DNA of 64,000 nucleotides from Candidatus Mediterraneibacter quadrami (lineage in GTDB: Bacteria; Bacillota; Clostridia; Lachnospirales; Lachnospiraceae): NCBI GenBank assembly GCA_019120575.1, contig DWUU01000025.1, positions 1-64,000 of the forward strand. Reading direction: 5' to 3'. Below, in pieces: positions 1-64,000 of the stretch (positions are counted from its first letter, which is position 1; each line of letters starts with the position of its first letter). A model generated the notes under the pieces. That model was not told the DNA's origin. It saw nothing but the letters and a program-made list of their open reading frames with translations, and did not search any database. The position numbers and the translations under genes were made by a program.

Positions 1-234
1 TGTGGAAAATGTCGTAAACCCGCCGCACACGCCGGTCTTCCAGAACAATACCGCATTCTCCGATGTATCCGCATTTCCTGCGGCAACACCTGCGATAAAA
101 CCGATCAGGATCGCGCCCAGTACGTTAGTGAGCAGCGTCAGCACCGGAAATTCCGCTTTCACCGGCATGAGGCTGATCGCATACCGCCCTGCTGCCCCGA
201 TCGCTCCGCCGAAAGCTACAGCTAAGAAATTCAT
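1..234 (-). CDS. crcB: Fluoride ion transporter CrcB/Fluc, 3' end cut by window edge
   Basis: Reverse-strand translation MNFLAVAFGGAIGAAGRYAISLMPVKAEFPVLTLLTNVLGAILIGFIAG...KTGVCGGFTTFST is a typical CrcB N-terminus; absent from the ORF track because it is truncated. Confidence 0.9.
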   Translation of the reverse strand, partial: MNFLAVAFGGAIGAAGRYAISLMPVKAEFPVLTLLTNVLGAILIGFIAGVAAGNADTSENAVLFWKTGVCGGFTTFST

Positions 235-303
235 GTATGTGTACTCCTTTCAAATCAATAGATTTGAGTTCGATTTCTGTATCATTTTTTTGCTATGTCG
301 CAG

Positions 304-774
304 TTAAAATCCGCCATTATTGTAAGCTCTCGTTATCACATAAGATGGTTCATAATATGCACTGCTGTTGTAATTATCAATTGTGTTGCATATTTCATCA
401 TTATATACCCGGATCATTCCATCGATATAATCTTCCTCAGGCTGCAATGTTGACAGGATCAGCCTTGTATATACTTTCCCCATCTGCGTTTCTGAGGGGA
501 TCTCTTCCACCAGAGACGGATCAACCTCTGTTATATTAAAATCCCCCTTTTCCAGTTTATAGTCTTCAATCCATTCAGCTTCAATTTTCAAAGGATTTTC
601 GCAATGCAGAACATTAGCAAGACTGATCAGACGTTCCCATTCATTTTGCGGTATAGAATTAACCACATATTTATTTTTTTGATGTAATTTTCTCGCCACA
701 CGCTCTATCATATAGCAAAGAAAATAAAGATCATTCTCGCTTATTTGCTCTTCCGGTAAAAACTTGTTTGTCAT
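304..774 (-). CDS. Hypothetical protein, 156 aa
   Basis: ORF with codon-like composition between crcB and the DUF1703-like gene; no motif recognised. Confidence 0.6.
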   Translation of the reverse strand: MTNKFLPEEQISENDLYFLCYMIERVARKLHQKNKYVVNSIPQNEWERLISLANVLHCENPLKIEAEWIEDYKLEKGDFNITEVDPSLVEEIPSETQMGKVYTRLILSTLQPEEDYIDGMIRVYNDEICNTIDNYNSSAYYEPSYVITRAYNNGGF

Positions 775-895
775 AACGAATAACTCCCTTCAAATCTGAC
801 AGTTTGTAATGCTCTTTCTGTGCAGAATACAATCTGTCACCCTTAACTTTCTTCATTATATCATTCGTTTAGTTCTCTGTCATTTTCTTTTGCAA

Positions 896-2332
896 TCATA
901 CAATCGTCTTTTCGCCGGGTGATATTTCTTTACTGATGTTGCATTTTTCCCAGACCACGCTTGCCTGTTTCCCGCAGTGCGCCAGCCCGATAAGGACAGT
1001 CTCGCCCTGCATGTCCGCATAATAGTTCTTTTCTTTGATCTGTCTGACAGCATCCGTTGCTAGTTTCTCAAGATCCTTCGAGTGGTCTTTTGTATATTTG
1101 AATTCTAGGGCCAGATTCGGAAGCGCAGGCTTCTTTGCATATAGCAGGATGTCGCCCCATCCGCTCCCGCTTTCCCTGTTGCTTCTGACATCATAGTCTC
1201 TCCGCAAAAATGTACATATGCCAAGCATCATCATATGGTAGCTGTTCTCATCCTTCAGGTCATGATAGGACGGAAGTTCCAGAAGCACCTTCCGGTAAGC
1301 CTCCGCAAATTTATCTATATCTCCCGTCTTCAAATACCCCAGCATCGTCCCGATCTCGTACTCATCCACCTGAAGATAAAATGCCGTCAGTTCCTGAAAT
1401 GCCTTCCACACTTCCTGATTCGGGACACGGACTGTGAAATCCTCCTCACTCTTCCGCTCTTCTATCGTGACCATTCCGGCATTAATGAGCAGTCCCCACA
1501 GCGATGCATCATTCGGTTTTTCATAGTACGCCGTGGAAAGTTCCGCTTTCACCGTAATCTTTCCTTCTTCCACCAGTGTATTGTATTTTTCAGCGAACGT
1601 ACTGCGCTGCTGTGCCAGCGCATTTTTCAGGATGCTGTTTTCTCCCGTGTTCACCCAGTATGATTCCGGTCTTTTTCGGGCGCAGTAGCAGGATACAGAC
1701 CACGGATTATATAATTCACAGTCGCCGATCCTATATCCGTCGTACATATCTCTTACTTCATCCGTAAACTGTCCGCCGCAGTACTCCAGCAGCTCACGGG
1801 TTTCCTTTTCAGTAAATCCGAAACAGTCCGCATAATCCGCATCCGCGGCTGTACAGACAACAAGATTATTCAGCCCGGAAAAGATATTTTCTTTCGCCAC
1901 ACGCTGAATGCCTGTCAGAAGCGCTTTCTCGATGGACGGATTTCCCTTTAAGGCAAAGCTCAGCATGCCCGCAAGCACATCACGCACTTCACTGTAATAT
2001 CCGCCGGAATTCGCAGAAATAAACGGCGTGTCATACTCATCCAGAAGGAGGTATACTTTCCTGCCGAAATACAATTCCAGCACATTACATAATACGACAA
2101 CGGAACTGCCGATAACCTCTTTCAGAGCCGCTGCGTTTTCGCGGGAACTGATCACACTGTACACCTCATAAAACTGCCGCAGTTCTTCCTCTGGCAGAGC
2201 ACTGCTGCTTATGAGCGAATAATATCTCCTGTACTCTGAACATACCGCCCGTCCCAGCAGTCTCAACATTTCATCCGGCGCAGACGCTTTCACATTCTGA
2301 AAAGACAGAAACACAACCGGATGCCGGTTCAT
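896..2332 (-). CDS. AAA-ATPase-like / DUF1703 PD-(D/E)XK nuclease family protein, apparently lacking its N-terminal P-loop
   Basis: LLLDEYDTPF, TGIQRVAKENIFSGLNN, LLYAKKPALPNLALEFKYTKD motifs; begins at the position equivalent to mid-ATPase domain. Confidence 0.8.
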   Translation of the reverse strand: MNRHPVVFLSFQNVKASAPDEMLRLLGRAVCSEYRRYYSLISSSALPEEELRQFYEVYSVISSRENAAALKEVIGSSVVVLCNVLELYFGRKVYLLLDEYDTPFISANSGGYYSEVRDVLAGMLSFALKGNPSIEKALLTGIQRVAKENIFSGLNNLVVCTAADADYADCFGFTEKETRELLEYCGGQFTDEVRDMYDGYRIGDCELYNPWSVSCYCARKRPESYWVNTGENSILKNALAQQRSTFAEKYNTLVEEGKITVKAELSTAYYEKPNDASLWGLLINAGMVTIEERKSEEDFTVRVPNQEVWKAFQELTAFYLQVDEYEIGTMLGYLKTGDIDKFAEAYRKVLLELPSYHDLKDENSYHMMMLGICTFLRRDYDVRSNRESGSGWGDILLYAKKPALPNLALEFKYTKDHSKDLEKLATDAVRQIKEKNYYADMQGETVLIGLAHCGKQASVVWEKCNISKEISPGEKTIV

Positions 2333-2492
2333 ACTGATTTGAGCAGTTGCAAATGATTTATTTACATTATAACGCCGGGTGTTTCAATATGCGACAGCTC
2401 CGTTTCGTATCGAGTCATCACTTGTCGTTTCCAGTGAATCAAGGTACAATATTACAAAAACCAACACACTAATCAAGGATAGGAGAGAAATA

Positions 2493-2870
2493 ATGAAAGG
2501 AATGAAACCGATAAAGATATACTCCTGCGCTGACCGCATCCAGGCAGATATGATCGTGGAAGCGTTAAATGAAAACGGGATTCCCGCCTATACAGAATCA
2601 CAGGGAAGCGGCGGATACATGAATATTTATATGGGTACATCCGTATTTGGAACGGATATCTATGTCGATGAAGCCGATACAGCGCAGGCAAAAGAAATTG
2701 TGGCGGCACTTTCGCTGCCGGCTGAAGAAAACGACAATGCCCGGAAAACACAGGATATTTCAGAACAGCCTGTTGATAAAAAACTTCCTGTGATACGTGT
2801 GATCTGTCTGATCGCTGCGGTTCTGATGCTCATTGGAGCGATAGCGCCATCAATCATTAACATATTTTAG
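2493..2870 (+). CDS. DUF2007-like putative signal-transducing protein with C-terminal TM helix
   Basis: AGGAGAG RBS before ATG; IYSCADRIQADMIVEALNENGIPAYTE...IYVDEADTAQAKEIV pattern. Confidence 0.65.
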   Translation: MKGMKPIKIYSCADRIQADMIVEALNENGIPAYTESQGSGGYMNIYMGTSVFGTDIYVDEADTAQAKEIVAALSLPAEENDNARKTQDISEQPVDKKLPVIRVICLIAAVLMLIGAIAPSIINIF

Positions 2871-3086
2871 ATTTATCAGCATACTCCCGCCGCAATTCCT
2901 CTGCCAGATACGCATTGCTCATACAGTGCATGTCAGATACTCCATCCCGGATCAGATGATAAACCTCGGAATGATAAAAGAATTGCAACGCTGCATCCAA
3001 TGAAATCCCCTGCTGTTTTGCAAAGCACTCAATAACACGGCGAACTCCAATTCATTCATATTTTTAATTTTTGCATCCGTTACCAT
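2857..3086 (-). pseudogene. Frameshifted small protein (DUF3791-like, tentative)
   Basis: MVTDAKIKNMNELEFAV in one frame continues as IECFAKQQGISLDAALQFFYHSEVYHLIRDGVSDMHCMSNAYLAEELRREYADKSKIC* in another. Confidence 0.55.
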
Positions 3087-3128
3087 AAGACATTTCCTCC
3101 ATTTTACAAAGATCAACCTTTCCGAAAA

Positions 3129-3707
3129 TCAATGCCTGTACAACTTTCTTGCCTGTTCTGTATAAGATTTGACAAATGCTGTTTTTGCGTCCGTATAGCC
3201 GTCCCTGTCATGCTCGTATTCTTTCCACAGCCTCAGCTTTAACCTCTCGTATTCTGCGGCCGCATCGGAATGTTCGATCATGTAGTCGCGAAAATACAGT
3301 TCATCATTATCGCCATAATACCGCAAGTGTAAATGGAATACCCGTTCTGCAAACCCTTCCTCTGTATATCCCTTATTGAAAGAAATCCTGTCTGCATTCT
3401 GCAACATACATATATAGCCATTCTCTGCAAGAATTTCTTTGTAATCAGCCAGGTTGCTTTCCTTTGGAAATTCCGCAAGAATATCAATGATCGGTTTTGC
3501 CTGGATCGAGGGGATCGCAGTACTTCCTACATGATTTATCCTCACAGTCTGCGGAAGAATTCTTCCAAGCAGACTGGCCTCTTCAACATACCAGTCTTTC
3601 CAACAGTCCTGATGCTCTGTCAGAAAAATAGGAAACAACTGCCACAGTTCTTCCAGATTCATTTCTGATAATTTCTTTTTCGTTATCTGCCCCTTTGACA
3701 TATCCAT
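3129..3707 (-). CDS. GrpB family protein (nucleotidyltransferase-like)
   Basis: INHVGSTAIPSIQAKPIIDILAEF and FRDYMIEHSDAAAEYERLKLRL motifs. Confidence 0.9.
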   Translation of the reverse strand: MDMSKGQITKKKLSEMNLEELWQLFPIFLTEHQDCWKDWYVEEASLLGRILPQTVRINHVGSTAIPSIQAKPIIDILAEFPKESNLADYKEILAENGYICMLQNADRISFNKGYTEEGFAERVFHLHLRYYGDNDELYFRDYMIEHSDAAAEYERLKLRLWKEYEHDRDGYTDAKTAFVKSYTEQARKLYRH

Positions 3708-3731
3708 TCTTCAGTCCGCCTGTTTCAGACA

Positions 3732-4139
3732 TTAACCATACCCGTGGTCTACATGTTTCCATTTCCCGCCGTCAGACCGCACCAGAATCCATTTCCAGTC
3801 ACTGTATGTGCTGTCCGGATTCAACGAACCGTCCCCTCCGGACGAATCTACATCAAATGAAGATAACAGAACGATAACCTCATCCGCATCGTTTCTGTCA
3901 GCCCAGTCCTGATGGGGCTCGATACTGTCGTCCCCGGCATAATATATTTCCCTCAGAGTACAGCCGCTCCAGCTGCTTTTAAACTCATGCTTTATCGTAT
4001 CAACCGCGGCATCGATATCTTCCTGGGAATACACTTCTGAATCCACACTTTTCGTCTCTGCTCCACTGACATCCCCTCCGCATGCACTCAGACCAAGTGT
4101 CAGCAGAATACAGCTAATGATGCATACAATTTTCTTCAT
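3732..4139 (-). CDS. Putative lipoprotein
   Basis: N-terminal signal with lipobox-like LGLSACGG. Confidence 0.7.
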   Translation of the reverse strand: MKKIVCIISCILLTLGLSACGGDVSGAETKSVDSEVYSQEDIDAAVDTIKHEFKSSWSGCTLREIYYAGDDSIEPHQDWADRNDADEVIVLLSSFDVDSSGGDGSLNPDSTYSDWKWILVRSDGGKWKHVDHGYG

Positions 4140-4154
4140 TACAGTTTCCTCCTT

Positions 4155-4406
4155 TCAGCGAATCAGCTGCGCTGCTTTTTCATAATCCTTTTTATGAACA
4201 TATATTTTATATTCGTATGAATAATCCGGATTTATCCCGAAACTGCCGATCTGTGCTCTCCTGTTTCCGAATATTGGCGCAGCCTCAAGGTTTACAGTCT
4301 TTATAATATATTCAATATTGTTTTTTGAGAGGATATCCCTGACCTCTGCCTGACGGTTCATCTCCATGGTCACGATCAGTTCTTTACGATTGAATACGGT
4401 TATCAT
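4155..4406 (-). CDS. Small DUF2007-like protein, 83 aa
   Basis: AEVRDILSKNNIEYIIKTV...YKIYVHKKDYEKAAQLIR resembles DUF2007 layout. Confidence 0.55.
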   Translation of the reverse strand: MITVFNRKELIVTMEMNRQAEVRDILSKNNIEYIIKTVNLEAAPIFGNRRAQIGSFGINPDYSYEYKIYVHKKDYEKAAQLIR

Positions 4407-4460
4407 ACCTTTCTCCTCCTCAGACTGTTTTTCTTATTATATCATCCGGGCATTGTACTG

Positions 4461-4895
4461 TCAGTATTCCGGCACAGATTTTTCACCCGTCCCGAGTATC
4501 CCGCCTTCTTCGGAATAGCCGCCAGGATGATCCATATAGCTATCCCCGTCTATCGTAAGATAACCCCCATAGCTCACTTTATGGATGTTCCCGTCTGCCA
4601 TGGTTACGATCAGCAGGCGTGACAGTCCGGTTACAGGCTCCGGCTCTTCCACATATTTCCCGTGGCTTTTGTTGATCAGTTTCACAGCTGCATCCATTTC
4701 CTCTTGTGATAACAGTTTATACCTTTCATTTTCATCCGAGGGCTGTACGATCAGTTCTATCTTCTCCACATCTTCCACGCGGAGCGAACGCGCCCAGCTC
4801 ATAGTATCTCTTCCGGACGGGTATTTCCAGTACAACAGATACCCGGCAATGATAAACAGAATGATAACAACCGCAATGATGATCCTTTTTTTCAT
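4461..4895 (-). CDS. Hypothetical membrane-anchored protein
   Basis: GGGAGGTGA RBS before MKKRIIIAVVIILFIIAGYLLYW signal anchor. Confidence 0.6.
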   Translation of the reverse strand: MKKRIIIAVVIILFIIAGYLLYWKYPSGRDTMSWARSLRVEDVEKIELIVQPSDENERYKLLSQEEMDAAVKLINKSHGKYVEEPEPVTGLSRLLIVTMADGNIHKVSYGGYLTIDGDSYMDHPGGYSEEGGILGTGEKSVPEY

Positions 4896-4981
4896 GACGT
4901 TCACCTCCCGCATATTTATTCCCTGCTTTATATATCAGAGTAAATATGGCAGGTTTTTGTTGCATTATGCGGTTCATTTTT

Positions 4982-5293
4982 CTAAAAATCAATATTATCC
5001 TCTCCGTCCCGGATCATGGCTTTAAGCCGCTCATACTCATCTTTGAGCATCTGCATTCCAGTTTCTGTGATGATATAGGATTTTCTTCTCCCCGTTTCGG
5101 TTGTTTTCTTTATCACATTATTCTCTTCGAACTTTGACAGCATGGCGTATAATGTGCCAGGTCCGACTTTTATCCTGCCGCCTGAGATCTGACAGACACG
5201 CTCCATGATATCAACGCCGCAGCATTCCCGGGTCAGTGCCAGCAGGATATAATACATCGGCTCTGTCAGTGTCTGAAATTGTTCTCTTGCCAT
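4982..5293 (-). CDS. PadR family transcriptional regulator
   Basis: LTEPMYYILLALTRECCGVDIMERV...GPGTLYAMLSKFEENNVIKK winged-helix PadR pattern. Confidence 0.92.
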   Translation of the reverse strand: MAREQFQTLTEPMYYILLALTRECCGVDIMERVCQISGGRIKVGPGTLYAMLSKFEENNVIKKTTETGRRKSYIITETGMQMLKDEYERLKAMIRDGEDNIDF

Positions 5294-5308
5294 CTGATCG
5301 CCTCGCTT

Positions 5309-6622
5309 TCAATGTGCATCTTCCAGAAGATCCAGTTTTTCAAGGATCAGTTCTGTCTGGTCTTCTGACGGCGGCGTATCCGCATAAAAGAACAGCAGTG
5401 CATCTTCGTACCGCGCACAGACAGCGATGCCGCCCATATTGCTCCGGACTTCCAATGCATCCCATGTATTTGGATCGATTTCTTCCGCGTCCCGGTAATA
5501 CGCTGCATCCCTCTCTGTTTTCCAGATCTTATCCAGAACCCAGGCGTATCGGGAACGATAAACGTCATAAGAAAGTGTGTCTCCCTCCAGCTCCTCATTC
5601 ATCCAGAGCACGGTTCCTTTCATCCGGCTCCCAAAGATTGATTTCTCTGAAACATATTCCGCATAGTCAGGCTCCCCGCTCATCTCACGGAAATTCTCCT
5701 GGGTGAGCGGCAGCTGCGCCAGTGCTTTCTGATTTTCTGCAGTTCCATTTTCTGTAAATACCACTGCAACAGATACGATGATCAGAAAAAATGTCAGTCC
5801 GATCCCGCCCCCGATCTGAAGCCACCAATTCGTACCTCTGGACGGGCGGAACCAGAGGATCGCTGCGGTAAAAGTCAGGATAACAAATATGGATCCGACA
5901 AGAGCCAGACCTGCTTTCGGCATGCTGATCGATACAAGCAGAGCCACCACTCCTGTTTCCAGCAGGATCACAAGGATCCATTCCATAATCCTGCGAAACG
6001 GCTGTCTTCCATACGAAACCGGCCTTCCCTCCCGGAGCGCCTGTTTTCCCCGGACCGACCACAGAATTGTGCGGCCGCACTGCAGGAGACGCTCTGCCAG
6101 AAGCAGCGTTGCCACAAGAAGGATCCACAGATATGGCGGAGAGAAGATCCAGTCCGCAAATTCCCTGCCCAGTGCACGGCACCAGAATTGTGCCGTCAGC
6201 AGCACCGGCACCAGCATATCCCTTAGAAGCTCTCTCCGTTCAGCTTTCCAGACGTTTTCAAACCGTTCCTCTTCTGTAACAATAGGCATGGCATCCGGAT
6301 CTCTGCGCCGGAAGATGCAGAATTTTCTCTGCCCGTCGATCAGCTCCCATCCTGCCACGCTGCAATAATCCGCGTATTCTTCCGCCTGTTCTTCCGGCTT
6401 CAGATCCATCTCACTTCCCTTTGGAAATACTTCCACACAATACGTAATATCGGCCGGCTCGCCTTTTTCAAAAACCAGACCCATCTGCCATTTTTGGAAA
6501 TGCCATCCGTCAAGTGACATCTCATGCAGATATTGTCCAAAAGCATCGCACTCTGTATATCGAAAATACCGGAACACCCGGCGTGTTGTACCGGCCTGTA
6601 CCTGTTTTTTCTTTTTTTTCAT
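5309..6622 (-). CDS. DUF2812 domain-containing membrane protein
   Basis: FRYFRYTECDAFGQYLHEMSLDGWHFQKWQMGLVFEKGEP; AGGAGGTGAC RBS places the start at 6622, not 6715. Confidence 0.85.
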   Translation of the reverse strand: MKKKKKQVQAGTTRRVFRYFRYTECDAFGQYLHEMSLDGWHFQKWQMGLVFEKGEPADITYCVEVFPKGSEMDLKPEEQAEEYADYCSVAGWELIDGQRKFCIFRRRDPDAMPIVTEEERFENVWKAERRELLRDMLVPVLLTAQFWCRALGREFADWIFSPPYLWILLVATLLLAERLLQCGRTILWSVRGKQALREGRPVSYGRQPFRRIMEWILVILLETGVVALLVSISMPKAGLALVGSIFVILTFTAAILWFRPSRGTNWWLQIGGGIGLTFFLIIVSVAVVFTENGTAENQKALAQLPLTQENFREMSGEPDYAEYVSEKSIFGSRMKGTVLWMNEELEGDTLSYDVYRSRYAWVLDKIWKTERDAAYYRDAEEIDPNTWDALEVRSNMGGIAVCARYEDALLFFYADTPPSEDQTELILEKLDLLEDAH

Positions 6623-6658
6623 ATCAGTCACCTCCTGACTGTCTGTGTGAACACGCCA

Positions 6659-6715
6659 ATTATCGAGTATCGATATTTCTACCTTCATCATAATATCGAC
6701 ACTCGATATTGTCAA
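6659..6715 (-). promoter_or_regulatory. Promoter of DUF2812-padR operon with two palindromic operators
   Basis: Minus strand TTGACA (6715-6710), 17-nt spacer, TATGAT (6692-6687); dyad AATATCGA-N3-TCGATATT at 6692-6710 and near-copy ATTATCGA-N3-TCGATATT at 6659-6677. Confidence 0.75.
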
Positions 6716-6721
6716 GAGATT

Positions 6722-8188
6722 TTATAAACAGACGGTTTTTGTTGCAACCGTATTTCTGAAAGCGATATCATGCTCCACAAAGATCATGGTCGGTGCGAAT
6801 TCTTTTATCAGATTTTCGATCTGCATGCGGGAATATATATCGATATAATTCAACGGCTCATCCCAGACATACAGATGCGCCTGTTCACAGAGGCTTTTCG
6901 CGATCAGCACCTTTTTCTTCTGCCCGGCGGAAAAGTCTTCCATCTTCTTGTCAAACTGCGTCCGTTCAAAGTCCATTTTCCGCAGGACGGCTTTGAACAG
7001 GCTTTCATCGATCCGGCTGTTCTCTGCAAGTTCTGACAGAGAGCCTTTCAGCATGGACGTATCCTGCGGCACATAAGACAGCCTGAGCCCGGAGCCGACC
7101 AAGATCGTTCCGCAGTGTCCGATCGGCTGTCCGGTCAGCAGCTTCAGCAGGCATGACTTTCCGGCGCCGTTCCTGCCGTCAAGGGCGATGCGATCACCCT
7201 GTCTGATCTCAAACGAAACCGGCCGGCAGATCTTTTTCCCGTCAAAAACCGGCGCGACATCAGAAAACGCCGCCAGCGTATCCGTAAAATAAGACAGTGG
7301 AATGATCTTCAGTTCTTCTGCGGTTTCCAGGTTTTTAAGCAGTCCGGCTTTCTCACTGACTGCGCGTTGCCGCCGCACTTCCGCAGATTTCGCGCGTTTC
7401 ATCATTTTGGCAGATTTGTGCCCGATATATCCTCTGTCAACCGGACCGTTCCCGTATTTTGCCGCCTCCGTCCTGGCTGACCAGGCCGAAGTCCTCTTTG
7501 CGGATTTCTCCAGGGCGTCAATATCCTTTTTCAGTTTCGCATTTCTGGCAAGCTCAAATCCCTGCTGCCGCTGGAAATTGGTAAACCACGACGAAAAATT
7601 GCCGCTCTGCACTTCAATGTCCGACCGGTTGATCGCCAGGATGTGATCGACGCATCCATCCAGAAAGCAGCGGTCATGAGAAACCAGTATAAATCCTTTT
7701 TTCCTTTTCAGATACGCTGAGACAGTCTCTCTTGCTTTCGTATCCAGATGATTGGTCGGTTCATCGATCAACAGGAAATGTCCGTCATTCAGGAAAAGTG
7801 CAGCAAGCAGGACCTTGGTCTGTTCTCCGTTAGACAGCGTAGAGAACGGCCTCCAGAGGACATCTTCCCTGACTTCCAGATAAGACAGTTCTCTTTGCAG
7901 CTCCCACTCTTCTGCCATCGGACAGACTTCGGACAGGATATCCTCTGTCAGCCTGTCTTTATCGTCAACCGGATACGGAAAATAATCAAACTGTACAGAA
8001 GCCTGGATCTTCCCCCGGTATTCGTACTTCCCGAGCAGCAGGTTCAGAAACGTCGTTTTTCCCCGGCCGTTCCTTCCGATAAATCCGAGCTTCCAGTCTG
8101 TATCGATCTGGAAGCTGACATTTTCAAAAATATTTTCAGAACCGGACGGGTAAGAAAAAGTAAGGTCCTCGACCCGGATCATTGACAT
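6722..8188 (-). CDS. ABC-F family ribosomal protection protein, Lsa type
   Basis: Two ATPase domains; FSYPSGSENIFENVSFQIDTDWKLGFIGRNGRGKTTFLNLLLG, LSNGEQTKVLLAALFL, SLCEQAHLYVWDEPLNYIDIYSRMQIE match the Lsa lineage. Confidence 0.93.
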   Translation of the reverse strand: MSMIRVEDLTFSYPSGSENIFENVSFQIDTDWKLGFIGRNGRGKTTFLNLLLGKYEYRGKIQASVQFDYFPYPVDDKDRLTEDILSEVCPMAEEWELQRELSYLEVREDVLWRPFSTLSNGEQTKVLLAALFLNDGHFLLIDEPTNHLDTKARETVSAYLKRKKGFILVSHDRCFLDGCVDHILAINRSDIEVQSGNFSSWFTNFQRQQGFELARNAKLKKDIDALEKSAKRTSAWSARTEAAKYGNGPVDRGYIGHKSAKMMKRAKSAEVRRQRAVSEKAGLLKNLETAEELKIIPLSYFTDTLAAFSDVAPVFDGKKICRPVSFEIRQGDRIALDGRNGAGKSCLLKLLTGQPIGHCGTILVGSGLRLSYVPQDTSMLKGSLSELAENSRIDESLFKAVLRKMDFERTQFDKKMEDFSAGQKKKVLIAKSLCEQAHLYVWDEPLNYIDIYSRMQIENLIKEFAPTMIFVEHDIAFRNTVATKTVCL

Positions 8189-8220
8189 ATCGCATTCCTC
8201 CTTTATGCAAAGATATGATA

Positions 8221-8260
8221 TAAAAAGTAGAGCTGCAGGAAATCCAGTCCCCGCAGCTCG
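8221..8260 (-). terminator. Intrinsic terminator in the ABC-F leader
   Basis: GAGCTGCGGGGACTGGATTTCCTGCAGCTC followed by TACTTTTTA on the minus strand, 33 nt before the start codon. Confidence 0.8.
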
Positions 8261-8387
8261 TCAAAGCATCATCGTATCTCCGCATCAAAAATGATACGCC
8301 TGCAATATGTCGGGCAAAAAGACTTTTAACTTTCCTGCAACAGACACAGTGATATCGTAAAATAATCCTGTCACTGTGTATTCCGGT

Positions 8388-8411
8388 TTATTTGCAGAAA
8401 AAGTTAATCAT
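8388..8411 (-). CDS. Leader peptide uORF MINFFCK
   Basis: GAGGTGGAAGG immediately before ATG ATT AAC TTT TTC TGC AAA TAA. Confidence 0.5.
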   Translation of the reverse strand: MINFFCK

Positions 8412-8432
8412 CCTTCCACCTCACTACTCAAA

Positions 8433-8460
8433 TTTATATCAGCCTATCACAGATATACAA
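8433..8460 (-). promoter_or_regulatory. Candidate promoter of ABC-F leader transcript
   Basis: TTGTAT - 16 nt - TATAAA on the minus strand. Confidence 0.45.
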
Positions 8461-8691
8461 AACCGTCAAGTTACAAAAATCATGTCCTGCTCTTCTGTAT
8501 CCACCAGATCTGGACTCCTATATTGACCGCTGCCGCCAGAAGGCACAGAACCAAAGGGAGACCGATTCCCTGCGATGCAAGTATTATGCACACAAAGATC
8601 TCAGCGCCTCTGAAACTATAGCATTCTCAGCCTCCTTGATTCCCATAACTTCTTTATCTCTCCTTTCCCCTCCCCCGGATGCGATCTGCTC

Positions 8692-10119
8692 TTATTTTTT
8701 ACTTTTTCCCATCACGTTCTGCTCATAGTCTCTGAGCGATGCCAGCGCTTTCGGCGCCAGCGGGATGAGCGCGATCATATTGAACACGGTCATCAGACCC
8801 ACGCCCACATCGCCCAGATCCCAGACAAACTGGTATGCCGCCAGGCCGCCGATGAAGAGCATGACGAGTGCCAGCACCTTGTAAAGCGTCTGGGAGATCC
8901 AGTTGTCCCCGAAAAGGTACGCCACATTCGGGCGGGCATAGAAAAGGATGCCCAGGAAGGTGGAGAAACTGAACAGCCACAGGATCACCGCGATGAAGAT
9001 CACGCCGAATTCACCCAGATGATACTGCATGGCTGTCTGGAGAAGGTCCATTCCCTCCAGTCCTTTTGTCATGGCCTCCGGCGTCAGCAGCATGATCATG
9101 GCCGAGCAGGTGCAGATGAGCAGCGTATCGATAAATACGCCCAGCGCCTGCAGGAGTCCTTCTTTTGCCGGATGGCTGATATCCGCCGCCGCTGCCGCAC
9201 AGGGCGCGGACCCGGAACCCGCCTCGTTGGAAAAGAGTCCACGCTTCGCACCGTTCATAATGACCGCGCCGATCCCGCCGGCCACAACCTGACGGAATCC
9301 GAACGCCTCGGCGAAGATGCGCCCGAACACATCCGGAAGCTGACCTGCATTTTTCACAATAATGAACAGCGTGATAAAGAAGTAGCAGGCCGCCATGATC
9401 GGCACCATGATATCCAGCACTTTCACCGTCGCATTTTTCCTGAGGACGATGACCGCCGCGATCACCACCAGTACGATGGTCGAATAAATGGGCGGCACAT
9501 GGAATGCATTTTCAAACGATGAAGAAATGGAATTGCTGATCACCTGGCTGATGCCGCACCAGCAGATCAAGCCGGAGACGGCAAATAAAACTGCAAGGAC
9601 CGACTTCCTGCTCCCGGCGGCTGCACCTTTTTTCTTCGCACGGCGTTCATTCATGAATGAATGGATATAGTAGGCCGGACCGCCCCGGTATCCGCCGTAG
9701 AGTGGATCTTTTTCCTTATAGAGCTGGGCCAGCGTCGCCTCAATAAACGCGGTGGAGGAACCCACAAGGGCGATCACCCACATCCAGAACACCGCGCCGG
9801 CGCCGCCGGCGGAGATAGCCGCCACCACGCCCACCAGGTTGCCCATTCCTACACGGCAGGCTGTGGAGACGATAAGCGCCTGGACGCCGGAGATGCCTTC
9901 CCGCTCTTCTTCTTCGATCTTCCTGTTATTCTCCACCGTCACTTTAATCATCTCCGGAAAGAGCCTGAAGGGGAGAAACCGGGTCCGCACCGTAAAATAC
10001 AGCCCCGCCGGGATCAGGATCAGCACCAGCAGGGAGATCCCCAGGGAACTTCCGCCCGGCAGGGGGATCGTGATCAGATCGCCCCAGAGTATATTATAAA
10101 CTGCTTGAAATATGGCCAT
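8692..10119 (-). CDS. Sodium:alanine/glycine symporter (AGCS family)
   Basis: GISGVQALIVSTACRVGMGNLVGVVAAI, KRGLFSNEAGSGSAPCAAAAAD; start set at MAIFQAVYNILWGD. Confidence 0.92.
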   Translation of the reverse strand: MAIFQAVYNILWGDLITIPLPGGSSLGISLLVLILIPAGLYFTVRTRFLPFRLFPEMIKVTVENNRKIEEEEREGISGVQALIVSTACRVGMGNLVGVVAAISAGGAGAVFWMWVIALVGSSTAFIEATLAQLYKEKDPLYGGYRGGPAYYIHSFMNERRAKKKGAAAGSRKSVLAVLFAVSGLICWCGISQVISNSISSSFENAFHVPPIYSTIVLVVIAAVIVLRKNATVKVLDIMVPIMAACYFFITLFIIVKNAGQLPDVFGRIFAEAFGFRQVVAGGIGAVIMNGAKRGLFSNEAGSGSAPCAAAAADISHPAKEGLLQALGVFIDTLLICTCSAMIMLLTPEAMTKGLEGMDLLQTAMQYHLGEFGVIFIAVILWLFSFSTFLGILFYARPNVAYLFGDNWISQTLYKVLALVMLFIGGLAAYQFVWDLGDVGVGLMTVFNMIALIPLAPKALASLRDYEQNVMGKSKK

Positions 10120-10133
10120 TTCTTTTTCTCCTT

Positions 10134-10958
10134 TCACACCGCGCCCTTCTGTTTCAGCATACCGATTACAGAATATACAAGGAGCGCCGCGATATTTGCC
10201 ATCACCACACTGGCTCCGGCCGGCGTTGCCCACACGTAGGACACCGCAATGCCTGCGATCAGGCAGACTACCGAGATCACCGCCGAACTGATCATCACGC
10301 TTTTGAATGTCCGGCATACCCGCATGGACGTGAGCGCCGGGAAAATGATCAGGCTGGAGATCAGAAGCGCGCCCATCATCCGCATCCCAAGAACGATGGT
10401 CACCGCTGTGAGCACCGCGATCAGCGTATTGTAGAGATCCGCCTTCACCCCTGTCGCCCGGGCGAATGTCTCGTCAAATGTAATGGCAAAGATCTTGTGG
10501 TAAAAGAACACAAAAAGCGCCAGCACGATCACCGCCATTACCACGCTCAGCACCACATCCTCATCACTCATGGCAAGGATGCTGCCGAACATGTAATTAT
10601 AAACATCCGTATTCATCCCCGTGGTCATGGAGATCACCATCACGCCCACCGCCAGCGAACTGGTGGAGATAAGCGCGATCGCCGCATCCCCTTTAATCCG
10701 GCTGTTCCCGCGGATACGCAGGAGCAGCACGGCCGCCAGGATCACCACCGGGATCGCCACCGCAAGGGGCGCCAGATTGAGGGACGCCGCCACAGCCAGG
10801 GCGCCGAACCCCACGTGGGAAAGGCCGTCGCCGATCATGGAATACCGTTTCAGCACCAGGCTCACGCCCAGGAGCGCCGAACAGAGGGCCACCAGGGAAC
10901 CGACCGCGAAGGCCCGCACCATGAAGGGATAGGAAAGCATTTCAATGATCGTGTCCAT
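10134..10958 (-). CDS. znuB: Metal (zinc-type) ABC transporter permease
   Basis: ABC-3 permease pattern GDGLSHVGFGALA, VTIVLGMRMMGALLISSLIIFPALTS. Confidence 0.88.
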   Translation of the reverse strand: MDTIIEMLSYPFMVRAFAVGSLVALCSALLGVSLVLKRYSMIGDGLSHVGFGALAVAASLNLAPLAVAIPVVILAAVLLLRIRGNSRIKGDAAIALISTSSLAVGVMVISMTTGMNTDVYNYMFGSILAMSDEDVVLSVVMAVIVLALFVFFYHKIFAITFDETFARATGVKADLYNTLIAVLTAVTIVLGMRMMGALLISSLIIFPALTSMRVCRTFKSVMISSAVISVVCLIAGIAVSYVWATPAGASVVMANIAALLVYSVIGMLKQKGAV

Positions 10959-11662
10959 CAGTCCGCACCTCCCAGAAATCTCCTGCCCACCGGGCTTCTC
11001 TTATATTCCTCCGTTGTCCCGAAGAAGAGCGCCGTCTCCTGCAGATGCAGGATGTGGCTGGCGTCTTTTACCGCGCTCTCGATATCGTGGGAAACCATCA
11101 CCACCGCAATGCCGGACTCCCGGTTGATCCGCCGGATCAACTGGTAGAATTCTCCGGTCACGATCGGATCCAGGCCGGTCACCGGCTCGTCGAGGAGCAG
11201 CAGGCTTTTCGTCGCACACAGCGCCCGCGCCAGGAGCACGCGCTGCTTCTGCCCGCCGGAGAGGTCCCGGAAACACTGCCTTGCCAGATCCCGGATCCCC
11301 AGCAGGTCCATCTTCTCAACAGCCGCTTTTCTGTCCGCCGCCGTGTAAAACGGATGGAAGCCCCGGCTGTTCAGCCTGCCGGAGCGCACCACCTCATAGA
11401 CGCTGGCCGGAAAATCTTTCTGCACATCCGTCTGCTGGGGCAGATAGCCGATCTCCGTCTGCTTCAGTCCGTTCCCGTAGATGATCTGTCCTTTTTCAAC
11501 ATTCTTCAACCCGAGAAGGCTGCGGACCAGCGTGCTCTTGCCGGAACCGTTTTCCCCGACAATGCACAGATAATCGCCCGGGTCGATCTGGAAATCCAGA
11601 TCCTTCACCACCGTCTGTCCCTCGTAGCCGATGGATATATTTTCACATTTTATGAGCGCCAT
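10958..11662 (-). CDS. znuC: Metal (zinc-type) ABC transporter ATP-binding protein
   Basis: Walker A GENGSGKSTLV, LSGGQKQRVLLARAL, LLLDEPVTGLDP. Confidence 0.88.
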   Translation of the reverse strand: MALIKCENISIGYEGQTVVKDLDFQIDPGDYLCIVGENGSGKSTLVRSLLGLKNVEKGQIIYGNGLKQTEIGYLPQQTDVQKDFPASVYEVVRSGRLNSRGFHPFYTAADRKAAVEKMDLLGIRDLARQCFRDLSGGQKQRVLLARALCATKSLLLLDEPVTGLDPIVTGEFYQLIRRINRESGIAVVMVSHDIESAVKDASHILHLQETALFFGTTEEYKRSPVGRRFLGGAD

Positions 11663-12708
11663 CAGTTCAGGACCTCCTTCAGCGTCTCCACATTTTTCTG
11701 CATCATGGAGAGATAAGTCTCCCCGTTTTCAAAATCATCCGCCGACAGATTGTGGCAGCTGTAAAACACGCGCACATCCGTCCCCGCTGCCTCTGCGACG
11801 GCATTGGCGATATCGTCGTTGCTCAGTTCCATTTTCAGCACGGAGGGCACCTGCTCCTCCTGCGCTTTCCGGATCAGGAACACCATCGTGGCCGCGCTGG
11901 GCTCCGTATCACCCGCACAGCCGGGAAAAGCGGCATAATAATCAAGGCCGTATTCGTCGGCAAAATACCGGAACGGGAAACGGTCCCCGAAGATGAGCAC
12001 ACGACGCTTTGCATGGGATACCACATCCCGGAACTGCCCGTCCAGTCCGGCCAGTTCTTCCTGATAAGCAGCGGCATTTTGCTCATACACCCTGCTGTTC
12101 TCCGGATCCGCCCGGCAGAGCAGCCGGCAGATCTCCTCTGTGATCGCGGACGCGTTGACCGGGGAAGTCCACACATGCTCGTCGATCTCATGGACCGACT
12201 CCGGTTCCTCCTCATGGTCCGCATCCGACGCATCTTCCTCATGCTCATGCCCGCCGGACTCTTTCATGCCTTCCACATGTTCCTCTTCCACCGTCTCCAC
12301 ACAGTCTGTCAGGCGCAGGGTCAGCCGGCCATTGTCCGGCATAGAGCTTAAGATATCCTCCACCCACACATCATTTTCCCCGCCTGTATAGATGAAAATG
12401 TCACAGTCCTGGATGGCAATGATGTCCTGGGGCGTCGGTTCATAAGAATGGCTCTCCTCGCCGGGCTTCAGAAGCATCTTCAGGTCCGCCCGGTCCCCGA
12501 CGATCTCCCGCACGAAATCATAGGGCGGAAAGATGGTGGTGACCACGCGGAGTCTGTTGTCCTGCCCGGGGCCGTCCTTCGTCTCCTGATCTGTGCCGCT
12601 GATCGCTCCCAAGCATCCGCCGCAGAAAACCGTCAGGCACAGAACAGACAGAACGGACAGCACGACTGCTGCCCGCTTCCGCACCGAATGTTTATTTTTT
12701 GCGTTCAT
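11662..12708 (-). CDS. znuA: Metal ABC transporter substrate-binding lipoprotein, His/Asp-rich loop
   Basis: VVTTIFPPYDFVREIVGDRADLKMLLKPGEESHSYEPTPQD; lipobox FCGGC; HEHEEDASDADHEEEPESVHEIDEHVW. Confidence 0.88.
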   Translation of the reverse strand: MNAKNKHSVRKRAAVVLSVLSVLCLTVFCGGCLGAISGTDQETKDGPGQDNRLRVVTTIFPPYDFVREIVGDRADLKMLLKPGEESHSYEPTPQDIIAIQDCDIFIYTGGENDVWVEDILSSMPDNGRLTLRLTDCVETVEEEHVEGMKESGGHEHEEDASDADHEEEPESVHEIDEHVWTSPVNASAITEEICRLLCRADPENSRVYEQNAAAYQEELAGLDGQFRDVVSHAKRRVLIFGDRFPFRYFADEYGLDYYAAFPGCAGDTEPSAATMVFLIRKAQEEQVPSVLKMELSNDDIANAVAEAAGTDVRVFYSCHNLSADDFENGETYLSMMQKNVETLKEVLN

Positions 12709-13183
12709 ATTTCGTAAAACAGAATTCCAGGTCAAAACAGGTCTGCTCCTCACTTTCTTCTGTCATCTCCCAGTCGTCCATGGCGTCCAGATCCGGGAAA
12801 TATGCGTCCGCCTGAAAGGCATGGTCGATCTTTGTCACAAGGGCCGTATCACAGTACGGCAGAAGCATCCGGTAAATGCTCTCGCCGCCGATCACATAAA
12901 TATCCTCGCTGTTATATTTCTTCAGTTCCTCCAGAAGCTCCTCTTCCGAATGGACAAGGACGGCGTCCTTTACCTGATAGTTTCTGTTGGAAGTCAGCAC
13001 AATATTCGTCCGGTTCTTAAGCGGCATCCCGTTCGGGAAGCTCTCCAGCGTCTTCCGGCCCATCACCACGACTTTGCCCGTGGTTGTCTGACGGAAAAAT
13101 TTCATGTCCGAGGGGATGCTCACGAGCAGACGGTTTTTGTACCCGATCCCCCAGTTTTTATCTGCTGATGCGATTGCTTTCAT
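12692..13183 (-). CDS. folA: Dihydrofolate reductase
   Basis: MKAIASADKNWGIGYKNRLLVSIPSDMKFFR, VVMGRKTLESFP. Confidence 0.95.
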   Translation of the reverse strand: MKAIASADKNWGIGYKNRLLVSIPSDMKFFRQTTTGKVVVMGRKTLESFPNGMPLKNRTNIVLTSNRNYQVKDAVLVHSEEELLEELKKYNSEDIYVIGGESIYRMLLPYCDTALVTKIDHAFQADAYFPDLDAMDDWEMTEESEEQTCFDLEFCFTKYERKK

Positions 13184-13201
13184 GATCCATGCTCCTTTCC
13201 G

Positions 13202-14050
13202 CTACACCGCGATCGGAATGTTTTTGATCTGCGGATGTGTCTGATAATCGTCAAGTCTCACATCGTCCGGCGTAAAGTCATAGAAATCCTTTACTTCCGG
13301 GTTGAGCCAGAATTTTGGCGCCGGGTAAGGCTCCCTGGCGATCAGTTCCTCGATCATCGGGATATGCCGGTCGTAAATATGTGCGTCCGCGATCACATGC
13401 ACCAGTTCGCCCGGCTTCATGCCGCACACCTGGGCCAGCATATAGATCAGCACCGCATACTGGCACACGTTCCAGTTATTTGCCGCCAGCACGTCCTGGG
13501 AGCGCTGGTTCAGGATCCCGTTCAGGGTCAGTACGTCGCTGTCTTTTTCTTTCGTCACATTAAATGTCATGCTGTACGCGCACGGATACAGGTGCATCTC
13601 GTGGAGATCCTGGTGCACGTAAATGTTGGTCATGATCCGGCGGCTGTACGGATTATTCTTCAGGTCATAGATCACCCGGTCGGTCTGATCCATCATCCCT
13701 TCCTTATACTGGTGCTTCACGCCCATCTGATAGCCGTACGCCTTGCCGATGGAGCCGGTCTCGTCCGCCCAGCTGTCCCAGATATGGCTGCGGAGCTCAT
13801 GCACGTTATTGGACTTCTTCTGCCAGATCCACAGCATCTCGTCCACACAGCTCTTGATGGCCGTGCGGCGGAGCGTCAGCGCCGGAAATTCTTTCGACAG
13901 GTCATAGCGGTTGACCACCCCAAACTTCTTGATCGTGTATGCGGGCGTTCCGTCCTCCCACACCGGACGTACTTTCTCGCCTTCCGTACTCGTGCCGTTA
14001 TCAATGATGTCCCGGCACATATCAATAAAAATCTTGTCTGCGCAGCTCAT
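13202..14050 (-). CDS. thyA: Thymidylate synthase (divergent ThyA)
   Basis: KEFPALTLRRTAIKSCVDEMLWIWQKKSNNV, LYPCAYSMTFNV, GILNQRSQDVLAANNWNVCQYAVL. Confidence 0.9.
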   Translation of the reverse strand: MSCADKIFIDMCRDIIDNGTSTEGEKVRPVWEDGTPAYTIKKFGVVNRYDLSKEFPALTLRRTAIKSCVDEMLWIWQKKSNNVHELRSHIWDSWADETGSIGKAYGYQMGVKHQYKEGMMDQTDRVIYDLKNNPYSRRIMTNIYVHQDLHEMHLYPCAYSMTFNVTKEKDSDVLTLNGILNQRSQDVLAANNWNVCQYAVLIYMLAQVCGMKPGELVHVIADAHIYDRHIPMIEELIAREPYPAPKFWLNPEVKDFYDFTPDDVRLDDYQTHPQIKNIPIAV

Positions 14051-14091
14051 GGTTTTCTCCTTCTTAAATCTTTTTTTATATCCCGGTCCGT

Positions 14092-14526
14092 TCACGGATC
14101 CGCGATGTTGTAAAGCAGCTTTTCCAGGTTTTTCCTCAGCGCGTCCGTCTCCCTGCGGGTCATCCCCCGCGTCAGTTCTTTGTCAAGCTTCTTCCGGTCC
14201 GCATCCATACGCCGCTGGATATCGTAAGCTTTCTCGGTCAGATAGATGTTCTTCTTTCTCCGGTCATGTGCGTTCGGTACACAGAGGATATATCCTTTTT
14301 CATCCAGCCGTTTCAGGATCCCGGTCACTGTGGGATTTTTCAGGTTCAGGTTCTTCTCCACATCCCGCTGGCTGACCTCTTCTTTGCTTGTACGGAAAAG
14401 ATAATCAAGAACCGCACACTGGGATGAAGTGATCCCGATCTTCTTCAGTCTCTCATTAAGGTCCTTCTCATATACATTATTAATCTTTTTGATCATAAAG
14501 CCGATCGGCTGGTTTCTCTTCTCCAT
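14092..14526 (-). CDS. MarR family transcriptional regulator
   Basis: LTSSQ-like region ITSSQCAVLDYLF, NPTVTGILKRLDEKGYI, DRRKKNIYLTEKA. Confidence 0.9.
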   Translation of the reverse strand: MEKRNQPIGFMIKKINNVYEKDLNERLKKIGITSSQCAVLDYLFRTSKEEVSQRDVEKNLNLKNPTVTGILKRLDEKGYILCVPNAHDRRKKNIYLTEKAYDIQRRMDADRKKLDKELTRGMTRRETDALRKNLEKLLYNIADP

Positions 14527-14616
14527 CTGTATCCTCCGCCGGCGCTGCGGCATTTCTTCCTGTTCCAACAGTATAGCATGCGATATATCATCCCGCAATG
14601 GCTGACCCGGCTTTTC

Positions 14617-15966
14617 TCAGACAGATTTCCGAACGGAGACACGCCGCACCAGAAGCCCGATGACCGCACCGATAAGCGCCGGGCACACCCAGCCGAATCC
14701 CTGGCGGGAGAACGGCAGCACCTCCAGCGCCGCATCCGTGACCGTTTTCACAAATGCCGTACCGCTGACCACCGCCGGCAGCTGGCGCAGGGCATCGCAC
14801 ACTGCTCCCACCGCCGTAAATCCGATGGTCCACTGATAGACGCACCGGCTGCCGCCGAAGAACCGGTGGCAGAATGTAAGGATGATCAGGACGATCGCCA
14901 GCGGATAGAGGAACATAAGCATCGGTACCGTATAGGCGATGATCGCGTCGAGTCCCAGATTGGCGATCAGAAAGGACAGGACGCAGAAGCCCGCGGCCCA
15001 TACCGGATAGGACGGCCCGCCGGGGAAAAGCTTCACAAATGTCTTCCCGCAGCTTGTGATCAGTCCTACCGCTGTCTTCAGGCACGCCACGGTCACCGTA
15101 GCCGCCAGGATCAGCGCGCCGGCGGTGCCGAAATAGTATCCGGCGATCTGGGAGAGGGCCTCCCCGCCGTTTGACGCTGCCTCAAAGGCGCCTCTGCTCT
15201 GGGCGCCCACCGCTGTGACCAGCACATATATAAGCGCCATAAGGATCGAACTGAAGACGCCTGCTTTCACTGTATTCTTCGCGATCTCCCCCGGTTCTTC
15301 CGCACCAAGACTGCGGACCGCATCCACAACCACAATGCCGAATGCCAGCCCGGCGAGAGCATCCATTGTATTGTAGCCTTCCAGAAGCCCCGTAAAAAGC
15401 GCGTCATCCGCATATCCCGCCTGAGGCGCGATCTCCGCGATCCTGCCGGCCGGCGACAGCAGCGCGCGCACGAGCAGAATGCCCAGGCAGACAAGGAAGA
15501 GCGGCGTGAGCACCTTGCCGATCCAGGTCATGATCTGGCCCGGCCTCAGGGAAAAGAACAGGACCAACGCAAAAAAGGCGAGAGAAAATACTGCCAGGCC
15601 GAAAGTTTGGTCCGCGCCCGGGGCGATGCCTTCAATCCCGACGGTATAAGAAACCGTGGCACATCGAGGGATCGCAAAGAACGGTCCGATGGTGAGATAT
15701 AAGACACAGGTAAAAAAGAGCCCGTACCGCTTTCCCACCCGGCTGCTCAGTTCCAGCAGGCCGTTCTGCCTGCTGATGCCAAGCGCCGCCACACCGAGGA
15801 GCGGCAGCCCCACGCCGGTGATCAGGAACCCTGCGGACGCCTGCCACATATGGCTGCCGGCCAGCTGTCCCATAGACGCCGGGAAGATCAGGTTTCCCGC
15901 CCCGAAAAACATCCCGAACAGCATGCTTGCGACCAGCATGATCTCTTTCACACTTAACTTTTTCAT
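14617..15966 (-). CDS. brnQ: Branched-chain amino acid transport system II carrier protein
   Basis: LFGMFFGAGNLIFPASMGQLAGSHMWQASAGFLITGVGLPLLGVAAL. Confidence 0.93.
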   Translation of the reverse strand: MKKLSVKEIMLVASMLFGMFFGAGNLIFPASMGQLAGSHMWQASAGFLITGVGLPLLGVAALGISRQNGLLELSSRVGKRYGLFFTCVLYLTIGPFFAIPRCATVSYTVGIEGIAPGADQTFGLAVFSLAFFALVLFFSLRPGQIMTWIGKVLTPLFLVCLGILLVRALLSPAGRIAEIAPQAGYADDALFTGLLEGYNTMDALAGLAFGIVVVDAVRSLGAEEPGEIAKNTVKAGVFSSILMALIYVLVTAVGAQSRGAFEAASNGGEALSQIAGYYFGTAGALILAATVTVACLKTAVGLITSCGKTFVKLFPGGPSYPVWAAGFCVLSFLIANLGLDAIIAYTVPMLMFLYPLAIVLIILTFCHRFFGGSRCVYQWTIGFTAVGAVCDALRQLPAVVSGTAFVKTVTDAALEVLPFSRQGFGWVCPALIGAVIGLLVRRVSVRKSV

Positions 15967-16035
15967 AACAGATGCATCCCCTGCAGATTATCATTCTGCG
16001 CACAGACGGTTTCAGTCCGCGTACAGGTATAACAA

Positions 16036-16089
16036 AAAAGCTGTTAAAATAATCACCCATTCATATGGATTCTTATTTTAACAGCTTTT
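16036..16089. terminator. Long perfect hairpin between tRNA-Gly and brnQ
   Basis: AAAAGCTGTTAAAATAA / TTATTTTAACAGCTTTT, 17-bp perfect arms, A/T flanks on both sides. Confidence 0.8.
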
Positions 16090-16095
16090 CTGAAG

Positions 16096-16168
16096 AGCGA
16101 CAGACGGGGTTCGAACCCGCGACCCCGACCTTGGCAAGGTCGTACTCTACCAACTGAGCCACTGTCGC
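16096..16168 (-). tRNA. tRNA-Gly (anticodon GCC)
   Basis: Reverse strand GCGACAGTGGCTCAGTTGGTAGAGTACGACCTTGCCAAGGTCGGGGTCGCGGGTTCGAACCCCGTCTGTCGC; anticodon loop TTGCCAA; CCA not encoded. Confidence 0.96.
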
Positions 16169-16280
16169 ATTTGTTGTGTTCCGGTGTTTCCTGACCGGAA
16201 CAATAAATACTATACTACAGGTATTTTCGAATGTCAACACTTTTTTTAACTTTTTTTACTCCGTTTTTATATTTTCTGTC

Positions 16281-16309
16281 TGTACAAATTTCCGTTCTTT
16301 TTCTATAAT
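16281..16309 (+). promoter_or_regulatory. Candidate promoter of MFS gene
   Basis: TGTACA - 17 nt - TATAAT. Confidence 0.55.
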
Positions 16310-16345
16310 AGTCTGGCTGATATTCTGACACGGAGGTACATACAG

Positions 16346-17542
16346 ATGAAACAGACCTACACGCGCACGCTTGCAGCCTGCTACACCGGATACGTGGTAC
16401 AGGCCGTCGTCAATAATTTCGCGCCTCTTTTGTTTCTGACGTTTCACAATACATACAATATATCCATGGGCAGGATCACTACGCTGATCACCGTCAACTT
16501 CCTGCTCCAGCTGCTGATCGACAGTTTCTCCGCCGGCCTGATCGACCGCATCGGCTACCGGACGTCGCTGCTCATCGCGCATGCTGCAGCCGCGCTTGGT
16601 TTCCTGTGTCTGCCCGTTCTGCCGGAAGTGATGCCGGATCCTTACATCGGACTGCTCCTTTCTGTCGTGATCTATGCCGTGGGCGGCGGGCTGTTGGAAG
16701 TCATGCTCAGTCCGGTAGTAGAAGCCCTGCCTACGAAAAATAAAGAAAAGACCATGAGCCTTCTGCACTCCTTCTACTGCTGGGGCCATGTAGCCACGGT
16801 CCTTATCTCTACTGTATTTTTCATGGTATTCGGGCTGGACAACTGGAAGATCATGGCTGTGCTCTGGTCTCTGGTCCCGCTGTACAACTTCTTCGTCTTC
16901 CGGAAAGTGCCCATCTGCCCCCTGGAAGAAGACGGGGAGAAAGGGCTCTCCTTTGCAGAACTGCTCCGCCGGCCCGCCTTCTGGATCATTATGGTGATCA
17001 TGGCATGCGCCGGCGCCAGCGAACAGTCCGTCAGCCAGTGGGCGTCCACCTTCGCCGAACAGGGACTGGGCGTCGGCAAGACGATCGGAGACCTGGCCGG
17101 ACCGATGTTCTTCGCTGTCTGCATGGGCGCTTCCCGGCTGCTCTACGGACTGCACGGGCATCTCCTGAATCTGCGCCGGGCCATGATCTTAAGCGGAGGG
17201 TTGTGCATCATCGCCTACTGCATGATCTCTCTGTCCCCGGTTCCGGCGTTAAGTCTTGCCGGCTGCGGAGTCTGCGGCTTCTCCGTGGGGATCATGTGGC
17301 CGGGAGCATTCAGCATCGGCGCTGCCGCCCTCAGAGGCGGCGGAACGCTCATGTTCGCGCTCTTCGCACTTGCCGGCGACCTGGGATGCTCCGGCGGGCC
17401 GACGCTTGTGGGATTTATCGCTGAACACGCAGGGAATAATCTGAAGACCGGCATTCTGTGGGCTTTGATATTCCCAATCCTTCTGATGGCCGGGGTGATA
17501 CTGATACGAAATACACATAAGAAAGCAAAAAAGATTGAATAA
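16346..17542 (+). CDS. MFS transporter
   Basis: 12-TM-like protein; DSFSAGLIDRIGYRTSLLIAHAAAALGF and MSLLHSFYCWGHV motifs. Confidence 0.88.
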   Translation: MKQTYTRTLAACYTGYVVQAVVNNFAPLLFLTFHNTYNISMGRITTLITVNFLLQLLIDSFSAGLIDRIGYRTSLLIAHAAAALGFLCLPVLPEVMPDPYIGLLLSVVIYAVGGGLLEVMLSPVVEALPTKNKEKTMSLLHSFYCWGHVATVLISTVFFMVFGLDNWKIMAVLWSLVPLYNFFVFRKVPICPLEEDGEKGLSFAELLRRPAFWIIMVIMACAGASEQSVSQWASTFAEQGLGVGKTIGDLAGPMFFAVCMGASRLLYGLHGHLLNLRRAMILSGGLCIIAYCMISLSPVPALSLAGCGVCGFSVGIMWPGAFSIGAAALRGGGTLMFALFALAGDLGCSGGPTLVGFIAEHAGNNLKTGILWALIFPILLMAGVILIRNTHKKAKKIE

Positions 17543-17570
17543 AAAAACCGGTTATGCTATATTAAATGTG

Positions 17571-17656
17571 TAAAGGAACAATCGCCCACAAGTGGTTGAC
17601 CTCGGGTTAGAAAAAAACCACCCTTTCAACGGCCAAGTATCGAGGGTGGTTTTTTC
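17571..17656 (+). ncRNA. Candidate antitoxin sRNA of a type I toxin-antitoxin locus
   Basis: Extended -10 TGcTATATT (to 17563), no ORF, ends at the perfect hairpin 17612-17655. Confidence 0.55.
17612..17655. terminator. Bidirectional intrinsic terminator shared by toxin mRNA and sRNA
   Basis: AAAAAACCACCCT / AGGGTGGTTTTTT, 13-bp perfect arms, 18-nt loop. Confidence 0.85.
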
Positions 17657-17668
17657 ATGTACTTTGCA

Positions 17669-17761
17669 CTATCTGATAAACGTAAAAACGAATGTCAGCA
17701 ATGCTAGAATGAACATACCAAAGGTCATAAGATCTTTAAAGTCAAATGGCTTTTTGTCCAT
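17669..17761 (-). CDS. Putative holin-like type I toxin peptide, 30 aa
   Basis: MDKKPFDFKDLMTFGMFILALLTFVFTFIR with SD GGGGGTGG 5 nt upstream; resembles small hydrophobic holin-like toxins of Firmicutes. Confidence 0.7.
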   Translation of the reverse strand: MDKKPFDFKDLMTFGMFILALLTFVFTFIR

Positions 17762-17829
17762 CAGCACCACCCCCATTCTATATAGGAATAGAGGTCAGCC
17801 ACCCTGTAACACGATTGTTCCGTGCGAAA

Positions 17830-17840
17830 AGTATAGCACA
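17830..17840 (-). promoter_or_regulatory. Extended -10 of the toxin transcript
   Basis: TGTGCTATACT on the minus strand. Confidence 0.5.
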
Positions 17841-17905
17841 CCCTTTAGGCGATAACTATTAACTTTATCTAAAATTTTTAATGAACACAAAAGGAGACGA
17901 TCTGT

Positions 17906-18181
17906 ATGAAATTTATATATCCTGCGGTTTTCCGCAAAACTGAAAACGGCTATCATGCCTTCTTCCCGGATCTGGAATGCTGCGAGGCTTCCGGCGACAC
18001 TCTGGACGACGCCATCGAAAATGCAAATGAGGCATGCCGGAACTGGATCACGGTAGAACTTGAAGAAGAAGAGCCGAATATGCCGTATGTATCTGATATC
18101 GAAGATATCGAAATAAAAGACGGAGATATCGTCAGAAATATCTCCGTGAATATCAGATTTTATGAAGGCTGGGATGAATGA
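17906..18181 (+). CDS. HicB-like antitoxin-fold protein (solitary)
   Basis: MKFIYPAVFRKTENGYHAFFPDLECCEASGDTLDDAIENANEACRNWI is a HicB N-terminal domain; AAAGGAGA RBS. Confidence 0.85.
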   Translation: MKFIYPAVFRKTENGYHAFFPDLECCEASGDTLDDAIENANEACRNWITVELEEEEPNMPYVSDIEDIEIKDGDIVRNISVNIRFYEGWDE

Positions 18182-18200
18182 TCCCAGCCTTCTTCTTTTA
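18164..18200 (+). terminator. Terminator overlapping the 3' end of the hicB-like gene
   Basis: GAAGGCTGGGAT-GAATG-ATCCCAGCCTTC followed by TTCTTTTA. Confidence 0.75.
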
Positions 18201-20000
18201 CTCTTCTGTTGTTTCTGACTCTCTTATAAGAAGTCCCAGCTCTTCCAGCTGTTTATCGTCCGCCGGCGTGGGCGCCTCTGTCATCAGGCAGGATGCGTCC
18301 TTGATCTTCGGGAACGCGATCACGTCGCGGATGCTGTCCTGTTTTGCCATCAGCATCACCAGACGGTCCAGGCCGTAGGCAAGTCCCGCGTGCGGCGGCA
18401 CTCCGTACTTGAATGCCTCGAGCAGGAATCCGAACTGGCTGTGGGCCTGTTCTTTCGTGAATCCCAGCGCCTCGAACATCTTCTCCTGGATATTGTCCTG
18501 ATGGATTCTGACGCTTCCGCCGCCGATCTCATTTCCGTTGAGGACGATATCGTAGGCTTTCGCGCGCACTTTGCCGAGTTCTCCTTTCTCGAGGAGCGAA
18601 AGATCCTCTTCCATCGGCATGGTGAACGGATGGTGCATAGCCAGGTATCGGCCCTGCTCATCGCTCCACTCAAACTGCGGGAACTCGGTGATCCATACGA
18701 AACGGTACTCGTTCTTGTCCAGAAGCTCCAGCTGTTTTGCCAGCTCCACACGGAGAGCGCCCAGGGAATCCCAGACTACTTTATTCTTATCCGCCGCAAA
18801 GAGGAGCAGGTCGCCCGGCTGTCCGTCCATGGCTTTCACCAGCGCGTCCATCTCTTCTTCACTCATGAATTTTACAAAGGAAGACTTCACCGTGCCGTCC
18901 TCCTGGAGGGCAATGTATGCAAGGCCCTTTGCGCCGTAATCTTTTACAAATGCGGTCAGCTTGTCGATCTTCTTTCTCGGCATGCTTCCCTGCCCTTTGA
19001 CGTTAATGCCGCGCACGCTGCCGCCATTCTCAATGGCGCCGGTAAATACGCCGAAGCCGCAGCCTTTCACAACGTCCGTCACATCTGTGAGTTCCATGTC
19101 GAAACGAAGGTCCGGCTTGTCGGAACCGAAGCGGTCCATGGCCTCCTGCCAGGTCATCCGTTGGATCGGAAGCTGTACATCCACGTCCAGGACCTCTTTG
19201 AACAGTTTTGCAAGATAGCGCTCATTCACATCGATGACATCATCTACATCAACAAATGAAAGCTCCATATCGATCTGGGTGAACTCGGGCTGACGGTCCG
19301 CGCGCAGGTCCTCGTCGCGGAAGCATCTCGCGATCTGGATGTAGCGGTCGAATCCGGAACACATCAGCAGTTGCTTATAGAGCTGGGGTGACTGGGGCAG
19401 TCCGTAGAAGCATCCCGGATGGATGCGGCTGGGCACCAGATAGTCCCTCGCCCCCTCCGGCGTCGTCTTACCCAGCATCGGCGTCTCGATCTCCAGAAAG
19501 CCCTCTTCCGCGAAGAACTGGCGGGTCAGCGTCATGACCTGGCTCTTCATCATGAGATTTCTCTGGATATCCGGCCTTCTCAGGTCAAGGTAACGGTATT
19601 TCAGGCGCACTTCTTCTCTTGTCTTGCTGTCCTCTTCCACCTGGAACGGCGGTGTCAGAGACTCGGAGAGGATGCGCATTTCTTTTGGCAACACCTCGAT
19701 CTCACCGGTCGCAATCTTGTCATTGACCGCGCCGGAACGTCTCGCCACTTCGCCGACGATGGCAACCACATATTCAGAGCGGAGAGACGCGGCTTTCTCA
19801 AGGATCGCCGGGTCGGTCTTCCCTTCCTCGCACACCACCTGGATGATGCCGGAGCGGTCGCGCACATCCACGAAGACCAGTCCGCCTTTATTTCTGTTCT
19901 TCTGCACCCATCCCATGACGGTTACAGTCTCGCCCACATTTGCCGCGGACAGTTCGCCGCAGCGGTGGGTCCTCTTTAATCCCTGCATTGATTCAGCCAT
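18198..20000 (-). CDS. aspS: Aspartyl-tRNA synthetase
   Basis: VMGWVQKNRNKGGLVFVDVRDRSGIIQVV, FRDEDLRADRQPEFTQIDMELSF, GLAYGLDRLVML. Confidence 0.97.
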   Translation of the reverse strand: MAESMQGLKRTHRCGELSAANVGETVTVMGWVQKNRNKGGLVFVDVRDRSGIIQVVCEEGKTDPAILEKAASLRSEYVVAIVGEVARRSGAVNDKIATGEIEVLPKEMRILSESLTPPFQVEEDSKTREEVRLKYRYLDLRRPDIQRNLMMKSQVMTLTRQFFAEEGFLEIETPMLGKTTPEGARDYLVPSRIHPGCFYGLPQSPQLYKQLLMCSGFDRYIQIARCFRDEDLRADRQPEFTQIDMELSFVDVDDVIDVNERYLAKLFKEVLDVDVQLPIQRMTWQEAMDRFGSDKPDLRFDMELTDVTDVVKGCGFGVFTGAIENGGSVRGINVKGQGSMPRKKIDKLTAFVKDYGAKGLAYIALQEDGTVKSSFVKFMSEEEMDALVKAMDGQPGDLLLFAADKNKVVWDSLGALRVELAKQLELLDKNEYRFVWITEFPQFEWSDEQGRYLAMHHPFTMPMEEDLSLLEKGELGKVRAKAYDIVLNGNEIGGGSVRIHQDNIQEKMFEALGFTKEQAHSQFGFLLEAFKYGVPPHAGLAYGLDRLVMLMAKQDSIRDVIAFPKIKDASCLMTEAPTPADDKQLEELGLLIRESETTEE

Positions 20001-21243
20001 TGTACACCTCCGTAATCTCTGTATATCCCTGTTCTGTGAGCTGTTCCTTCTGGAACTTCTTGTTCTTCTTCATATTCATGATCATCACCTGTCTGCCTGC
20101 CGCACGTTCGGCTCTCGCCTGAGCAAGCACTTCCAGCAGCTTCTCCTGAGAGATCTTCTTTTCCAGGAGATATGCCTCCTTCTCCCGGCCGCCCGGCACC
20201 TGATAACCGCGCTCCAGAAGCAGCATGACGATGCGCTCAAATCCGATGGAGAATCCCACCGCCGGCGTATCCTGTCCGGTGAACTTGCCGATCATCTCAT
20301 CGTAGCGCCCGCCGCCGCCCACGGAGCCGCCGAACTCATCCATGGAGATCTCAAAGATCGTGCCGGTATAGTAGGACATGCCGCGCACCAGCGTGGGATC
20401 GAATTTCATGCGGAAATCAGCCTCTTTCTCCTGCTCCACGCACCGGATGATCATTTCCAGCCCATCCGCCGCCTCAGCCGGCAGAAAGCCCTGTAATTTT
20501 TCTTTACACATGCGGACGCCTTCCACATCGCCCGTAATCTCTTCGAAAAGCTTAAGATACTTCTCCACCGATTCTTCCGCATAGCCATTCTCCTTCAGCT
20601 CTGCCGCCACGCCTTCCAGACCGATCTTGTCCATCTTGTCCAGGGTGATGAATACACTGTCGTAATCTTTCTCCTCAAATCCGCTGTACGCCGCCATAGC
20701 CTTTAAGAACCTGCGGTCGTTGATGCGGATGGTGAAGTTATGGAAATCCAGCTTGCCAAGCACCGATGTTGTCGCAAGGATGAGCTCGATCTCCGCCAGG
20801 TTGGACGGCTCGCCGAGGATATCGATGTCACACTGCATGAACTGGCGGAAGCGCCCTCTCTGGGGCCGGTCTGCTCTCCACACATTGCCCATCTGCAGCG
20901 CCTTGAAAGGCGACGGCAGCTCGTTTGCATGGTTCGCATAATACCGGGAAAGGGGAACAGTCAGATCGTAGCGCAGACCGCCGTCCACCAGGTCCGCTTC
21001 CTCCTTCGCCTCATCGATCTTCAGCTTCTCCCCTCTTTTCAGGATCTTGAAGATCAGCTTCTCGTTGTCTCCCCCCTGCTTGCTGCACAGGTTCTCGATA
21101 TGCTCCACGCAGGGCGTCTCGATGGACGAGAAGCCGAACGTCCTGTAGGTGTCTTTGATCAGGCCGATCACGTAATCCCTGATCTCCATTTCCGCGGGCA
21201 TGATATCCCTCATGCCGGTAACCGGTTTCTTTTTCAGCGCCAT
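19993..21243 (-). CDS. hisS: Histidyl-tRNA synthetase
   Basis: PVTGMRDIMPAEM, LRYDLTVPLSRYYANH, GMSYYTGTIFEI, GGGGRYDEMIG. Confidence 0.96.
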   Translation of the reverse strand: MALKKKPVTGMRDIMPAEMEIRDYVIGLIKDTYRTFGFSSIETPCVEHIENLCSKQGGDNEKLIFKILKRGEKLKIDEAKEEADLVDGGLRYDLTVPLSRYYANHANELPSPFKALQMGNVWRADRPQRGRFRQFMQCDIDILGEPSNLAEIELILATTSVLGKLDFHNFTIRINDRRFLKAMAAYSGFEEKDYDSVFITLDKMDKIGLEGVAAELKENGYAEESVEKYLKLFEEITGDVEGVRMCKEKLQGFLPAEAADGLEMIIRCVEQEKEADFRMKFDPTLVRGMSYYTGTIFEISMDEFGGSVGGGGRYDEMIGKFTGQDTPAVGFSIGFERIVMLLLERGYQVPGGREKEAYLLEKKISQEKLLEVLAQARAERAAGRQVMIMNMKKNKKFQKEQLTEQGYTEITEVYNG

Positions 21244-22685
21244 AACCACTTTTCCTTTCGTTCTATCATTTCATCGATCCGGGCGATATAGTCGTTGATA
21301 TTCTTTACATTCTCCGCCCGCACCAGATTCGCTTCTTTGCCGCCTTCCTTCCGGATCGGGTCTCTCAGCAGGATCTTCGTGGAAGCCCCCGCACCCGCCG
21401 CAAGGATGGTCTGTTTTTCTTCCATAATCAGTATATTGTATATTCCGGCTTTGTCAAGTTCCGCATAGCCCGTATTCTCAAAATTCCCGGCGATATTCTT
21501 CTGCCGGTAGAGATAGTACGGCGCAAGCCCCATCCGCCGCGCGGACGCATAGGCCGCTTCCACCATGCCGGTGATCTCCGCGTGAAGATCCGCCGTACGC
21601 CCTTCCTGCCCGTAACGGGCCGCCCGCTTGATGGCAAGGGCGTGGACCGTCAGGCTGTCGGGCGCAAGGGCCTCGATCTGCCGGAGCGTATCCTCCATAT
21701 CGCAGATCGTCTCCCCGGGCAGTCCGGCGATCAGGTCCATATTAATATTGTCAAACCCCAGCTTCCGGGCCAGTTCAAACGCCGCCACAGTCTGCTCCAC
21801 CGTATGCCGCCGTCCCACCAGGTCCAGCGTCTTTTGCTGCATGGTCTGTGGATTTACGGAAATGCGGCTCACCGGAAATTCCTTCAGCACTTTCAGCTTC
21901 TCTTCCGTAATGCTGTCCGGCCGCCCCGCCTCCACGGTAAATTCCAGAAGGCCTGACAGGTCGAAGGATTCCGATATGGCCCTCAGCAGCCGCTCAAGCT
22001 GCGCCGGCCCCAGCGTCGTCGGCGTCCCTCCGCCGATGTAGACCGTGTTGGGCCTTCGGCCTTCTGTGTGAGCGCCGATCCAGCGAAGTTCTTTAATCAG
22101 CGCATCCAGATAGGCGTCCACCCGGTCTTTCCACTCCCCGATGGGCGAGGAACTGAACGAACAGTAGGAACACACACTGGGACAGAAGGGGATCCCCGCA
22201 TACAGACTGAATCCCTTCTCACAGTCCAGACGGGAGAGCAGCGCATTCTCCCGGGCCGCCACTTCCGCCGCCAGACGCGCTTTCTCCGGACTCACATAAT
22301 AATTCTCCATCATGAAAGACGCCGCCGCTTCCTCTGAAGCACCCTGCTCCAGCTGTTCCATGGGGATCTTCGTCGGCCGCACGCCGGTCAGCGTCCCCCA
22401 GGCAAGTTCCCGGCCCGTCTCTTCTGACAGATGCCGGTACAGCCGCCGGGTCACTTCCCGCTTAACCGCCTGCTCGTACGCTTCCTCCGTCCCGAATCCC
22501 GCCGCATCAATATGGATTTCTTCCGGTGCAAGGGAAAAGCAAGACCCTCCCGGCAGTCGTACTGCCACGAGAGGTTCCTGCTTCTCATCTACTTTCTGTA
22601 TGATCTCTTCGCCCGGAAAAAACGATTTAACAATGTGGTATGCATTGTAAGTATATTTATTCTTCCTGCTTCCAATTTCGATCAT
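21234..22685 (-). CDS. hemZ: Coproporphyrinogen dehydrogenase HemZ (radical SAM)
   Basis: LYAGIPFCPSVCSYCSFSS radical SAM motif, GGGTPTTLGPAQLERLL, WGTLTGVRPTKI. Confidence 0.92.
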   Translation of the reverse strand: MIEIGSRKNKYTYNAYHIVKSFFPGEEIIQKVDEKQEPLVAVRLPGGSCFSLAPEEIHIDAAGFGTEEAYEQAVKREVTRRLYRHLSEETGRELAWGTLTGVRPTKIPMEQLEQGASEEAAASFMMENYYVSPEKARLAAEVAARENALLSRLDCEKGFSLYAGIPFCPSVCSYCSFSSSPIGEWKDRVDAYLDALIKELRWIGAHTEGRRPNTVYIGGGTPTTLGPAQLERLLRAISESFDLSGLLEFTVEAGRPDSITEEKLKVLKEFPVSRISVNPQTMQQKTLDLVGRRHTVEQTVAAFELARKLGFDNINMDLIAGLPGETICDMEDTLRQIEALAPDSLTVHALAIKRAARYGQEGRTADLHAEITGMVEAAYASARRMGLAPYYLYRQKNIAGNFENTGYAELDKAGIYNILIMEEKQTILAAGAGASTKILLRDPIRKEGGKEANLVRAENVKNINDYIARIDEMIERKEKWLWR

Positions 22686-22740
22686 TGTCTCTCATTCCTG
22701 CTTCTTTCCGTTTTCTGCTTTCCGGATATCCGGCGCCCCT

Positions 22741-23364
22741 TTACAGGAACGGATTATATTTCTTCTCGTATCCGACGGTCGTCTCTTCCATATGCCCCGG
22801 ATATACCCGTGTCTCATCCGGCAGGACCAGGATCTTCTCCGTCACCGAACGGACAAGCGCGCTCATGCTTCCTGTGGGCAGATCGGTGCGTCCGATGGAC
22901 GCTCGGAACAGGGTGTCGCCGCTGAACAGCGTCTGCTCATCCGCAATGTAATAACAGCATCCGCCGATGGTGTGCCCCGGCGTCTGGATCACCTGAATCT
23001 TCATTCCCGCGATCTCCAGAAGGTCACCGTCCTTCACATACTGCGCGCCGTGAAATGTATAAGGCTGCCCCAGCATTCCCGAAGAAGAATTAAGCTGCGC
23101 GCTCTCCAGCAGCTCCTTCTCGGCCGCGCAGGCATAGACCGGCGCCGGAAATTCTTCCAGAAAGCGATCCAGACCCATGATATGGTCAAAATGTCCGTGG
23201 GTCAGGAGCACCGCCTTCACCATAAGTCCCGAATTTTTAATATGGCTCACAAGTTCCGGCGGGCAGGCCGCCATGTCCACAAGGAAACATTCTTTTGTCT
23301 CCTCATTGCTCACGATATAGCAGTTCGTCCCAACCGGACCCAGTACAAAATTTTCAATCTTCAT
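22741..23364 (-). CDS. MBL fold metallo-hydrolase (glyoxalase II-like)
   Basis: LTHGHFDHIMGL, TPGHTIGGCCYYI, LFSGDTLF. Confidence 0.92.
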   Translation of the reverse strand: MKIENFVLGPVGTNCYIVSNEETKECFLVDMAACPPELVSHIKNSGLMVKAVLLTHGHFDHIMGLDRFLEEFPAPVYACAAEKELLESAQLNSSSGMLGQPYTFHGAQYVKDGDLLEIAGMKIQVIQTPGHTIGGCCYYIADEQTLFSGDTLFRASIGRTDLPTGSMSALVRSVTEKILVLPDETRVYPGHMEETTVGYEKKYNPFL

Positions 23365-23383
23365 CTTTTATTCTCCTGCCGTA

Positions 23384-25687
23384 TCAGCCGGTCGTACGCT
23401 CGATATCGATCACGCTCTCGATCTGCCGGAGCTTCTTGATCACGCCCTCAAGCTGTTCGCGTCCCTGGACGATGAATCCCATATCCAGCGTCGCCGTACC
23501 TTTCTTGCTGGTGCGGATATTGACCGACTTCACATCGATCTTCTCCTCTGTAAATACTTTGGTCACGTCCATGAGAAGCCCCTGGCGGTCCGCCGCATAC
23601 ATCTTGAGCTCTGCAAGATACTGTCCGCCGCCCTCGGTCTCTTCCGGATCTTCCCACTCGGCGTCGATCAGGCGCTCCCGCTCCGCCGCCGAGAGATGGA
23701 GCATGTTCACGCAGTCCGTCCGGTGGATGGACATACCGCGCCCCCGGGTGACGAACCCGACGATCTCATCTCCGGGAACCGGATTGCAGCATTTGGAGAA
23801 CCGGACGGCCATATCGTTGATGCCCTTGACAACGATGCCGCTCTTGGACTTGGCGATGTGCACCTTCTGCTGGTTCGCCTCTGAGATCTTCTCCAGGATC
23901 GTCTCGTCGGTGATCTCTTTTTTGTGTTCTTTCTCGTACTCCTCCTGCAGCCGGTTGACCACCTGGCCTTCCTTCAGGCCGCCGTGCCCGATTGCCGCCA
24001 GCACGGCGTCCCAGTCGCGGAACCCGTATTTCTTCTGCACGATCTGCTGGTACTTCGGCTTCAGGATATTGAGCAGTTCGATATTTTTACTGCGGCAGTA
24101 GGATGCGATCAGCTCCTTGCCGCGGATGATATTATCTTCTTTAAACTCTTTCTTAAACCACTGATTGATCTTGTTCTTGGCCTGCGTGCTCTTGACGATA
24201 TTCAGCCAGTCCCGGCTCGGTCCCCTGGAGTTCTGGGAGGTCAGGATCTCAATCCTGTCGCCGTTCTGGATCTTGTAATCGATGTTGACAAGCTTCCCGT
24301 TTACCCGGGCGCCGACCATCTTATTGCCCACCGCGCTGTGGATTGCGTAGGCAAAATCCACCGGCGTGGAACCGTTCGGCAGATTCTTCACATCGCCGTT
24401 CGGCGTGAAACAGTACACATCGTCCGCGAACAGGTCCAGGTCGCCTTTGAGCAGGCTCAAAAACTCCCGGTTGTCCGACATGTCACGCTGCCACTCCAGA
24501 ATCTGGCGCAGCCAGTTCAGCTTCTCCTCCTGGGAGGCCATACTCTTCGCCGCATCCGCGCCCTCTTTATATTTCCAGTGGGCTGCGATACCGTATTCCG
24601 CCGTCTTGTGCATCTCCTCAGTACGGATCTGGATCTCAAAGGGCTGTCCCGAAGGCCCCATCAGCGTCGTGTGGAGCGACTGGTACATGTTCGGCTTCGG
24701 CATGGCGATGTAATCCTTAAAACGCCCCGGGATCGGGGTGTACATCTCATGGATCACACCCAGCGCCGCGTAGCAGTCCTTTACCGTATCCACGATGATC
24801 CGCACGGCGAACAGATCGTACACCTGGTCCAGCGTCTTGTTCTGGTTCACCATCTTCTTATATATACTGAAGAAATGTTTCACCCGGCCATAGACCTTTG
24901 CCCTGATGTGTGCATTCTCCATATGCTTTGTAACTTCCGCCACGATCTGCTGGACGAACTCCTCGCGCTCGGTCTTCCGCTCGTTCAGGTCCTTCACCAG
25001 CTGATTGTAGACATCCGGCTTCCAGTACTTAAGAGAGAGGTCGTCGAGCTCCGTCTTGATCTTCGATATACCGAGCCGCCGGGCGATGGGCGCATAGATG
25101 TCCATCGTCTCCCTTGCCTTCTCCTGCTGCTTGGCCGGCGTCATAAACTCCAGCGTGCGCATATTGTGGAGCCGGTCCGCAAGCTTGATGATAATGACGC
25201 GGATATCCTTGGCCATGGCCAGGAACATTTTTCTTAAATTCTCCGCCTGGACTTCCAGCTTATCCTGGGAGTAGTTCAGCTGTCCCAGCTTGGTTACGCC
25301 GTCTACGAGAAGAGCTACCTCTTCCCCGAACTCCCGGGTAATGTCGTCCAGCGTCATAGCCGTATCTTCCACCGCATCGTGGAGCATGCCGGCGACAATA
25401 GTCTCTTTATCCATCTCCAGATCCGCCAGGATGATCCCCACCCACAGAGGATGGATGATGTACGGCTCCCCGGATTTCCTTACCTGATCTTTATGCGCGT
25501 CTTTCGCAATGCGGTACGCCTTCTCCACCATGGAGATGTCCGCAGACGGATGGTATTTCCGGATCCTTGCGACCAGCGCCTGATAGAGCTGTTCCGGATC
25601 CTGATAATCCTCGGGCGCTTTAACGGCATGGCCGTCCACGATCTCAAGATTCTTATTCAGCTGTTCATACTCAAGTGTTGCTGCCAT
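23384..25687 (-). CDS. relA: Bifunctional (p)ppGpp synthetase/hydrolase RelA/SpoT
   Basis: HD motif MLHDAVEDT, synthetase region YQSLHTTLMGPSG, TGS and ACT domains. Confidence 0.96.
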   Translation of the reverse strand: MAATLEYEQLNKNLEIVDGHAVKAPEDYQDPEQLYQALVARIRKYHPSADISMVEKAYRIAKDAHKDQVRKSGEPYIIHPLWVGIILADLEMDKETIVAGMLHDAVEDTAMTLDDITREFGEEVALLVDGVTKLGQLNYSQDKLEVQAENLRKMFLAMAKDIRVIIIKLADRLHNMRTLEFMTPAKQQEKARETMDIYAPIARRLGISKIKTELDDLSLKYWKPDVYNQLVKDLNERKTEREEFVQQIVAEVTKHMENAHIRAKVYGRVKHFFSIYKKMVNQNKTLDQVYDLFAVRIIVDTVKDCYAALGVIHEMYTPIPGRFKDYIAMPKPNMYQSLHTTLMGPSGQPFEIQIRTEEMHKTAEYGIAAHWKYKEGADAAKSMASQEEKLNWLRQILEWQRDMSDNREFLSLLKGDLDLFADDVYCFTPNGDVKNLPNGSTPVDFAYAIHSAVGNKMVGARVNGKLVNIDYKIQNGDRIEILTSQNSRGPSRDWLNIVKSTQAKNKINQWFKKEFKEDNIIRGKELIASYCRSKNIELLNILKPKYQQIVQKKYGFRDWDAVLAAIGHGGLKEGQVVNRLQEEYEKEHKKEITDETILEKISEANQQKVHIAKSKSGIVVKGINDMAVRFSKCCNPVPGDEIVGFVTRGRGMSIHRTDCVNMLHLSAAERERLIDAEWEDPEETEGGGQYLAELKMYAADRQGLLMDVTKVFTEEKIDVKSVNIRTSKKGTATLDMGFIVQGREQLEGVIKKLRQIESVIDIERTTG

Positions 25688-25727
25688 AACCGCTCCCCCT
25701 TCAAAGTATTTCCCGTAAAATGTCTAA

Positions 25728-25763
25728 AGAAAAAAGGATGCCTCTTTTCAATGTGGGGCATCC
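25728..25763 (-). terminator. Terminator between recJ and relA
   Basis: Minus strand GGATGCC...GGCATCC followed by TTTTTTCTTTAG. Confidence 0.8.
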
Positions 25764-25842
25764 CCGACGATTATGTGATATCTCTATAATATTCATAGTA
25801 TATCACTTATTTGTCGAATTTCAAATATTTTCTGTAGTATCC

Positions 25843-27555
25843 TTACTGATAATTCACGATCGTGACCTGCACGGTCCTTCTCCCCATATATTCATTGACA
25901 GACGGATAATATGTAAATGACATGACCTGCTTTCGCTCCATCTCTCTCAGGCAGTCTTCCACATCCCCGAAGTACACCGCTTCCATCTGATTTCCCTGCT
26001 CATCCTGCAGCCGGCATTTAAGCACGTTTCGGTTCTTCCCGAAGATTCGGGGGCTGATCACCCGCAGGTTCCGCTCGGCAAAGAGAGGCTTCGGATTCCC
26101 CTTGCCGAAGGGTTCCAGAAGTTCCAGCTCTGTGATCAGTTCTTCTGTGATGTACGGGAACGGCAGCCGCATATCAATGGAAACTTTCTCCTGCAGATCT
26201 TCTTCGCTCAGATCGCACAGGCTGTTGATCGTCTCCCGGAACCGTTCCACATTCCGCTCATCAAGGGACAGTCCCGCCGCCAGTTTATGTCCGCCGAATT
26301 TTGTAAAGAGCGCCCGGCATCTGCACATCTGGGCGAACATATCGTAAGTCTCGATGGAACGGCCGGAACCTTTAACGCCGTCCTCCGCCCGCGTGAGCAC
26401 GAAAGTCGGCCGGTAATACCGCTCCCGGATGCGCCCGGCGATGATCCCGGCGATGCTTTCGTGGCAGTCCGGCAGATAGATGACCAGCACTTTATCTTCT
26501 TTCAGGGAGGTGCTCTCGATCATCTGCACCGCTTCCTCCACCCCCCGCTCCGTCATCTCTTTCCGGCTGTCGTTCAATGCTTTTAAATCCTCCGCCAGCA
26601 TGACCGCGTCCCGTCTTGTGCGGGCATTCAGAAGTTCCAGCGCCCGTTTGGCCGTGTCAAGACGTCCGCTGGCATTGATGCAGGGCCCCAGGACGAATCC
26701 GATGTGATAGGCGTTCAGCCGTTCCGCGTCAACGCCCGTGCACTCGATCAGCGCCTTCAGCCCCTGATTACGGGTGCGTTTGAGCATCTCCAGTCCCTGC
26801 TTTACAAAGATCCGGTTTTCACCGGCGAGATCCATCACGTCGCCCACGGTCGCGATGGCCACATTTTCCATCAGATAATCCACATCCTCCGGGTCCCGCT
26901 GCATCACATTGTAGAGCGCCTCAATAAGCTTATACGCAACCGCCGCGCCGCACAGCCCCTTGAAAGGGTAGGCGCAGTCCGGCTGATGGGGATCGACCAC
27001 TGCATCCGCCCGGGGCAGGATATATTCCTTCTCCCCGTTCATTTCCACATAAGGCACTTCATGATGGTCCGTCACAATGACTGTCAGGCCGTTTTTCTTC
27101 CCGTAGTCAATCTCCTCCGATGCGGCGATCCCGTTATCACAGGTAATGATCGTATCGATCCCGTCATCGATCGCACGGTCGATGAGATCAATATTCAGCC
27201 CGTATCCGTCTTTGATCCGGTCCGGAATGTCCGTATCCACGTCCGCCCCCAGCCCGGACAGCCCCTGCTGCAGAATGTAGGTGGCGTTCACCCCGTCAAT
27301 ATCATAATCGCCGATCACCCGGATGGCTTTTTTCTCACGGATCTTCTCTGAGAGGATCTCCACCGCCCGGTCCATGTCCTTCATCAGCATCCCGTCATGA
27401 AGATCGGCGATCGTGCCGTTCAGGTAGAGATCAATCGCCTCATCTCCCGTGACGTCCCGGTTGCGGATGAGCCGGGCAAGGATCGGGGAAATGTGATACT
27501 TCTCCGCAATCGCATTGAAATCCGCTTTCTTCATCGTGATGAACCATCGTTCCAT
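25843..27555 (-). CDS. recJ: Single-stranded-DNA-specific exonuclease RecJ
   Basis: IRVIGDYDIDGVNATYIL, VIVTDHHEVP, LGPCINASGRL, FTKFGGHKLAAGLSL. Confidence 0.94.
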   Translation of the reverse strand: MERWFITMKKADFNAIAEKYHISPILARLIRNRDVTGDEAIDLYLNGTIADLHDGMLMKDMDRAVEILSEKIREKKAIRVIGDYDIDGVNATYILQQGLSGLGADVDTDIPDRIKDGYGLNIDLIDRAIDDGIDTIITCDNGIAASEEIDYGKKNGLTVIVTDHHEVPYVEMNGEKEYILPRADAVVDPHQPDCAYPFKGLCGAAVAYKLIEALYNVMQRDPEDVDYLMENVAIATVGDVMDLAGENRIFVKQGLEMLKRTRNQGLKALIECTGVDAERLNAYHIGFVLGPCINASGRLDTAKRALELLNARTRRDAVMLAEDLKALNDSRKEMTERGVEEAVQMIESTSLKEDKVLVIYLPDCHESIAGIIAGRIRERYYRPTFVLTRAEDGVKGSGRSIETYDMFAQMCRCRALFTKFGGHKLAAGLSLDERNVERFRETINSLCDLSEEDLQEKVSIDMRLPFPYITEELITELELLEPFGKGNPKPLFAERNLRVISPRIFGKNRNVLKCRLQDEQGNQMEAVYFGDVEDCLREMERKQVMSFTYYPSVNEYMGRRTVQVTIVNYQ

Positions 27556-27776
27556 ATATAAACGCCTCCTGTTTTTCAGCTGTTTCTTTCTTATTTACAA
27601 GGATAACAAACTCCATGCTTTTTGAAAAGCGCTTAGATTATATAGCAGTATTCTGTTATTATTTTGCAGAATACTGCAAGTTTTTTCTTTTGCGAAGCAC
27701 TATAATGCAATTAAAAGGAAGCAGTTCTGACACAGACTGTACGAATTCATTTTATACCGCGAAAGGAGAAATCATT

Positions 27777-29816
27777 ATGATCCGCAAATTCATTTACGGA
27801 ACCCCATTTGACACTGAAGCAGTCACAACAGAAATCCCCTGCTCTGACGGAACGCCCGCATACGGAACGGTCTGCACATCCGGCTCCCCCGACGCCGGAG
27901 ACGGATTTACGTTTACGTATACTATGGATAAAGATGACATCGTCTACGGCCTGGGCGAAGCAAGCCGCGGGATCAATAAGCGGGGCTGGTGCTATACAAG
28001 CAACTGTACCGATGATCCGAACCATACGGAAGACAAGCATTCCCTCTACGGAGCCCACAATTTCGTGATCATTTCCGGGAAAGAGACCTTCGGCCTCTTC
28101 TTCGACTATCCGGGAAAACTGACCTTTGACATCGGCTATACCCGCCAGGATACGATGCGCGTCTTCTGTGAAAATGCAGATCTGGCCCTGTATGTCATCG
28201 AAGGAGATTCCGCCTGCGACATTGTGAAGCAGTTCCGGAAGATCATCGGCCGCAGCTACATCCCGCCGAAATTCGCGTTCGGTTTCGGGCAGAGCCGCTG
28301 GGGATACAAGACGAAGGAAGATTTCCGGGCCGTGGCTGAAACGTACCGGAAGAATCACCTTCCGCTTGATATGATCTATATGGACATCGACTACATGGAG
28401 GCCTACAAGGACTTCACCCTCAACAAAGACTTTGATGACTTCGCCGATTTTGTCAGGGAGCTGAAGGACCGGCACGTCCGCCTCATCCCCATCATCGACG
28501 CCGGCGTAAAAGTAGAGGAGGGATATGACGTGTACGAGGAGGGCGTGAAGAACCGCTACTTCTGTCAGCGGGAAGACGGCTCCGACTTCGTGGCGGCTGT
28601 ATGGCCGGGCGACACCCATTTCCCGGATGTGCTCAACCCGGAGGCCCGCAGATGGTTCGGCGACAAATACCGTTTCCTTACCGACCAGGGCATTGAAGGA
28701 TTCTGGAACGATATGAACGAGCCCGCCATCTTCCATTCCGCCGAAGGACTGGCCGAGGCAAAAAAACTGGCGGCTGAATTCGCCGGATCCGGAACAGCAA
28801 ACTGGGACGGAAGTCTGAAAAGCGAAGACGGCGCTGTCAGTGTCGACCAGCTTGGCGACAAACTCCGTTCTCTCGCTAACAGCCCGGAGGATTACGCCCG
28901 GTTCTATCACAATGTAAACGGGAAACGGATCCGCCACGACAAAGTCCACAACCTGTTCGGATTCAATATGACCCGGGCGGCGGGCGAGGCCTTTGACCGG
29001 ATCGACCCGGATAAGCGGTTCCTCATGTTCTCCCGGTCGTCCTATATCGGCATGCACCGCTACGGCGGCATCTGGACCGGCGACAACATGGCCTGGTGGT
29101 CCCACATCCTGCTCTGCCTGAAGATGATGCCCTCCCTCAATATGTGCGGCTTCCTGTACACCGGCTGCGACCTGGGCGGCTTCGGGGCGGATACGACCCG
29201 CGACCTGCTGCTGCGCTTCCTCGGACTTGGCATCTTCACACCGCTCATGCGCAACCATGCGGCCCTCGGCACCCGCGAACAGGAGTGCTATCAGTTCGAA
29301 GATACGGAAGATTTCCGGCACATGCTGGGCGTGCGCTACCGCCTGCTGCCCTACCTGTACAGCGAATACATGAAGGCTGCGCTGAACGACGACCTGTACT
29401 TCAAACCGCTGGGCTTCGTTTATCCGGAGAACGCCATGGCCGTACGCGTGGAGGATCAGCTCATGCTCGGCAATGAGATCATGATCGCACCGGTTTATGA
29501 ACAGAACGCACGCGGAAGATATGTATACCTGCCGGAAGAAATGAAGTTTGTTAAATTCCTGCCGGACGGCTCCATTTCCGAAGAGATCCTGGGCAAAGGG
29601 ATTCATTATGTGGAGATCGCGCTCAATGAGGCCGCCCTCTTCATCCGCAGCGGAAAGTGCATCCCGGTAGCGGATGCCGCAGAATACGCGGACGGAATCG
29701 ACATGGACAGCATCCGCATGATCGGATATGAAGGCTCTGAATATGTGCTCTATGACGATGACGGAGTCCACAGGGATTATGATAACAAGGCAAATTACAC
29801 AACGCTGAAGATGTAG
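27777..29816 (+). CDS. Glycoside hydrolase family 31 (alpha-glucosidase-like)
   Basis: FGFGQSRWGYKTKEDFRAVAETYR, GFWNDMNEPAIF, YIGMHRYGGIWTGDNMAWWSHI; AAAGGAG RBS. Confidence 0.94.
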   Translation: MIRKFIYGTPFDTEAVTTEIPCSDGTPAYGTVCTSGSPDAGDGFTFTYTMDKDDIVYGLGEASRGINKRGWCYTSNCTDDPNHTEDKHSLYGAHNFVIISGKETFGLFFDYPGKLTFDIGYTRQDTMRVFCENADLALYVIEGDSACDIVKQFRKIIGRSYIPPKFAFGFGQSRWGYKTKEDFRAVAETYRKNHLPLDMIYMDIDYMEAYKDFTLNKDFDDFADFVRELKDRHVRLIPIIDAGVKVEEGYDVYEEGVKNRYFCQREDGSDFVAAVWPGDTHFPDVLNPEARRWFGDKYRFLTDQGIEGFWNDMNEPAIFHSAEGLAEAKKLAAEFAGSGTANWDGSLKSEDGAVSVDQLGDKLRSLANSPEDYARFYHNVNGKRIRHDKVHNLFGFNMTRAAGEAFDRIDPDKRFLMFSRSSYIGMHRYGGIWTGDNMAWWSHILLCLKMMPSLNMCGFLYTGCDLGGFGADTTRDLLLRFLGLGIFTPLMRNHAALGTREQECYQFEDTEDFRHMLGVRYRLLPYLYSEYMKAALNDDLYFKPLGFVYPENAMAVRVEDQLMLGNEIMIAPVYEQNARGRYVYLPEEMKFVKFLPDGSISEEILGKGIHYVEIALNEAALFIRSGKCIPVADAAEYADGIDMDSIRMIGYEGSEYVLYDDDGVHRDYDNKANYTTLKM

Positions 29817-29861
29817 CCGGCAAAAGCCGGCTCTTCAGCCCGCATGAAGAGAGGTGCTTAC

Positions 29862-30482
29862 ATGGATAACATCAAAAGAAGAGACCTGGAGATGCCCTAC
29901 ATCTCCGACGCCTCCGTAATGGAAGAACAGAAAGCATGCCGCCGGATCCTGCAGGAACTGAATTTTTCAGACCGCTCGGACTTTGAGAAAATCAGCCGGA
30001 TCGTAAAGAAACTGCTCGGGAAATCCGAGAACGCGTTCATCAATCCGCCCTTCTACTGCGATTACGGCTCCCACATCGAGGTGGGAAAGAACTTCTTCGC
30101 CAATTACAACTGCACCATCATAGACGTGGCGAAAGTGACGATCGGAGACAACTGCCAGATGGCCCCCAATGTGGCCATCTACACGGCCGGTCATCCGCTC
30201 CATCCCGTATCCAGAAACTCCCTGTACGAGTACGGGATCAGTGTGACCATCGGCGATAATGTCTGGATCGGCGGCAACACGGTCATCCTGCCCGGGGTGC
30301 ACATCGGCAGCAACACTGTCATCGGCGCCGGCAGCGTGGTGACGAAAGACATCCCCGACTGGGTGGTTGCAGCCGGCAACCCGTGCAGAGTGATCAAAAA
30401 GATCACGGAAGATGATAAAAAATACTATTACAAAGACCGGGAATTCGATGACGAGGCATGGAATGCCATAATAAACGGTTAA
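29862..30482 (+). CDS. Sugar O-acetyltransferase (maltose acetyltransferase type)
   Basis: Left-handed beta-helix repeats; NPPFYCDYGSHIEVGKNFFANYNC, IGDNVWIGGNTVILPGVHIGSNTVIGAGSVVTKDIP. Confidence 0.93.
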   Translation: MDNIKRRDLEMPYISDASVMEEQKACRRILQELNFSDRSDFEKISRIVKKLLGKSENAFINPPFYCDYGSHIEVGKNFFANYNCTIIDVAKVTIGDNCQMAPNVAIYTAGHPLHPVSRNSLYEYGISVTIGDNVWIGGNTVILPGVHIGSNTVIGAGSVVTKDIPDWVVAAGNPCRVIKKITEDDKKYYYKDREFDDEAWNAIING

Positions 30483-30489
30483 AAAATGT

Positions 30490-31434
30490 TTAAACCATTC
30501 CCATACATTTCAATATATACAGCCACCCGGTCATGGTAAACGCGCTGAACAGTGTCGTCAGCATGACCACGCTGGATGTGAGCACGCCCTCATGCCCCAT
30601 GTTCCGGGCCATGACATAGCAGCTCACGGTGGTGGCGGAGCTTAACATGACGAGGATCGCCACAAGTTCTTCCCTACGGAAGCCGAGACCCACGGCCAGG
30701 GGCAGGAACAGGGCGGCAAAGAGCAGCAGCTTCATAGCCGAAGCCGTCACAGCCGGCTTTGCCTTTCCGAATGCTTTCTTAAGGTCAAAGCTTGCGCCCA
30801 TGGCCATCAGGCCAAGAGGCGTTGCCGTGGCGCCCACATCGGAGACGGTTTTCTCCAGGATGCCGGGCAGTGGGATCCGAAGCGCCGACCAGAGAAGGCC
30901 GACGACGATGCCGATGATGATCGGGTTGGTGACGATGCCTTTCAGCGTCTTCGCCCAGACTTCTTTATCCAGCTTCTTCCGCTCCAGCTGGAAAAAGGAG
31001 AGCACGACCACCGCCATGATGTTGTAAAGCGGCACGCTGCCGATGATCATGAGCGGCGCCATGCCCGCATCTCCGTATATATTCTGAATGAAGGCGATTC
31101 CGAGGAGCGCCGCGCTGCTCCGGTAGGACGCCTGGATGAATTCGCCCCGGATGCTCTTATCTTTCCACAAAAAAGAAACTGCCGCGGCGAGCGCGATACA
31201 GATGAGCGTCGCCGCGAAGCAGAACAGTACAAACTTCAGATTCCAGACCTCTGCGAAATTAACCGTCGAGAGATCCTCGAAGAGGAGGACCGGCAGAGGC
31301 ACGAGGAATACGAATTTATTCATTTTCGACGCAAATACGTCGTCGATCAGTCCCAGTTTCTTAAGTATGAACCCCAGCACCATAAGTAAGAAGATCGGCA
31401 CAGTTGCATTCAGGCTGAAGATCAGATTTTCCAT
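30490..31434 (-). CDS. AEC family transporter (auxin efflux carrier type)
   Basis: VPIFLLMVLGFILKKLGLI, RGEFIQASYRSSAALLGIAF. Confidence 0.9.
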   Translation of the reverse strand: MENLIFSLNATVPIFLLMVLGFILKKLGLIDDVFASKMNKFVFLVPLPVLLFEDLSTVNFAEVWNLKFVLFCFAATLICIALAAAVSFLWKDKSIRGEFIQASYRSSAALLGIAFIQNIYGDAGMAPLMIIGSVPLYNIMAVVVLSFFQLERKKLDKEVWAKTLKGIVTNPIIIGIVVGLLWSALRIPLPGILEKTVSDVGATATPLGLMAMGASFDLKKAFGKAKPAVTASAMKLLLFAALFLPLAVGLGFRREELVAILVMLSSATTVSCYVMARNMGHEGVLTSSVVMLTTLFSAFTMTGWLYILKCMGMV

Positions 31435-31440
31435 TTTCCG

Positions 31441-32862
31441 TTATTCTCCCACAATACATACGCGGATCAGGTTGGTCCGTCCGGGGATGCCAAGCGGGAT
31501 GCCGCCGGCGAATACGATCTCGTCCCCGTCGTCTACCAGTCCGTGACTTTTCGCCGCCTCGATGGCGCGCAGGCAGAGGATCTCGGAACTGTACTCTTCC
31601 TTGACAGACAGGGGGTAGATGCCCCATGACATGTTGAGCTGTCTGCACACCTTCTTGGAACTGGAGCAGCCGCCGATCATACAGCCCGGGCGGTACTTGG
31701 AGATCATCCTTGCCGTACAGCCGGTCTTGCTGGCCGCCAGGATTGCCCTCGCCTTCAGATCAATGGCCGTCATACAGGTGGCGTGAGAAATGGCGTTGGT
31801 CACATCCGGATCTTCCGCGCGCTCCGATTTCCGGAATATTGCATTATAGTCGATATCATGTTCCATGCTGACCGCGATCTTCACCATCATCTTCAGCGCT
31901 TCCACCGGATATTTGCCGGCAGCCGTCTCGCCGGAGAGCATGATCGCACTCGTCCCCTGATGGATGGCATTTGCAACGTCGGTCGCCTCCGCACGGGTCG
32001 GCCTCGGATGCACCATCATGGAATCCAGCATCTGGGTGGCCGTGATCACGACCTTGCCCGCCTGGTAAACCTTCTGGATGATCCGCTGCTGGATGATCGG
32101 AACCTGCTCCAGCGGGATCTCCACGCCCATGTCGCCTCTGGCAACCATGATGCCGTCCGCTTCCTCGATGATCTCGTCGATATTGTCCACGCCCTGCTGG
32201 TTCTCGATCTTTGCAATGATATTGATCAGCTTCCCGCCGTTATCGTCGAGCAGCTTTCTCATCTCCCGCACATCATCCGCCGTTCTTGTAAAGGAAGCCG
32301 CCACAAAGTCAAAATCCTGTTCGATCCCGAACAGAAGGTCATCCCGGTCCTTGGCGCTGATAAACGGCATCTTCAGCTCTACGCCGGGCACATTCACGCC
32401 TTTCCGGTTGGAGATATCTCCGCCGTTGTTGACCCGGCAGACGATGTCTTTCCCTTCGATCTTCTCCACGATCATGCCCACCAGACCGTCATCGATCAGG
32501 ATCGAATCCCCGATCTTCACATCCCGGTACAGATCCTTGTAGGTAACCGTTACATAATCCTGGGTCCCTTCCACCTCGTCATTTTTGAGTGTGAATTCCT
32601 GATCTTCCACAAGGGTGATCTTCCCGTCCTTAAAGCAGCCGATGCGGATCTCCGGTCCCTTGGTGTCAAGGAGTGCCGCGATCGGACGGTCAAACTGCTC
32701 GCGCAGCGTCTTCAGACGGTCCAGACGTGCTTTTTGTTCCTCATGGGTCCCATGTGAAAAGTTAAAACGTGCCACATCCATCCCTTCGCGGATGAGCGCT
32801 TCCAATACTCCTTCTTTATCTGTCGAAGGTCCAAGCGTACAGATGATCTTTGTTTTTCTCAT
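31441..32862 (-). CDS. pyk: Pyruvate kinase
   Basis: MRKTKIICTLGPSTD, DTKGPEIRIG, DGIMVARGDMGVEIPLEQVP, ATQMLDSM. Confidence 0.97.
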   Translation of the reverse strand: MRKTKIICTLGPSTDKEGVLEALIREGMDVARFNFSHGTHEEQKARLDRLKTLREQFDRPIAALLDTKGPEIRIGCFKDGKITLVEDQEFTLKNDEVEGTQDYVTVTYKDLYRDVKIGDSILIDDGLVGMIVEKIEGKDIVCRVNNGGDISNRKGVNVPGVELKMPFISAKDRDDLLFGIEQDFDFVAASFTRTADDVREMRKLLDDNGGKLINIIAKIENQQGVDNIDEIIEEADGIMVARGDMGVEIPLEQVPIIQQRIIQKVYQAGKVVITATQMLDSMMVHPRPTRAEATDVANAIHQGTSAIMLSGETAAGKYPVEALKMMVKIAVSMEHDIDYNAIFRKSERAEDPDVTNAISHATCMTAIDLKARAILAASKTGCTARMISKYRPGCMIGGCSSSKKVCRQLNMSWGIYPLSVKEEYSSEILCLRAIEAAKSHGLVDDGDEIVFAGGIPLGIPGRTNLIRVCIVGE

Positions 32863-32998
32863 TGCATTTCCTTTCCGGATAAATCCGCTCCGCAAAACTG
32901 CGCAGCCGCGGGATTATCCCCATTAATGTATTTATTATAACATTACTGCTCCGCCAATATCCAGAGAGAAATGCAAAGAATTACATGATTTTAACACA

Positions 32999-33325
32999 TC
33001 AGAATACCAGCTGGACGAGCAGCATATAGCACACGGTCCCGCCGGCAATGGACAGGAGCATCTGCCGTTTCCACACGTGCAGCGCAATGACCAGGAGAAT
33101 GGAGATCAGTTCCGGGATGCCGTGGCTTCCCGTCATCAGGCTGACGTCTTTCAGGCTGTATACGACCAGCAGGCCGAATACGGCGCAGGGCAGCACCCTT
33201 CCCAGATACCGGATATATTCCGGCGTGGGCCGCCCCGCCGGGAAAATGAGGAAGGGGAGGAAACGCGTGACCGCCGTCCCGAGGACGACCATCGCTATGG
33301 TCAGGATCTGCTGTGTCAGTGTCAT
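32999..33325 (-). CDS. azlD: Branched-chain amino acid exporter subunit AzlD
   Basis: [59 protein letters not shown]. Confidence 0.9.
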
Positions 33326-34041
33326 CCCACTTCGCCTCCTTCCTCCATCTTCGGCCGCATCACCGTCAGCACCGCCAGGATCGCCAGCATGGCCGGGATA
33401 ATAAAGTTGTCCGCTCCGAACGCGGCCAGGCAGACCGCGGACAGGATAAGCCCCAGGATCCCGCTCCGGTGGTCTTTTTCTTTGAGCCACTGCTCCAGGA
33501 AAATGACAACGAACATAGCCGTCATCACAAACTCCAGCCCTTCTGTATTGAAATGGATCAGCGAACCGAAGATGCCGCCCAGCGTCGCACCGGAAAACCA
33601 GTAAAAATGGTTCAGAAGCGTAACGGAGAACATGAACCACCCCCGGTCCACATCTTCCGGAATGTCCGCCGTATAATTGATGGAAAAGCTTTCATCGCAC
33701 ATCCCGAAGATGAGATAGAACTTCTTCCACCCCAGCCCTCTGAAGCGGTCCAGCATGGAGATGCCGTAGAAAAGGTGGCGGGCATTGATCATCAGCGTCA
33801 TGGCGAAGGCCTGAAGCGGATTAAACGCCCCAAGCAGCATATGTACGGTCACAAACTCGATGGAGCCGGCGAAGATCGTCAGACTCATGAGCATGGGATA
33901 CCAGAAGCTGAATCCCGAGACATTCATATAAATCCCGTATGTCATCCCCAGGAACCAGAATCCCGCGAAGATCGGGAGCGTATAGGGAAATGCGGCGGCA
34001 AATGCTTTTTTTATCGTTTTCAGTTCAGTATGCATGTGCAA
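33322..34041 (-). CDS. azlC: Branched-chain amino acid exporter AzlC
   Basis: [42 protein letters not shown] overlap with azlD. Confidence 0.92.
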
Positions 34042-34064
34042 CCTCCGGTTTCATTACTTTTTTC

Positions 34065-34092
34065 TTGACTTTTCGGTCCGTCCCACTATACT
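34065..34092 (+). promoter_or_regulatory. Candidate promoter of threonine/serine exporter gene
   Basis: TTGACT - 16 nt - TATACT. Confidence 0.6.
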
Positions 34093-34159
34093 CTAATGGT
34101 GGAAAACAAAAACAATATAAACAAAGATTTTCAGGAAAGGAATCAGGCAGGCAGATATT

Positions 34160-35488
34160 ATGGTAAAAGACAGTATTATTCCCAATCATATGGACGTCTA
34201 CTGGCACGATTACACCGGACATGTAAAAGACCGGCCCATCACCGGGACAAGCGTCCCGGTCAAGGCCGCCCTGATCGGAAGGGTCGGGCTCATGCTCCTG
34301 TCCTGCGGGACCGGCGCATGGCGCGTCCGCAACTCCATGAACGCGCTGGCCGAACAGCTCGGCGTCACCTGTATCGCCAACATCGGGCTGCTGACCATCG
34401 TTTATACCTGTTTCGACGGCCAGAAGACATTCACGAACTCCCTGTGTCTGATCAGCACAGGCGTCAATACGTCCAAGCTGGATCGTCTGGAGCGTTTCGT
34501 AAAAAAATTCCCGGATGAGGGCGTGCATAAGACCGCTGAAGAGCTCCAGTCCGAACTGGATGAGATCGAGAAGATCCGCGGCCGCTACACCCCCGCCAGG
34601 CTGGGGCTGGCGGCAGGTTTTGCCTGCGCGGCTTTCACCTTTCTCCTGGGCGGCGGCCCCGTCGAGATGCTCTGCGCATTCATCGGCGCCGGCATCGGGA
34701 ACTTCCTGCGCAGCCGACTGATCGGCCGGCATCTGACCATGTATCTGTGCATCGTCTCTTCCGTGGCCCTTGCCTGTCTGTGCTATATCGGTTCGCTCCG
34801 GCTGCTGGAGCATGTATTCTCCATCTCGGGCGGACATGAAGCCGGTTACGTCTGCTCCATGCTGTTTATCATCCCGGGTTTCCCGTTCATTACAAGCGGG
34901 ATTGACCTGGCGAAGCAGGACATGCGCTCCGGTCTGGAACGTCTGGCCTATGCCGTGATCATTGTCATGATCGCCACGATTACCGCATGGGGCATGTCCA
35001 TGGCGCTTGACATCAAGCCCGGCGCTTTCACGGAACTGGGCCTGTCGCCGGCGCTGCTCCTTGTGCTGCGCCTCGCCGCCAGCTTCGTGGGCGTGTTCGG
35101 ATTCTCGATCATGTTCAACAGCCCGGTGAAGATGGCCGCCTCCGCGGCCGTGATCGGTTCCATCGCCAACACACTGCGGCTGGAACTGGTGGATTTCACC
35201 GGTCTTCCGGCTGCGGCGGCCGCTTTTGTCGGCGCACTGACTGCCGGGCTCCTGGCCTCCCTGCTGATGAAACGGCTGGGCTACCCCAGGATCTCCGTCA
35301 CGGTCCCGTCCATCGTCATCATGGTGCCCGGCCTCTATCTCTACCGGGCCGTCTACAATATCGGCGAAATGTCACTTACACTTTCAGCCCCCTGGCTGGT
35401 ATCCGCGCTGCTCATTATCATCGCGCTGCCCCTGGGCCTGATATTTGCCAGAATTATAACAGACCGTTCCTTCCGGCACTGCACGTAG
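34160..35488 (+). CDS. Threonine/serine exporter family protein (ThrE + ThrE_2 fused)
   Basis: GTGAWRVRNSMNALAEQLGV, IIPGFPFITSGIDLAKQDMRSGLERL, VPSIVIMVPGLYLYRAVYN. Confidence 0.9.
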   Translation: MVKDSIIPNHMDVYWHDYTGHVKDRPITGTSVPVKAALIGRVGLMLLSCGTGAWRVRNSMNALAEQLGVTCIANIGLLTIVYTCFDGQKTFTNSLCLISTGVNTSKLDRLERFVKKFPDEGVHKTAEELQSELDEIEKIRGRYTPARLGLAAGFACAAFTFLLGGGPVEMLCAFIGAGIGNFLRSRLIGRHLTMYLCIVSSVALACLCYIGSLRLLEHVFSISGGHEAGYVCSMLFIIPGFPFITSGIDLAKQDMRSGLERLAYAVIIVMIATITAWGMSMALDIKPGAFTELGLSPALLLVLRLAASFVGVFGFSIMFNSPVKMAASAAVIGSIANTLRLELVDFTGLPAAAAAFVGALTAGLLASLLMKRLGYPRISVTVPSIVIMVPGLYLYRAVYNIGEMSLTLSAPWLVSALLIIIALPLGLIFARIITDRSFRHCT

Positions 35489-35533
35489 CATCAGTGTACA
35501 GGGGAGCAATTGCCCCCCTGTACACTGATGCTA
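35486..35533. repeat. Palindromic element, copy 1
   Basis: TAGCATCAGTGTACAGGGG-10 nt-CCCCTGTACACTGATGCTA, 19-bp perfect arms. Confidence 0.85.
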
Positions 35534-35559
35534 AGAACGGTCCGATATATCAGATCATT

Positions 35560-35592
35560 ATATCCGCGGCGGTCAGCCGCGGATATTTTTTT
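35560..35592 (+). terminator. Terminator downstream of threonine/serine exporter gene
   Basis: ATATCCGCGG/CCGCGGATAT followed by TTTTTTC. Confidence 0.8.
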
Positions 35593-37186
35593 CATATTCC
35601 TTTCTCTGGTCTTTTCTGCGGATCATCTTTCTCGGCCAGAACCGTCTCATGAACCAGATCCCCGCGATCAGGATCACTGCTGCGGCTGCAAGGATCACCC
35701 CCCAGTCAGACGCTGTGAGGGACGTCAGATCAAAGCATCTTACATTGACCCACATCTGGTTGATCTTCTGGTTGTTTTCCTGGTCAAAATACTGCATGAC
35801 CACAGCCCGGTCCAGCACTTCCTGCGGCGGGTACTGTGCGTAGAGCTGCCGGTCCGACTGATCAGCTTCCGCCGTTATGATATAGTCGGGATCTGCCGCA
35901 TCCCCGGTGAAGAATGCGCCGGTCGGATACTCAATCGTCTCTCCCGCATCATCCTCCGCCCCGTAGCACCAGTCTGCATAGGCGAAGATGATGTCGCTGT
36001 CGCCGCCTGCGATCACGGACGTGTAGCCGATGTAGTACATGTTGCGCACCACATTGTCCGGCCTTGAGACAAAGTTCATAAACGCCTCGGCCGCCTGCTG
36101 CTTCGCGGCATTTCCCGCGATCCCGTCTTTGAGCATGACCCATCCGTCGAACCAGACGTTGGTGCTCTCCTCCGGCACGGCGTAAGCCAGATAATAGTCA
36201 TCGATCTCCGCCTGGTCGAGGGTATAGACCGCATCACCCGACCACTGATAGTTGGCCAGCACTTTTCCGGTCACCATATCTGCCTTTCCGCTGTCCGACT
36301 CAAAGGAGTAGGCATTGGCTTTCATCTCTTTCAGGATATCCTCCGCCTTTTCCACGGTCTCATCGTCGGTCCGGTTCATCAGCTCCGCGATCCGCTCCAG
36401 ACGATCCTCTGACCGGATAAAATCCGGATCCATCAGTTCATCCTCAAAGAGAATCCCGAGCGCGGCAAAATAACTGTCACGGACATTGTCCTTGATCGTC
36501 ACCTGGCCCCGGTACTGCGGATCGGCCAGCAGCGCCCAGCGGGACGCTTCCTCTTCTGTGATCTCGTCCGGGTTGTAGACGATACCGGTGGTCCCCCACA
36601 TATAGCCTGCGGCATAAGTGCTCCAGGACTGCCCGTTTATCGTATTGGTGTCAAAGATGTTCCGGATATAATCCGACACGCCGCGGACATAATAGTTTTC
36701 CTCGATATCCTCATTGTAAAACTGCTCTGACAGAGGCTGCAGCCGGTCCTCGGCGATCAGTTTCATAAACATGTATTCAGACGGGCAGACCAGATCGAAC
36801 TCATTCCCGAGGGTCATCTGGTTATAGAGATCTTCATTCGTTCCGAAGGTGGAATATTCGACCTCCACTTCCACGCCGTATGTATCAAGATACCACTGTT
36901 CAAAATCCTCGACCATGGAATTCTCACCGAGGATGGATGTGCCCTCCCGGTCATCGAGTTCAATGATCTCCTCTTCATCCCAGCCGCCTTCATCGATATA
37001 TTCTTCCCAGTTTGCGATCCGGAGGACCACTTTTTCATCCGGGGCGGATGCCCCGTCCCCGCCGGAAGCCGCCCGGGCCTCCCCGCCAGAGCCGGGATTC
37101 ACAAGCGCGGTCAGGAGCGCCGCGCCGCACAGGCACGCGAAGAGGCGGACGGATGGTTTCTTTCGGTTTCTATTTTCTGCCGCCAT
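35573..37186 (-). CDS. potD: Spermidine/putrescine-type ABC transporter substrate-binding protein
   Basis: LRIANWEEYID..., FDLVCPSEYMFMKLI, WGTTGIVYN; signal peptide and C-terminal TM helix. Confidence 0.9.
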   Translation of the reverse strand: MAAENRNRKKPSVRLFACLCGAALLTALVNPGSGGEARAASGGDGASAPDEKVVLRIANWEEYIDEGGWDEEEIIELDDREGTSILGENSMVEDFEQWYLDTYGVEVEVEYSTFGTNEDLYNQMTLGNEFDLVCPSEYMFMKLIAEDRLQPLSEQFYNEDIEENYYVRGVSDYIRNIFDTNTINGQSWSTYAAGYMWGTTGIVYNPDEITEEEASRWALLADPQYRGQVTIKDNVRDSYFAALGILFEDELMDPDFIRSEDRLERIAELMNRTDDETVEKAEDILKEMKANAYSFESDSGKADMVTGKVLANYQWSGDAVYTLDQAEIDDYYLAYAVPEESTNVWFDGWVMLKDGIAGNAAKQQAAEAFMNFVSRPDNVVRNMYYIGYTSVIAGGDSDIIFAYADWCYGAEDDAGETIEYPTGAFFTGDAADPDYIITAEADQSDRQLYAQYPPQEVLDRAVVMQYFDQENNQKINQMWVNVRCFDLTSLTASDWGVILAAAAVILIAGIWFMRRFWPRKMIRRKDQRKEYEKNIRG

Positions 37187-37991
37187 GGGCGCTCACCTCC
37201 TGTTTCTTCCCTGAGCCGGCGGATGCGGCGTTCATGATCACCACCGCAAGGATCACGATCACGAAGATCACGGTGGAAAGCGCCCACAGCGCCGTCTTGA
37301 TCTCCGTCTGGGACCCTCTTGTGGCGTTCACCACATAAGTACTGATCGTGTCAAATGTAGCCGGCTTCGTGTATGTTGAAATAAAGTAGTCGTCCAGCGA
37401 CAGCGTAATGGACAGCATGAACCCGGATACGATCCCCGGGATGATCTGCGGGATCACGACTTTCCGGAGCGCCTGGAAGGGGGTGGCCCCCAGGTCCAGC
37501 GCCGCTTCATAGAGCCCGTTGTCCATCTGCTTCAGTTTCGGCATTACCGCCAGGTACACGAATGGCGTGCACAGCACGGAATGGCCGATCACCAGCGGCA
37601 CAAATGTATCCTTATTAATGCCGAACACGATGATCAGCATGATGCAGATGGAAAATGCAGTCACAACATCAGCATTGACCACCGGAATCCGGTTGGCCGT
37701 CTCCAGAGCCGCCCGCGTGGACGGTCTGGAGTAAAATGCGCCCACTGCGCCCAGCGTTCCGAGCACGGAAGCGATCAACGCCGCGCCCACCGCCAGCGCC
37801 AGCGTGCCGACGATCATGTCCCGCAGTTCTTCCATCGTAAAAAGGGTCACATAATTCTGCAGGGAGAATCCCCGCACCGCGCCGATGGCCGTGGACTCCG
37901 TAAAACTGTAAAATGCAAGAATCAGCACCGGTACGTACATAAAAAGCGCCACAAGGACAAGCCATGTATGGGAAAGGATCTTCTTCATCAT
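37170..37991 (-). CDS. potC: Spermidine/putrescine-type ABC transporter permease PotC
   Basis: MYVPVLILAFYSFTES, EAALDLGATPFQALRKVVIPQIIPGIVSG. Confidence 0.92.
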   Translation of the reverse strand: MMKKILSHTWLVLVALFMYVPVLILAFYSFTESTAIGAVRGFSLQNYVTLFTMEELRDMIVGTLALAVGAALIASVLGTLGAVGAFYSRPSTRAALETANRIPVVNADVVTAFSICIMLIIVFGINKDTFVPLVIGHSVLCTPFVYLAVMPKLKQMDNGLYEAALDLGATPFQALRKVVIPQIIPGIVSGFMLSITLSLDDYFISTYTKPATFDTISTYVVNATRGSQTEIKTALWALSTVIFVIVILAVVIMNAASAGSGKKQEVSAHGGRK

Positions 37992-38785
37992 AATATCGCC
38001 CCCCTGTTCTCCGCGTCATTGGCTCCGCCGCGCCCGGTCACCCAGGATACCAGACAGATCAGGCCGAACAGGATCAGCGAGATCATGGAACCGTTATTCC
38101 AGTCATAGATATTAAAGTAGCTGCCGATCAGCGAGCCCATAATATAAGTACTGTTGTACATCATATCCAGGATAACATAGTTTGTCATGGCCGGCAGGAA
38201 TGTCATCGTAATGCCGCTCACCACGCCCGGCATGGACAGAGGCAGCGTCACACGCAGAAATACTTCCGCCTCTCCTGCACCGAGATCCCGGGCCGCCTCC
38301 AGCAGACTCTCATCCAGCTCCAGCAGCGTGGTATAAAGCGGCAGGATCATAAACGGCAGAAAATCATAGGTCATGGCGATCACCGTATTCAGGAACGGAT
38401 GCAGGGACAGGTTGCCCTCGATCACCGTCAGGATCTCTTTGAGCGCCGTGATCCTCAAGGTAAAGTTGATCCACATCGGAAGGATAAAAAGCATCAGCAG
38501 GACCGGCCCCCGCTTCAGCCCGCTTCTCGCCAGCACATAGGCCGTCGGATAGGCGATCACAAGGCAGACCGCCGTCACGGCCGCCGCCGTCACGATGCTG
38601 TAGCAGAGCGTTCCGATGGTATTCCCGTTTGTAAAGAAACTGATCAGGTTGGCAAGAGTAAACTGCCCGCTGCCGTCCGTAAATGCATAATATACGATCA
38701 CTGCCAGCGGCAGGACCACAAAACAGAACAGGAACAGCGCATAGGGAATGCACAGCTGCTTCCTGCTGAACCGGAAATTTCTCAT
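37988..38785 (-). CDS. potB: Spermidine/putrescine-type ABC transporter permease PotB
   Basis: EAARDLGAGEAEVFLRVTLPLSMPGVVSGITMTFLPA; ATGA overlap with potC. Confidence 0.92.
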   Translation of the reverse strand: MRNFRFSRKQLCIPYALFLFCFVVLPLAVIVYYAFTDGSGQFTLANLISFFTNGNTIGTLCYSIVTAAAVTAVCLVIAYPTAYVLARSGLKRGPVLLMLFILPMWINFTLRITALKEILTVIEGNLSLHPFLNTVIAMTYDFLPFMILPLYTTLLELDESLLEAARDLGAGEAEVFLRVTLPLSMPGVVSGITMTFLPAMTNYVILDMMYNSTYIMGSLIGSYFNIYDWNNGSMISLILFGLICLVSWVTGRGGANDAENRGAIL

Positions 38786-40224
38786 GGCTCCACCTGCTTT
38801 CTCTTCAGGACGATCTCCTCAGGGGGGATCATCAGGCTGACATGGTCGCCCTCATTCCACAGGTAATCTTCATCCAGCACGAAGTCTTCCTCTGAAGCCG
38901 TGCGGACCGTATAGTTGTAATGATTTCCCTTATAGATAAAGGAGATGATATTTCCGCTCGCGCGGTATTCCCGCTCTTCGTCGCTCATGGACACAGCCCT
39001 GACCGGAATCTCCACGGTCACCGGCATGCCCGCCAGGCTGATCTCCCGGCCCTCCGGCGTAATGACGGACGCGTCTTCCCCCGCCCTTGAGCCCTCGTAC
39101 AGCTGTGTAAGGTCGCACTCGTAATTGCCACCGGCAAATGCCACGCGGCCGTCTTTCGTGATCTCACCGTCAAATACATTGACCAGCACGCCCGCCGGCA
39201 TGACATGGATCCCGTCCGGCTCGATGCACATGCCGATGCGGTCGCCCACTCTGGCACTCCGCGTGCTCTGAATCACGATCTCATTGTCCCCTTCCAGGAG
39301 CGCCGTGATCTCATAGTACATCCCTTTAAATACGGACGAATCCACCACGCCCGTGATCTGCCCTTTCTCCGGCGTCGTGATCAGCACATCCTCCGGACGC
39401 ACCACTACATCCACCCGGGTGTCCCTTGGCACATTGTCCACACAGGGGAACGGGAAGCCCAGGAACCGGACGGTCATGGATGCTGCCATCTGGCCTTCGA
39501 AAATATTACTCTCCCCGATAAAGTCGGCCACAAAGGCATTCTTCGGCTCATTGTAGATCTCCTCCGGCGTACCGGTCTGCTGGATCATTCCGTCAGACAT
39601 GACTACCACTTTATCGGACATGGTCAGCGCCTCTTCCTGGTCATGAGTCACATAGATAAAGGTGATCCCCAGCTGGTCATGCATAGACTTCAGCTCCAGC
39701 TGCATTTCCTTGCGCATCTTCAGATCCAGCGCGCCGAGCGGCTCGTCAAGGAGAAGGATATCCGGCTCGTTGACAATGGCCCTGGCGATGGCGATCCGCT
39801 GCTGCTGCCCGCCGGACAACGTGGAGATCCGGCGCTCCTCAAAGCCTTCCAGGTCCACAACTTCCAGGACGCTGCGGACTTTCTCCCGGATCTCATGCTC
39901 CGGCAGATGCTTCAGGTTCAGTCCGAACGCGATATTATCATAAACATTCAGGTGCGGGAACAGCGCATACCGCTGAAACACCGTATTGATCGGCCTTTTG
40001 TTTGGCGGCAGCTGGCTGATATCCTCGCCGTTTAAGAGAATCTGCCCCTCAGTCGGAAGATCAAAGCCCGCGATCATGCGGAGCGTGGTCGTCTTACCGC
40101 ATCCTGACGGACCGAGGAACGTGACAAACTCCCCTTTCTTCACCGTCAGGTTGAAATCTTCCACTACAACCGTGTCGTCAAATACCTTTTTAATATTCTT
40201 TAATTCAATAATATTCTCACTCAC
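38782..40224 (-). CDS. potA: Spermidine/putrescine-type ABC transporter ATP-binding protein
   Basis: LGPSGCGKTTTLRMIAGFDLPTEGQILL, LSGGQQQRIAIARAIVNEPDILLLDEPLGALD; long C-terminal region. Confidence 0.93.
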   Translation of the reverse strand: MSENIIELKNIKKVFDDTVVVEDFNLTVKKGEFVTFLGPSGCGKTTTLRMIAGFDLPTEGQILLNGEDISQLPPNKRPINTVFQRYALFPHLNVYDNIAFGLNLKHLPEHEIREKVRSVLEVVDLEGFEERRISTLSGGQQQRIAIARAIVNEPDILLLDEPLGALDLKMRKEMQLELKSMHDQLGITFIYVTHDQEEALTMSDKVVVMSDGMIQQTGTPEEIYNEPKNAFVADFIGESNIFEGQMAASMTVRFLGFPFPCVDNVPRDTRVDVVVRPEDVLITTPEKGQITGVVDSSVFKGMYYEITALLEGDNEIVIQSTRSARVGDRIGMCIEPDGIHVMPAGVLVNVFDGEITKDGRVAFAGGNYECDLTQLYEGSRAGEDASVITPEGREISLAGMPVTVEIPVRAVSMSDEEREYRASGNIISFIYKGNHYNYTVRTASEEDFVLDEDYLWNEGDHVSLMIPPEEIVLKRKQVEP

Positions 40225-40266
40225 AGCAATGCCCCCTTACCATGCGTTTTTTCCAATGTACAATCA

Positions 40267-40313
40267 TAGCGTCAGTGTACAAGGGCGTATTGTCCCCTTG
40301 TACACTGACGCTA
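40267..40313. repeat. Palindromic element, copy 2
   Basis: TAGCGTCAGTGTACAAGGG-9 nt-CCCTTGTACACTGACGCTA, 19-bp perfect arms; same family as 35486-35533. Confidence 0.85.
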
Positions 40314-40435
40314 ATAAGTTTAGTGGAAGCATGCCCCCTTGTCAACATTTTTCAGCGCTTTGACGACGATTTATGATACAATGTAACAGGAGCTGAAAAA
40401 AGCTTTCAAAATATGATGAAAAAGAGGATTTTACC

Positions 40436-41041
40436 ATGAAATATAAGAATATCATCTTTGATTTTGGAAATGTAGTCGGACGCTTTGACGGACGTTATCT
40501 TTTAAGCCGTTTCTGCAGTTCAGAGGCGGACTGTGAACTCCTGGGCTCTGTGATCTTCCGGAAATGGAAGGAACTTGATGAAGGGACCATTGACTATGAT
40601 GCATATGCTGAAGAATCGGTCCGTCTGCTGCCGGATTATCTGGCCGGCGCCGCCCGGAATTTCTTCCGGACCTGGCCCGACCACGTGGAACTGCTCGACG
40701 AGACTGTGGATTTTATAGGGGAGCTGACCCGCCGGAATGTACCGGTCTATCTTCTCTCCAACGCGTCCGTTTTCTTCGCGGACTACGCGCTGGAACATTA
40801 CGGCGTACTGAAAAAATTCAGCGGCGTAGTATTCTCTGCGCCGCTGAAAACCGCAAAACCGGATCCTTCCATGTACCGGTATCTCTTTGAAACATATTCT
40901 CTTGATCCCGCCGAATGCTTCTTCATCGACGACCTCCGGGAAAATATCGAGGCCGGCAGATCGCTCGGCATGGACGGGATCATTTTTGACGGGAATCTCG
41001 ATACGGTAAAAACTGCGATCGGATGGAATCCAGAACCATAA
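40436..41041 (+). CDS. HAD family hydrolase
   Basis: NIIFDFGNVVGRFD, VYLLSNAS, KTAKPDPSMYRYL, CFFIDDLRENIEAGRSLGMDGI. Confidence 0.9.
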   Translation: MKYKNIIFDFGNVVGRFDGRYLLSRFCSSEADCELLGSVIFRKWKELDEGTIDYDAYAEESVRLLPDYLAGAARNFFRTWPDHVELLDETVDFIGELTRRNVPVYLLSNASVFFADYALEHYGVLKKFSGVVFSAPLKTAKPDPSMYRYLFETYSLDPAECFFIDDLRENIEAGRSLGMDGIIFDGNLDTVKTAIGWNPEP

Positions 41042-41471
41042 AAAACGCCCCCGCCGCGATATAAAAGTCAGCCAGATTATAAGTAAGCGCCGCCAGTTTC
41101 TTATTCTTCAGGCGGAAGCCGATATAATCGACCACATGCCCGCGTACGAAGCGGTCGGCCGTATTGCTCCACGCTCCTGCAGCCGCCAGGCAGGATCCGG
41201 CTTTCTTAAGGGAGCCTTTCCTGAACAGCAGCGCTGCGCCGGCAGATACGGTCACCGCCGCCGAAGCGGCAAGAGACAGGATGCGCACCGTTTCCGGCTG
41301 CCCGGAGAGCAACCCCAGGCACATGCCCTTATTGTTTACCCGGCGCAGCACGACCGGCCCCGCCAGTTTCCGTTCTTCTTTTTCATCCTGCTTTTTCTCT
41401 GTCAGGGATTTCAGGATCTGATCGCCTGCACACAGCCCGGCCGATCCGAGCAGATACCATCTCCGCTTCAT
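40980..41471 (-). CDS. lspA: Signal peptidase II-like protein
   Basis: DQILKS, NNKGMCLGLL, GAWSNTADRFVRGHVVDYIGF, YNLADFYI (both catalytic-Asp motifs). Confidence 0.78.
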   Translation of the reverse strand: MKRRWYLLGSAGLCAGDQILKSLTEKKQDEKEERKLAGPVVLRRVNNKGMCLGLLSGQPETVRILSLAASAAVTVSAGAALLFRKGSLKKAGSCLAAAGAWSNTADRFVRGHVVDYIGFRLKNKKLAALTYNLADFYIAAGAFFMVLDSIRSQFLPYRDSRQK

Positions 41472-41932
41472 TATTCCGCTTTCTCCTCTGTATCTGCCGC
41501 CGGCTCCTCTGCCGCTTCTCCGGCTGCTTCGTCTGTATATTCATCCGCATCAGCCGTCTCCTTATCAGGTTTTTCAACCTTCTCGCCGCAGTACGGACAG
41601 TAGGTCATATCCTTCGCCACCATCTTCCCGCACTTCGGACATTCGGATGCGCCTTTGATCTGCGCGATCTTCTTCTCATATTCGCCCATGGATGCTTCCC
41701 TGTCTCTGATCGCCTCGCAGAGCGCCTTCGCATTTTCATCCACTTCTTCTCCCGCTTTATAGCGGTCATAGATCGTGCGGCCCAGTTCCATAAGGTCCAC
41801 CGCATTGCCTCTTGCCAGATTGCGGACCTGGCTCTTCAGGCGCTGGATCTCGATCGCGTCTCCCGCCATGGCTGTCATATTTTCGGCTGTCTCGCCGATC
41901 CGTTTCCCAAGATCTTCCCAGAAATCTTTCAT
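41471..41932 (-). CDS. Zinc-ribbon domain protein with acidic C-terminal tail
   Basis: CPKCGKMVAKDMTYCPYCGEKV. Confidence 0.8.
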   Translation of the reverse strand: MKDFWEDLGKRIGETAENMTAMAGDAIEIQRLKSQVRNLARGNAVDLMELGRTIYDRYKAGEEVDENAKALCEAIRDREASMGEYEKKIAQIKGASECPKCGKMVAKDMTYCPYCGEKVEKPDKETADADEYTDEAAGEAAEEPAADTEEKAE

Positions 41933-42085
41933 ACTGATTTTCTCCTTTCGTATAGAACTACATTAATTATACCGCATTATCTGCCAACTTCAATAAACCG
42001 GGACTGAATTTATACTTTTTTAACCTGTTCCGGCAGACGCCTGCATAAGGTATAAAAACAAGATGCTCTGAAAGGAACTATTCCT

Positions 42086-43795
42086 ATGCCATTTGATGTT
42101 GAAACATGCCGCGATGCCATCCTGTCCGAAGAGGTGCGGGACTTCATCGGGAATCATGTGCGCACCGCTTTTTTCAACGAAATCGCCGGCCGGGCGCTCT
42201 GCCGGCAGGACGCCGGCTTTGACTATACCTGCTACTATCTTCCGGCTGATGCAGCGGATCCGGTCACCCTGTCCCGCTACTCCTACGATTCGATCCCGAA
42301 ATGCTATGCCCCCGCCGACATTGCGTCTCTCAATCAGGCCGGCATCCTCCCGGTCCAGAACTATCCCACCCTGCAACTGAACGGAAACGGCGTGCTCATC
42401 GGCTTCATGGACAGCGGGATTGATTACCGGTCCGGACTGTTCCGCCGCCTGGACGGGTCCACCCGGATCGAAGCCATCTGGGACCAGACGATCCAGAGCG
42501 GCACGCCGCCGGAGGCTTTCGCATACGGCAGTGAATATACACGGGACATGATCGACGAAGCGCTCCGGCTGGAAGACCCGCTCTCCCTCGTTCCATCTGT
42601 TGATGAGACCGGTCACGGCACTTACGCTGTCAGCCTGGCTGCCGGAGGAGCAGACGCACAGCAGCAGTTCCTCGGCGCTGCGCCTGAGGCATCCATCGCT
42701 GTTGTTAAGCTCAAGCAGGCAAAAAAATATCTCCGGGACTACTATTTCATTCCCGAAGATGTCACCTGCTATCAGGAGACTGACCTGATGCTTGGACTTC
42801 GCTATCTGAACGATCTGGCGGATAAACTTGGACTCCCGCTGGTCGTGTGCATCACATGCTGCACCAGTATGGGCGGTCACATCGGCACGCTTCCTTTCCC
42901 GTTTCTGATCGACGGATACAGCACAAAAGCCAGTCACATCACGGTTACCGGCACCGGAAACGAAGCAGATCAGCGTCATCACTTCTACAGTACCATTGAA
43001 CAGGATACCGGAACGGAAACCGTAGAACTGCGCGTCGGCGAAGGCGTCTCCGGTTTTACCATGGAACTGTGGACCGAGGTGCCAAACGTCCTGTCCATCT
43101 CCATTATTTCACCCTCCGGGGAAGACACATCCCGCATTCCCTTCCGGGCAGATTCCGGAACAGAGGCAGACTTTCTCTTTGAGCAGACAAAAGTCACCGT
43201 GGATTACCGGCTTCTGGTCGAGAAGAGCAGTTCTGAACTGGTATCATTCCGTTTTGACGCGCCTGCCCCCGGCATCTGGAAGATCCGGGTCGAACCTCTT
43301 TTCATCGCCGACGGCAGTTTTCACATATGGCTTCCTCTCACCGAATTTCTGGACGGCGAAGTTTTCTTTCTCGAATCTGATCCATACAGTACGCTGACCT
43401 GCCCGGCCACTGCGGAAACCCCGGTCGTGGCTGCCGCCTATAACGGGACTGCCGGCGCAGTATCCCAGACATCCGGCCGGGGATACACCCGGACCGGGCG
43501 GCGCCGGCCGGACATTGCCGCCCCCGGCGTGAACATCACCGGAGCGCTGCCTGACGGCCGGTTCTCCGCCCGCTCCGGCTCCTGCGCCGCGGCGGCCATC
43601 ACTGCCGGAGCCGTGGCCCTCATGCTGGAATGGCTCATATATACAGAAAAAGTCCCGGGCATCGACTCCTTCCAGATCAGAAGCCTTCTGATCCTGGGAG
43701 CCGTACGCCCGGGTACAATGGACTATCCGAACCGCGAGTGGGGGTACGGACAGCTGAATCTCTATAATACACTTGAAACCATGCGCCGGCTTTAA
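42086..43795 (+). CDS. S8 family (subtilisin-like, Csp-type) peptidase
   Basis: GVLIGFMDSGIDYRSGLF, DETGHGTYAVSLAAG, TGTGNEADQRHH, SGSCAAAAITAGAVALMLEW. Confidence 0.9.
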   Translation: MPFDVETCRDAILSEEVRDFIGNHVRTAFFNEIAGRALCRQDAGFDYTCYYLPADAADPVTLSRYSYDSIPKCYAPADIASLNQAGILPVQNYPTLQLNGNGVLIGFMDSGIDYRSGLFRRLDGSTRIEAIWDQTIQSGTPPEAFAYGSEYTRDMIDEALRLEDPLSLVPSVDETGHGTYAVSLAAGGADAQQQFLGAAPEASIAVVKLKQAKKYLRDYYFIPEDVTCYQETDLMLGLRYLNDLADKLGLPLVVCITCCTSMGGHIGTLPFPFLIDGYSTKASHITVTGTGNEADQRHHFYSTIEQDTGTETVELRVGEGVSGFTMELWTEVPNVLSISIISPSGEDTSRIPFRADSGTEADFLFEQTKVTVDYRLLVEKSSSELVSFRFDAPAPGIWKIRVEPLFIADGSFHIWLPLTEFLDGEVFFLESDPYSTLTCPATAETPVVAAAYNGTAGAVSQTSGRGYTRTGRRRPDIAAPGVNITGALPDGRFSARSGSCAAAAITAGAVALMLEWLIYTEKVPGIDSFQIRSLLILGAVRPGTMDYPNREWGYGQLNLYNTLETMRRL

Positions 43796-45267
43796 GCCCT
43801 GTCCTCCAGACGCGGCACTTCCTGTCCTCTCAGGCGAATGACCGGCCCGCCGGTGCCCTCAATATAGGCCCGGGTGATCTCCACCTCGCCGATGCTGTCA
43901 TCCTTGGGAATCTCATACATGATATCCAGCATGAATTCCTCAATGATGGCACGCAGGGCGCGGGCGCCGGTATCTTTTGCCATGGCCTTCTCCGCGATGG
44001 CCTCCAGCGCTCCCTCGTCGAAATCAAGCCTTACCTCGTCAAGCGCCAGCAGCTTCTGGTACTGCTTCAGGATGGCGTTCTTCGGCTCTTTGAGGATCTG
44101 CACCATCATGGACTTGTCCAGCGGCTTCAACGTGAAAATGATCGGCAGCCTTCCGAGGAACTCCGGGATCATGCCGAATCTTCTCAGATCTTCCACGGTT
44201 ACTTTGGAGAGCAGGTCTTTATCATTGTCAAACTGGTCTCTGAGCTCCGAATTGAATCCCATGGACGTCTTCTTCTGCAGGCGCTCTTTGATGATCTCTT
44301 CCAGATCCGGGAACGCGCCGCCGCAGATGAAGAGGATATTCTTTGTATTTACCGTAGTCAGAGGCACCATGGCGTTTTTGCTGTTGGCGCCCACCGGCAC
44401 CTCCACATCGCTTCCTTCCAGGAGTTTGAGCATGCCCTGCTGAACGGACTCTCCGCTCACATCCCGCTGGTTCGTGTTGTGCTTCTTGGCGATCTTGTCG
44501 ATCTCATCAATGAAGATGATCCCCTGCTCCGCACGCTCCACATCGTTGTCCGCCGCTGCAAGCAGCTTGGACACCACGCTCTCAATATCGTCGCCTATGT
44601 ATCCCGCCTCGGTAAGGGATGTGGCGTCGGTGATCGCCAGCGGCACGTCCAGCAGGCGCGCCAGTGTCTTGACAAGATAAGTCTTGCCGCTTCCCGTCGG
44701 CCCGATCATAAGCATGTTTGATTTTTCAATCTCGATATCATCCATCGTGTCCGTGGCAACCCGCTTATAGTGATTGTACACGGCCACCGACATGGCTTTC
44801 TTCGCATACTCCTGGCCTACCACATACTCGTCAAGCCTTGCCTTGATCTTGTGGGGCGCCGGGATATTTTTAATATCCAGCTGGTGGAATTCCTTCGGTT
44901 TTTCTTTTTTCTTTTTGATCTTCTGCGGCTTCGGCTGCAGATTCTCCAGATCTGACATATTGAGAAACTGGACGCCCGGCATGTTCATCAGCCGGTTCAG
45001 GTCGATCGAGCCGCTGGTCATGGCATCGAAGCTTTTCTGCATGCAGTCCGGACATACGGTGATATTATTGGGCAGATCGATCATTTTTCCTGTCACACTC
45101 TCCGGACGGTGGCAGATAAAGCAGACCTTCTCATAGCCGTCATCGTCTTTATCTTCCTTTTTGTCTTCTTCAGCGGAAACGACTTCCTGCTTCACATCAT
45201 CGCCCGTCTGTCCGCTGTCCGTTTCTTTATTTTCTTCATCCACAATGATGAACTCATTATCTGACAT
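43792..45267 (-). CDS. clpX: ATP-dependent Clp protease ATP-binding subunit ClpX (N-terminally extended)
   Basis: C-x2-C zinc fingers CFIC/CPDC, IGPTGSGKTYLVKTLARLLDVPLAITDATSLTEAGYIGDDIESVV, IIFIDEIDKIAKK. Confidence 0.92.
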   Translation of the reverse strand: MSDNEFIIVDEENKETDSGQTGDDVKQEVVSAEEDKKEDKDDDGYEKVCFICHRPESVTGKMIDLPNNITVCPDCMQKSFDAMTSGSIDLNRLMNMPGVQFLNMSDLENLQPKPQKIKKKKEKPKEFHQLDIKNIPAPHKIKARLDEYVVGQEYAKKAMSVAVYNHYKRVATDTMDDIEIEKSNMLMIGPTGSGKTYLVKTLARLLDVPLAITDATSLTEAGYIGDDIESVVSKLLAAADNDVERAEQGIIFIDEIDKIAKKHNTNQRDVSGESVQQGMLKLLEGSDVEVPVGANSKNAMVPLTTVNTKNILFICGGAFPDLEEIIKERLQKKTSMGFNSELRDQFDNDKDLLSKVTVEDLRRFGMIPEFLGRLPIIFTLKPLDKSMMVQILKEPKNAILKQYQKLLALDEVRLDFDEGALEAIAEKAMAKDTGARALRAIIEEFMLDIMYEIPKDDSIGEVEITRAYIEGTGGPVIRLRGQEVPRLEDRA

Positions 45268-45380
45268 AGTAATCCCTTTCTGTAGTCATTCAAGTCTTTC
45301 TCCGGTATCCCGGCTTTTTTATTATAGTACACCTGTCCGCCTTATACAAATGAACTTTTTCTAAACCGCAGAGGTCATCT

Positions 45381-46061
45381 TTACTGCACTTCCTGAAGCC
45401 GCAGCCCCGCCGTATCCGTCACAGGGATCGAAAACACAACGGATCTTGCCCTGCTTTCAAGTCCCGCATAGGTCATGACGGATTTCATGATCGCATTTTT
45501 CATTTCCGTCTTCGCAACGATAAGGATCAGTTCTTTTTCATCTGCGATGGATACCCCGAGAAACTTCTCTGCACGCTCAAGCCCGGTTCCTTTTGCATGG
45601 ATCACCGTACCGCCGCCGGCGCCTTCTTTCCTGGCAGCATCCATCACTTCCTCACTATGTCCGTGATTTGCGATCACAACGATCAGTTCGTACTTCGTGT
45701 CTTTCATATGGCTCTCCTCTATCTTCTCTACCTGCTGCCCGTCCGTCAGAAACTGCAGCACCTTTTTTCCGCCCACGCTGGACATCGGCATGATAAACGC
45801 GATCCCTGTGCCAGGCACATCAATCTGAAGATTTTCTTCCATTTCCCGTTTTGCCTGTACCCATGTATCTGACGACGCCACGGTCAGCGTCACCAGTTTT
45901 TCAGTCACTTCCAGTCCGAGGAAATCCAGCGTCTCGCTTGTCGCCGTTCCCTGCGCAAGCATACAGAAAGAAGCCGGAATCCCCGTCTTTTCATAACAGG
46001 ACAAAAGCCTGCGTCCGACGCAGCGTTTTGTAATTGTCATCAAAAGATATATCCCGCTCAT
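45381..46061 (-). CDS. P-II-like protein with two tandem PII-like halves
   Basis: GTATSETLDFLGLEVTEKLVTLTVA repeated as GTGLERAEKFLGVSIADEKELILIVA. Confidence 0.7.
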   Translation of the reverse strand: MSGIYLLMTITKRCVGRRLLSCYEKTGIPASFCMLAQGTATSETLDFLGLEVTEKLVTLTVASSDTWVQAKREMEENLQIDVPGTGIAFIMPMSSVGGKKVLQFLTDGQQVEKIEESHMKDTKYELIVVIANHGHSEEVMDAARKEGAGGGTVIHAKGTGLERAEKFLGVSIADEKELILIVAKTEMKNAIMKSVMTYAGLESRARSVVFSIPVTDTAGLRLQEVQ

Positions 46062-46078
46062 GGCAGTACTCCTCTCTT

Positions 46079-47626
46079 TCAAAGTTCGATGATCTCATCA
46101 TCCGGAAGCTGTTCGAAGACTGCTTCCGCTCTTTTCGCGTCTCGCCTCTCCAGATAGCCGGACCGCAGTTCATACACCAGTCCGAGCGTCTGGATCGTGA
46201 TCAGCGGCGTCATGGCAACCATTGCTACCACCCCGAATGCATCTGTAACTACATTTCCGCCAATATTCGTACATACGCCGATCGCAAAGGGCAGAAGAAA
46301 TGTAGCTGTCATCGGACCGGACGCCACGCCTCCGGAATCAAATGCGATCGCCGTAAATATCTTCGGCACAAAAAATGAAAGAAGGAGCGCCGCCGCATAC
46401 CCTGGTATCACAAACCAGAAAACCGAGATTCCGGTCAGTACGCGAACCATTGCCAGTCCCAGCGATACCGCTACGCCGATGGACAGGCTCAGGCCCATCG
46501 CCCCTGCACTGATTGCCCCGGACGTAATATCTTCAACCTGACGCGTCAGGACAAACACAGCCGGTTCCGCGCGTACAATGAAAAACCCGATCAGCATGCC
46601 GGCAGGCACGATCAGCCATTTGTAGGGCTGCCCGGCCAGCACCTGGCCCATGTAATTCCCCGCAGGCATAAATCCGACATTCACACCAGTCAGGAAAAGG
46701 ACCAGCCCGACATAAGTGTAGATCATTCCGACACCAGTACGGATCAGCATCCTCTTCGGGACCTGCCGGAAAACAAACTGAAAGACCGAAAAAAAGAAAA
46801 TGATCGGAAGCAGCGATATTGCCATCTCTTTCATATATTCCGGAAGTTCCCCTGCAAAAAGCTTCCATAACTCCACAGAATCCCCGATATCCGGGATCCG
46901 GGCCGGCACATATTCCGCACTTTCGGGTCTGTAGATCAGACTGAGCGCCAGGACAGACAGGATCGGTCCCACGGAAGAAAGCGCCACAAGTCCGAAGCTG
47001 TCGTCCTCTGCTCTTTCGTCGCTTCGTATTGCCGATATACCGATGCCAAACGCCATGATAAACGGCACCGTCATCGGACCGGTTGTCACTCCGCCGGCAT
47101 CGAACGCCACGGCAATGTAATCCCCCGGCGCAAGATACGCCAGCAGGAATACGGCCGCGTAAAGTACGATCAGCATATGCGACAGCGAAACGCGGTAGAG
47201 CATACGCAGCAGTGCTGATACCAGGAATATCCCCACGCCGGCTGCCACCGACAGCACAAGAACGATATTCGGCACGGACGGGACTTGCTCAGCCAGCACC
47301 TGCAGGTCCGGTTCCGCCATCGTGACAATGAAGCCGAGGATAAACGTCAGCGCCACCATCAGCCACAGCTTTCTTGTCTTCGTCATCCCCGTTCCCACAT
47401 TTTCACCGATCGGGGTCATGGCCATATCCGCCCCGAGAGTAAAAAACATCATTCCGACGATCAAAAGCACCGCGCCCAGAAGGAACGCCAGCATGATCCC
47501 CGGTTCGACCGGCGCGACCGTAAAACAGAGCACGAGCACGATAGCCAGTACCGGCAGCACCGCCTTCAGGGTCTCTTCCAGTTTTTCAAGCAGCTTTTCT
47601 TTCAGTTTTGTTTTCCTTAAATTCAC
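46079..47626 (-). CDS. DUF1538 domain-containing membrane protein (internally duplicated); GTG start
   Basis: VAFDAGGVTTGPMTVPFIMAFGIGI and IAFDSGGVASGPMTATFLLPFAIGV repeats. Confidence 0.85.
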   Translation of the reverse strand: MNLRKTKLKEKLLEKLEETLKAVLPVLAIVLVLCFTVAPVEPGIMLAFLLGAVLLIVGMMFFTLGADMAMTPIGENVGTGMTKTRKLWLMVALTFILGFIVTMAEPDLQVLAEQVPSVPNIVLVLSVAAGVGIFLVSALLRMLYRVSLSHMLIVLYAAVFLLAYLAPGDYIAVAFDAGGVTTGPMTVPFIMAFGIGISAIRSDERAEDDSFGLVALSSVGPILSVLALSLIYRPESAEYVPARIPDIGDSVELWKLFAGELPEYMKEMAISLLPIIFFFSVFQFVFRQVPKRMLIRTGVGMIYTYVGLVLFLTGVNVGFMPAGNYMGQVLAGQPYKWLIVPAGMLIGFFIVRAEPAVFVLTRQVEDITSGAISAGAMGLSLSIGVAVSLGLAMVRVLTGISVFWFVIPGYAAALLLSFFVPKIFTAIAFDSGGVASGPMTATFLLPFAIGVCTNIGGNVVTDAFGVVAMVAMTPLITIQTLGLVYELRSGYLERRDAKRAEAVFEQLPDDEIIEL

Positions 47627-47649
47627 TCATTACCTGCCTTTCTTTACAG

Positions 47650-49614
47650 TTAAATACCGCCCATCATCTCCAGGAACTCCTCCTCGGAAATGATCGGGAT
47701 CCCCAGTTCCCTCGCCTTCCGGTTCTTGGAGGATGTGGAATTCACATCATTGTTGATGAGATAGTTCGTCTTCGAGGTGACGCTTCCCGTCACTTTGCCG
47801 CCCCGCTTCTCGATCTCTTCCTTTACTTCCGAGCGGTTGGCAAAATGGGTCACGCTTCCGGTGATCACGAAATTCATGCCCGCGAATTTCTCAGCATCCG
47901 CCGTCACTTCCTCCTGCGGGATCTCCACTTCGTCAAGGAGTTTTTCAAACAGTTCCCGGTGTTCCGCATCCGTGAAGTAATCCACAAATGTCCCGGCGAT
48001 CACATCCCCGACGCCGTCGATGGCGCTTAGTTCCTCCGCCGTCGCGTTCAGGATCCGCTCCGGGTCATTTGCGAACGCCCGGCAGATCATCTTCGCGTTG
48101 GCGATCCCGATATTGGGGATCCCCAGGCTGTACACCAGCCGGGGCAGCGTCGTTGTCCGGGCCGCAGCGATGCTGTTCTGCAGGTTTTCGTAGGATTTCT
48201 CCCCGAATCCCTCCATCGCCCTGATCTGATCCGCGTACCGGTCAAGATGAAAAAGATCTGTAAAATCTTTGATATATCCGTTGATAATGAATTTCTCCAG
48301 GGTAGCCTCCGAAAGCCCGTCGATATTCATGGCGTCCCGGCTCACGAACAGAGTAAAGGATTTCACATGCTTTGCCTGGCATTTCGGGTTCGTACAGTAC
48401 AGTGTCTTCGTCTCATTTTCCATGGAGATCCTGGTCGCGCCGCCGCACACCGGACAGGCCGCCGGGATGTCCTTCACGCCGCTCCTCGTCAGATTCTCCG
48501 CGATCTGCGGGATAATCATATTCGCCTTATAGACCGTGATCCGGTCGCCCACGCCCAGCTCCAGTTCTTCCATGATGCTGATATTATGGACGCTCGCCCG
48601 GCTCACCGTGGTCCCTTCCAGCTCCACCGGCTCGAAGATGGCCACCGGATTGATAAGTCCGGTTCGGGAAGGGCTCCACTCGATCTCCAGGAGCGTTGTC
48701 TCCCGGATTTCATCCGCCCATTTGAATGCAAATGAATCCCGTGGGAATTTGGCCGTCGTCCCCAGCGACTGCCCGTAGGCAATATCGTCGTAGACCAGCA
48801 CCAGCCCGTCGGACGGCACTTCATTTTCCGAAATATGCTCTGCGAACCACGCCACCTCGCCCTCGATGGTCTCCCGGGTCACCGGATGGTTCTCCACCAC
48901 GTCAAACCCCTGGCTCTTCAGCCAACCCATCTGGCAGATCCTGGAATTATGAAAATCCACGCCCTCTGCGCGGACCAGCGTAAATGCATAGAAACGGACA
49001 TTGCGCTTCGCCGTGATCTCGTTGTTCAGCTGACGCACAGAGCCGCTGCAGAGGTTGCGGGGATTCTTGTACTTTGCGTCCGCATCCCCGATCTCCTCAT
49101 TGATCTTCTCAAAATCCTTATACGAAATGACCGCCTCGCCCCGCAGGACCAGTTCGCCCTGATAAGGGATGGAGAGGGGGACATTTTTAAACACCCGGGC
49201 ATTGTTGGTGACGACCTCGCCGACCTCGCCGTTGCCCCTGGTGACAGCCTTCACAAGCCCGCCGTTCTGATAGGTCAGGACGATGGTCAGCCCGTCCAGC
49301 TTCCAGGAGATCATGGCCTTCTGATCCCCCAGGAATTCTTTCAGCCGCTCCACGTCTTTTGTCTTATCCAGCGAAAGCATGGGACGCTCATGCCTCTCTT
49401 TCGGCAGTTCGCTGAGCACCTCGTACCCCACGTTCACCGTCGGGCTTGACGCCAGCCTGGTGCCCAGTTCTTTCTCCAGTCTTTCCAGTTCGTCATAGAG
49501 CCGGTCGTATTCATAATTGCTCATGATCTCCTGATCTTCCTGCTCATAGGCCCGTCGCGCCCGGTTCAGGATATCCACAAGTTCGCGCATCCGCGTCATT
49601 TTATTCTCTTCCAT
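47650..49614 (-). CDS. ligA: NAD-dependent DNA ligase
   Basis: SWKLDGLTIVLTYQNG (KxDG), PRNLCSGSVRQLN, Cys4 zinc finger CPVCGG...CTNPKC, C-terminal BRCT. Confidence 0.97.
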   Translation of the reverse strand: MEENKMTRMRELVDILNRARRAYEQEDQEIMSNYEYDRLYDELERLEKELGTRLASSPTVNVGYEVLSELPKERHERPMLSLDKTKDVERLKEFLGDQKAMISWKLDGLTIVLTYQNGGLVKAVTRGNGEVGEVVTNNARVFKNVPLSIPYQGELVLRGEAVISYKDFEKINEEIGDADAKYKNPRNLCSGSVRQLNNEITAKRNVRFYAFTLVRAEGVDFHNSRICQMGWLKSQGFDVVENHPVTRETIEGEVAWFAEHISENEVPSDGLVLVYDDIAYGQSLGTTAKFPRDSFAFKWADEIRETTLLEIEWSPSRTGLINPVAIFEPVELEGTTVSRASVHNISIMEELELGVGDRITVYKANMIIPQIAENLTRSGVKDIPAACPVCGGATRISMENETKTLYCTNPKCQAKHVKSFTLFVSRDAMNIDGLSEATLEKFIINGYIKDFTDLFHLDRYADQIRAMEGFGEKSYENLQNSIAAARTTTLPRLVYSLGIPNIGIANAKMICRAFANDPERILNATAEELSAIDGVGDVIAGTFVDYFTDAEHRELFEKLLDEVEIPQEEVTADAEKFAGMNFVITGSVTHFANRSEVKEEIEKRGGKVTGSVTSKTNYLINNDVNSTSSKNRKARELGIPIISEEEFLEMMGGI

Positions 49615-49639
49615 GATTTATACCGTCCTGTCTTTGTTA

Positions 49640-50389
49640 TTACCGCATGGGCGTATCCTGGATGAGCCGGTACAGTTCATCCAGTTCCTCATCCGTTACT
49701 TCCCGGTACTCGCCTTCCCTGAGGCTCCCGAGTCGGATATTCATCACCCGCACCCGGACCAGGTCCTTTACCTCATACCCGAGTGCTTCGCACATCCGCC
49801 GGATCTGCCGGTTCAGCCCCTGGGTCAGGATAATGGAAAATGTATATTTCCCCAGCTTCTCTACCGTACACGGCCGGGTGACCGTATCGAGGATGGCCAC
49901 CCCGCCGGCCATTTTTTCCAGAAATTCACCGGTGATCTCATGGTCCACCGTGACCTTGTACTCTTTCTCATGATGGTTCGCCGCGCGCATCATCCGGTTG
50001 ATGATGTCCCCGTTATTCGTCATCAGGAGCAGCCCTCTGGAATCTTTATCCAGCCGCCCGATATAAGTGACACGGATGGGATAATCAAGGAACCGGACGA
50101 TGCTGTTCCTTTCCCGCTTCTCCTCCGTGCAGACGATGCCCCGGGGCTTATTGACCGCCAGGACCACCATCTCGTCCTGTCTGGAGACCACTTTTCTCCC
50201 CACCCGGACTTCCTGCCCCGGACAGATCTTCATCCCGGTCTGAGCCCGCTGCCCGTCCACGGTTACTTTCCCGGATTCAATGAGGCGGTCCGCCTCCCGC
50301 CTGGAGCACACGCCCGCCTCACTTAAATACTTATTCAGTCTGACCGGTTCCTGCCGGTTCAGGAACGCTTCTCTGATCTCATTACTCAC
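49640..50389 (-). CDS. rluF: 23S rRNA pseudouridine synthase (RluF type)
   Basis: S4 domain RLNKYLSEAGVCSRREADRLIESG; YIGRLDKDSRGLLLMTNNGD. Confidence 0.88.
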   Translation of the reverse strand: MSNEIREAFLNRQEPVRLNKYLSEAGVCSRREADRLIESGKVTVDGQRAQTGMKICPGQEVRVGRKVVSRQDEMVVLAVNKPRGIVCTEEKRERNSIVRFLDYPIRVTYIGRLDKDSRGLLLMTNNGDIINRMMRAANHHEKEYKVTVDHEITGEFLEKMAGGVAILDTVTRPCTVEKLGKYTFSIILTQGLNRQIRRMCEALGYEVKDLVRVRVMNIRLGSLREGEYREVTDEELDELYRLIQDTPMR

Positions 50390-51536
50390 CTGTCAACACT
50401 CCGCTCAAATGATTGTCTGTGAAAAATGTATTGCCGCTGTAGAGGACCAGCGCATCCGTGATCCGGTATGCATCCATAATGTCCCCGATGGTTCCGCTGT
50501 AATACCTGGGATCCACAACAACGATCTCCCGGTAATAAGGCGCCAGGAAGGGGATGAAGCAGTTTGCAAATGAATCTTTGATAACCAGGAGCCGCTTCTT
50601 CTCAGGCGACACGGTTTTAATATCGATCACGGACGAATTTCCGCCGAGGAAGACCCCATACTGATCCCTGGTCTCCAGTTTTGATGAGTCATAGAGCGAT
50701 GTCGTCTTGCGCCCTTCATCCACATAACTCACCACAACGTCGTCATCCCCCTGCGTGGGCGCATAGATGTCGATTGTTTCTTTCTCAGAAAGTCCGACGC
50801 CGCTCTTCGCCGCAAGAACGCCGTTAAAGTCATTGCTGATCGTGTATGATGCAAAATTATCCCCGACCTCCCCGTCGATCCCGAGTGAAGCGGCGGACTC
50901 CCGGAACACATAGAACGCCGCCAGCGTTGTCCAGTGATGATCTGTTTTATAGTAGAGTTTGTCCGATACATGATTGTTGAGTACCGAAACAGCGTCGATC
51001 CAGTTTACGGAATCTCCCAGCCGCTGTTCCGCCACGCCCAGAAGCTGCCGCTGATCCTCCACCCCGGCAAAAGCCGGAAGGCTGTCGCTTAATATACATG
51101 CCGCATCCGGAACAAGCATTACCGACGTCTGAATATCCGGATACTTTTCTGCAAAATCTGCGATCGCCGACAGATTAGCCTCTGACTGTCCGTCATCCGG
51201 CACTTCGATCTCTTCCAGCAACTGACCGCCTTTTCCGATATAGACGCCATTCTCCATCCGGGCGCCGCCCAGGCGGTCCAGAAAGACTTTAACCCCGCGC
51301 CAGAAATCCCGGCCGGCAAACTGGTCGCTCTGGTAGTTCTCCCACTGCTCCATAAAATCCCCGTTCATCACGGTTCCCATAGTTAGTGACGGGCGTTCCG
51401 CCAGCATCCGGTTCTCCTTCTCCGACATCTCCCGGTCCGGAACCGCTATATTTATAACCATGAACACAAACAGGATAAGGATGAACAGCAGGCCGATGAT
51501 CTTTTCAATCCGGCTTTTTCTTCTTTGTTCTTTCAT
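50382..51536 (-). CDS. DHHW family protein (AlgJ/AlgX-like)
   Basis: LYYKTDHHWTTLAAF motif; N-terminal TM helix. Confidence 0.9.
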   Translation of the reverse strand: MKEQRRKSRIEKIIGLLFILILFVFMVINIAVPDREMSEKENRMLAERPSLTMGTVMNGDFMEQWENYQSDQFAGRDFWRGVKVFLDRLGGARMENGVYIGKGGQLLEEIEVPDDGQSEANLSAIADFAEKYPDIQTSVMLVPDAACILSDSLPAFAGVEDQRQLLGVAEQRLGDSVNWIDAVSVLNNHVSDKLYYKTDHHWTTLAAFYVFRESAASLGIDGEVGDNFASYTISNDFNGVLAAKSGVGLSEKETIDIYAPTQGDDDVVVSYVDEGRKTTSLYDSSKLETRDQYGVFLGGNSSVIDIKTVSPEKKRLLVIKDSFANCFIPFLAPYYREIVVVDPRYYSGTIGDIMDAYRITDALVLYSGNTFFTDNHLSGVLTGE

Positions 51537-51546
51537 AATATCCCCG

Positions 51547-52956
51547 CTAAAATCTGAAATATAAAAACGGATTAAATGTATCTGTCACAAGAAATGCAAC
51601 GGCCATAAGAAAGATTCCCATATAGACCGCCGATGCCGCCACGGTGCGCAGCGTTCTTCCGCGGAAGAGCCGGATAATCCTGTGGATCAGCCGGTTCCCG
51701 AGCGGCGATGCTCCTGCAGCCGCAAGCAGATATAAAAGCCAGTGCGTATACAGAAGGAAAACCCCGTGCGCATCCGCCAGTCCTGCCCCGCCCCCGATCA
51801 TGGCCAGCAGATACCGGAGCGAATACCCCAGGCTCGGGCTGAAAAAGAACACCCAGCCCACCAGCACGATGATCCCGGCGTAGATATGACGCACCACCGG
51901 CGGCATCTCATCCAGAGACGCGCCCCATACATATTTTTCCAGCACAAGGATCACGCCGTAATAAAAGCCCCAGGCAATAAAGTTCCAGGCCGCCCCGTGC
52001 CACATGCCGGTCAGCGTCCATACAACCATCAGGTTAAAAATATTTCTGGATACCGAACAACGGCTGCCGCCCAGCGGGATATACACATATTCCCTGAACC
52101 AGGAACTGAGCGAAATATGCCATCTGCGCCAGAATTCCGTCACGCTCTTCGATATATATGGATAGTCAAAGTTCTTCTGGAACTCGAATCCGAACATCTT
52201 CCCGAGGCCGAGCGCCATATCTGAATAACCGCTGAAATCATAATAGATCTGAAAGGCATATGAAAATGCGCCGATCCATGCCGTCAGCGCGGACAGGCTC
52301 CCCACAGGATTTTCTGATATCCCTTCAAAAACAGCGCCGGCCGTATTCGCGAGCACGGCTTTTTTGGCCAGGCCCGTGATAAAGAGCATCGCGCCCTGAC
52401 CGATCTTTGACGCACTGATCTTCCGTCTGCGCAGCTGGCCCTCAATATCCGTGTACCGGATGATCGGACCTGCGATAAGCTGCGGGAACATACTGATATA
52501 AAGCGCAAAATAGAGAATATTTTTCTGCGGCTCCGCCTTCTTCCGGTATATATCCAGAATATAAGACAATGCCTGAAACGTATAAAATGAAATCCCGACC
52601 GGAAGCGGAAGCTCCCTGTAGGATATATTTACCGGGAATACGGCATTCACTGTATCCAGAAGGAATCCGTAATATTTAAAAAACCCGAGGATCAGCAGGT
52701 TTACGACAACCGCAAACGCCATGCTCAGCCTTGCGCGCCGTTCATCATCCGCATAAGAACAGATATCCCTTCCGCAGAAATAATTGAACACGATGGAAAG
52801 GACCATGAGGATCACATACACCGGTTCTCCCCATGCATAGAAAAAAAGACTGGCAAGCAAAAGGACGATATTCTTTATTTTATATGGTGCAATGTAATAA
52901 ACTGCCAGAACAACCGGCAGAAACATAAACAAAAATGTAATGCTGCTGAATAACAT
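51547..52956 (-). CDS. MBOAT family O-acyltransferase
   Basis: MLFSSITFLFMFLPVVLAVYYIAPYKIKNIVLLLASLFFYAWGEP, FWRRWHISLSSWFREYVYIPLGGSR, GMWHGAAWNFIAWGFYYG. Confidence 0.95.
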   Translation of the reverse strand: MLFSSITFLFMFLPVVLAVYYIAPYKIKNIVLLLASLFFYAWGEPVYVILMVLSIVFNYFCGRDICSYADDERRARLSMAFAVVVNLLILGFFKYYGFLLDTVNAVFPVNISYRELPLPVGISFYTFQALSYILDIYRKKAEPQKNILYFALYISMFPQLIAGPIIRYTDIEGQLRRRKISASKIGQGAMLFITGLAKKAVLANTAGAVFEGISENPVGSLSALTAWIGAFSYAFQIYYDFSGYSDMALGLGKMFGFEFQKNFDYPYISKSVTEFWRRWHISLSSWFREYVYIPLGGSRCSVSRNIFNLMVVWTLTGMWHGAAWNFIAWGFYYGVILVLEKYVWGASLDEMPPVVRHIYAGIIVLVGWVFFFSPSLGYSLRYLLAMIGGGAGLADAHGVFLLYTHWLLYLLAAAGASPLGNRLIHRIIRLFRGRTLRTVAASAVYMGIFLMAVAFLVTDTFNPFLYFRF

Positions 52957-52975
52957 TCTTCTTTCCCCGCTGTAG

Positions 52976-53461
52976 CTACAGACTGCTGTTAAAAGCCTCC
53001 AGATATGCATCTGCATCCGGTGAGACTGCATAAAATACATATGCGCCCCTCACACTCTGCTTCGCATTTTCAAGAAGCCCTGCCTGCTCCGGCAGATAAT
53101 CTCCGAAATCATTTTTTCTGGATTCAATCCTTTTATCTATGGCATCTGTGATCTCCCGGATCTGATCGTCACTCTTGATCCTGATCAGAAGAACTTCCGA
53201 CGCCGATATGGTAGACTCCGCCGAATAGTACGCCACCCCGGCATAGTCCGCCGCGTTCAGTCCGAAGTTCCGCCTGAACGCCGCGCTGTCCTGCTCCTCC
53301 AGTCCGGATGCCGCAAGCGATTCCCCCACATCCGCCCGCACTTCATCAAAAGGCCGGCTGCTTCCGCTCATAAACAGCATAAGAAGAACAACAAATGCAA
53401 TGATCGCCGCCAGGGCCACATACTTCATCACACGGTCGTAACTGATCTTTGTCTCTCTCAT
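52976..53461 (-). CDS. DUF4358 domain-containing protein
   Basis: N-terminal TM; SASEVLLIRIKSDDQIREITDAIDKRI...AKQSVRGAYVFYAVSPDADAYLEAF. Confidence 0.78.
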   Translation of the reverse strand: MRETKISYDRVMKYVALAAIIAFVVLLMLFMSGSSRPFDEVRADVGESLAASGLEEQDSAAFRRNFGLNAADYAGVAYYSAESTISASEVLLIRIKSDDQIREITDAIDKRIESRKNDFGDYLPEQAGLLENAKQSVRGAYVFYAVSPDADAYLEAFNSSL

Positions 53462-54213
53462 AACTGCGCCACCTCCGCCATGTGTTCTGCCCAGAGCGGA
53501 TAAAACGCCGCCTTAAAATGCTGTCCGTCCGGTTCGTAATACTGATCCTGAACCAGTTCTGTATTGTCGATAAACCCGATCTCCCTGCTTCCGCAAAGTT
53601 CACTGAGCGCCTCATTATACGCCGGTATATTCTCAAGATACGGCTCTTTCCCGATGGCATTCTGCCGGACCGGGAAAATGGAATTCACAAAAACATTCGC
53701 CCCCGGAAGTTCTTTGCTGATCTTGTCAAGCACTTCCGTGTACTGCCGGATAAAAAGTTCTGTATCGCCCTCTGTCGCGGTCACGTCATTTTCACCTGTG
53801 GAAATAAAAACCACAAGCGGGCTGAGCGCTTTCGCCTCTTCAATCTGACTGTCAAGCTGAGTCAGATGCGCGCCGATCTGCGCTTTCACATTGGATGCAT
53901 TCAGAATATCGAATTCCACAAATCCATGCGGGATCGAATCTCCGAGCACTACGGACACAGCAAACTTTTCCTTAATGCTCCGGTCATCTTCCTCTCCGCG
54001 CTCCTGCTGCTCAAGCTGGCTGATCTTGGTCTCGATCTCTGTTATGTTTCCGTTCTCTTCCCCCCGGATATATTCAAGTCCTGCCGTCGTATCCGCAGAC
54101 CGGTCCATGAGTTTTCCAATGCCGCGCACAAGCAGCACTGCCGCCAGAACGATCAGGACGATACTTCCGCCAAGGACAATATTTCTTTTCATTTTACCTG
54201 TCGGTTTCTTCAT
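53458..54213 (-). CDS. SGNH/GDSL hydrolase family protein
   Basis: VVLGDSIPHGF, FISTGENDVT, DGQHFKAAFYPLWA. Confidence 0.87.
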   Translation of the reverse strand: MKKPTGKMKRNIVLGGSIVLIVLAAVLLVRGIGKLMDRSADTTAGLEYIRGEENGNITEIETKISQLEQQERGEEDDRSIKEKFAVSVVLGDSIPHGFVEFDILNASNVKAQIGAHLTQLDSQIEEAKALSPLVVFISTGENDVTATEGDTELFIRQYTEVLDKISKELPGANVFVNSIFPVRQNAIGKEPYLENIPAYNEALSELCGSREIGFIDNTELVQDQYYEPDGQHFKAAFYPLWAEHMAEVAQL

Positions 54214-54377
54214 CGTTTTCTTTTCCCTTTTTTTATACTCCCGCAATCTGTATTAATAATACGGTTTTTACTGTTAAAAGTCAACAAAGGAGACCGTTCT
54301 TGTGTTATCATAGTACCATGAAAATCATTTATTAAATGACAGAATTCAAATACATTCACCAAGGAGAGAACCCGCAC

Positions 54378-54860
54378 ATGATCGCTCTGGCTCTTGCAGA
54401 TAACAAAACCATAACCTCACACCTTTTCCTGAAAGACACCTTTGACCGTTTCTGCCTTATCGAAGGGGAGCTCACCACATTCAACACCTTTCACATCGAC
54501 GGGCAGATTCACCCGGATTTCTTTGACACAGACGTTCCCGGAGCGTACTCCCCGTGGGGCAGTCTCCGAACTCACTGCTTTAATCTGATCCGCGGAAAGC
54601 GCACGCCTCTGGGATTCCGGTTTGTCTTCAGCCTTTCTCCCGAAAACATCGCGCGCATGACCGAACAGTCCGGCACAGGGATCCGCCCGGACGACGTGCA
54701 GGGACTGTATCTGAACTTTCACTTTGACGGGACGTCGCTGACTTGCGTAACCGGAACTTCTTTCAGGACATTTACAATGGATAAGTCTCTGGAACATCTG
54801 TGGGATGAAATGGCGCAGAGATTTTTCAGGCAGCATCAGATCCCCTTTGAAATAAAATAA
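54378..54860 (+). CDS. DUF5721-like protein
   Basis: LFLKDTFDRFCLIEGELTTFNTFHIDGQIHPDFF; start set at MIALALAD. Confidence 0.7.
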   Translation: MIALALADNKTITSHLFLKDTFDRFCLIEGELTTFNTFHIDGQIHPDFFDTDVPGAYSPWGSLRTHCFNLIRGKRTPLGFRFVFSLSPENIARMTEQSGTGIRPDDVQGLYLNFHFDGTSLTCVTGTSFRTFTMDKSLEHLWDEMAQRFFRQHQIPFEIK

Positions 54861-54869
54861 GGCATGCAA

Positions 54870-54912
54870 AACCCGGGAAGCCGCCGTTGTTTCGGTCCTC
54901 CCGGGTTCTTCT
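54870..54912. terminator. Hairpin between convergent DUF5721-like gene and htpG
   Basis: AACCCGGGA ... TCCCGGGTT. Confidence 0.6.
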
Positions 54913-54938
54913 GTCAGATCCGTATTCTACCTTTGTTT

Positions 54939-56999
54939 CTATTTCGTCAGGAGCATCATGATCTCATTGCTTCTCTGCACGAACGCCGTCATCTCTTCCG
55001 GACTGAGCGGCTTGTGCGCCAGCATCGCCAGGTCATAGAGCTGTTTGCAGATAACCGGCACATTCTTGCTGCGCTTATGCTCCACAAGGAACTTCACAAG
55101 CGGATGGTTCGCATTCAGGATCAGCGTCGCCTGGCTTCCGAACATGGACGGATCCATCCCGCCCATGCCGTACATCTTCATCATCTCGGCCATACGCCTC
55201 TCCTGTTCAGAGAGCACCGCCATAGAAGCCACTTTATCGTCTTTCAGCTTCTCAACCTTTACATCCAGCTTGTCATTGCCCAGTTCTTTGCGGAAGATCT
55301 CCACCAGGCTGTCCGCCGTCTTCCGGAAATCTTCTTTCTCTTCTTCAGCCACTTCATCTTTCAGTGAATCGTGGACGTCCGCATCGATCCGCAGGAACTG
55401 TACATCCTGGTGTTTCTGCTCCAGGTAGGTCACAAACGCGGAATCAATATTGTGGGAAAGGATGATCGCATCCTGTCCCTGTGACTTGAACATATTGATG
55501 TACTGGCTCTGCTGCACCTCATCGGTCACATAGTAGATATTCGTTTTCTTTTCTTCTTTATCGCCGTCCGCGGAAGCATTGTCTGCACTGTCCTTGTCTG
55601 CGCCGTCATTTTCGGCAGCTTCTTCCGTCTCCGCTTTGTTTTCCTCTTCTGTCTGATTTTCTTTGATCACTTCGTCCAGCGTCAGATACTTGTGCTCCAG
55701 ATTCTTGTAGATCATGGAATCTTTCATCTTCTCACCGAACTTCTCGTCCTTCAGGCAGCCGAACTTGATGAACGGACTGATGTCGTCCCAGTATTTCTCA
55801 TAATTCTCGCGGTCTGTCCTGAACATGCCGACCAGTTTGTCAGCCACTTTCTTGGAAATGTAATCTGCCACTTTATTGACAAACCCGTCGTTCTGCAGCG
55901 CACTTCTGGATACATTCAGCGGCAGGTCCGGACAGTCGATGACGCCCTTTAATACCATCAGGAATTCCGGGATCACTTCTTTGATATTGTCCGCGATAAA
56001 CACCTGGTTGTTGTACAGCTTGATCGTTCCCTCAATGGACTCGTACTCCATGTTGATCTTCGGGAAATACAGGATGCCCTTCAGGTTGAACGGATAATCC
56101 ATGTTCAGGTGGATCCAGAACAGCGGCTCCTTGTAATCCATAAATACTTTGCGGTAAAAAGCAATGTAATCATCTTTCGTACATTCGCTCGGGTTCTTGC
56201 CCCACAGCGGATGGATATCGCTGATGGATACCGGACGTTTTACAATCCTGACTTTCTTCTCCGGTTCGCCCTCTTCTCCCTCTTTCTTCTCTTCCTCGAT
56301 GTGCTCAACGACCTCATCCGTATCAAGAAGATCTTCTTCTCTGATCGTCTCGTATTCCGGCTCTGCGTTCGCTTTTGAAAGGAAGATCTCTACCGGCATA
56401 AAGGAACAGTACTTCTCCAGCACTTCTCTCGCGCGGTACTCATTTGCAAACTCAAGGCTGTCTTCATTCAGGAAGAGCGTGATCTCTGTGCCGACACTGT
56501 CTTTGCTGCCTTCCTGCATCTCATACTCGGTTCCGCCCTGGCTCGCCCAGTGCACCGGAGACGCGCCTTCTTTATAGGAAAGGGTATCGATCTGCACTTC
56601 GTCCGCCACCATAAATGCGGAATAGAAGCCAAGACCGAAATGTCCGATCATATCGTCTTCCGTCGTCTTGTCCTTATACTTTTCAAGGAACTGGGTGGCG
56701 CCGGAGAAAGCGATCTGTGTGATATACTCTTCCACTTCATCCGCGGTCATGCCGAGTCCGTTATCGATAAACTTCATGGTCTTCTCTTCCGGATTGACGA
56801 TCACTTCGATCTTCGGCTTATATCCTTCCGGGAGTTCATATTCTCCCATCATATCCAGTTTCTTCAGCTTCGTGATCGCGTCGCATCCGTTGGAAATCAT
56901 CTCACGGACAAAGATATCATGATCCGAATAAACCCATTTCTTTATGATCGGAAATATATTTTCGCTGTCAATTGATAATGTACCTTTTTTCACTGCCAT
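54939..56999 (-). CDS. htpG: Molecular chaperone HtpG (Hsp90)
   Basis: YSDHDIFVREMISNGCDAITKLK, IDNGLGMTADEVEEYI, GHFGLGFYSAFMVAD. Confidence 0.97.
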   Translation of the reverse strand: MAVKKGTLSIDSENIFPIIKKWVYSDHDIFVREMISNGCDAITKLKKLDMMGEYELPEGYKPKIEVIVNPEEKTMKFIDNGLGMTADEVEEYITQIAFSGATQFLEKYKDKTTEDDMIGHFGLGFYSAFMVADEVQIDTLSYKEGASPVHWASQGGTEYEMQEGSKDSVGTEITLFLNEDSLEFANEYRAREVLEKYCSFMPVEIFLSKANAEPEYETIREEDLLDTDEVVEHIEEEKKEGEEGEPEKKVRIVKRPVSISDIHPLWGKNPSECTKDDYIAFYRKVFMDYKEPLFWIHLNMDYPFNLKGILYFPKINMEYESIEGTIKLYNNQVFIADNIKEVIPEFLMVLKGVIDCPDLPLNVSRSALQNDGFVNKVADYISKKVADKLVGMFRTDRENYEKYWDDISPFIKFGCLKDEKFGEKMKDSMIYKNLEHKYLTLDEVIKENQTEEENKAETEEAAENDGADKDSADNASADGDKEEKKTNIYYVTDEVQQSQYINMFKSQGQDAIILSHNIDSAFVTYLEQKHQDVQFLRIDADVHDSLKDEVAEEEKEDFRKTADSLVEIFRKELGNDKLDVKVEKLKDDKVASMAVLSEQERRMAEMMKMYGMGGMDPSMFGSQATLILNANHPLVKFLVEHKRSKNVPVICKQLYDLAMLAHKPLSPEEMTAFVQRSNEIMMLLTK

Positions 57000-57071
57000 T
57001 ATTGAACACTCCTTCTTTACCTTGCTGGTTCGCCGCGGCGGATCTGACACCCGCCCGCCCGTCTAAGAGAC

Positions 57072-57100
57072 ATTCTAGCTCAGTAAAAAATAAAAGTCAA
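57072..57100 (-). promoter_or_regulatory. Promoter of htpG
   Basis: Minus strand TTGACT - 17 nt - TAGAAT. Confidence 0.7.
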
Positions 57101-57107
57101 TAGAAAA

Positions 57108-57134
57108 TTAGCACTCTTTAAGTAAGAGTGCTAA
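57108..57134. promoter_or_regulatory. CIRCE element (HrcA operator)
   Basis: TTAGCACTC-N9-GAGTGCTAA, exact match to the CIRCE consensus. Confidence 0.95.
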
Positions 57135-57146
57135 CAAACATAATAT

Positions 57147-58106
57147 TTATCCCCGGATCAGCGCTTCTACTTCTTCTCTTACCGGCATTGCCCGGATCGC
57201 GCCCTTCTTCGTAGTAACAAGTGCGGCCGCCGCATTGGCGAATGTGAGCAGCTCGCCAAGGTTATCTTCTGTCAGATCGTCAAACCCGTGCTCTGCAATG
57301 TAATTCAGCGTGCTTCCGCAGAATGTATCCCCGGCGCCTGTGGTCTCGATGGCCTTTACGGCGAATCCCGGACGCTCCACGCGCATTCCCTTATAATATG
57401 CACGGCTGCCGTCTTTGCCCATGGTCAGCAGGATCAGCGGGATATTGTATTTTTCCTGAAGGTATGAGATTCCTTCGTCATAGTCCTCTTTTCCGGACAC
57501 GAACTGGATCTCATTATCGGAGATCTTCAGGATGTCGCATACGCCGAATCCGTACTCCATCTGCTCTTTCGCAAGATCAAGGGATGACCAGAGCGGCGGC
57601 CTTAAGTTCGGGTCGAATGAAACCAGGCAGCCCGCGTCTTTTGCAGCCTTTATCGCTTTCTTTGTAGCCGCGCGCACGCCGTCGTGGGTCATGGACAGCG
57701 TCCCGAAATGGAAGATCTTCGTCTGCGCGATAAATGCCGGATCCACATCATCCTCTGCCAGCATCATGTCCGCACCCGGATTGCGGTAGAATGAAAATTC
57801 GCGGTCCCCGTCCGGGAATGTATGTACAAATGCAAGCGTCGTATTGACCTGGTCGTCTGTCGCCAGCTGCGACGCATCGATCCCTGCTTCTGTGATCGTG
57901 TCCCGGAGCAGCGTGCCGAACTGATCTTTGCCCACTTTGCCGATAAAAGCCGTTTTCTTGCCCATTTTATTAAGAAGTGCAAGCACGTTGCACGGCGCGC
58001 CTCCCGGACACGCCTCAAACATGTTATTTCCCTGTTCGCTCTGCCCGTTCATCGTAAAGTCGATCAGGAGTTCGCCAAGGGCGATCACATCATATTTTTT
58101 CTCCAT
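57147..58106 (-). CDS. PfkB family carbohydrate kinase (fructokinase-like)
   Basis: ALGELLIDFTMNG, PGGAPCNVLALLNKMGKKTAFIGKVGKDQFG, TTGAGDTFCGSTLNYI. Confidence 0.92.
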   Translation of the reverse strand: MEKKYDVIALGELLIDFTMNGQSEQGNNMFEACPGGAPCNVLALLNKMGKKTAFIGKVGKDQFGTLLRDTITEAGIDASQLATDDQVNTTLAFVHTFPDGDREFSFYRNPGADMMLAEDDVDPAFIAQTKIFHFGTLSMTHDGVRAATKKAIKAAKDAGCLVSFDPNLRPPLWSSLDLAKEQMEYGFGVCDILKISDNEIQFVSGKEDYDEGISYLQEKYNIPLILLTMGKDGSRAYYKGMRVERPGFAVKAIETTGAGDTFCGSTLNYIAEHGFDDLTEDNLGELLTFANAAAALVTTKKGAIRAMPVREEVEALIRG

Positions 58107-58130
58107 TTTCCTTCCCTCCTAAACTGAAGC

Positions 58131-59084
58131 TTAATTGAAGTATACCAGTTCCTCTATCGGGTCTGCAAGGTCTATATTTTCCGCTTCCAGCACCGGACCT
58201 TCGCCCCGGTAGACAGACAGGTTCGCGAACCGGATCTTTGCCCGGATCTTCACCCACTGTCCGGGTTTCAGCTTCGGCGCATAGGCGCTCCTGCACACGT
58301 ACCCGAGGAAAGACGTATCGTCCGCACAGCAGGTCATTGCCATACGCCCGGCCATGAACACCTTCGCAGGGAATGTCCGCGGCTTCAGCACTTTCGCTGT
58401 ATATTCGACAACCTTTCCTTTATAGCGGTCGGGATTTTCCATCATATCCACATACCAGATCCCGTAGTCTTCCTTTGCGATCTCAACGACCGGGGCGTTC
58501 AGGTCATAGGGCACCTCGTCCTCAAAAATATTTTCGATCTCGCCCTGCTCGTCCTCGAAAATGACCTCCGCCTGCGGGCTTACAACCTTCACGCTGCGGC
58601 GGTAGCCGGCGAGGGGTTTGATATCCTCACAGCGGTTAAAAAGCACCAGGTCCGCGCCCCGGACCATCTCCACGAAGAGCGGCTTCAGATTCGTCAGATA
58701 CATCTGGAACGTACTGGCGTCCACGGTGGTAAGCTTCTGCTCGATGCCCCATCCATCCGGCAGCTTCAGGTTTTCAAAATCGCTGACCTTCCACATGCCG
58801 TTGTACTCCACCACAACACGTTCCGGCTCATGTCTGCGGTCCATCTCCTGCAGCCATTCTGCCGTCAGGTCTTCCTGGTCCTCCACCCGCTCGATCACAA
58901 CGCCGTACTTAAGCATTTCCATCGGATCATACTCTTCTTCCCCCTCCTCGCAGAGGATGAGGAGCGTCTTGCCGTCGATCTGGAAATAATCCTGCTTCAG
59001 CGTAAAGGTCAGGAACTGGGTCTTGCCGCTGTCAAGGAAGCCGGTCATCAGATAAACCATTACATCCGGTTCATTCATTGTCAT
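58131..59084 (-). CDS. CobW/HypB/UreG-type GTPase fused to a TIGR03943/DUF1980-like C-terminal domain
   Basis: YLMTGFLDSGKTQFL, then PDRYKGKVVEYTAKVLKPRTFPAKVFMAGRMAMTCCADD. Confidence 0.78.
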   Translation of the reverse strand: MTMNEPDVMVYLMTGFLDSGKTQFLTFTLKQDYFQIDGKTLLILCEEGEEEYDPMEMLKYGVVIERVEDQEDLTAEWLQEMDRRHEPERVVVEYNGMWKVSDFENLKLPDGWGIEQKLTTVDASTFQMYLTNLKPLFVEMVRGADLVLFNRCEDIKPLAGYRRSVKVVSPQAEVIFEDEQGEIENIFEDEVPYDLNAPVVEIAKEDYGIWYVDMMENPDRYKGKVVEYTAKVLKPRTFPAKVFMAGRMAMTCCADDTSFLGYVCRSAYAPKLKPGQWVKIRAKIRFANLSVYRGEGPVLEAENIDLADPIEELVYFN

Positions 59085-59104
59085 TCACCTCTGTCATACC
59101 TGTT

Positions 59105-60199
59105 TTATGCCAGCCCGAACAGCCCGGCCAGTTTATCTTCATCGAGCTGCGCGCCGATGACGCAGATCCTGCCCGTGTACTCCGGCGCGCCGGTGCGTAC
59201 CTCATGTTCCTCCGGGACCATGTCAAAATAGATCCATTCGCCGCCCTCGCCGGCCACCATACCCTTCGCACGGAGCACGTTTCCGTATGACGGATCGGAT
59301 TCCAGCGCCTTCAGGATGCCGCCGATCTGTTCTTTCGTATATTTATGGATCGTCTCACGTCCCCAGCTTGTAAACACCTCGTCCGCGTGATGATGCCCCG
59401 CGTGATCGTGGTGGTGATGATGCTCATGGTCATGGTCATGATCGTGATGATGCTCATGGTCGTGGTCATGATGATGGTCATGCCCATGGTCATGATGATG
59501 GTCATGTTCATGATGATGGTCGTGTCCGCAGCACTCGCCGGCCTCATGATGGTGTCCGCACTCCGGGCAGATGATCTCATCAAGGAGTTCTTCCTCCAGG
59601 GATTTGCCTGATTCCATCGTTTCCAGCACTTTTTTGCCCGGAAGCTCTGAGATCGGGGTTGTGATAAACGGCGCCCTGTCATTGAGTTCCCGCAAAAGCG
59701 CCACACTCTCCTCGACTTTCTCCGGTTTTGCCTTATCCGTACGGCTTAAGATGACCGCACCGGCATATTCGATCTGATTGCTGAAAAATTCTCCGAAGTT
59801 CTTGCGATAGATCCGGCATTTCGTCACATCTACCACCGTCGTGAAGCTGTTCAGCTCCGCGTCGATCTCCGCCTGCACATTCTGCACGGCTTTGATCACG
59901 TCCGAAAGCTTGCCTACACCTGAAGGTTCGATCAGGATCCGGTCCGGATGGTAGGTGTCCACGACTTCGCGAAGGGATTTCCCGAAATCCCCGACCAGCG
60001 AACAGCAGATGCACCCGGAATTCATTTCCCGGATCTCGATGCCGGATTCTTTCAGGAATCCGCCGTCGATGCCGATCTCGCCGAATTCATTTTCGATCAG
60101 GACCACCTGCTCGCCTGTAAATGCCTCGGAGAGCAGCTTTTTGATCAGTGTTGTCTTTCCGGCTCCGAGGAAGCCGGAAATGATATCGATTTTTGTCAT
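59105..60199 (-). CDS. CobW family GTP-binding metallochaperone with long His/Asp-rich insert
   Basis: IISGFLGAGKTTLIKKLL, SGCICCSLVGDF, ILSRTDKAKP, (HDH)n insert. Confidence 0.92.
   Translation of the reverse strand: MTKIDIISGFLGAGKTTLIKKLLSEAFTGEQVVLIENEFGEIGIDGGFLKESGIEIREMNSGCICCSLVGDFGKSLREVVDTYHPDRILIEPSGVGKLSDVIKAVQNVQAEIDAELNSFTTVVDVTKCRIYRKNFGEFFSNQIEYAGAVILSRTDKAKPEKVEESVALLRELNDRAPFITTPISELPGKKVLETMESGKSLEEELLDEIICPECGHHHEAGECCGHDHHHEHDHHHDHGHDHHHDHDHEHHHDHDHDHEHHHHHDHAGHHHADEVFTSWGRETIHKYTKEQIGGILKALESDPSYGNVLRAKGMVAGEGGEWIYFDMVPEEHEVRTGAPEYTGRICVIGAQLDEDKLAGLFGLA
59385..59530 (-). repeat. Low-complexity CAT/CAC/GAC-rich repeat encoding His-rich insert
   Basis: Tandem ATGGTCATG-like units on + strand, in frame with the CobW gene. 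Confidence 0.8.
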
Positions 60200-60222
60200 T
60201 TAACTCATCCTCTTTCCATATT

Positions 60223-60978
60223 TTACTTCAGATCCAGTTCCACCGGACAGTGGTCCGATCCCATAATGCCGGTCAGGATCTTCGCATCGGCCAGCCTGTC
60301 CTTCAGGCTCTCCGACACGCAGAAATAGTCAATGCGCCAACCCGCGTTCTTTGCCCGGGCGCTGAACCGGTAGGACCACCAGGAGTAGATCCCCTCCTGA
60401 TCCGGATAGAAATACCGGAACGTATCGATAAAGCCTGCATCCAGCAGTTCCGTGAACTTCTGCCGCTCTTCATCCGTGAAACCGGCGTTTTTCCGGTTCG
60501 TTTTCGGGTTCTTCAGGTCGATCTCCTGATGCGCCACGTTCATGTCCCCTGTCACGATGACCGGTTTTTTCTCTTCCAGCTTTTTCAGATACGCGCGGAA
60601 ATCATCCTCCCATTTCATCCGGTAGTCAAGACGCGCCAGTTCATTCTGGGAGTTGGGCGTATATACCGTGACAAAATAATAATCCCCGAACTCACAGGTG
60701 ATCACGCGGCCCTCCTGATCGTGTTCTTCGATCCCGATGCCGTAAGATACGCTTAAAGGCTCTTCCTTCGTAAATACCGCCGTACCGGAATAGCCTTTCC
60801 TCACAGCGTAATTCCAGTACTGGTGATACCCCGGGAGGTCCAGGTCCAGCTGTCCTTCCTGCATCTTCGTCTCCTGGATGCAGAAGATATCCGCGTCAGC
60901 CTCCTTAAAAAAATCAAGGAATCCCTTCTGGACACACGCCCGGATTCCGTTTACATTCCATGATATCAGTTTTTTCAT
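60223..60978 (-). CDS. xth: Exodeoxyribonuclease III
   Basis: [56 protein letters not shown]. Confidence 0.96.
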
Positions 60979-61708
60979 ACCATACCTCTTTTAAGAACAG
61001 TCCTCTCGCCGGGGCAGGGAATCCGGCCTGTTCTCTGTTTTTTGTCCGCAGCGCTTCCCGCACACTCTCCGGCGTGCGCCGCCCCGTACCTGCCTCCAGC
61101 AGCGTGCCCGTCAGGATCCTGACCATGTGATACATAAAGCCGCTGCCCTCAAACCGGAACGTCACAAGATGATCCCGTCTGCTGACCATTATAGCACAGA
61201 TCGTGCGTTTTGTAGATGTCTCATCCCGTTTGTCCGTAAAGCCGGCGAAATCATGCGTCCCGGTCAGATACTCCGCGGCCTTCCTCATCGCATTCAGATC
61301 CAGGTGGTAAGGGAAATGATAGCAGTAACGACGGCGGAACACATCCGGTCGTTCCCCGACATCCACATAATATTCATAGGCTTTCCCCACGGCGCTCTTC
61401 CGCGCATGGAATCCGTTCTTTACAAGCTGCGCGTCAAGGATGCGGATATCCTCCGGCAGCATTGCATTGACCTTCCCCGTGAAGAAATCCGGCTCAGCCG
61501 CACCGGAGAGGACCACACTGGCCGTCTGCCCTGAGGCATGGACCCCGGCGTCGGTCCGTCCGGAACCGTTCACTTCCACCGGGTATCCCAAAGCTTCTGA
61601 TACAGTCCGTTCCAGCACGCCCTGTACCGTCCGCTCTGTCAGAGCCTGCCGCTGCCAGCCCTGCCAGCGTGTCCCGTCATAGGCGATCGTCAGTTTATAG
61701 GTGCGCAT
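60914..61708 (-). CDS. truA: tRNA pseudouridine synthase A
   Basis: [52 protein letters not shown]. Confidence 0.95.
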
Positions 61709-61711
61709 AAC

Positions 61712-62161
61712 TTACTGCAGGAACTTCTTCAGTTCATCCATAAACGTATTCACGTCCTTGAATTCCCTGTATACGGACGCAAACCGCACATAGGCCACCG
61801 GATCCAGTTTCTCCAGCTTCTCCATCACGATCTCGCCGATCACGCTGCTTGGAAGTTCCTTCTCTTCCCGGTTAAAAAGCTCCAGTTCCACTTCATCGAT
61901 CGTCTTCTGGATCTCATCCGCCGGAACGGGACGCTTGTAGCACGCGCTTAAAATCCCTTTTTCCAGTTTGGAACGCTGGTACTGTTCCCGGTTATTATCC
62001 TTCTTGATCACAATCAGCGGGATGGTCTCCACTTTCTCGTACGTTGTAAACCTGCGGCCGCACTCATCGCAGGAACGGCGCCGTCTGATGGAGCTTTTGT
62101 CCTCAGCCGGACGGGAATCGATCACCCTTGTATCAGGATTGCCGCAATATGGACATCTCAT
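61712..62161 (-). CDS. nrdR: Transcriptional repressor NrdR
   Basis: MRCPYCGNPDTRVIDSRPAEDKSSIRRRRSCDECGRRFTTYE. Confidence 0.97.
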   Translation of the reverse strand: MRCPYCGNPDTRVIDSRPAEDKSSIRRRRSCDECGRRFTTYEKVETIPLIVIKKDNNREQYQRSKLEKGILSACYKRPVPADEIQKTIDEVELELFNREEKELPSSVIGEIVMEKLEKLDPVAYVRFASVYREFKDVNTFMDELKKFLQ

Positions 62162-62208
62162 AGCATTTTCCGCCTTTCTTTCCAATCTGCGTACATTATA
62201 CACAATCG

Positions 62209-62463
62209 TCAAAACTTTTGCAAAAACTTTTCTTCCTGAATCTCCACGATCACCGTATCCGGCCCGATCGTCCGGATGCAGCCGAAGGGGATCACATACT
62301 CGCAGTCTGTTCCGAGGAAGCCGCAGATCCGTCCGGGCCCCGGTATGATCACAGATTCCACCGTTCCGCTGCACGGGTTGATCTCCACATCCACAATCCG
62401 CCCAAGCCGTTTTCCGCTGCATATATTAACGACCTCCCTGGCCTTCAGCTCACACATCCGCAT
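62209..62463 (-). CDS. YlmC/YmxH family sporulation protein (PRC-barrel-like)
   Basis: LKAREVVNICSGKRLGRIVDVEINPCSGTVESVIIPG. Confidence 0.88.
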   Translation of the reverse strand: MRMCELKAREVVNICSGKRLGRIVDVEINPCSGTVESVIIPGPGRICGFLGTDCEYVIPFGCIRTIGPDTVIVEIQEEKFLQKF

Positions 62464-62635
62464 GCCGGACGCCTCCTTTTTCTTTCCGGTCTTATGCCGC
62501 TCCTTCTGAGGCAGCGAAGCTTCTATCTGAAATATATGCAGATTTTCCCGGTATGTGAATCGGTAAAAGTCCTTTCCTTTTTCAAAATCATGGCTTACAA
62601 TAAGGAAAATACGCAAAAGGAGTTCAGACAGATAT

Positions 62636-63016
62636 ATGAAAGAAACCATCCTGCTTTTCAACGCGCCGGAGAAAGAGACGCTCCTCAGGATCGAAGCCGC
62701 GCTCTTCCCGCTGCACATACGCATGAAACGCATTTCAAAAGAAAATTATAACCAGCCCCTCGGATCACTTGCCGGCCTGAAAGATGTCCTTCCGGCAGAA
62801 GGATCCTACGAGGGTCCGGAGCTTCCGGCCCCCATGTTCATCTTCTGCTTTCTCAGCGAAAACCGGCTCAACCAGGCCCTTGCCGCCCTTCGGAGATGCG
62901 GCGCCGGCCCGTTCCCGTATAAAGCGGTCCTGACCCCCGCCAACAGCACCTGGACCGCGCCCGACTGCTTCGCCGAGATCCGCCGGGAGCACGAAGCGCT
63001 CCATCCGGATAAATGA
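62636..63016 (+). CDS. DUF3783-like protein
   Basis: Layout and ...PMFIFCFLSENRLNQALAALRRCGAGPFPYKAVLTPANSTWT. Confidence 0.72.
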   Translation: MKETILLFNAPEKETLLRIEAALFPLHIRMKRISKENYNQPLGSLAGLKDVLPAEGSYEGPELPAPMFIFCFLSENRLNQALAALRRCGAGPFPYKAVLTPANSTWTAPDCFAEIRREHEALHPDK

Positions 63017-63098
63017 GAACGCTTTACATTATCCGGCGGATAACTTATAATGGACAGATATTTTATTAATAAAGATCACAGGTGAGGAATAAAAGATC

Positions 63099-64000
63099 AT
63101 GTGGAAAAGAAGAGTCATGAAGAAAAAGGCAATCGCATTACTGAAGCATAACTACCGGCGAATGGTCTCCGTCTGCTTCCTGATCGCAGTCCTTACATCA
63201 GCCTATGCAGTCTCCACAACATTCCTGAACCTGCAGATTCCTTCATCTTACGCCCCGGCCGAATCGGTCTTCACGCTCAGCATCCCGAACTCTGAAGCCG
63301 TGATCGGCGCCGTCCACAATTTTGCAGACAGCACGTCGCTTCCCGGACTTTTACACGGAATACCAGAGGCCATCATCGCGGTCCTGATCGATCTGTTCTC
63401 CTCGACCATTTCCGTCTTTTTTACACTGCTTCGCACAGCAAACGCCGCTTTTACCGGCGGCTTCGGACTTCCGGTGATCTTTTCAGCGGTCAGTGTTTTA
63501 TTTGCTTTTCTGTATCAGATTTTTGTAAGCAATATCCTGATCATCGGTGAACGGCGTTTCTTTCTTGAAAACCGCAGTTACAGAAATACCCGGATCTCCA
63601 AAATTTTCTTCATGTATAAACTGCGCTGCGAACGGCATCCTGCCTGGGTCATGCTCTGCCGTTCCTTTTTCCAGTTTCTGTGGAACCTCACGGTCATCGG
63701 CGGGATCATCAAACATTATGAATATCTGATGATCCCTTACATACTGGCGGAAAACCCGAAGGTCGGCCGCAGGGAGGCCTTTTCGCTCTCCCGTCAGCTC
63801 ATGCGGCGGAACAAATGGAAATTCTTCCTTCTTGACCTGTCATTCCTGGGCTGGCACTTCCTCTCGCTGTGCACACTGGGGCTTTTGAGCTATCTGTTCG
63901 TACATCCCTATGCAGCGGCCTGCCGGGCGGAAATCTACGCCACGCTCCGGAGAAATTACGTACTTTCCCGTTCACCCGGATACGAGGCGCTCAACGATTC
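63099..64000 (+). CDS. DUF975-like multi-pass membrane protein, truncated by window end
   Basis: Continuous 300-codon frame; LSRQLMRRNKWKFFLLDLSFLGWHFLSLCTLGLLSYLFVHPYAAACRAEIYATLR; not in ORF track because it has no stop in the window. Confidence 0.8.
   Translation, partial: MWKRRVMKKKAIALLKHNYRRMVSVCFLIAVLTSAYAVSTTFLNLQIPSSYAPAESVFTLSIPNSEAVIGAVHNFADSTSLPGLLHGIPEAIIAVLIDLFSSTISVFFTLLRTANAAFTGGFGLPVIFSAVSVLFAFLYQIFVSNILIIGERRFFLENRSYRNTRISKIFFMYKLRCERHPAWVMLCRSFFQFLWNLTVIGGIIKHYEYLMIPYILAENPKVGRREAFSLSRQLMRRNKWKFFLLDLSFLGWHFLSLCTLGLLSYLFVHPYAAACRAEIYATLRRNYVLSRSPGYEALND

Follow-up and report, generated by a model that had tools for sequence, protein, structure and literature searches.

A vmlR-like candidate attenuator with a short upstream reading frame precedes Lsa-type ABC-F resistance genes in gut Clostridia and on lsa(E) plasmids

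The published parallel, with experiments, for the leader described here is that of the Bacillus subtilis vmlR gene, in which an upstream open reading frame (uORF) encoding MIN lies in hairpin SL-1, followed by SL-2, the SL-3 terminator and SL-4, with NusG-dependent pausing and a conserved TTNTTT pause motif (PMC9226507). The C. difficile gene cplR has a uORF encoding MR[I/M] in its leader and is induced experimentally by retapamulin and lincomycin, and the uORF consensus for lsa(A) of E. faecalis is MAGN (PMC10201436).

The window, by which we mean the whole 64,000-nt stretch of Candidatus Mediterraneibacter quadrami DNA that was analysed, carries on its minus strand a gene for an ABC-F protein whose best-scoring family, far above other ABC-F subfamilies, is the Lsa family of NCBIfam, NF000167 (734.1 bits over residues 1-487, E 9e-221). 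We call the protein "Lsa-type" because this score falls just under, by 16 bits, the curated cut-off of 750 bits; the cut-off of the wider ribosomal protection family NF000355 is exceeded (461 vs 380). Among PDB entries the protein matches Lsa(A) of E. faecalis (7nhk) best, and the closest named genomes, with a protein 98% identical, belong to Candidatus Mediterraneibacter species (Lachnospiraceae). Palindromic repeats, ATATCGAGTGTCGATAT (6709-6693) and ATATCGATACTCGATA (6676-6661), lie between this gene and the next operon (6661-6709 of the window); that operon ends in a gene for a PadR-type regulator (4985-5293), of which the repeats are probably the operator. An initial annotation of this DNA had placed a uORF, a stem, an anti-arm and a terminator in front of an Lsa-type ABC-F gene, and all of these were found on the minus strand at 8188-8470. 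The letters of the promoter that it named, TTGTAT-16-TATAAA, exist, but the commonest distance between the end of the -10 box and the uORF in homologous leaders is 25-35 nt, with a consensus near TTGAYT-17-TATACT, and this spacing led us to place the promoter at TTGACG-17-TAGGCT instead. The features are as follows.

8464..8469, minus strand: -35 box TTGACG, promoter by homology
8441..8446, minus strand: -10 box TAGGCT after a 17-nt spacer, a weak consensus match (3/6); TATAAA just downstream is an alternative
8417..8422, minus strand: Shine-Dalgarno sequence (SD) of the uORF, GAGGTG, also the outer 5' strand of hairpin SL-1
8388..8411, minus strand: uORF ATGATTAACTTTTTCTGCAAATAA, MINFFCK and stop; codons 3-7 are arm 1, which pairs with arm 2
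8310..8425, minus strand: hairpin SL-1 (anti-antiterminator), the SD and uORF paired with arm 2 and AGTCTTTTTGCCC; matches covariance model R1 at 104.6 bits
8344..8379, minus strand: upper stem of SL-1, ACACAGTGA (8379-8371) with TCACTGTGT (8352-8344); all 9 pairs show double changes
8328..8340, minus strand: arm 2, TTGCAGGAAAGTT, partner of the uORF or of the terminator 3' strand
8305..8327, minus strand: segment AAAAGTCTTTTTGCCCGACATAT (in the family, UCUAUUCACUCGAUAUAU), partner of the uORF SD (in SL-1) or of the terminator 5' strand (in the antiterminator)
8281..8298, minus strand: middle hairpin P2, CGTATCA-TTTT-TGATGCG, near the antiterminator apex; helix 5 of the family, 66% paired
8221..8259, minus strand: intrinsic terminator, GAGCTGCGGGGA..TTTCCTGCAGCTC and U-tract, a 12-pair hairpin
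8186..8217, minus strand: possible hairpin CATATC..GATATG, enclosing the ABC-F SD and holding the start codon; -6.8 kcal/mol
6722..8188, minus strand: the controlled gene, an Lsa-type ABC-F ribosomal protection protein of 488 aa; SD AAAGGAGG at 8204-8197, ATG at 8188

The uORF reads ATG ATT AAC TTT TTC TGC AAA TAA (8411-8388), and the duplex of its SD with the anti-SD is worth -10.9 kcal/mol. A terminator scan found the 12-pair hairpin, GAGCTGCGGGGA-CTGGAT-TTCCTGCAGCTC, at 8259-8230, with the U-tract at 8229-8221, as one of 3 terminator-like sites in 551 bases, vs 0.2 expected; TGCAGGAAA and TTTCCTGCA are exactly complementary over 9 bp.

We give a probability of about 0.8 to the reading that this leader attenuates transcription of its ABC-F resistance gene in response to a ribosome, on the same plan as the vmlR leader. 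The two share an ABC-F gene, a short uORF with its own SD that lies in an anti-antiterminator hairpin, an antiterminator that carries a middle hairpin at the apex and is exclusive with both SL-1 and the terminator (in the window its equilibrium strength is weak), and an intrinsic terminator; both uORFs even begin Met-Ile-Asn. They differ in that the gene here is Lsa-type, from another ABC-F family than vmlR, in that the uORF has 6-7 codons which themselves form a paired strand, whereas the vmlR uORF sits in a bulge (PMC9226507), and in that an SD-sequestering hairpin is not conserved in the leader family. The cplR leader likewise combines a clostridial ABC-F gene, a short uORF in a 5' hairpin and a terminator; its uORF, however, has three codons of other sequence, and its terminator stem covers the SD of the gene, whereas that of the window ends 41 nt before the start codon. 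With lsa(A) the leader has in common an Lsa gene and a short conserved uORF, but the form M-x-x-x-S-C-(K/R) is unlike MAGN and Lsa(A) is a distant relative, even as the top PDB match.

The window leader folds at -71.5 kcal/mol, against a mean of -46.6 for shuffled sequences (z = -6.1, 0/200 shuffles). The minimum-energy fold contains one long hairpin whose 5' strand is the SD and uORF and whose 3' strand is arm 2 and AGTCTTTTTGCC. The 9-bp perfect stem that had been described as a separate element is present, and is just the tip of this 116-nt hairpin; the release of the anti-arm was also misjudged at first, in that its holder, the SD and uORF itself, had been overlooked. RNAalifold recovers the uORF:arm 2 pairs unaided. 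By their complementarity, AACTTTT-TCTGCAA of the uORF, TTGCAGGAAAGTT of arm 2 and TTTCCTGCA of the terminator are three strands predicted to compete for one another, and the corresponding states, uORF:arm 2 (the anti-antiterminator), arm 2:terminator (the antiterminator) and the terminator, are predicted to be mutually exclusive.

Comparison between homologous leaders bears out the SL-1 pairing. In 44 aligned leaders 84.4% of the cells are paired, vs 41-49% when the strands are slid, double changes are seen in 23 of the 34 pairs, and cells with double changes number 121, vs 52 in shuffles (0/500). The arm 2 of each leader fits its own SD and uORF better than it fits those of others (-26.1 vs -21.3 kcal/mol, a mean cost of 4.8 kcal/mol for a swap, with 0/20,000 permutations as good); the permutation controls ignore the kinship of the leaders, so that these chance figures are not to be read as probabilities. 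Covariation extends to all three strands at the wobble position of the serine codon, where uORF:arm 2:terminator reads T:A:T in 27 leaders and C:G:C in 14, such that the codon, TCT or TCC, tracks both arm 2 (GCAAGA or GCAGGA) and the terminator (CTTGC or CCTGC). Compensating changes beyond the core, GCGCAG/CTGCGC at locus L100 and CGAC/GTCG at L105, lend the pairing further support.

The pairing of TTGCAGGAAA with the terminator 3' strand, proposed earlier as the antiterminator, has comparative support as well, and what the proposal had missed is that the terminator 5' strand is also taken up. When arm 2 is forced onto the terminator 3' strand, the family segment UCUAUUCACUCGAUAUAU pairs with the terminator 5' strand and the bases preceding it, and the middle hairpin comes to lie near the apex. 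Over 36 leaders the antiterminator is 78.4% paired, vs 40-53% when slid, with 81 double-change cells vs 48 in shuffles and a covariation of 0.240 vs 0.208 (0/500); the terminator is paired in 97.7% of cells across the aligned leaders. In SL-1 the UCUAUUCACUCGAUAUAU-type segment is instead the partner of the SD, so that arm 2 and this segment would both be released by a ribosome sitting on the SD and uORF. The attenuator with mutually exclusive stems that the initial annotation had envisaged is, at the level of sequence, upheld by this comparison: the uORF and the exclusive stems are conserved in homologues, and with covariation. In a subgroup of leaders (L086, L094, L097, L108, L110 and also L082) the terminator is GAGTTATGAG..ACTTTCTCATAACTC, and because its 3' strand is complementary to half of arm 2 only, the antiterminator pairing is much weaker there (-8 to -12 kcal/mol).

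Folding in the two states gives a divided answer. Masking positions -14 to +15 around the uORF start codon, as a ribosome would, brings the antiterminator of the window, which otherwise lies 15.5 kcal/mol above the best fold, to 1.1 kcal/mol above it, and 24 of 68 leaders, when masked in this way, have the antiterminator as their best fold to within 0.5 kcal/mol. The equilibrium, however, still favours the terminator: in the masked ensemble of the window leader the probability of the antiterminator is 0.03 and the terminator still forms, with values of 0.00 in the close relatives L031 and L004, 0.40 in L035 and 0.69 in L010. Before the terminator 3' strand has been made, its 5' strand is paired upstream at 46% in the masked leader, vs 16% in the free one. 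Because the masked equilibrium favours the terminator, we infer from these models that switching in the window leader must be kinetic, resting on the order of folding during transcription.

The mechanism that we propose runs as follows. When drug is absent, a ribosome starting translation of the 7-codon uORF would immediately move off the leader; SL-1 would then form between the SD and uORF on one side and arm 2 with the next segment on the other, and the terminator would form and end transcription before the gene. With a lincosamide, streptogramin A or pleuromutilin type of peptidyl-transferase drug present, the ribosome would be held on the start codon of the uORF or directly past it, where its footprint (about -14 to +15) would cover the 5' strand of SL-1 almost exactly; both the drug class and the stall site are suggested by the gene family and by the published relatives. 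The freed 3' strand of SL-1 would then zip onto the emerging terminator, its CACUCG-type segment on the 5' strand first and arm 2 on the 3' strand next, and with the antiterminator in place RNA polymerase would read into the ABC-F gene.

We collected 110 loci by a genome scan and by searching related genomes; in 109 of the loci the start of the gene could be placed, and a search anchored on the uORF and its SD, together with arm 2 and a matching terminator, found the leader in front of 83 of these 109 (57 after thinning of near-identical loci). Its uORF has 6-7 codons, M-x-x-x-(S/F/L/A/T)-C-(K/R/other)-stop. About a quarter of the homologous loci lack the leader, a few of them having too little upstream sequence. 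We then used the covariance model R1, which describes the uORF hairpin, to search 295 relatives and afterwards 391 genomes drawn from the class and 399 from the phylum (some genomes being common to more than one set). In these ~1,100 other genomes almost every confident match lies in front of an Lsa-type ABC-F gene, and over a hundred related genes, lsa(E) of enterococci among them, have this switch before them. Among the class and phylum genomes this holds for 35 of 38 loci, the other three being L190 and L192, before broken Lsa genes, and L166 (1-1612, minus strand), where a leader with the uORF MIIFSCK precedes the gene of a ribosomal-protection-type ABC-F protein that is only 26% identical to Lsa, so that a swap has affected either the leader or the gene downstream. 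In Rfam release 15 no family reaches its gathering score in the leader, the best permissive matches being far under their thresholds, and the uORF peptides MINFSCK, MINFFCK, MYNFSC, VTHDLLR and VTHELLR have no match in the open-licence literature. The leader is thus a real and widespread attenuator family, of a kind already known, that is absent from Rfam.

Several other matches deserve separate mention. A second R1 match in the organism's own genome (28.1 bits) was set aside as chance, with no such uORF and an unrelated 892-aa open reading frame downstream; the inverted repeat there, GAGACTTTTATTGTAC/GTGCAATAGAAGTCTC (L142, 1532-1604; G000:C6:50331-50403), is identical in four relatives (L142 with L143-L145) and is probably an unrelated hairpin. 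A match at L150 (28.5 bits) was likewise judged to be chance. At L045 a high-scoring leader (101.7 bits, 90-204) and the ABC-F gene are ~1.3 kb apart, the leader upstream, with what looks like inserted DNA between them. A natural deletion at L047 (1302-1377), matched at L147, has removed the apical part of SL-1; with the apex lost and the uORF continuing through arm 2 (MSNLFCAVVPIARKLKVYSLDIL and stop), this leader would not be expected to switch normally.

The initial annotation had ribosomes stalling on MINFFCK, and a nascent M-x-x-x-S-C-K that stalls the drug-bound ribosome, in the manner of macrolide leader peptides, would account for the Ser-Cys that is conserved at the C-terminus even in diverged leaders. 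Residues 2-4, however, vary freely among leaders, the serine is always encoded by TCN and never by AGY, and F, L, A or P may replace it where pyrimidines preserve the pairing. Moreover, the uORFs of L175, L176, L178, L183 and L196 (ATGAAGTAA) encode just MK before a stop, with no M-x-x-x-S-C-K peptide, and keep the strand TTTCTTGC or TTCTTGC outside the reading frame; L149 (ATGAAATAG) and L177 (ATGAAGTTATAA, MKL and stop) also keep the pairing strand outside the frame. Since the strand persists beyond the stop, arm 1 is conserved as RNA. These codon patterns and MK-stop variants lead us to reject an arrest peptide, to which we leave a small residual likelihood. From such sequences, a start codon and SD on the uORF seem to be all that the ribosome needs, which fits an unimportant peptide, stalling at the start codon and drugs that halt ribosomes at or just after initiation. 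The uORF start of vmlR shows up as a 30S toeprint at +16 (PMC9226507), and for short uORFs such as that of cplR the authors expect stalling without much sequence context (PMC10201436).

A brake on translation was also considered as the dominant control, with a hairpin over the SD and start of the ABC-F gene as the main element and the terminator secondary, as in C. difficile cplR, where both layers act (PMC10201436). In the window the hairpin at 8186-8217, CATATC..GCAT-AAAGGAGGA-ATGC-GATATG, has the ABC-F SD in its loop and the start codon in its stem, which recalls SL-4 of vmlR, and some relatives carry a second, anti-SD leader. The hairpin is not kept in relatives, however, and is lost even in the 98%-identical L032, while the terminator and antiterminator are conserved; we reject it as the main control for this want of conservation and regard the reading as improbable.

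This second type of leader is found where the first is missing and also together with it. The lsa(B) gene and those of Lysinibacillus and Priestia are without the MINFFCK-type leader and have instead one whose uORF contains IVTHxLLR or VTHELLR, with a CTTTGTAT/ATACAAAGGAGG hairpin over the SD of the gene. It occupies the last ~175 nt before the ABC-F start, is present (as IVTHDLLR, VTHELLR or VTHVLLR) at L006, L059, L058, L061, L102, L104, L155 (lsa(B)) and L157, is degenerate at L010, L087 and L156 (lsa(E)), and also contains a CTCCGTATA/TATACGGAG hairpin; as CTTTGTAT pairs with ATACAAAGGAGG, which is the SD of the gene, translation attenuation is its likely mode of action. At L006 and L059 both leaders stand in series, the transcription attenuator first, and in lsa(E) and L087 the first leader is followed by the degenerate second.

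The leader type of the window extends to mobile genes. Searching plasmids by blastn with the window's own leader gave no match, and the lsa(E) plasmids were found through the covariance model: plasmid lsa(E) (L156, E. faecalis pE508-2) has the same element, with the uORF MYNFSC and stop (R1 53.9 bits, E 2e-11), arm 2 TTGCAAGAAAGTT and a terminator GAGCCGTAAGAA..TTTCTTGCGGCTT, and differs from the window in having the second leader between it and the gene. At least 99% identical copies of this leader occur in 110 plasmid records, mostly of Enterococcus, and no description of it was found in the open-licence literature. Two IMG/VR contigs carry the MINFSCK form before an Lsa-type gene. A fuller account, which we put forward tentatively and at somewhat below even odds, would be that of a widespread, horizontally mobile family of drug-sensing RNAs in which the ribosomal footprint masks the whole 5' strand of SL-1 and the antiterminator captures both strands of the terminator in the order of their synthesis, and which stands in series with a translation-blocking IVTHxLLR-type uORF leader in lsa(E) and in some bacteria of the gut, such that two separate stalling events are needed for the resistance protein to be produced.

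Two further readings fare worse. An amino-acid leader, in which scarce charged tRNA-Cys stalls the ribosome at the conserved Cys codon as in the trp attenuator, could explain why TGC at codon 6 is almost invariant; it is very improbable and was rejected on the same MK-stop variants and codon patterns as the arrest peptide, for the uORF holds a single Cys codon, whereas trp-type leaders need several and a biosynthesis gene downstream, TGC is explained by its pairing with GCA of arm 2 (columns 30-32 with 105-107) and persists outside the reading frame of the MK-stop leaders, and the controlled gene encodes a ribosome-protection factor with no part in cysteine metabolism. Least probable of all is that the uORF, whose translation is predicted here from its sequence, goes untranslated, the leader being either an RNA element whose ligand is a protein or small RNA or a chance series of hairpins, given the folding z of -6.1 and that an SD, a start and an in-frame stop (TAA, TAG and TGA are all used) are kept in most leaders, including the independent R1 matches, which were unselected for a uORF and mostly encode one (MRNFSC, MINLSC, MKNFSC and others).

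If the ribosome-sensing attenuator is as we propose, it would account for the silence of a large group of Lsa-type genes in gut Clostridia, and of the mobile lsa(E) of enterococci, as long as no lincosamide, streptogramin A or pleuromutilin is present. Silent genes of this sort can escape measurements of expression that are made without drug, and the covariance model R1 offers a way to find genes under the control of such a switch. The natural MK-stop leaders, for their part, allow one to ask directly whether a ribosome stalled on the start codon suffices when there is no specific peptide.
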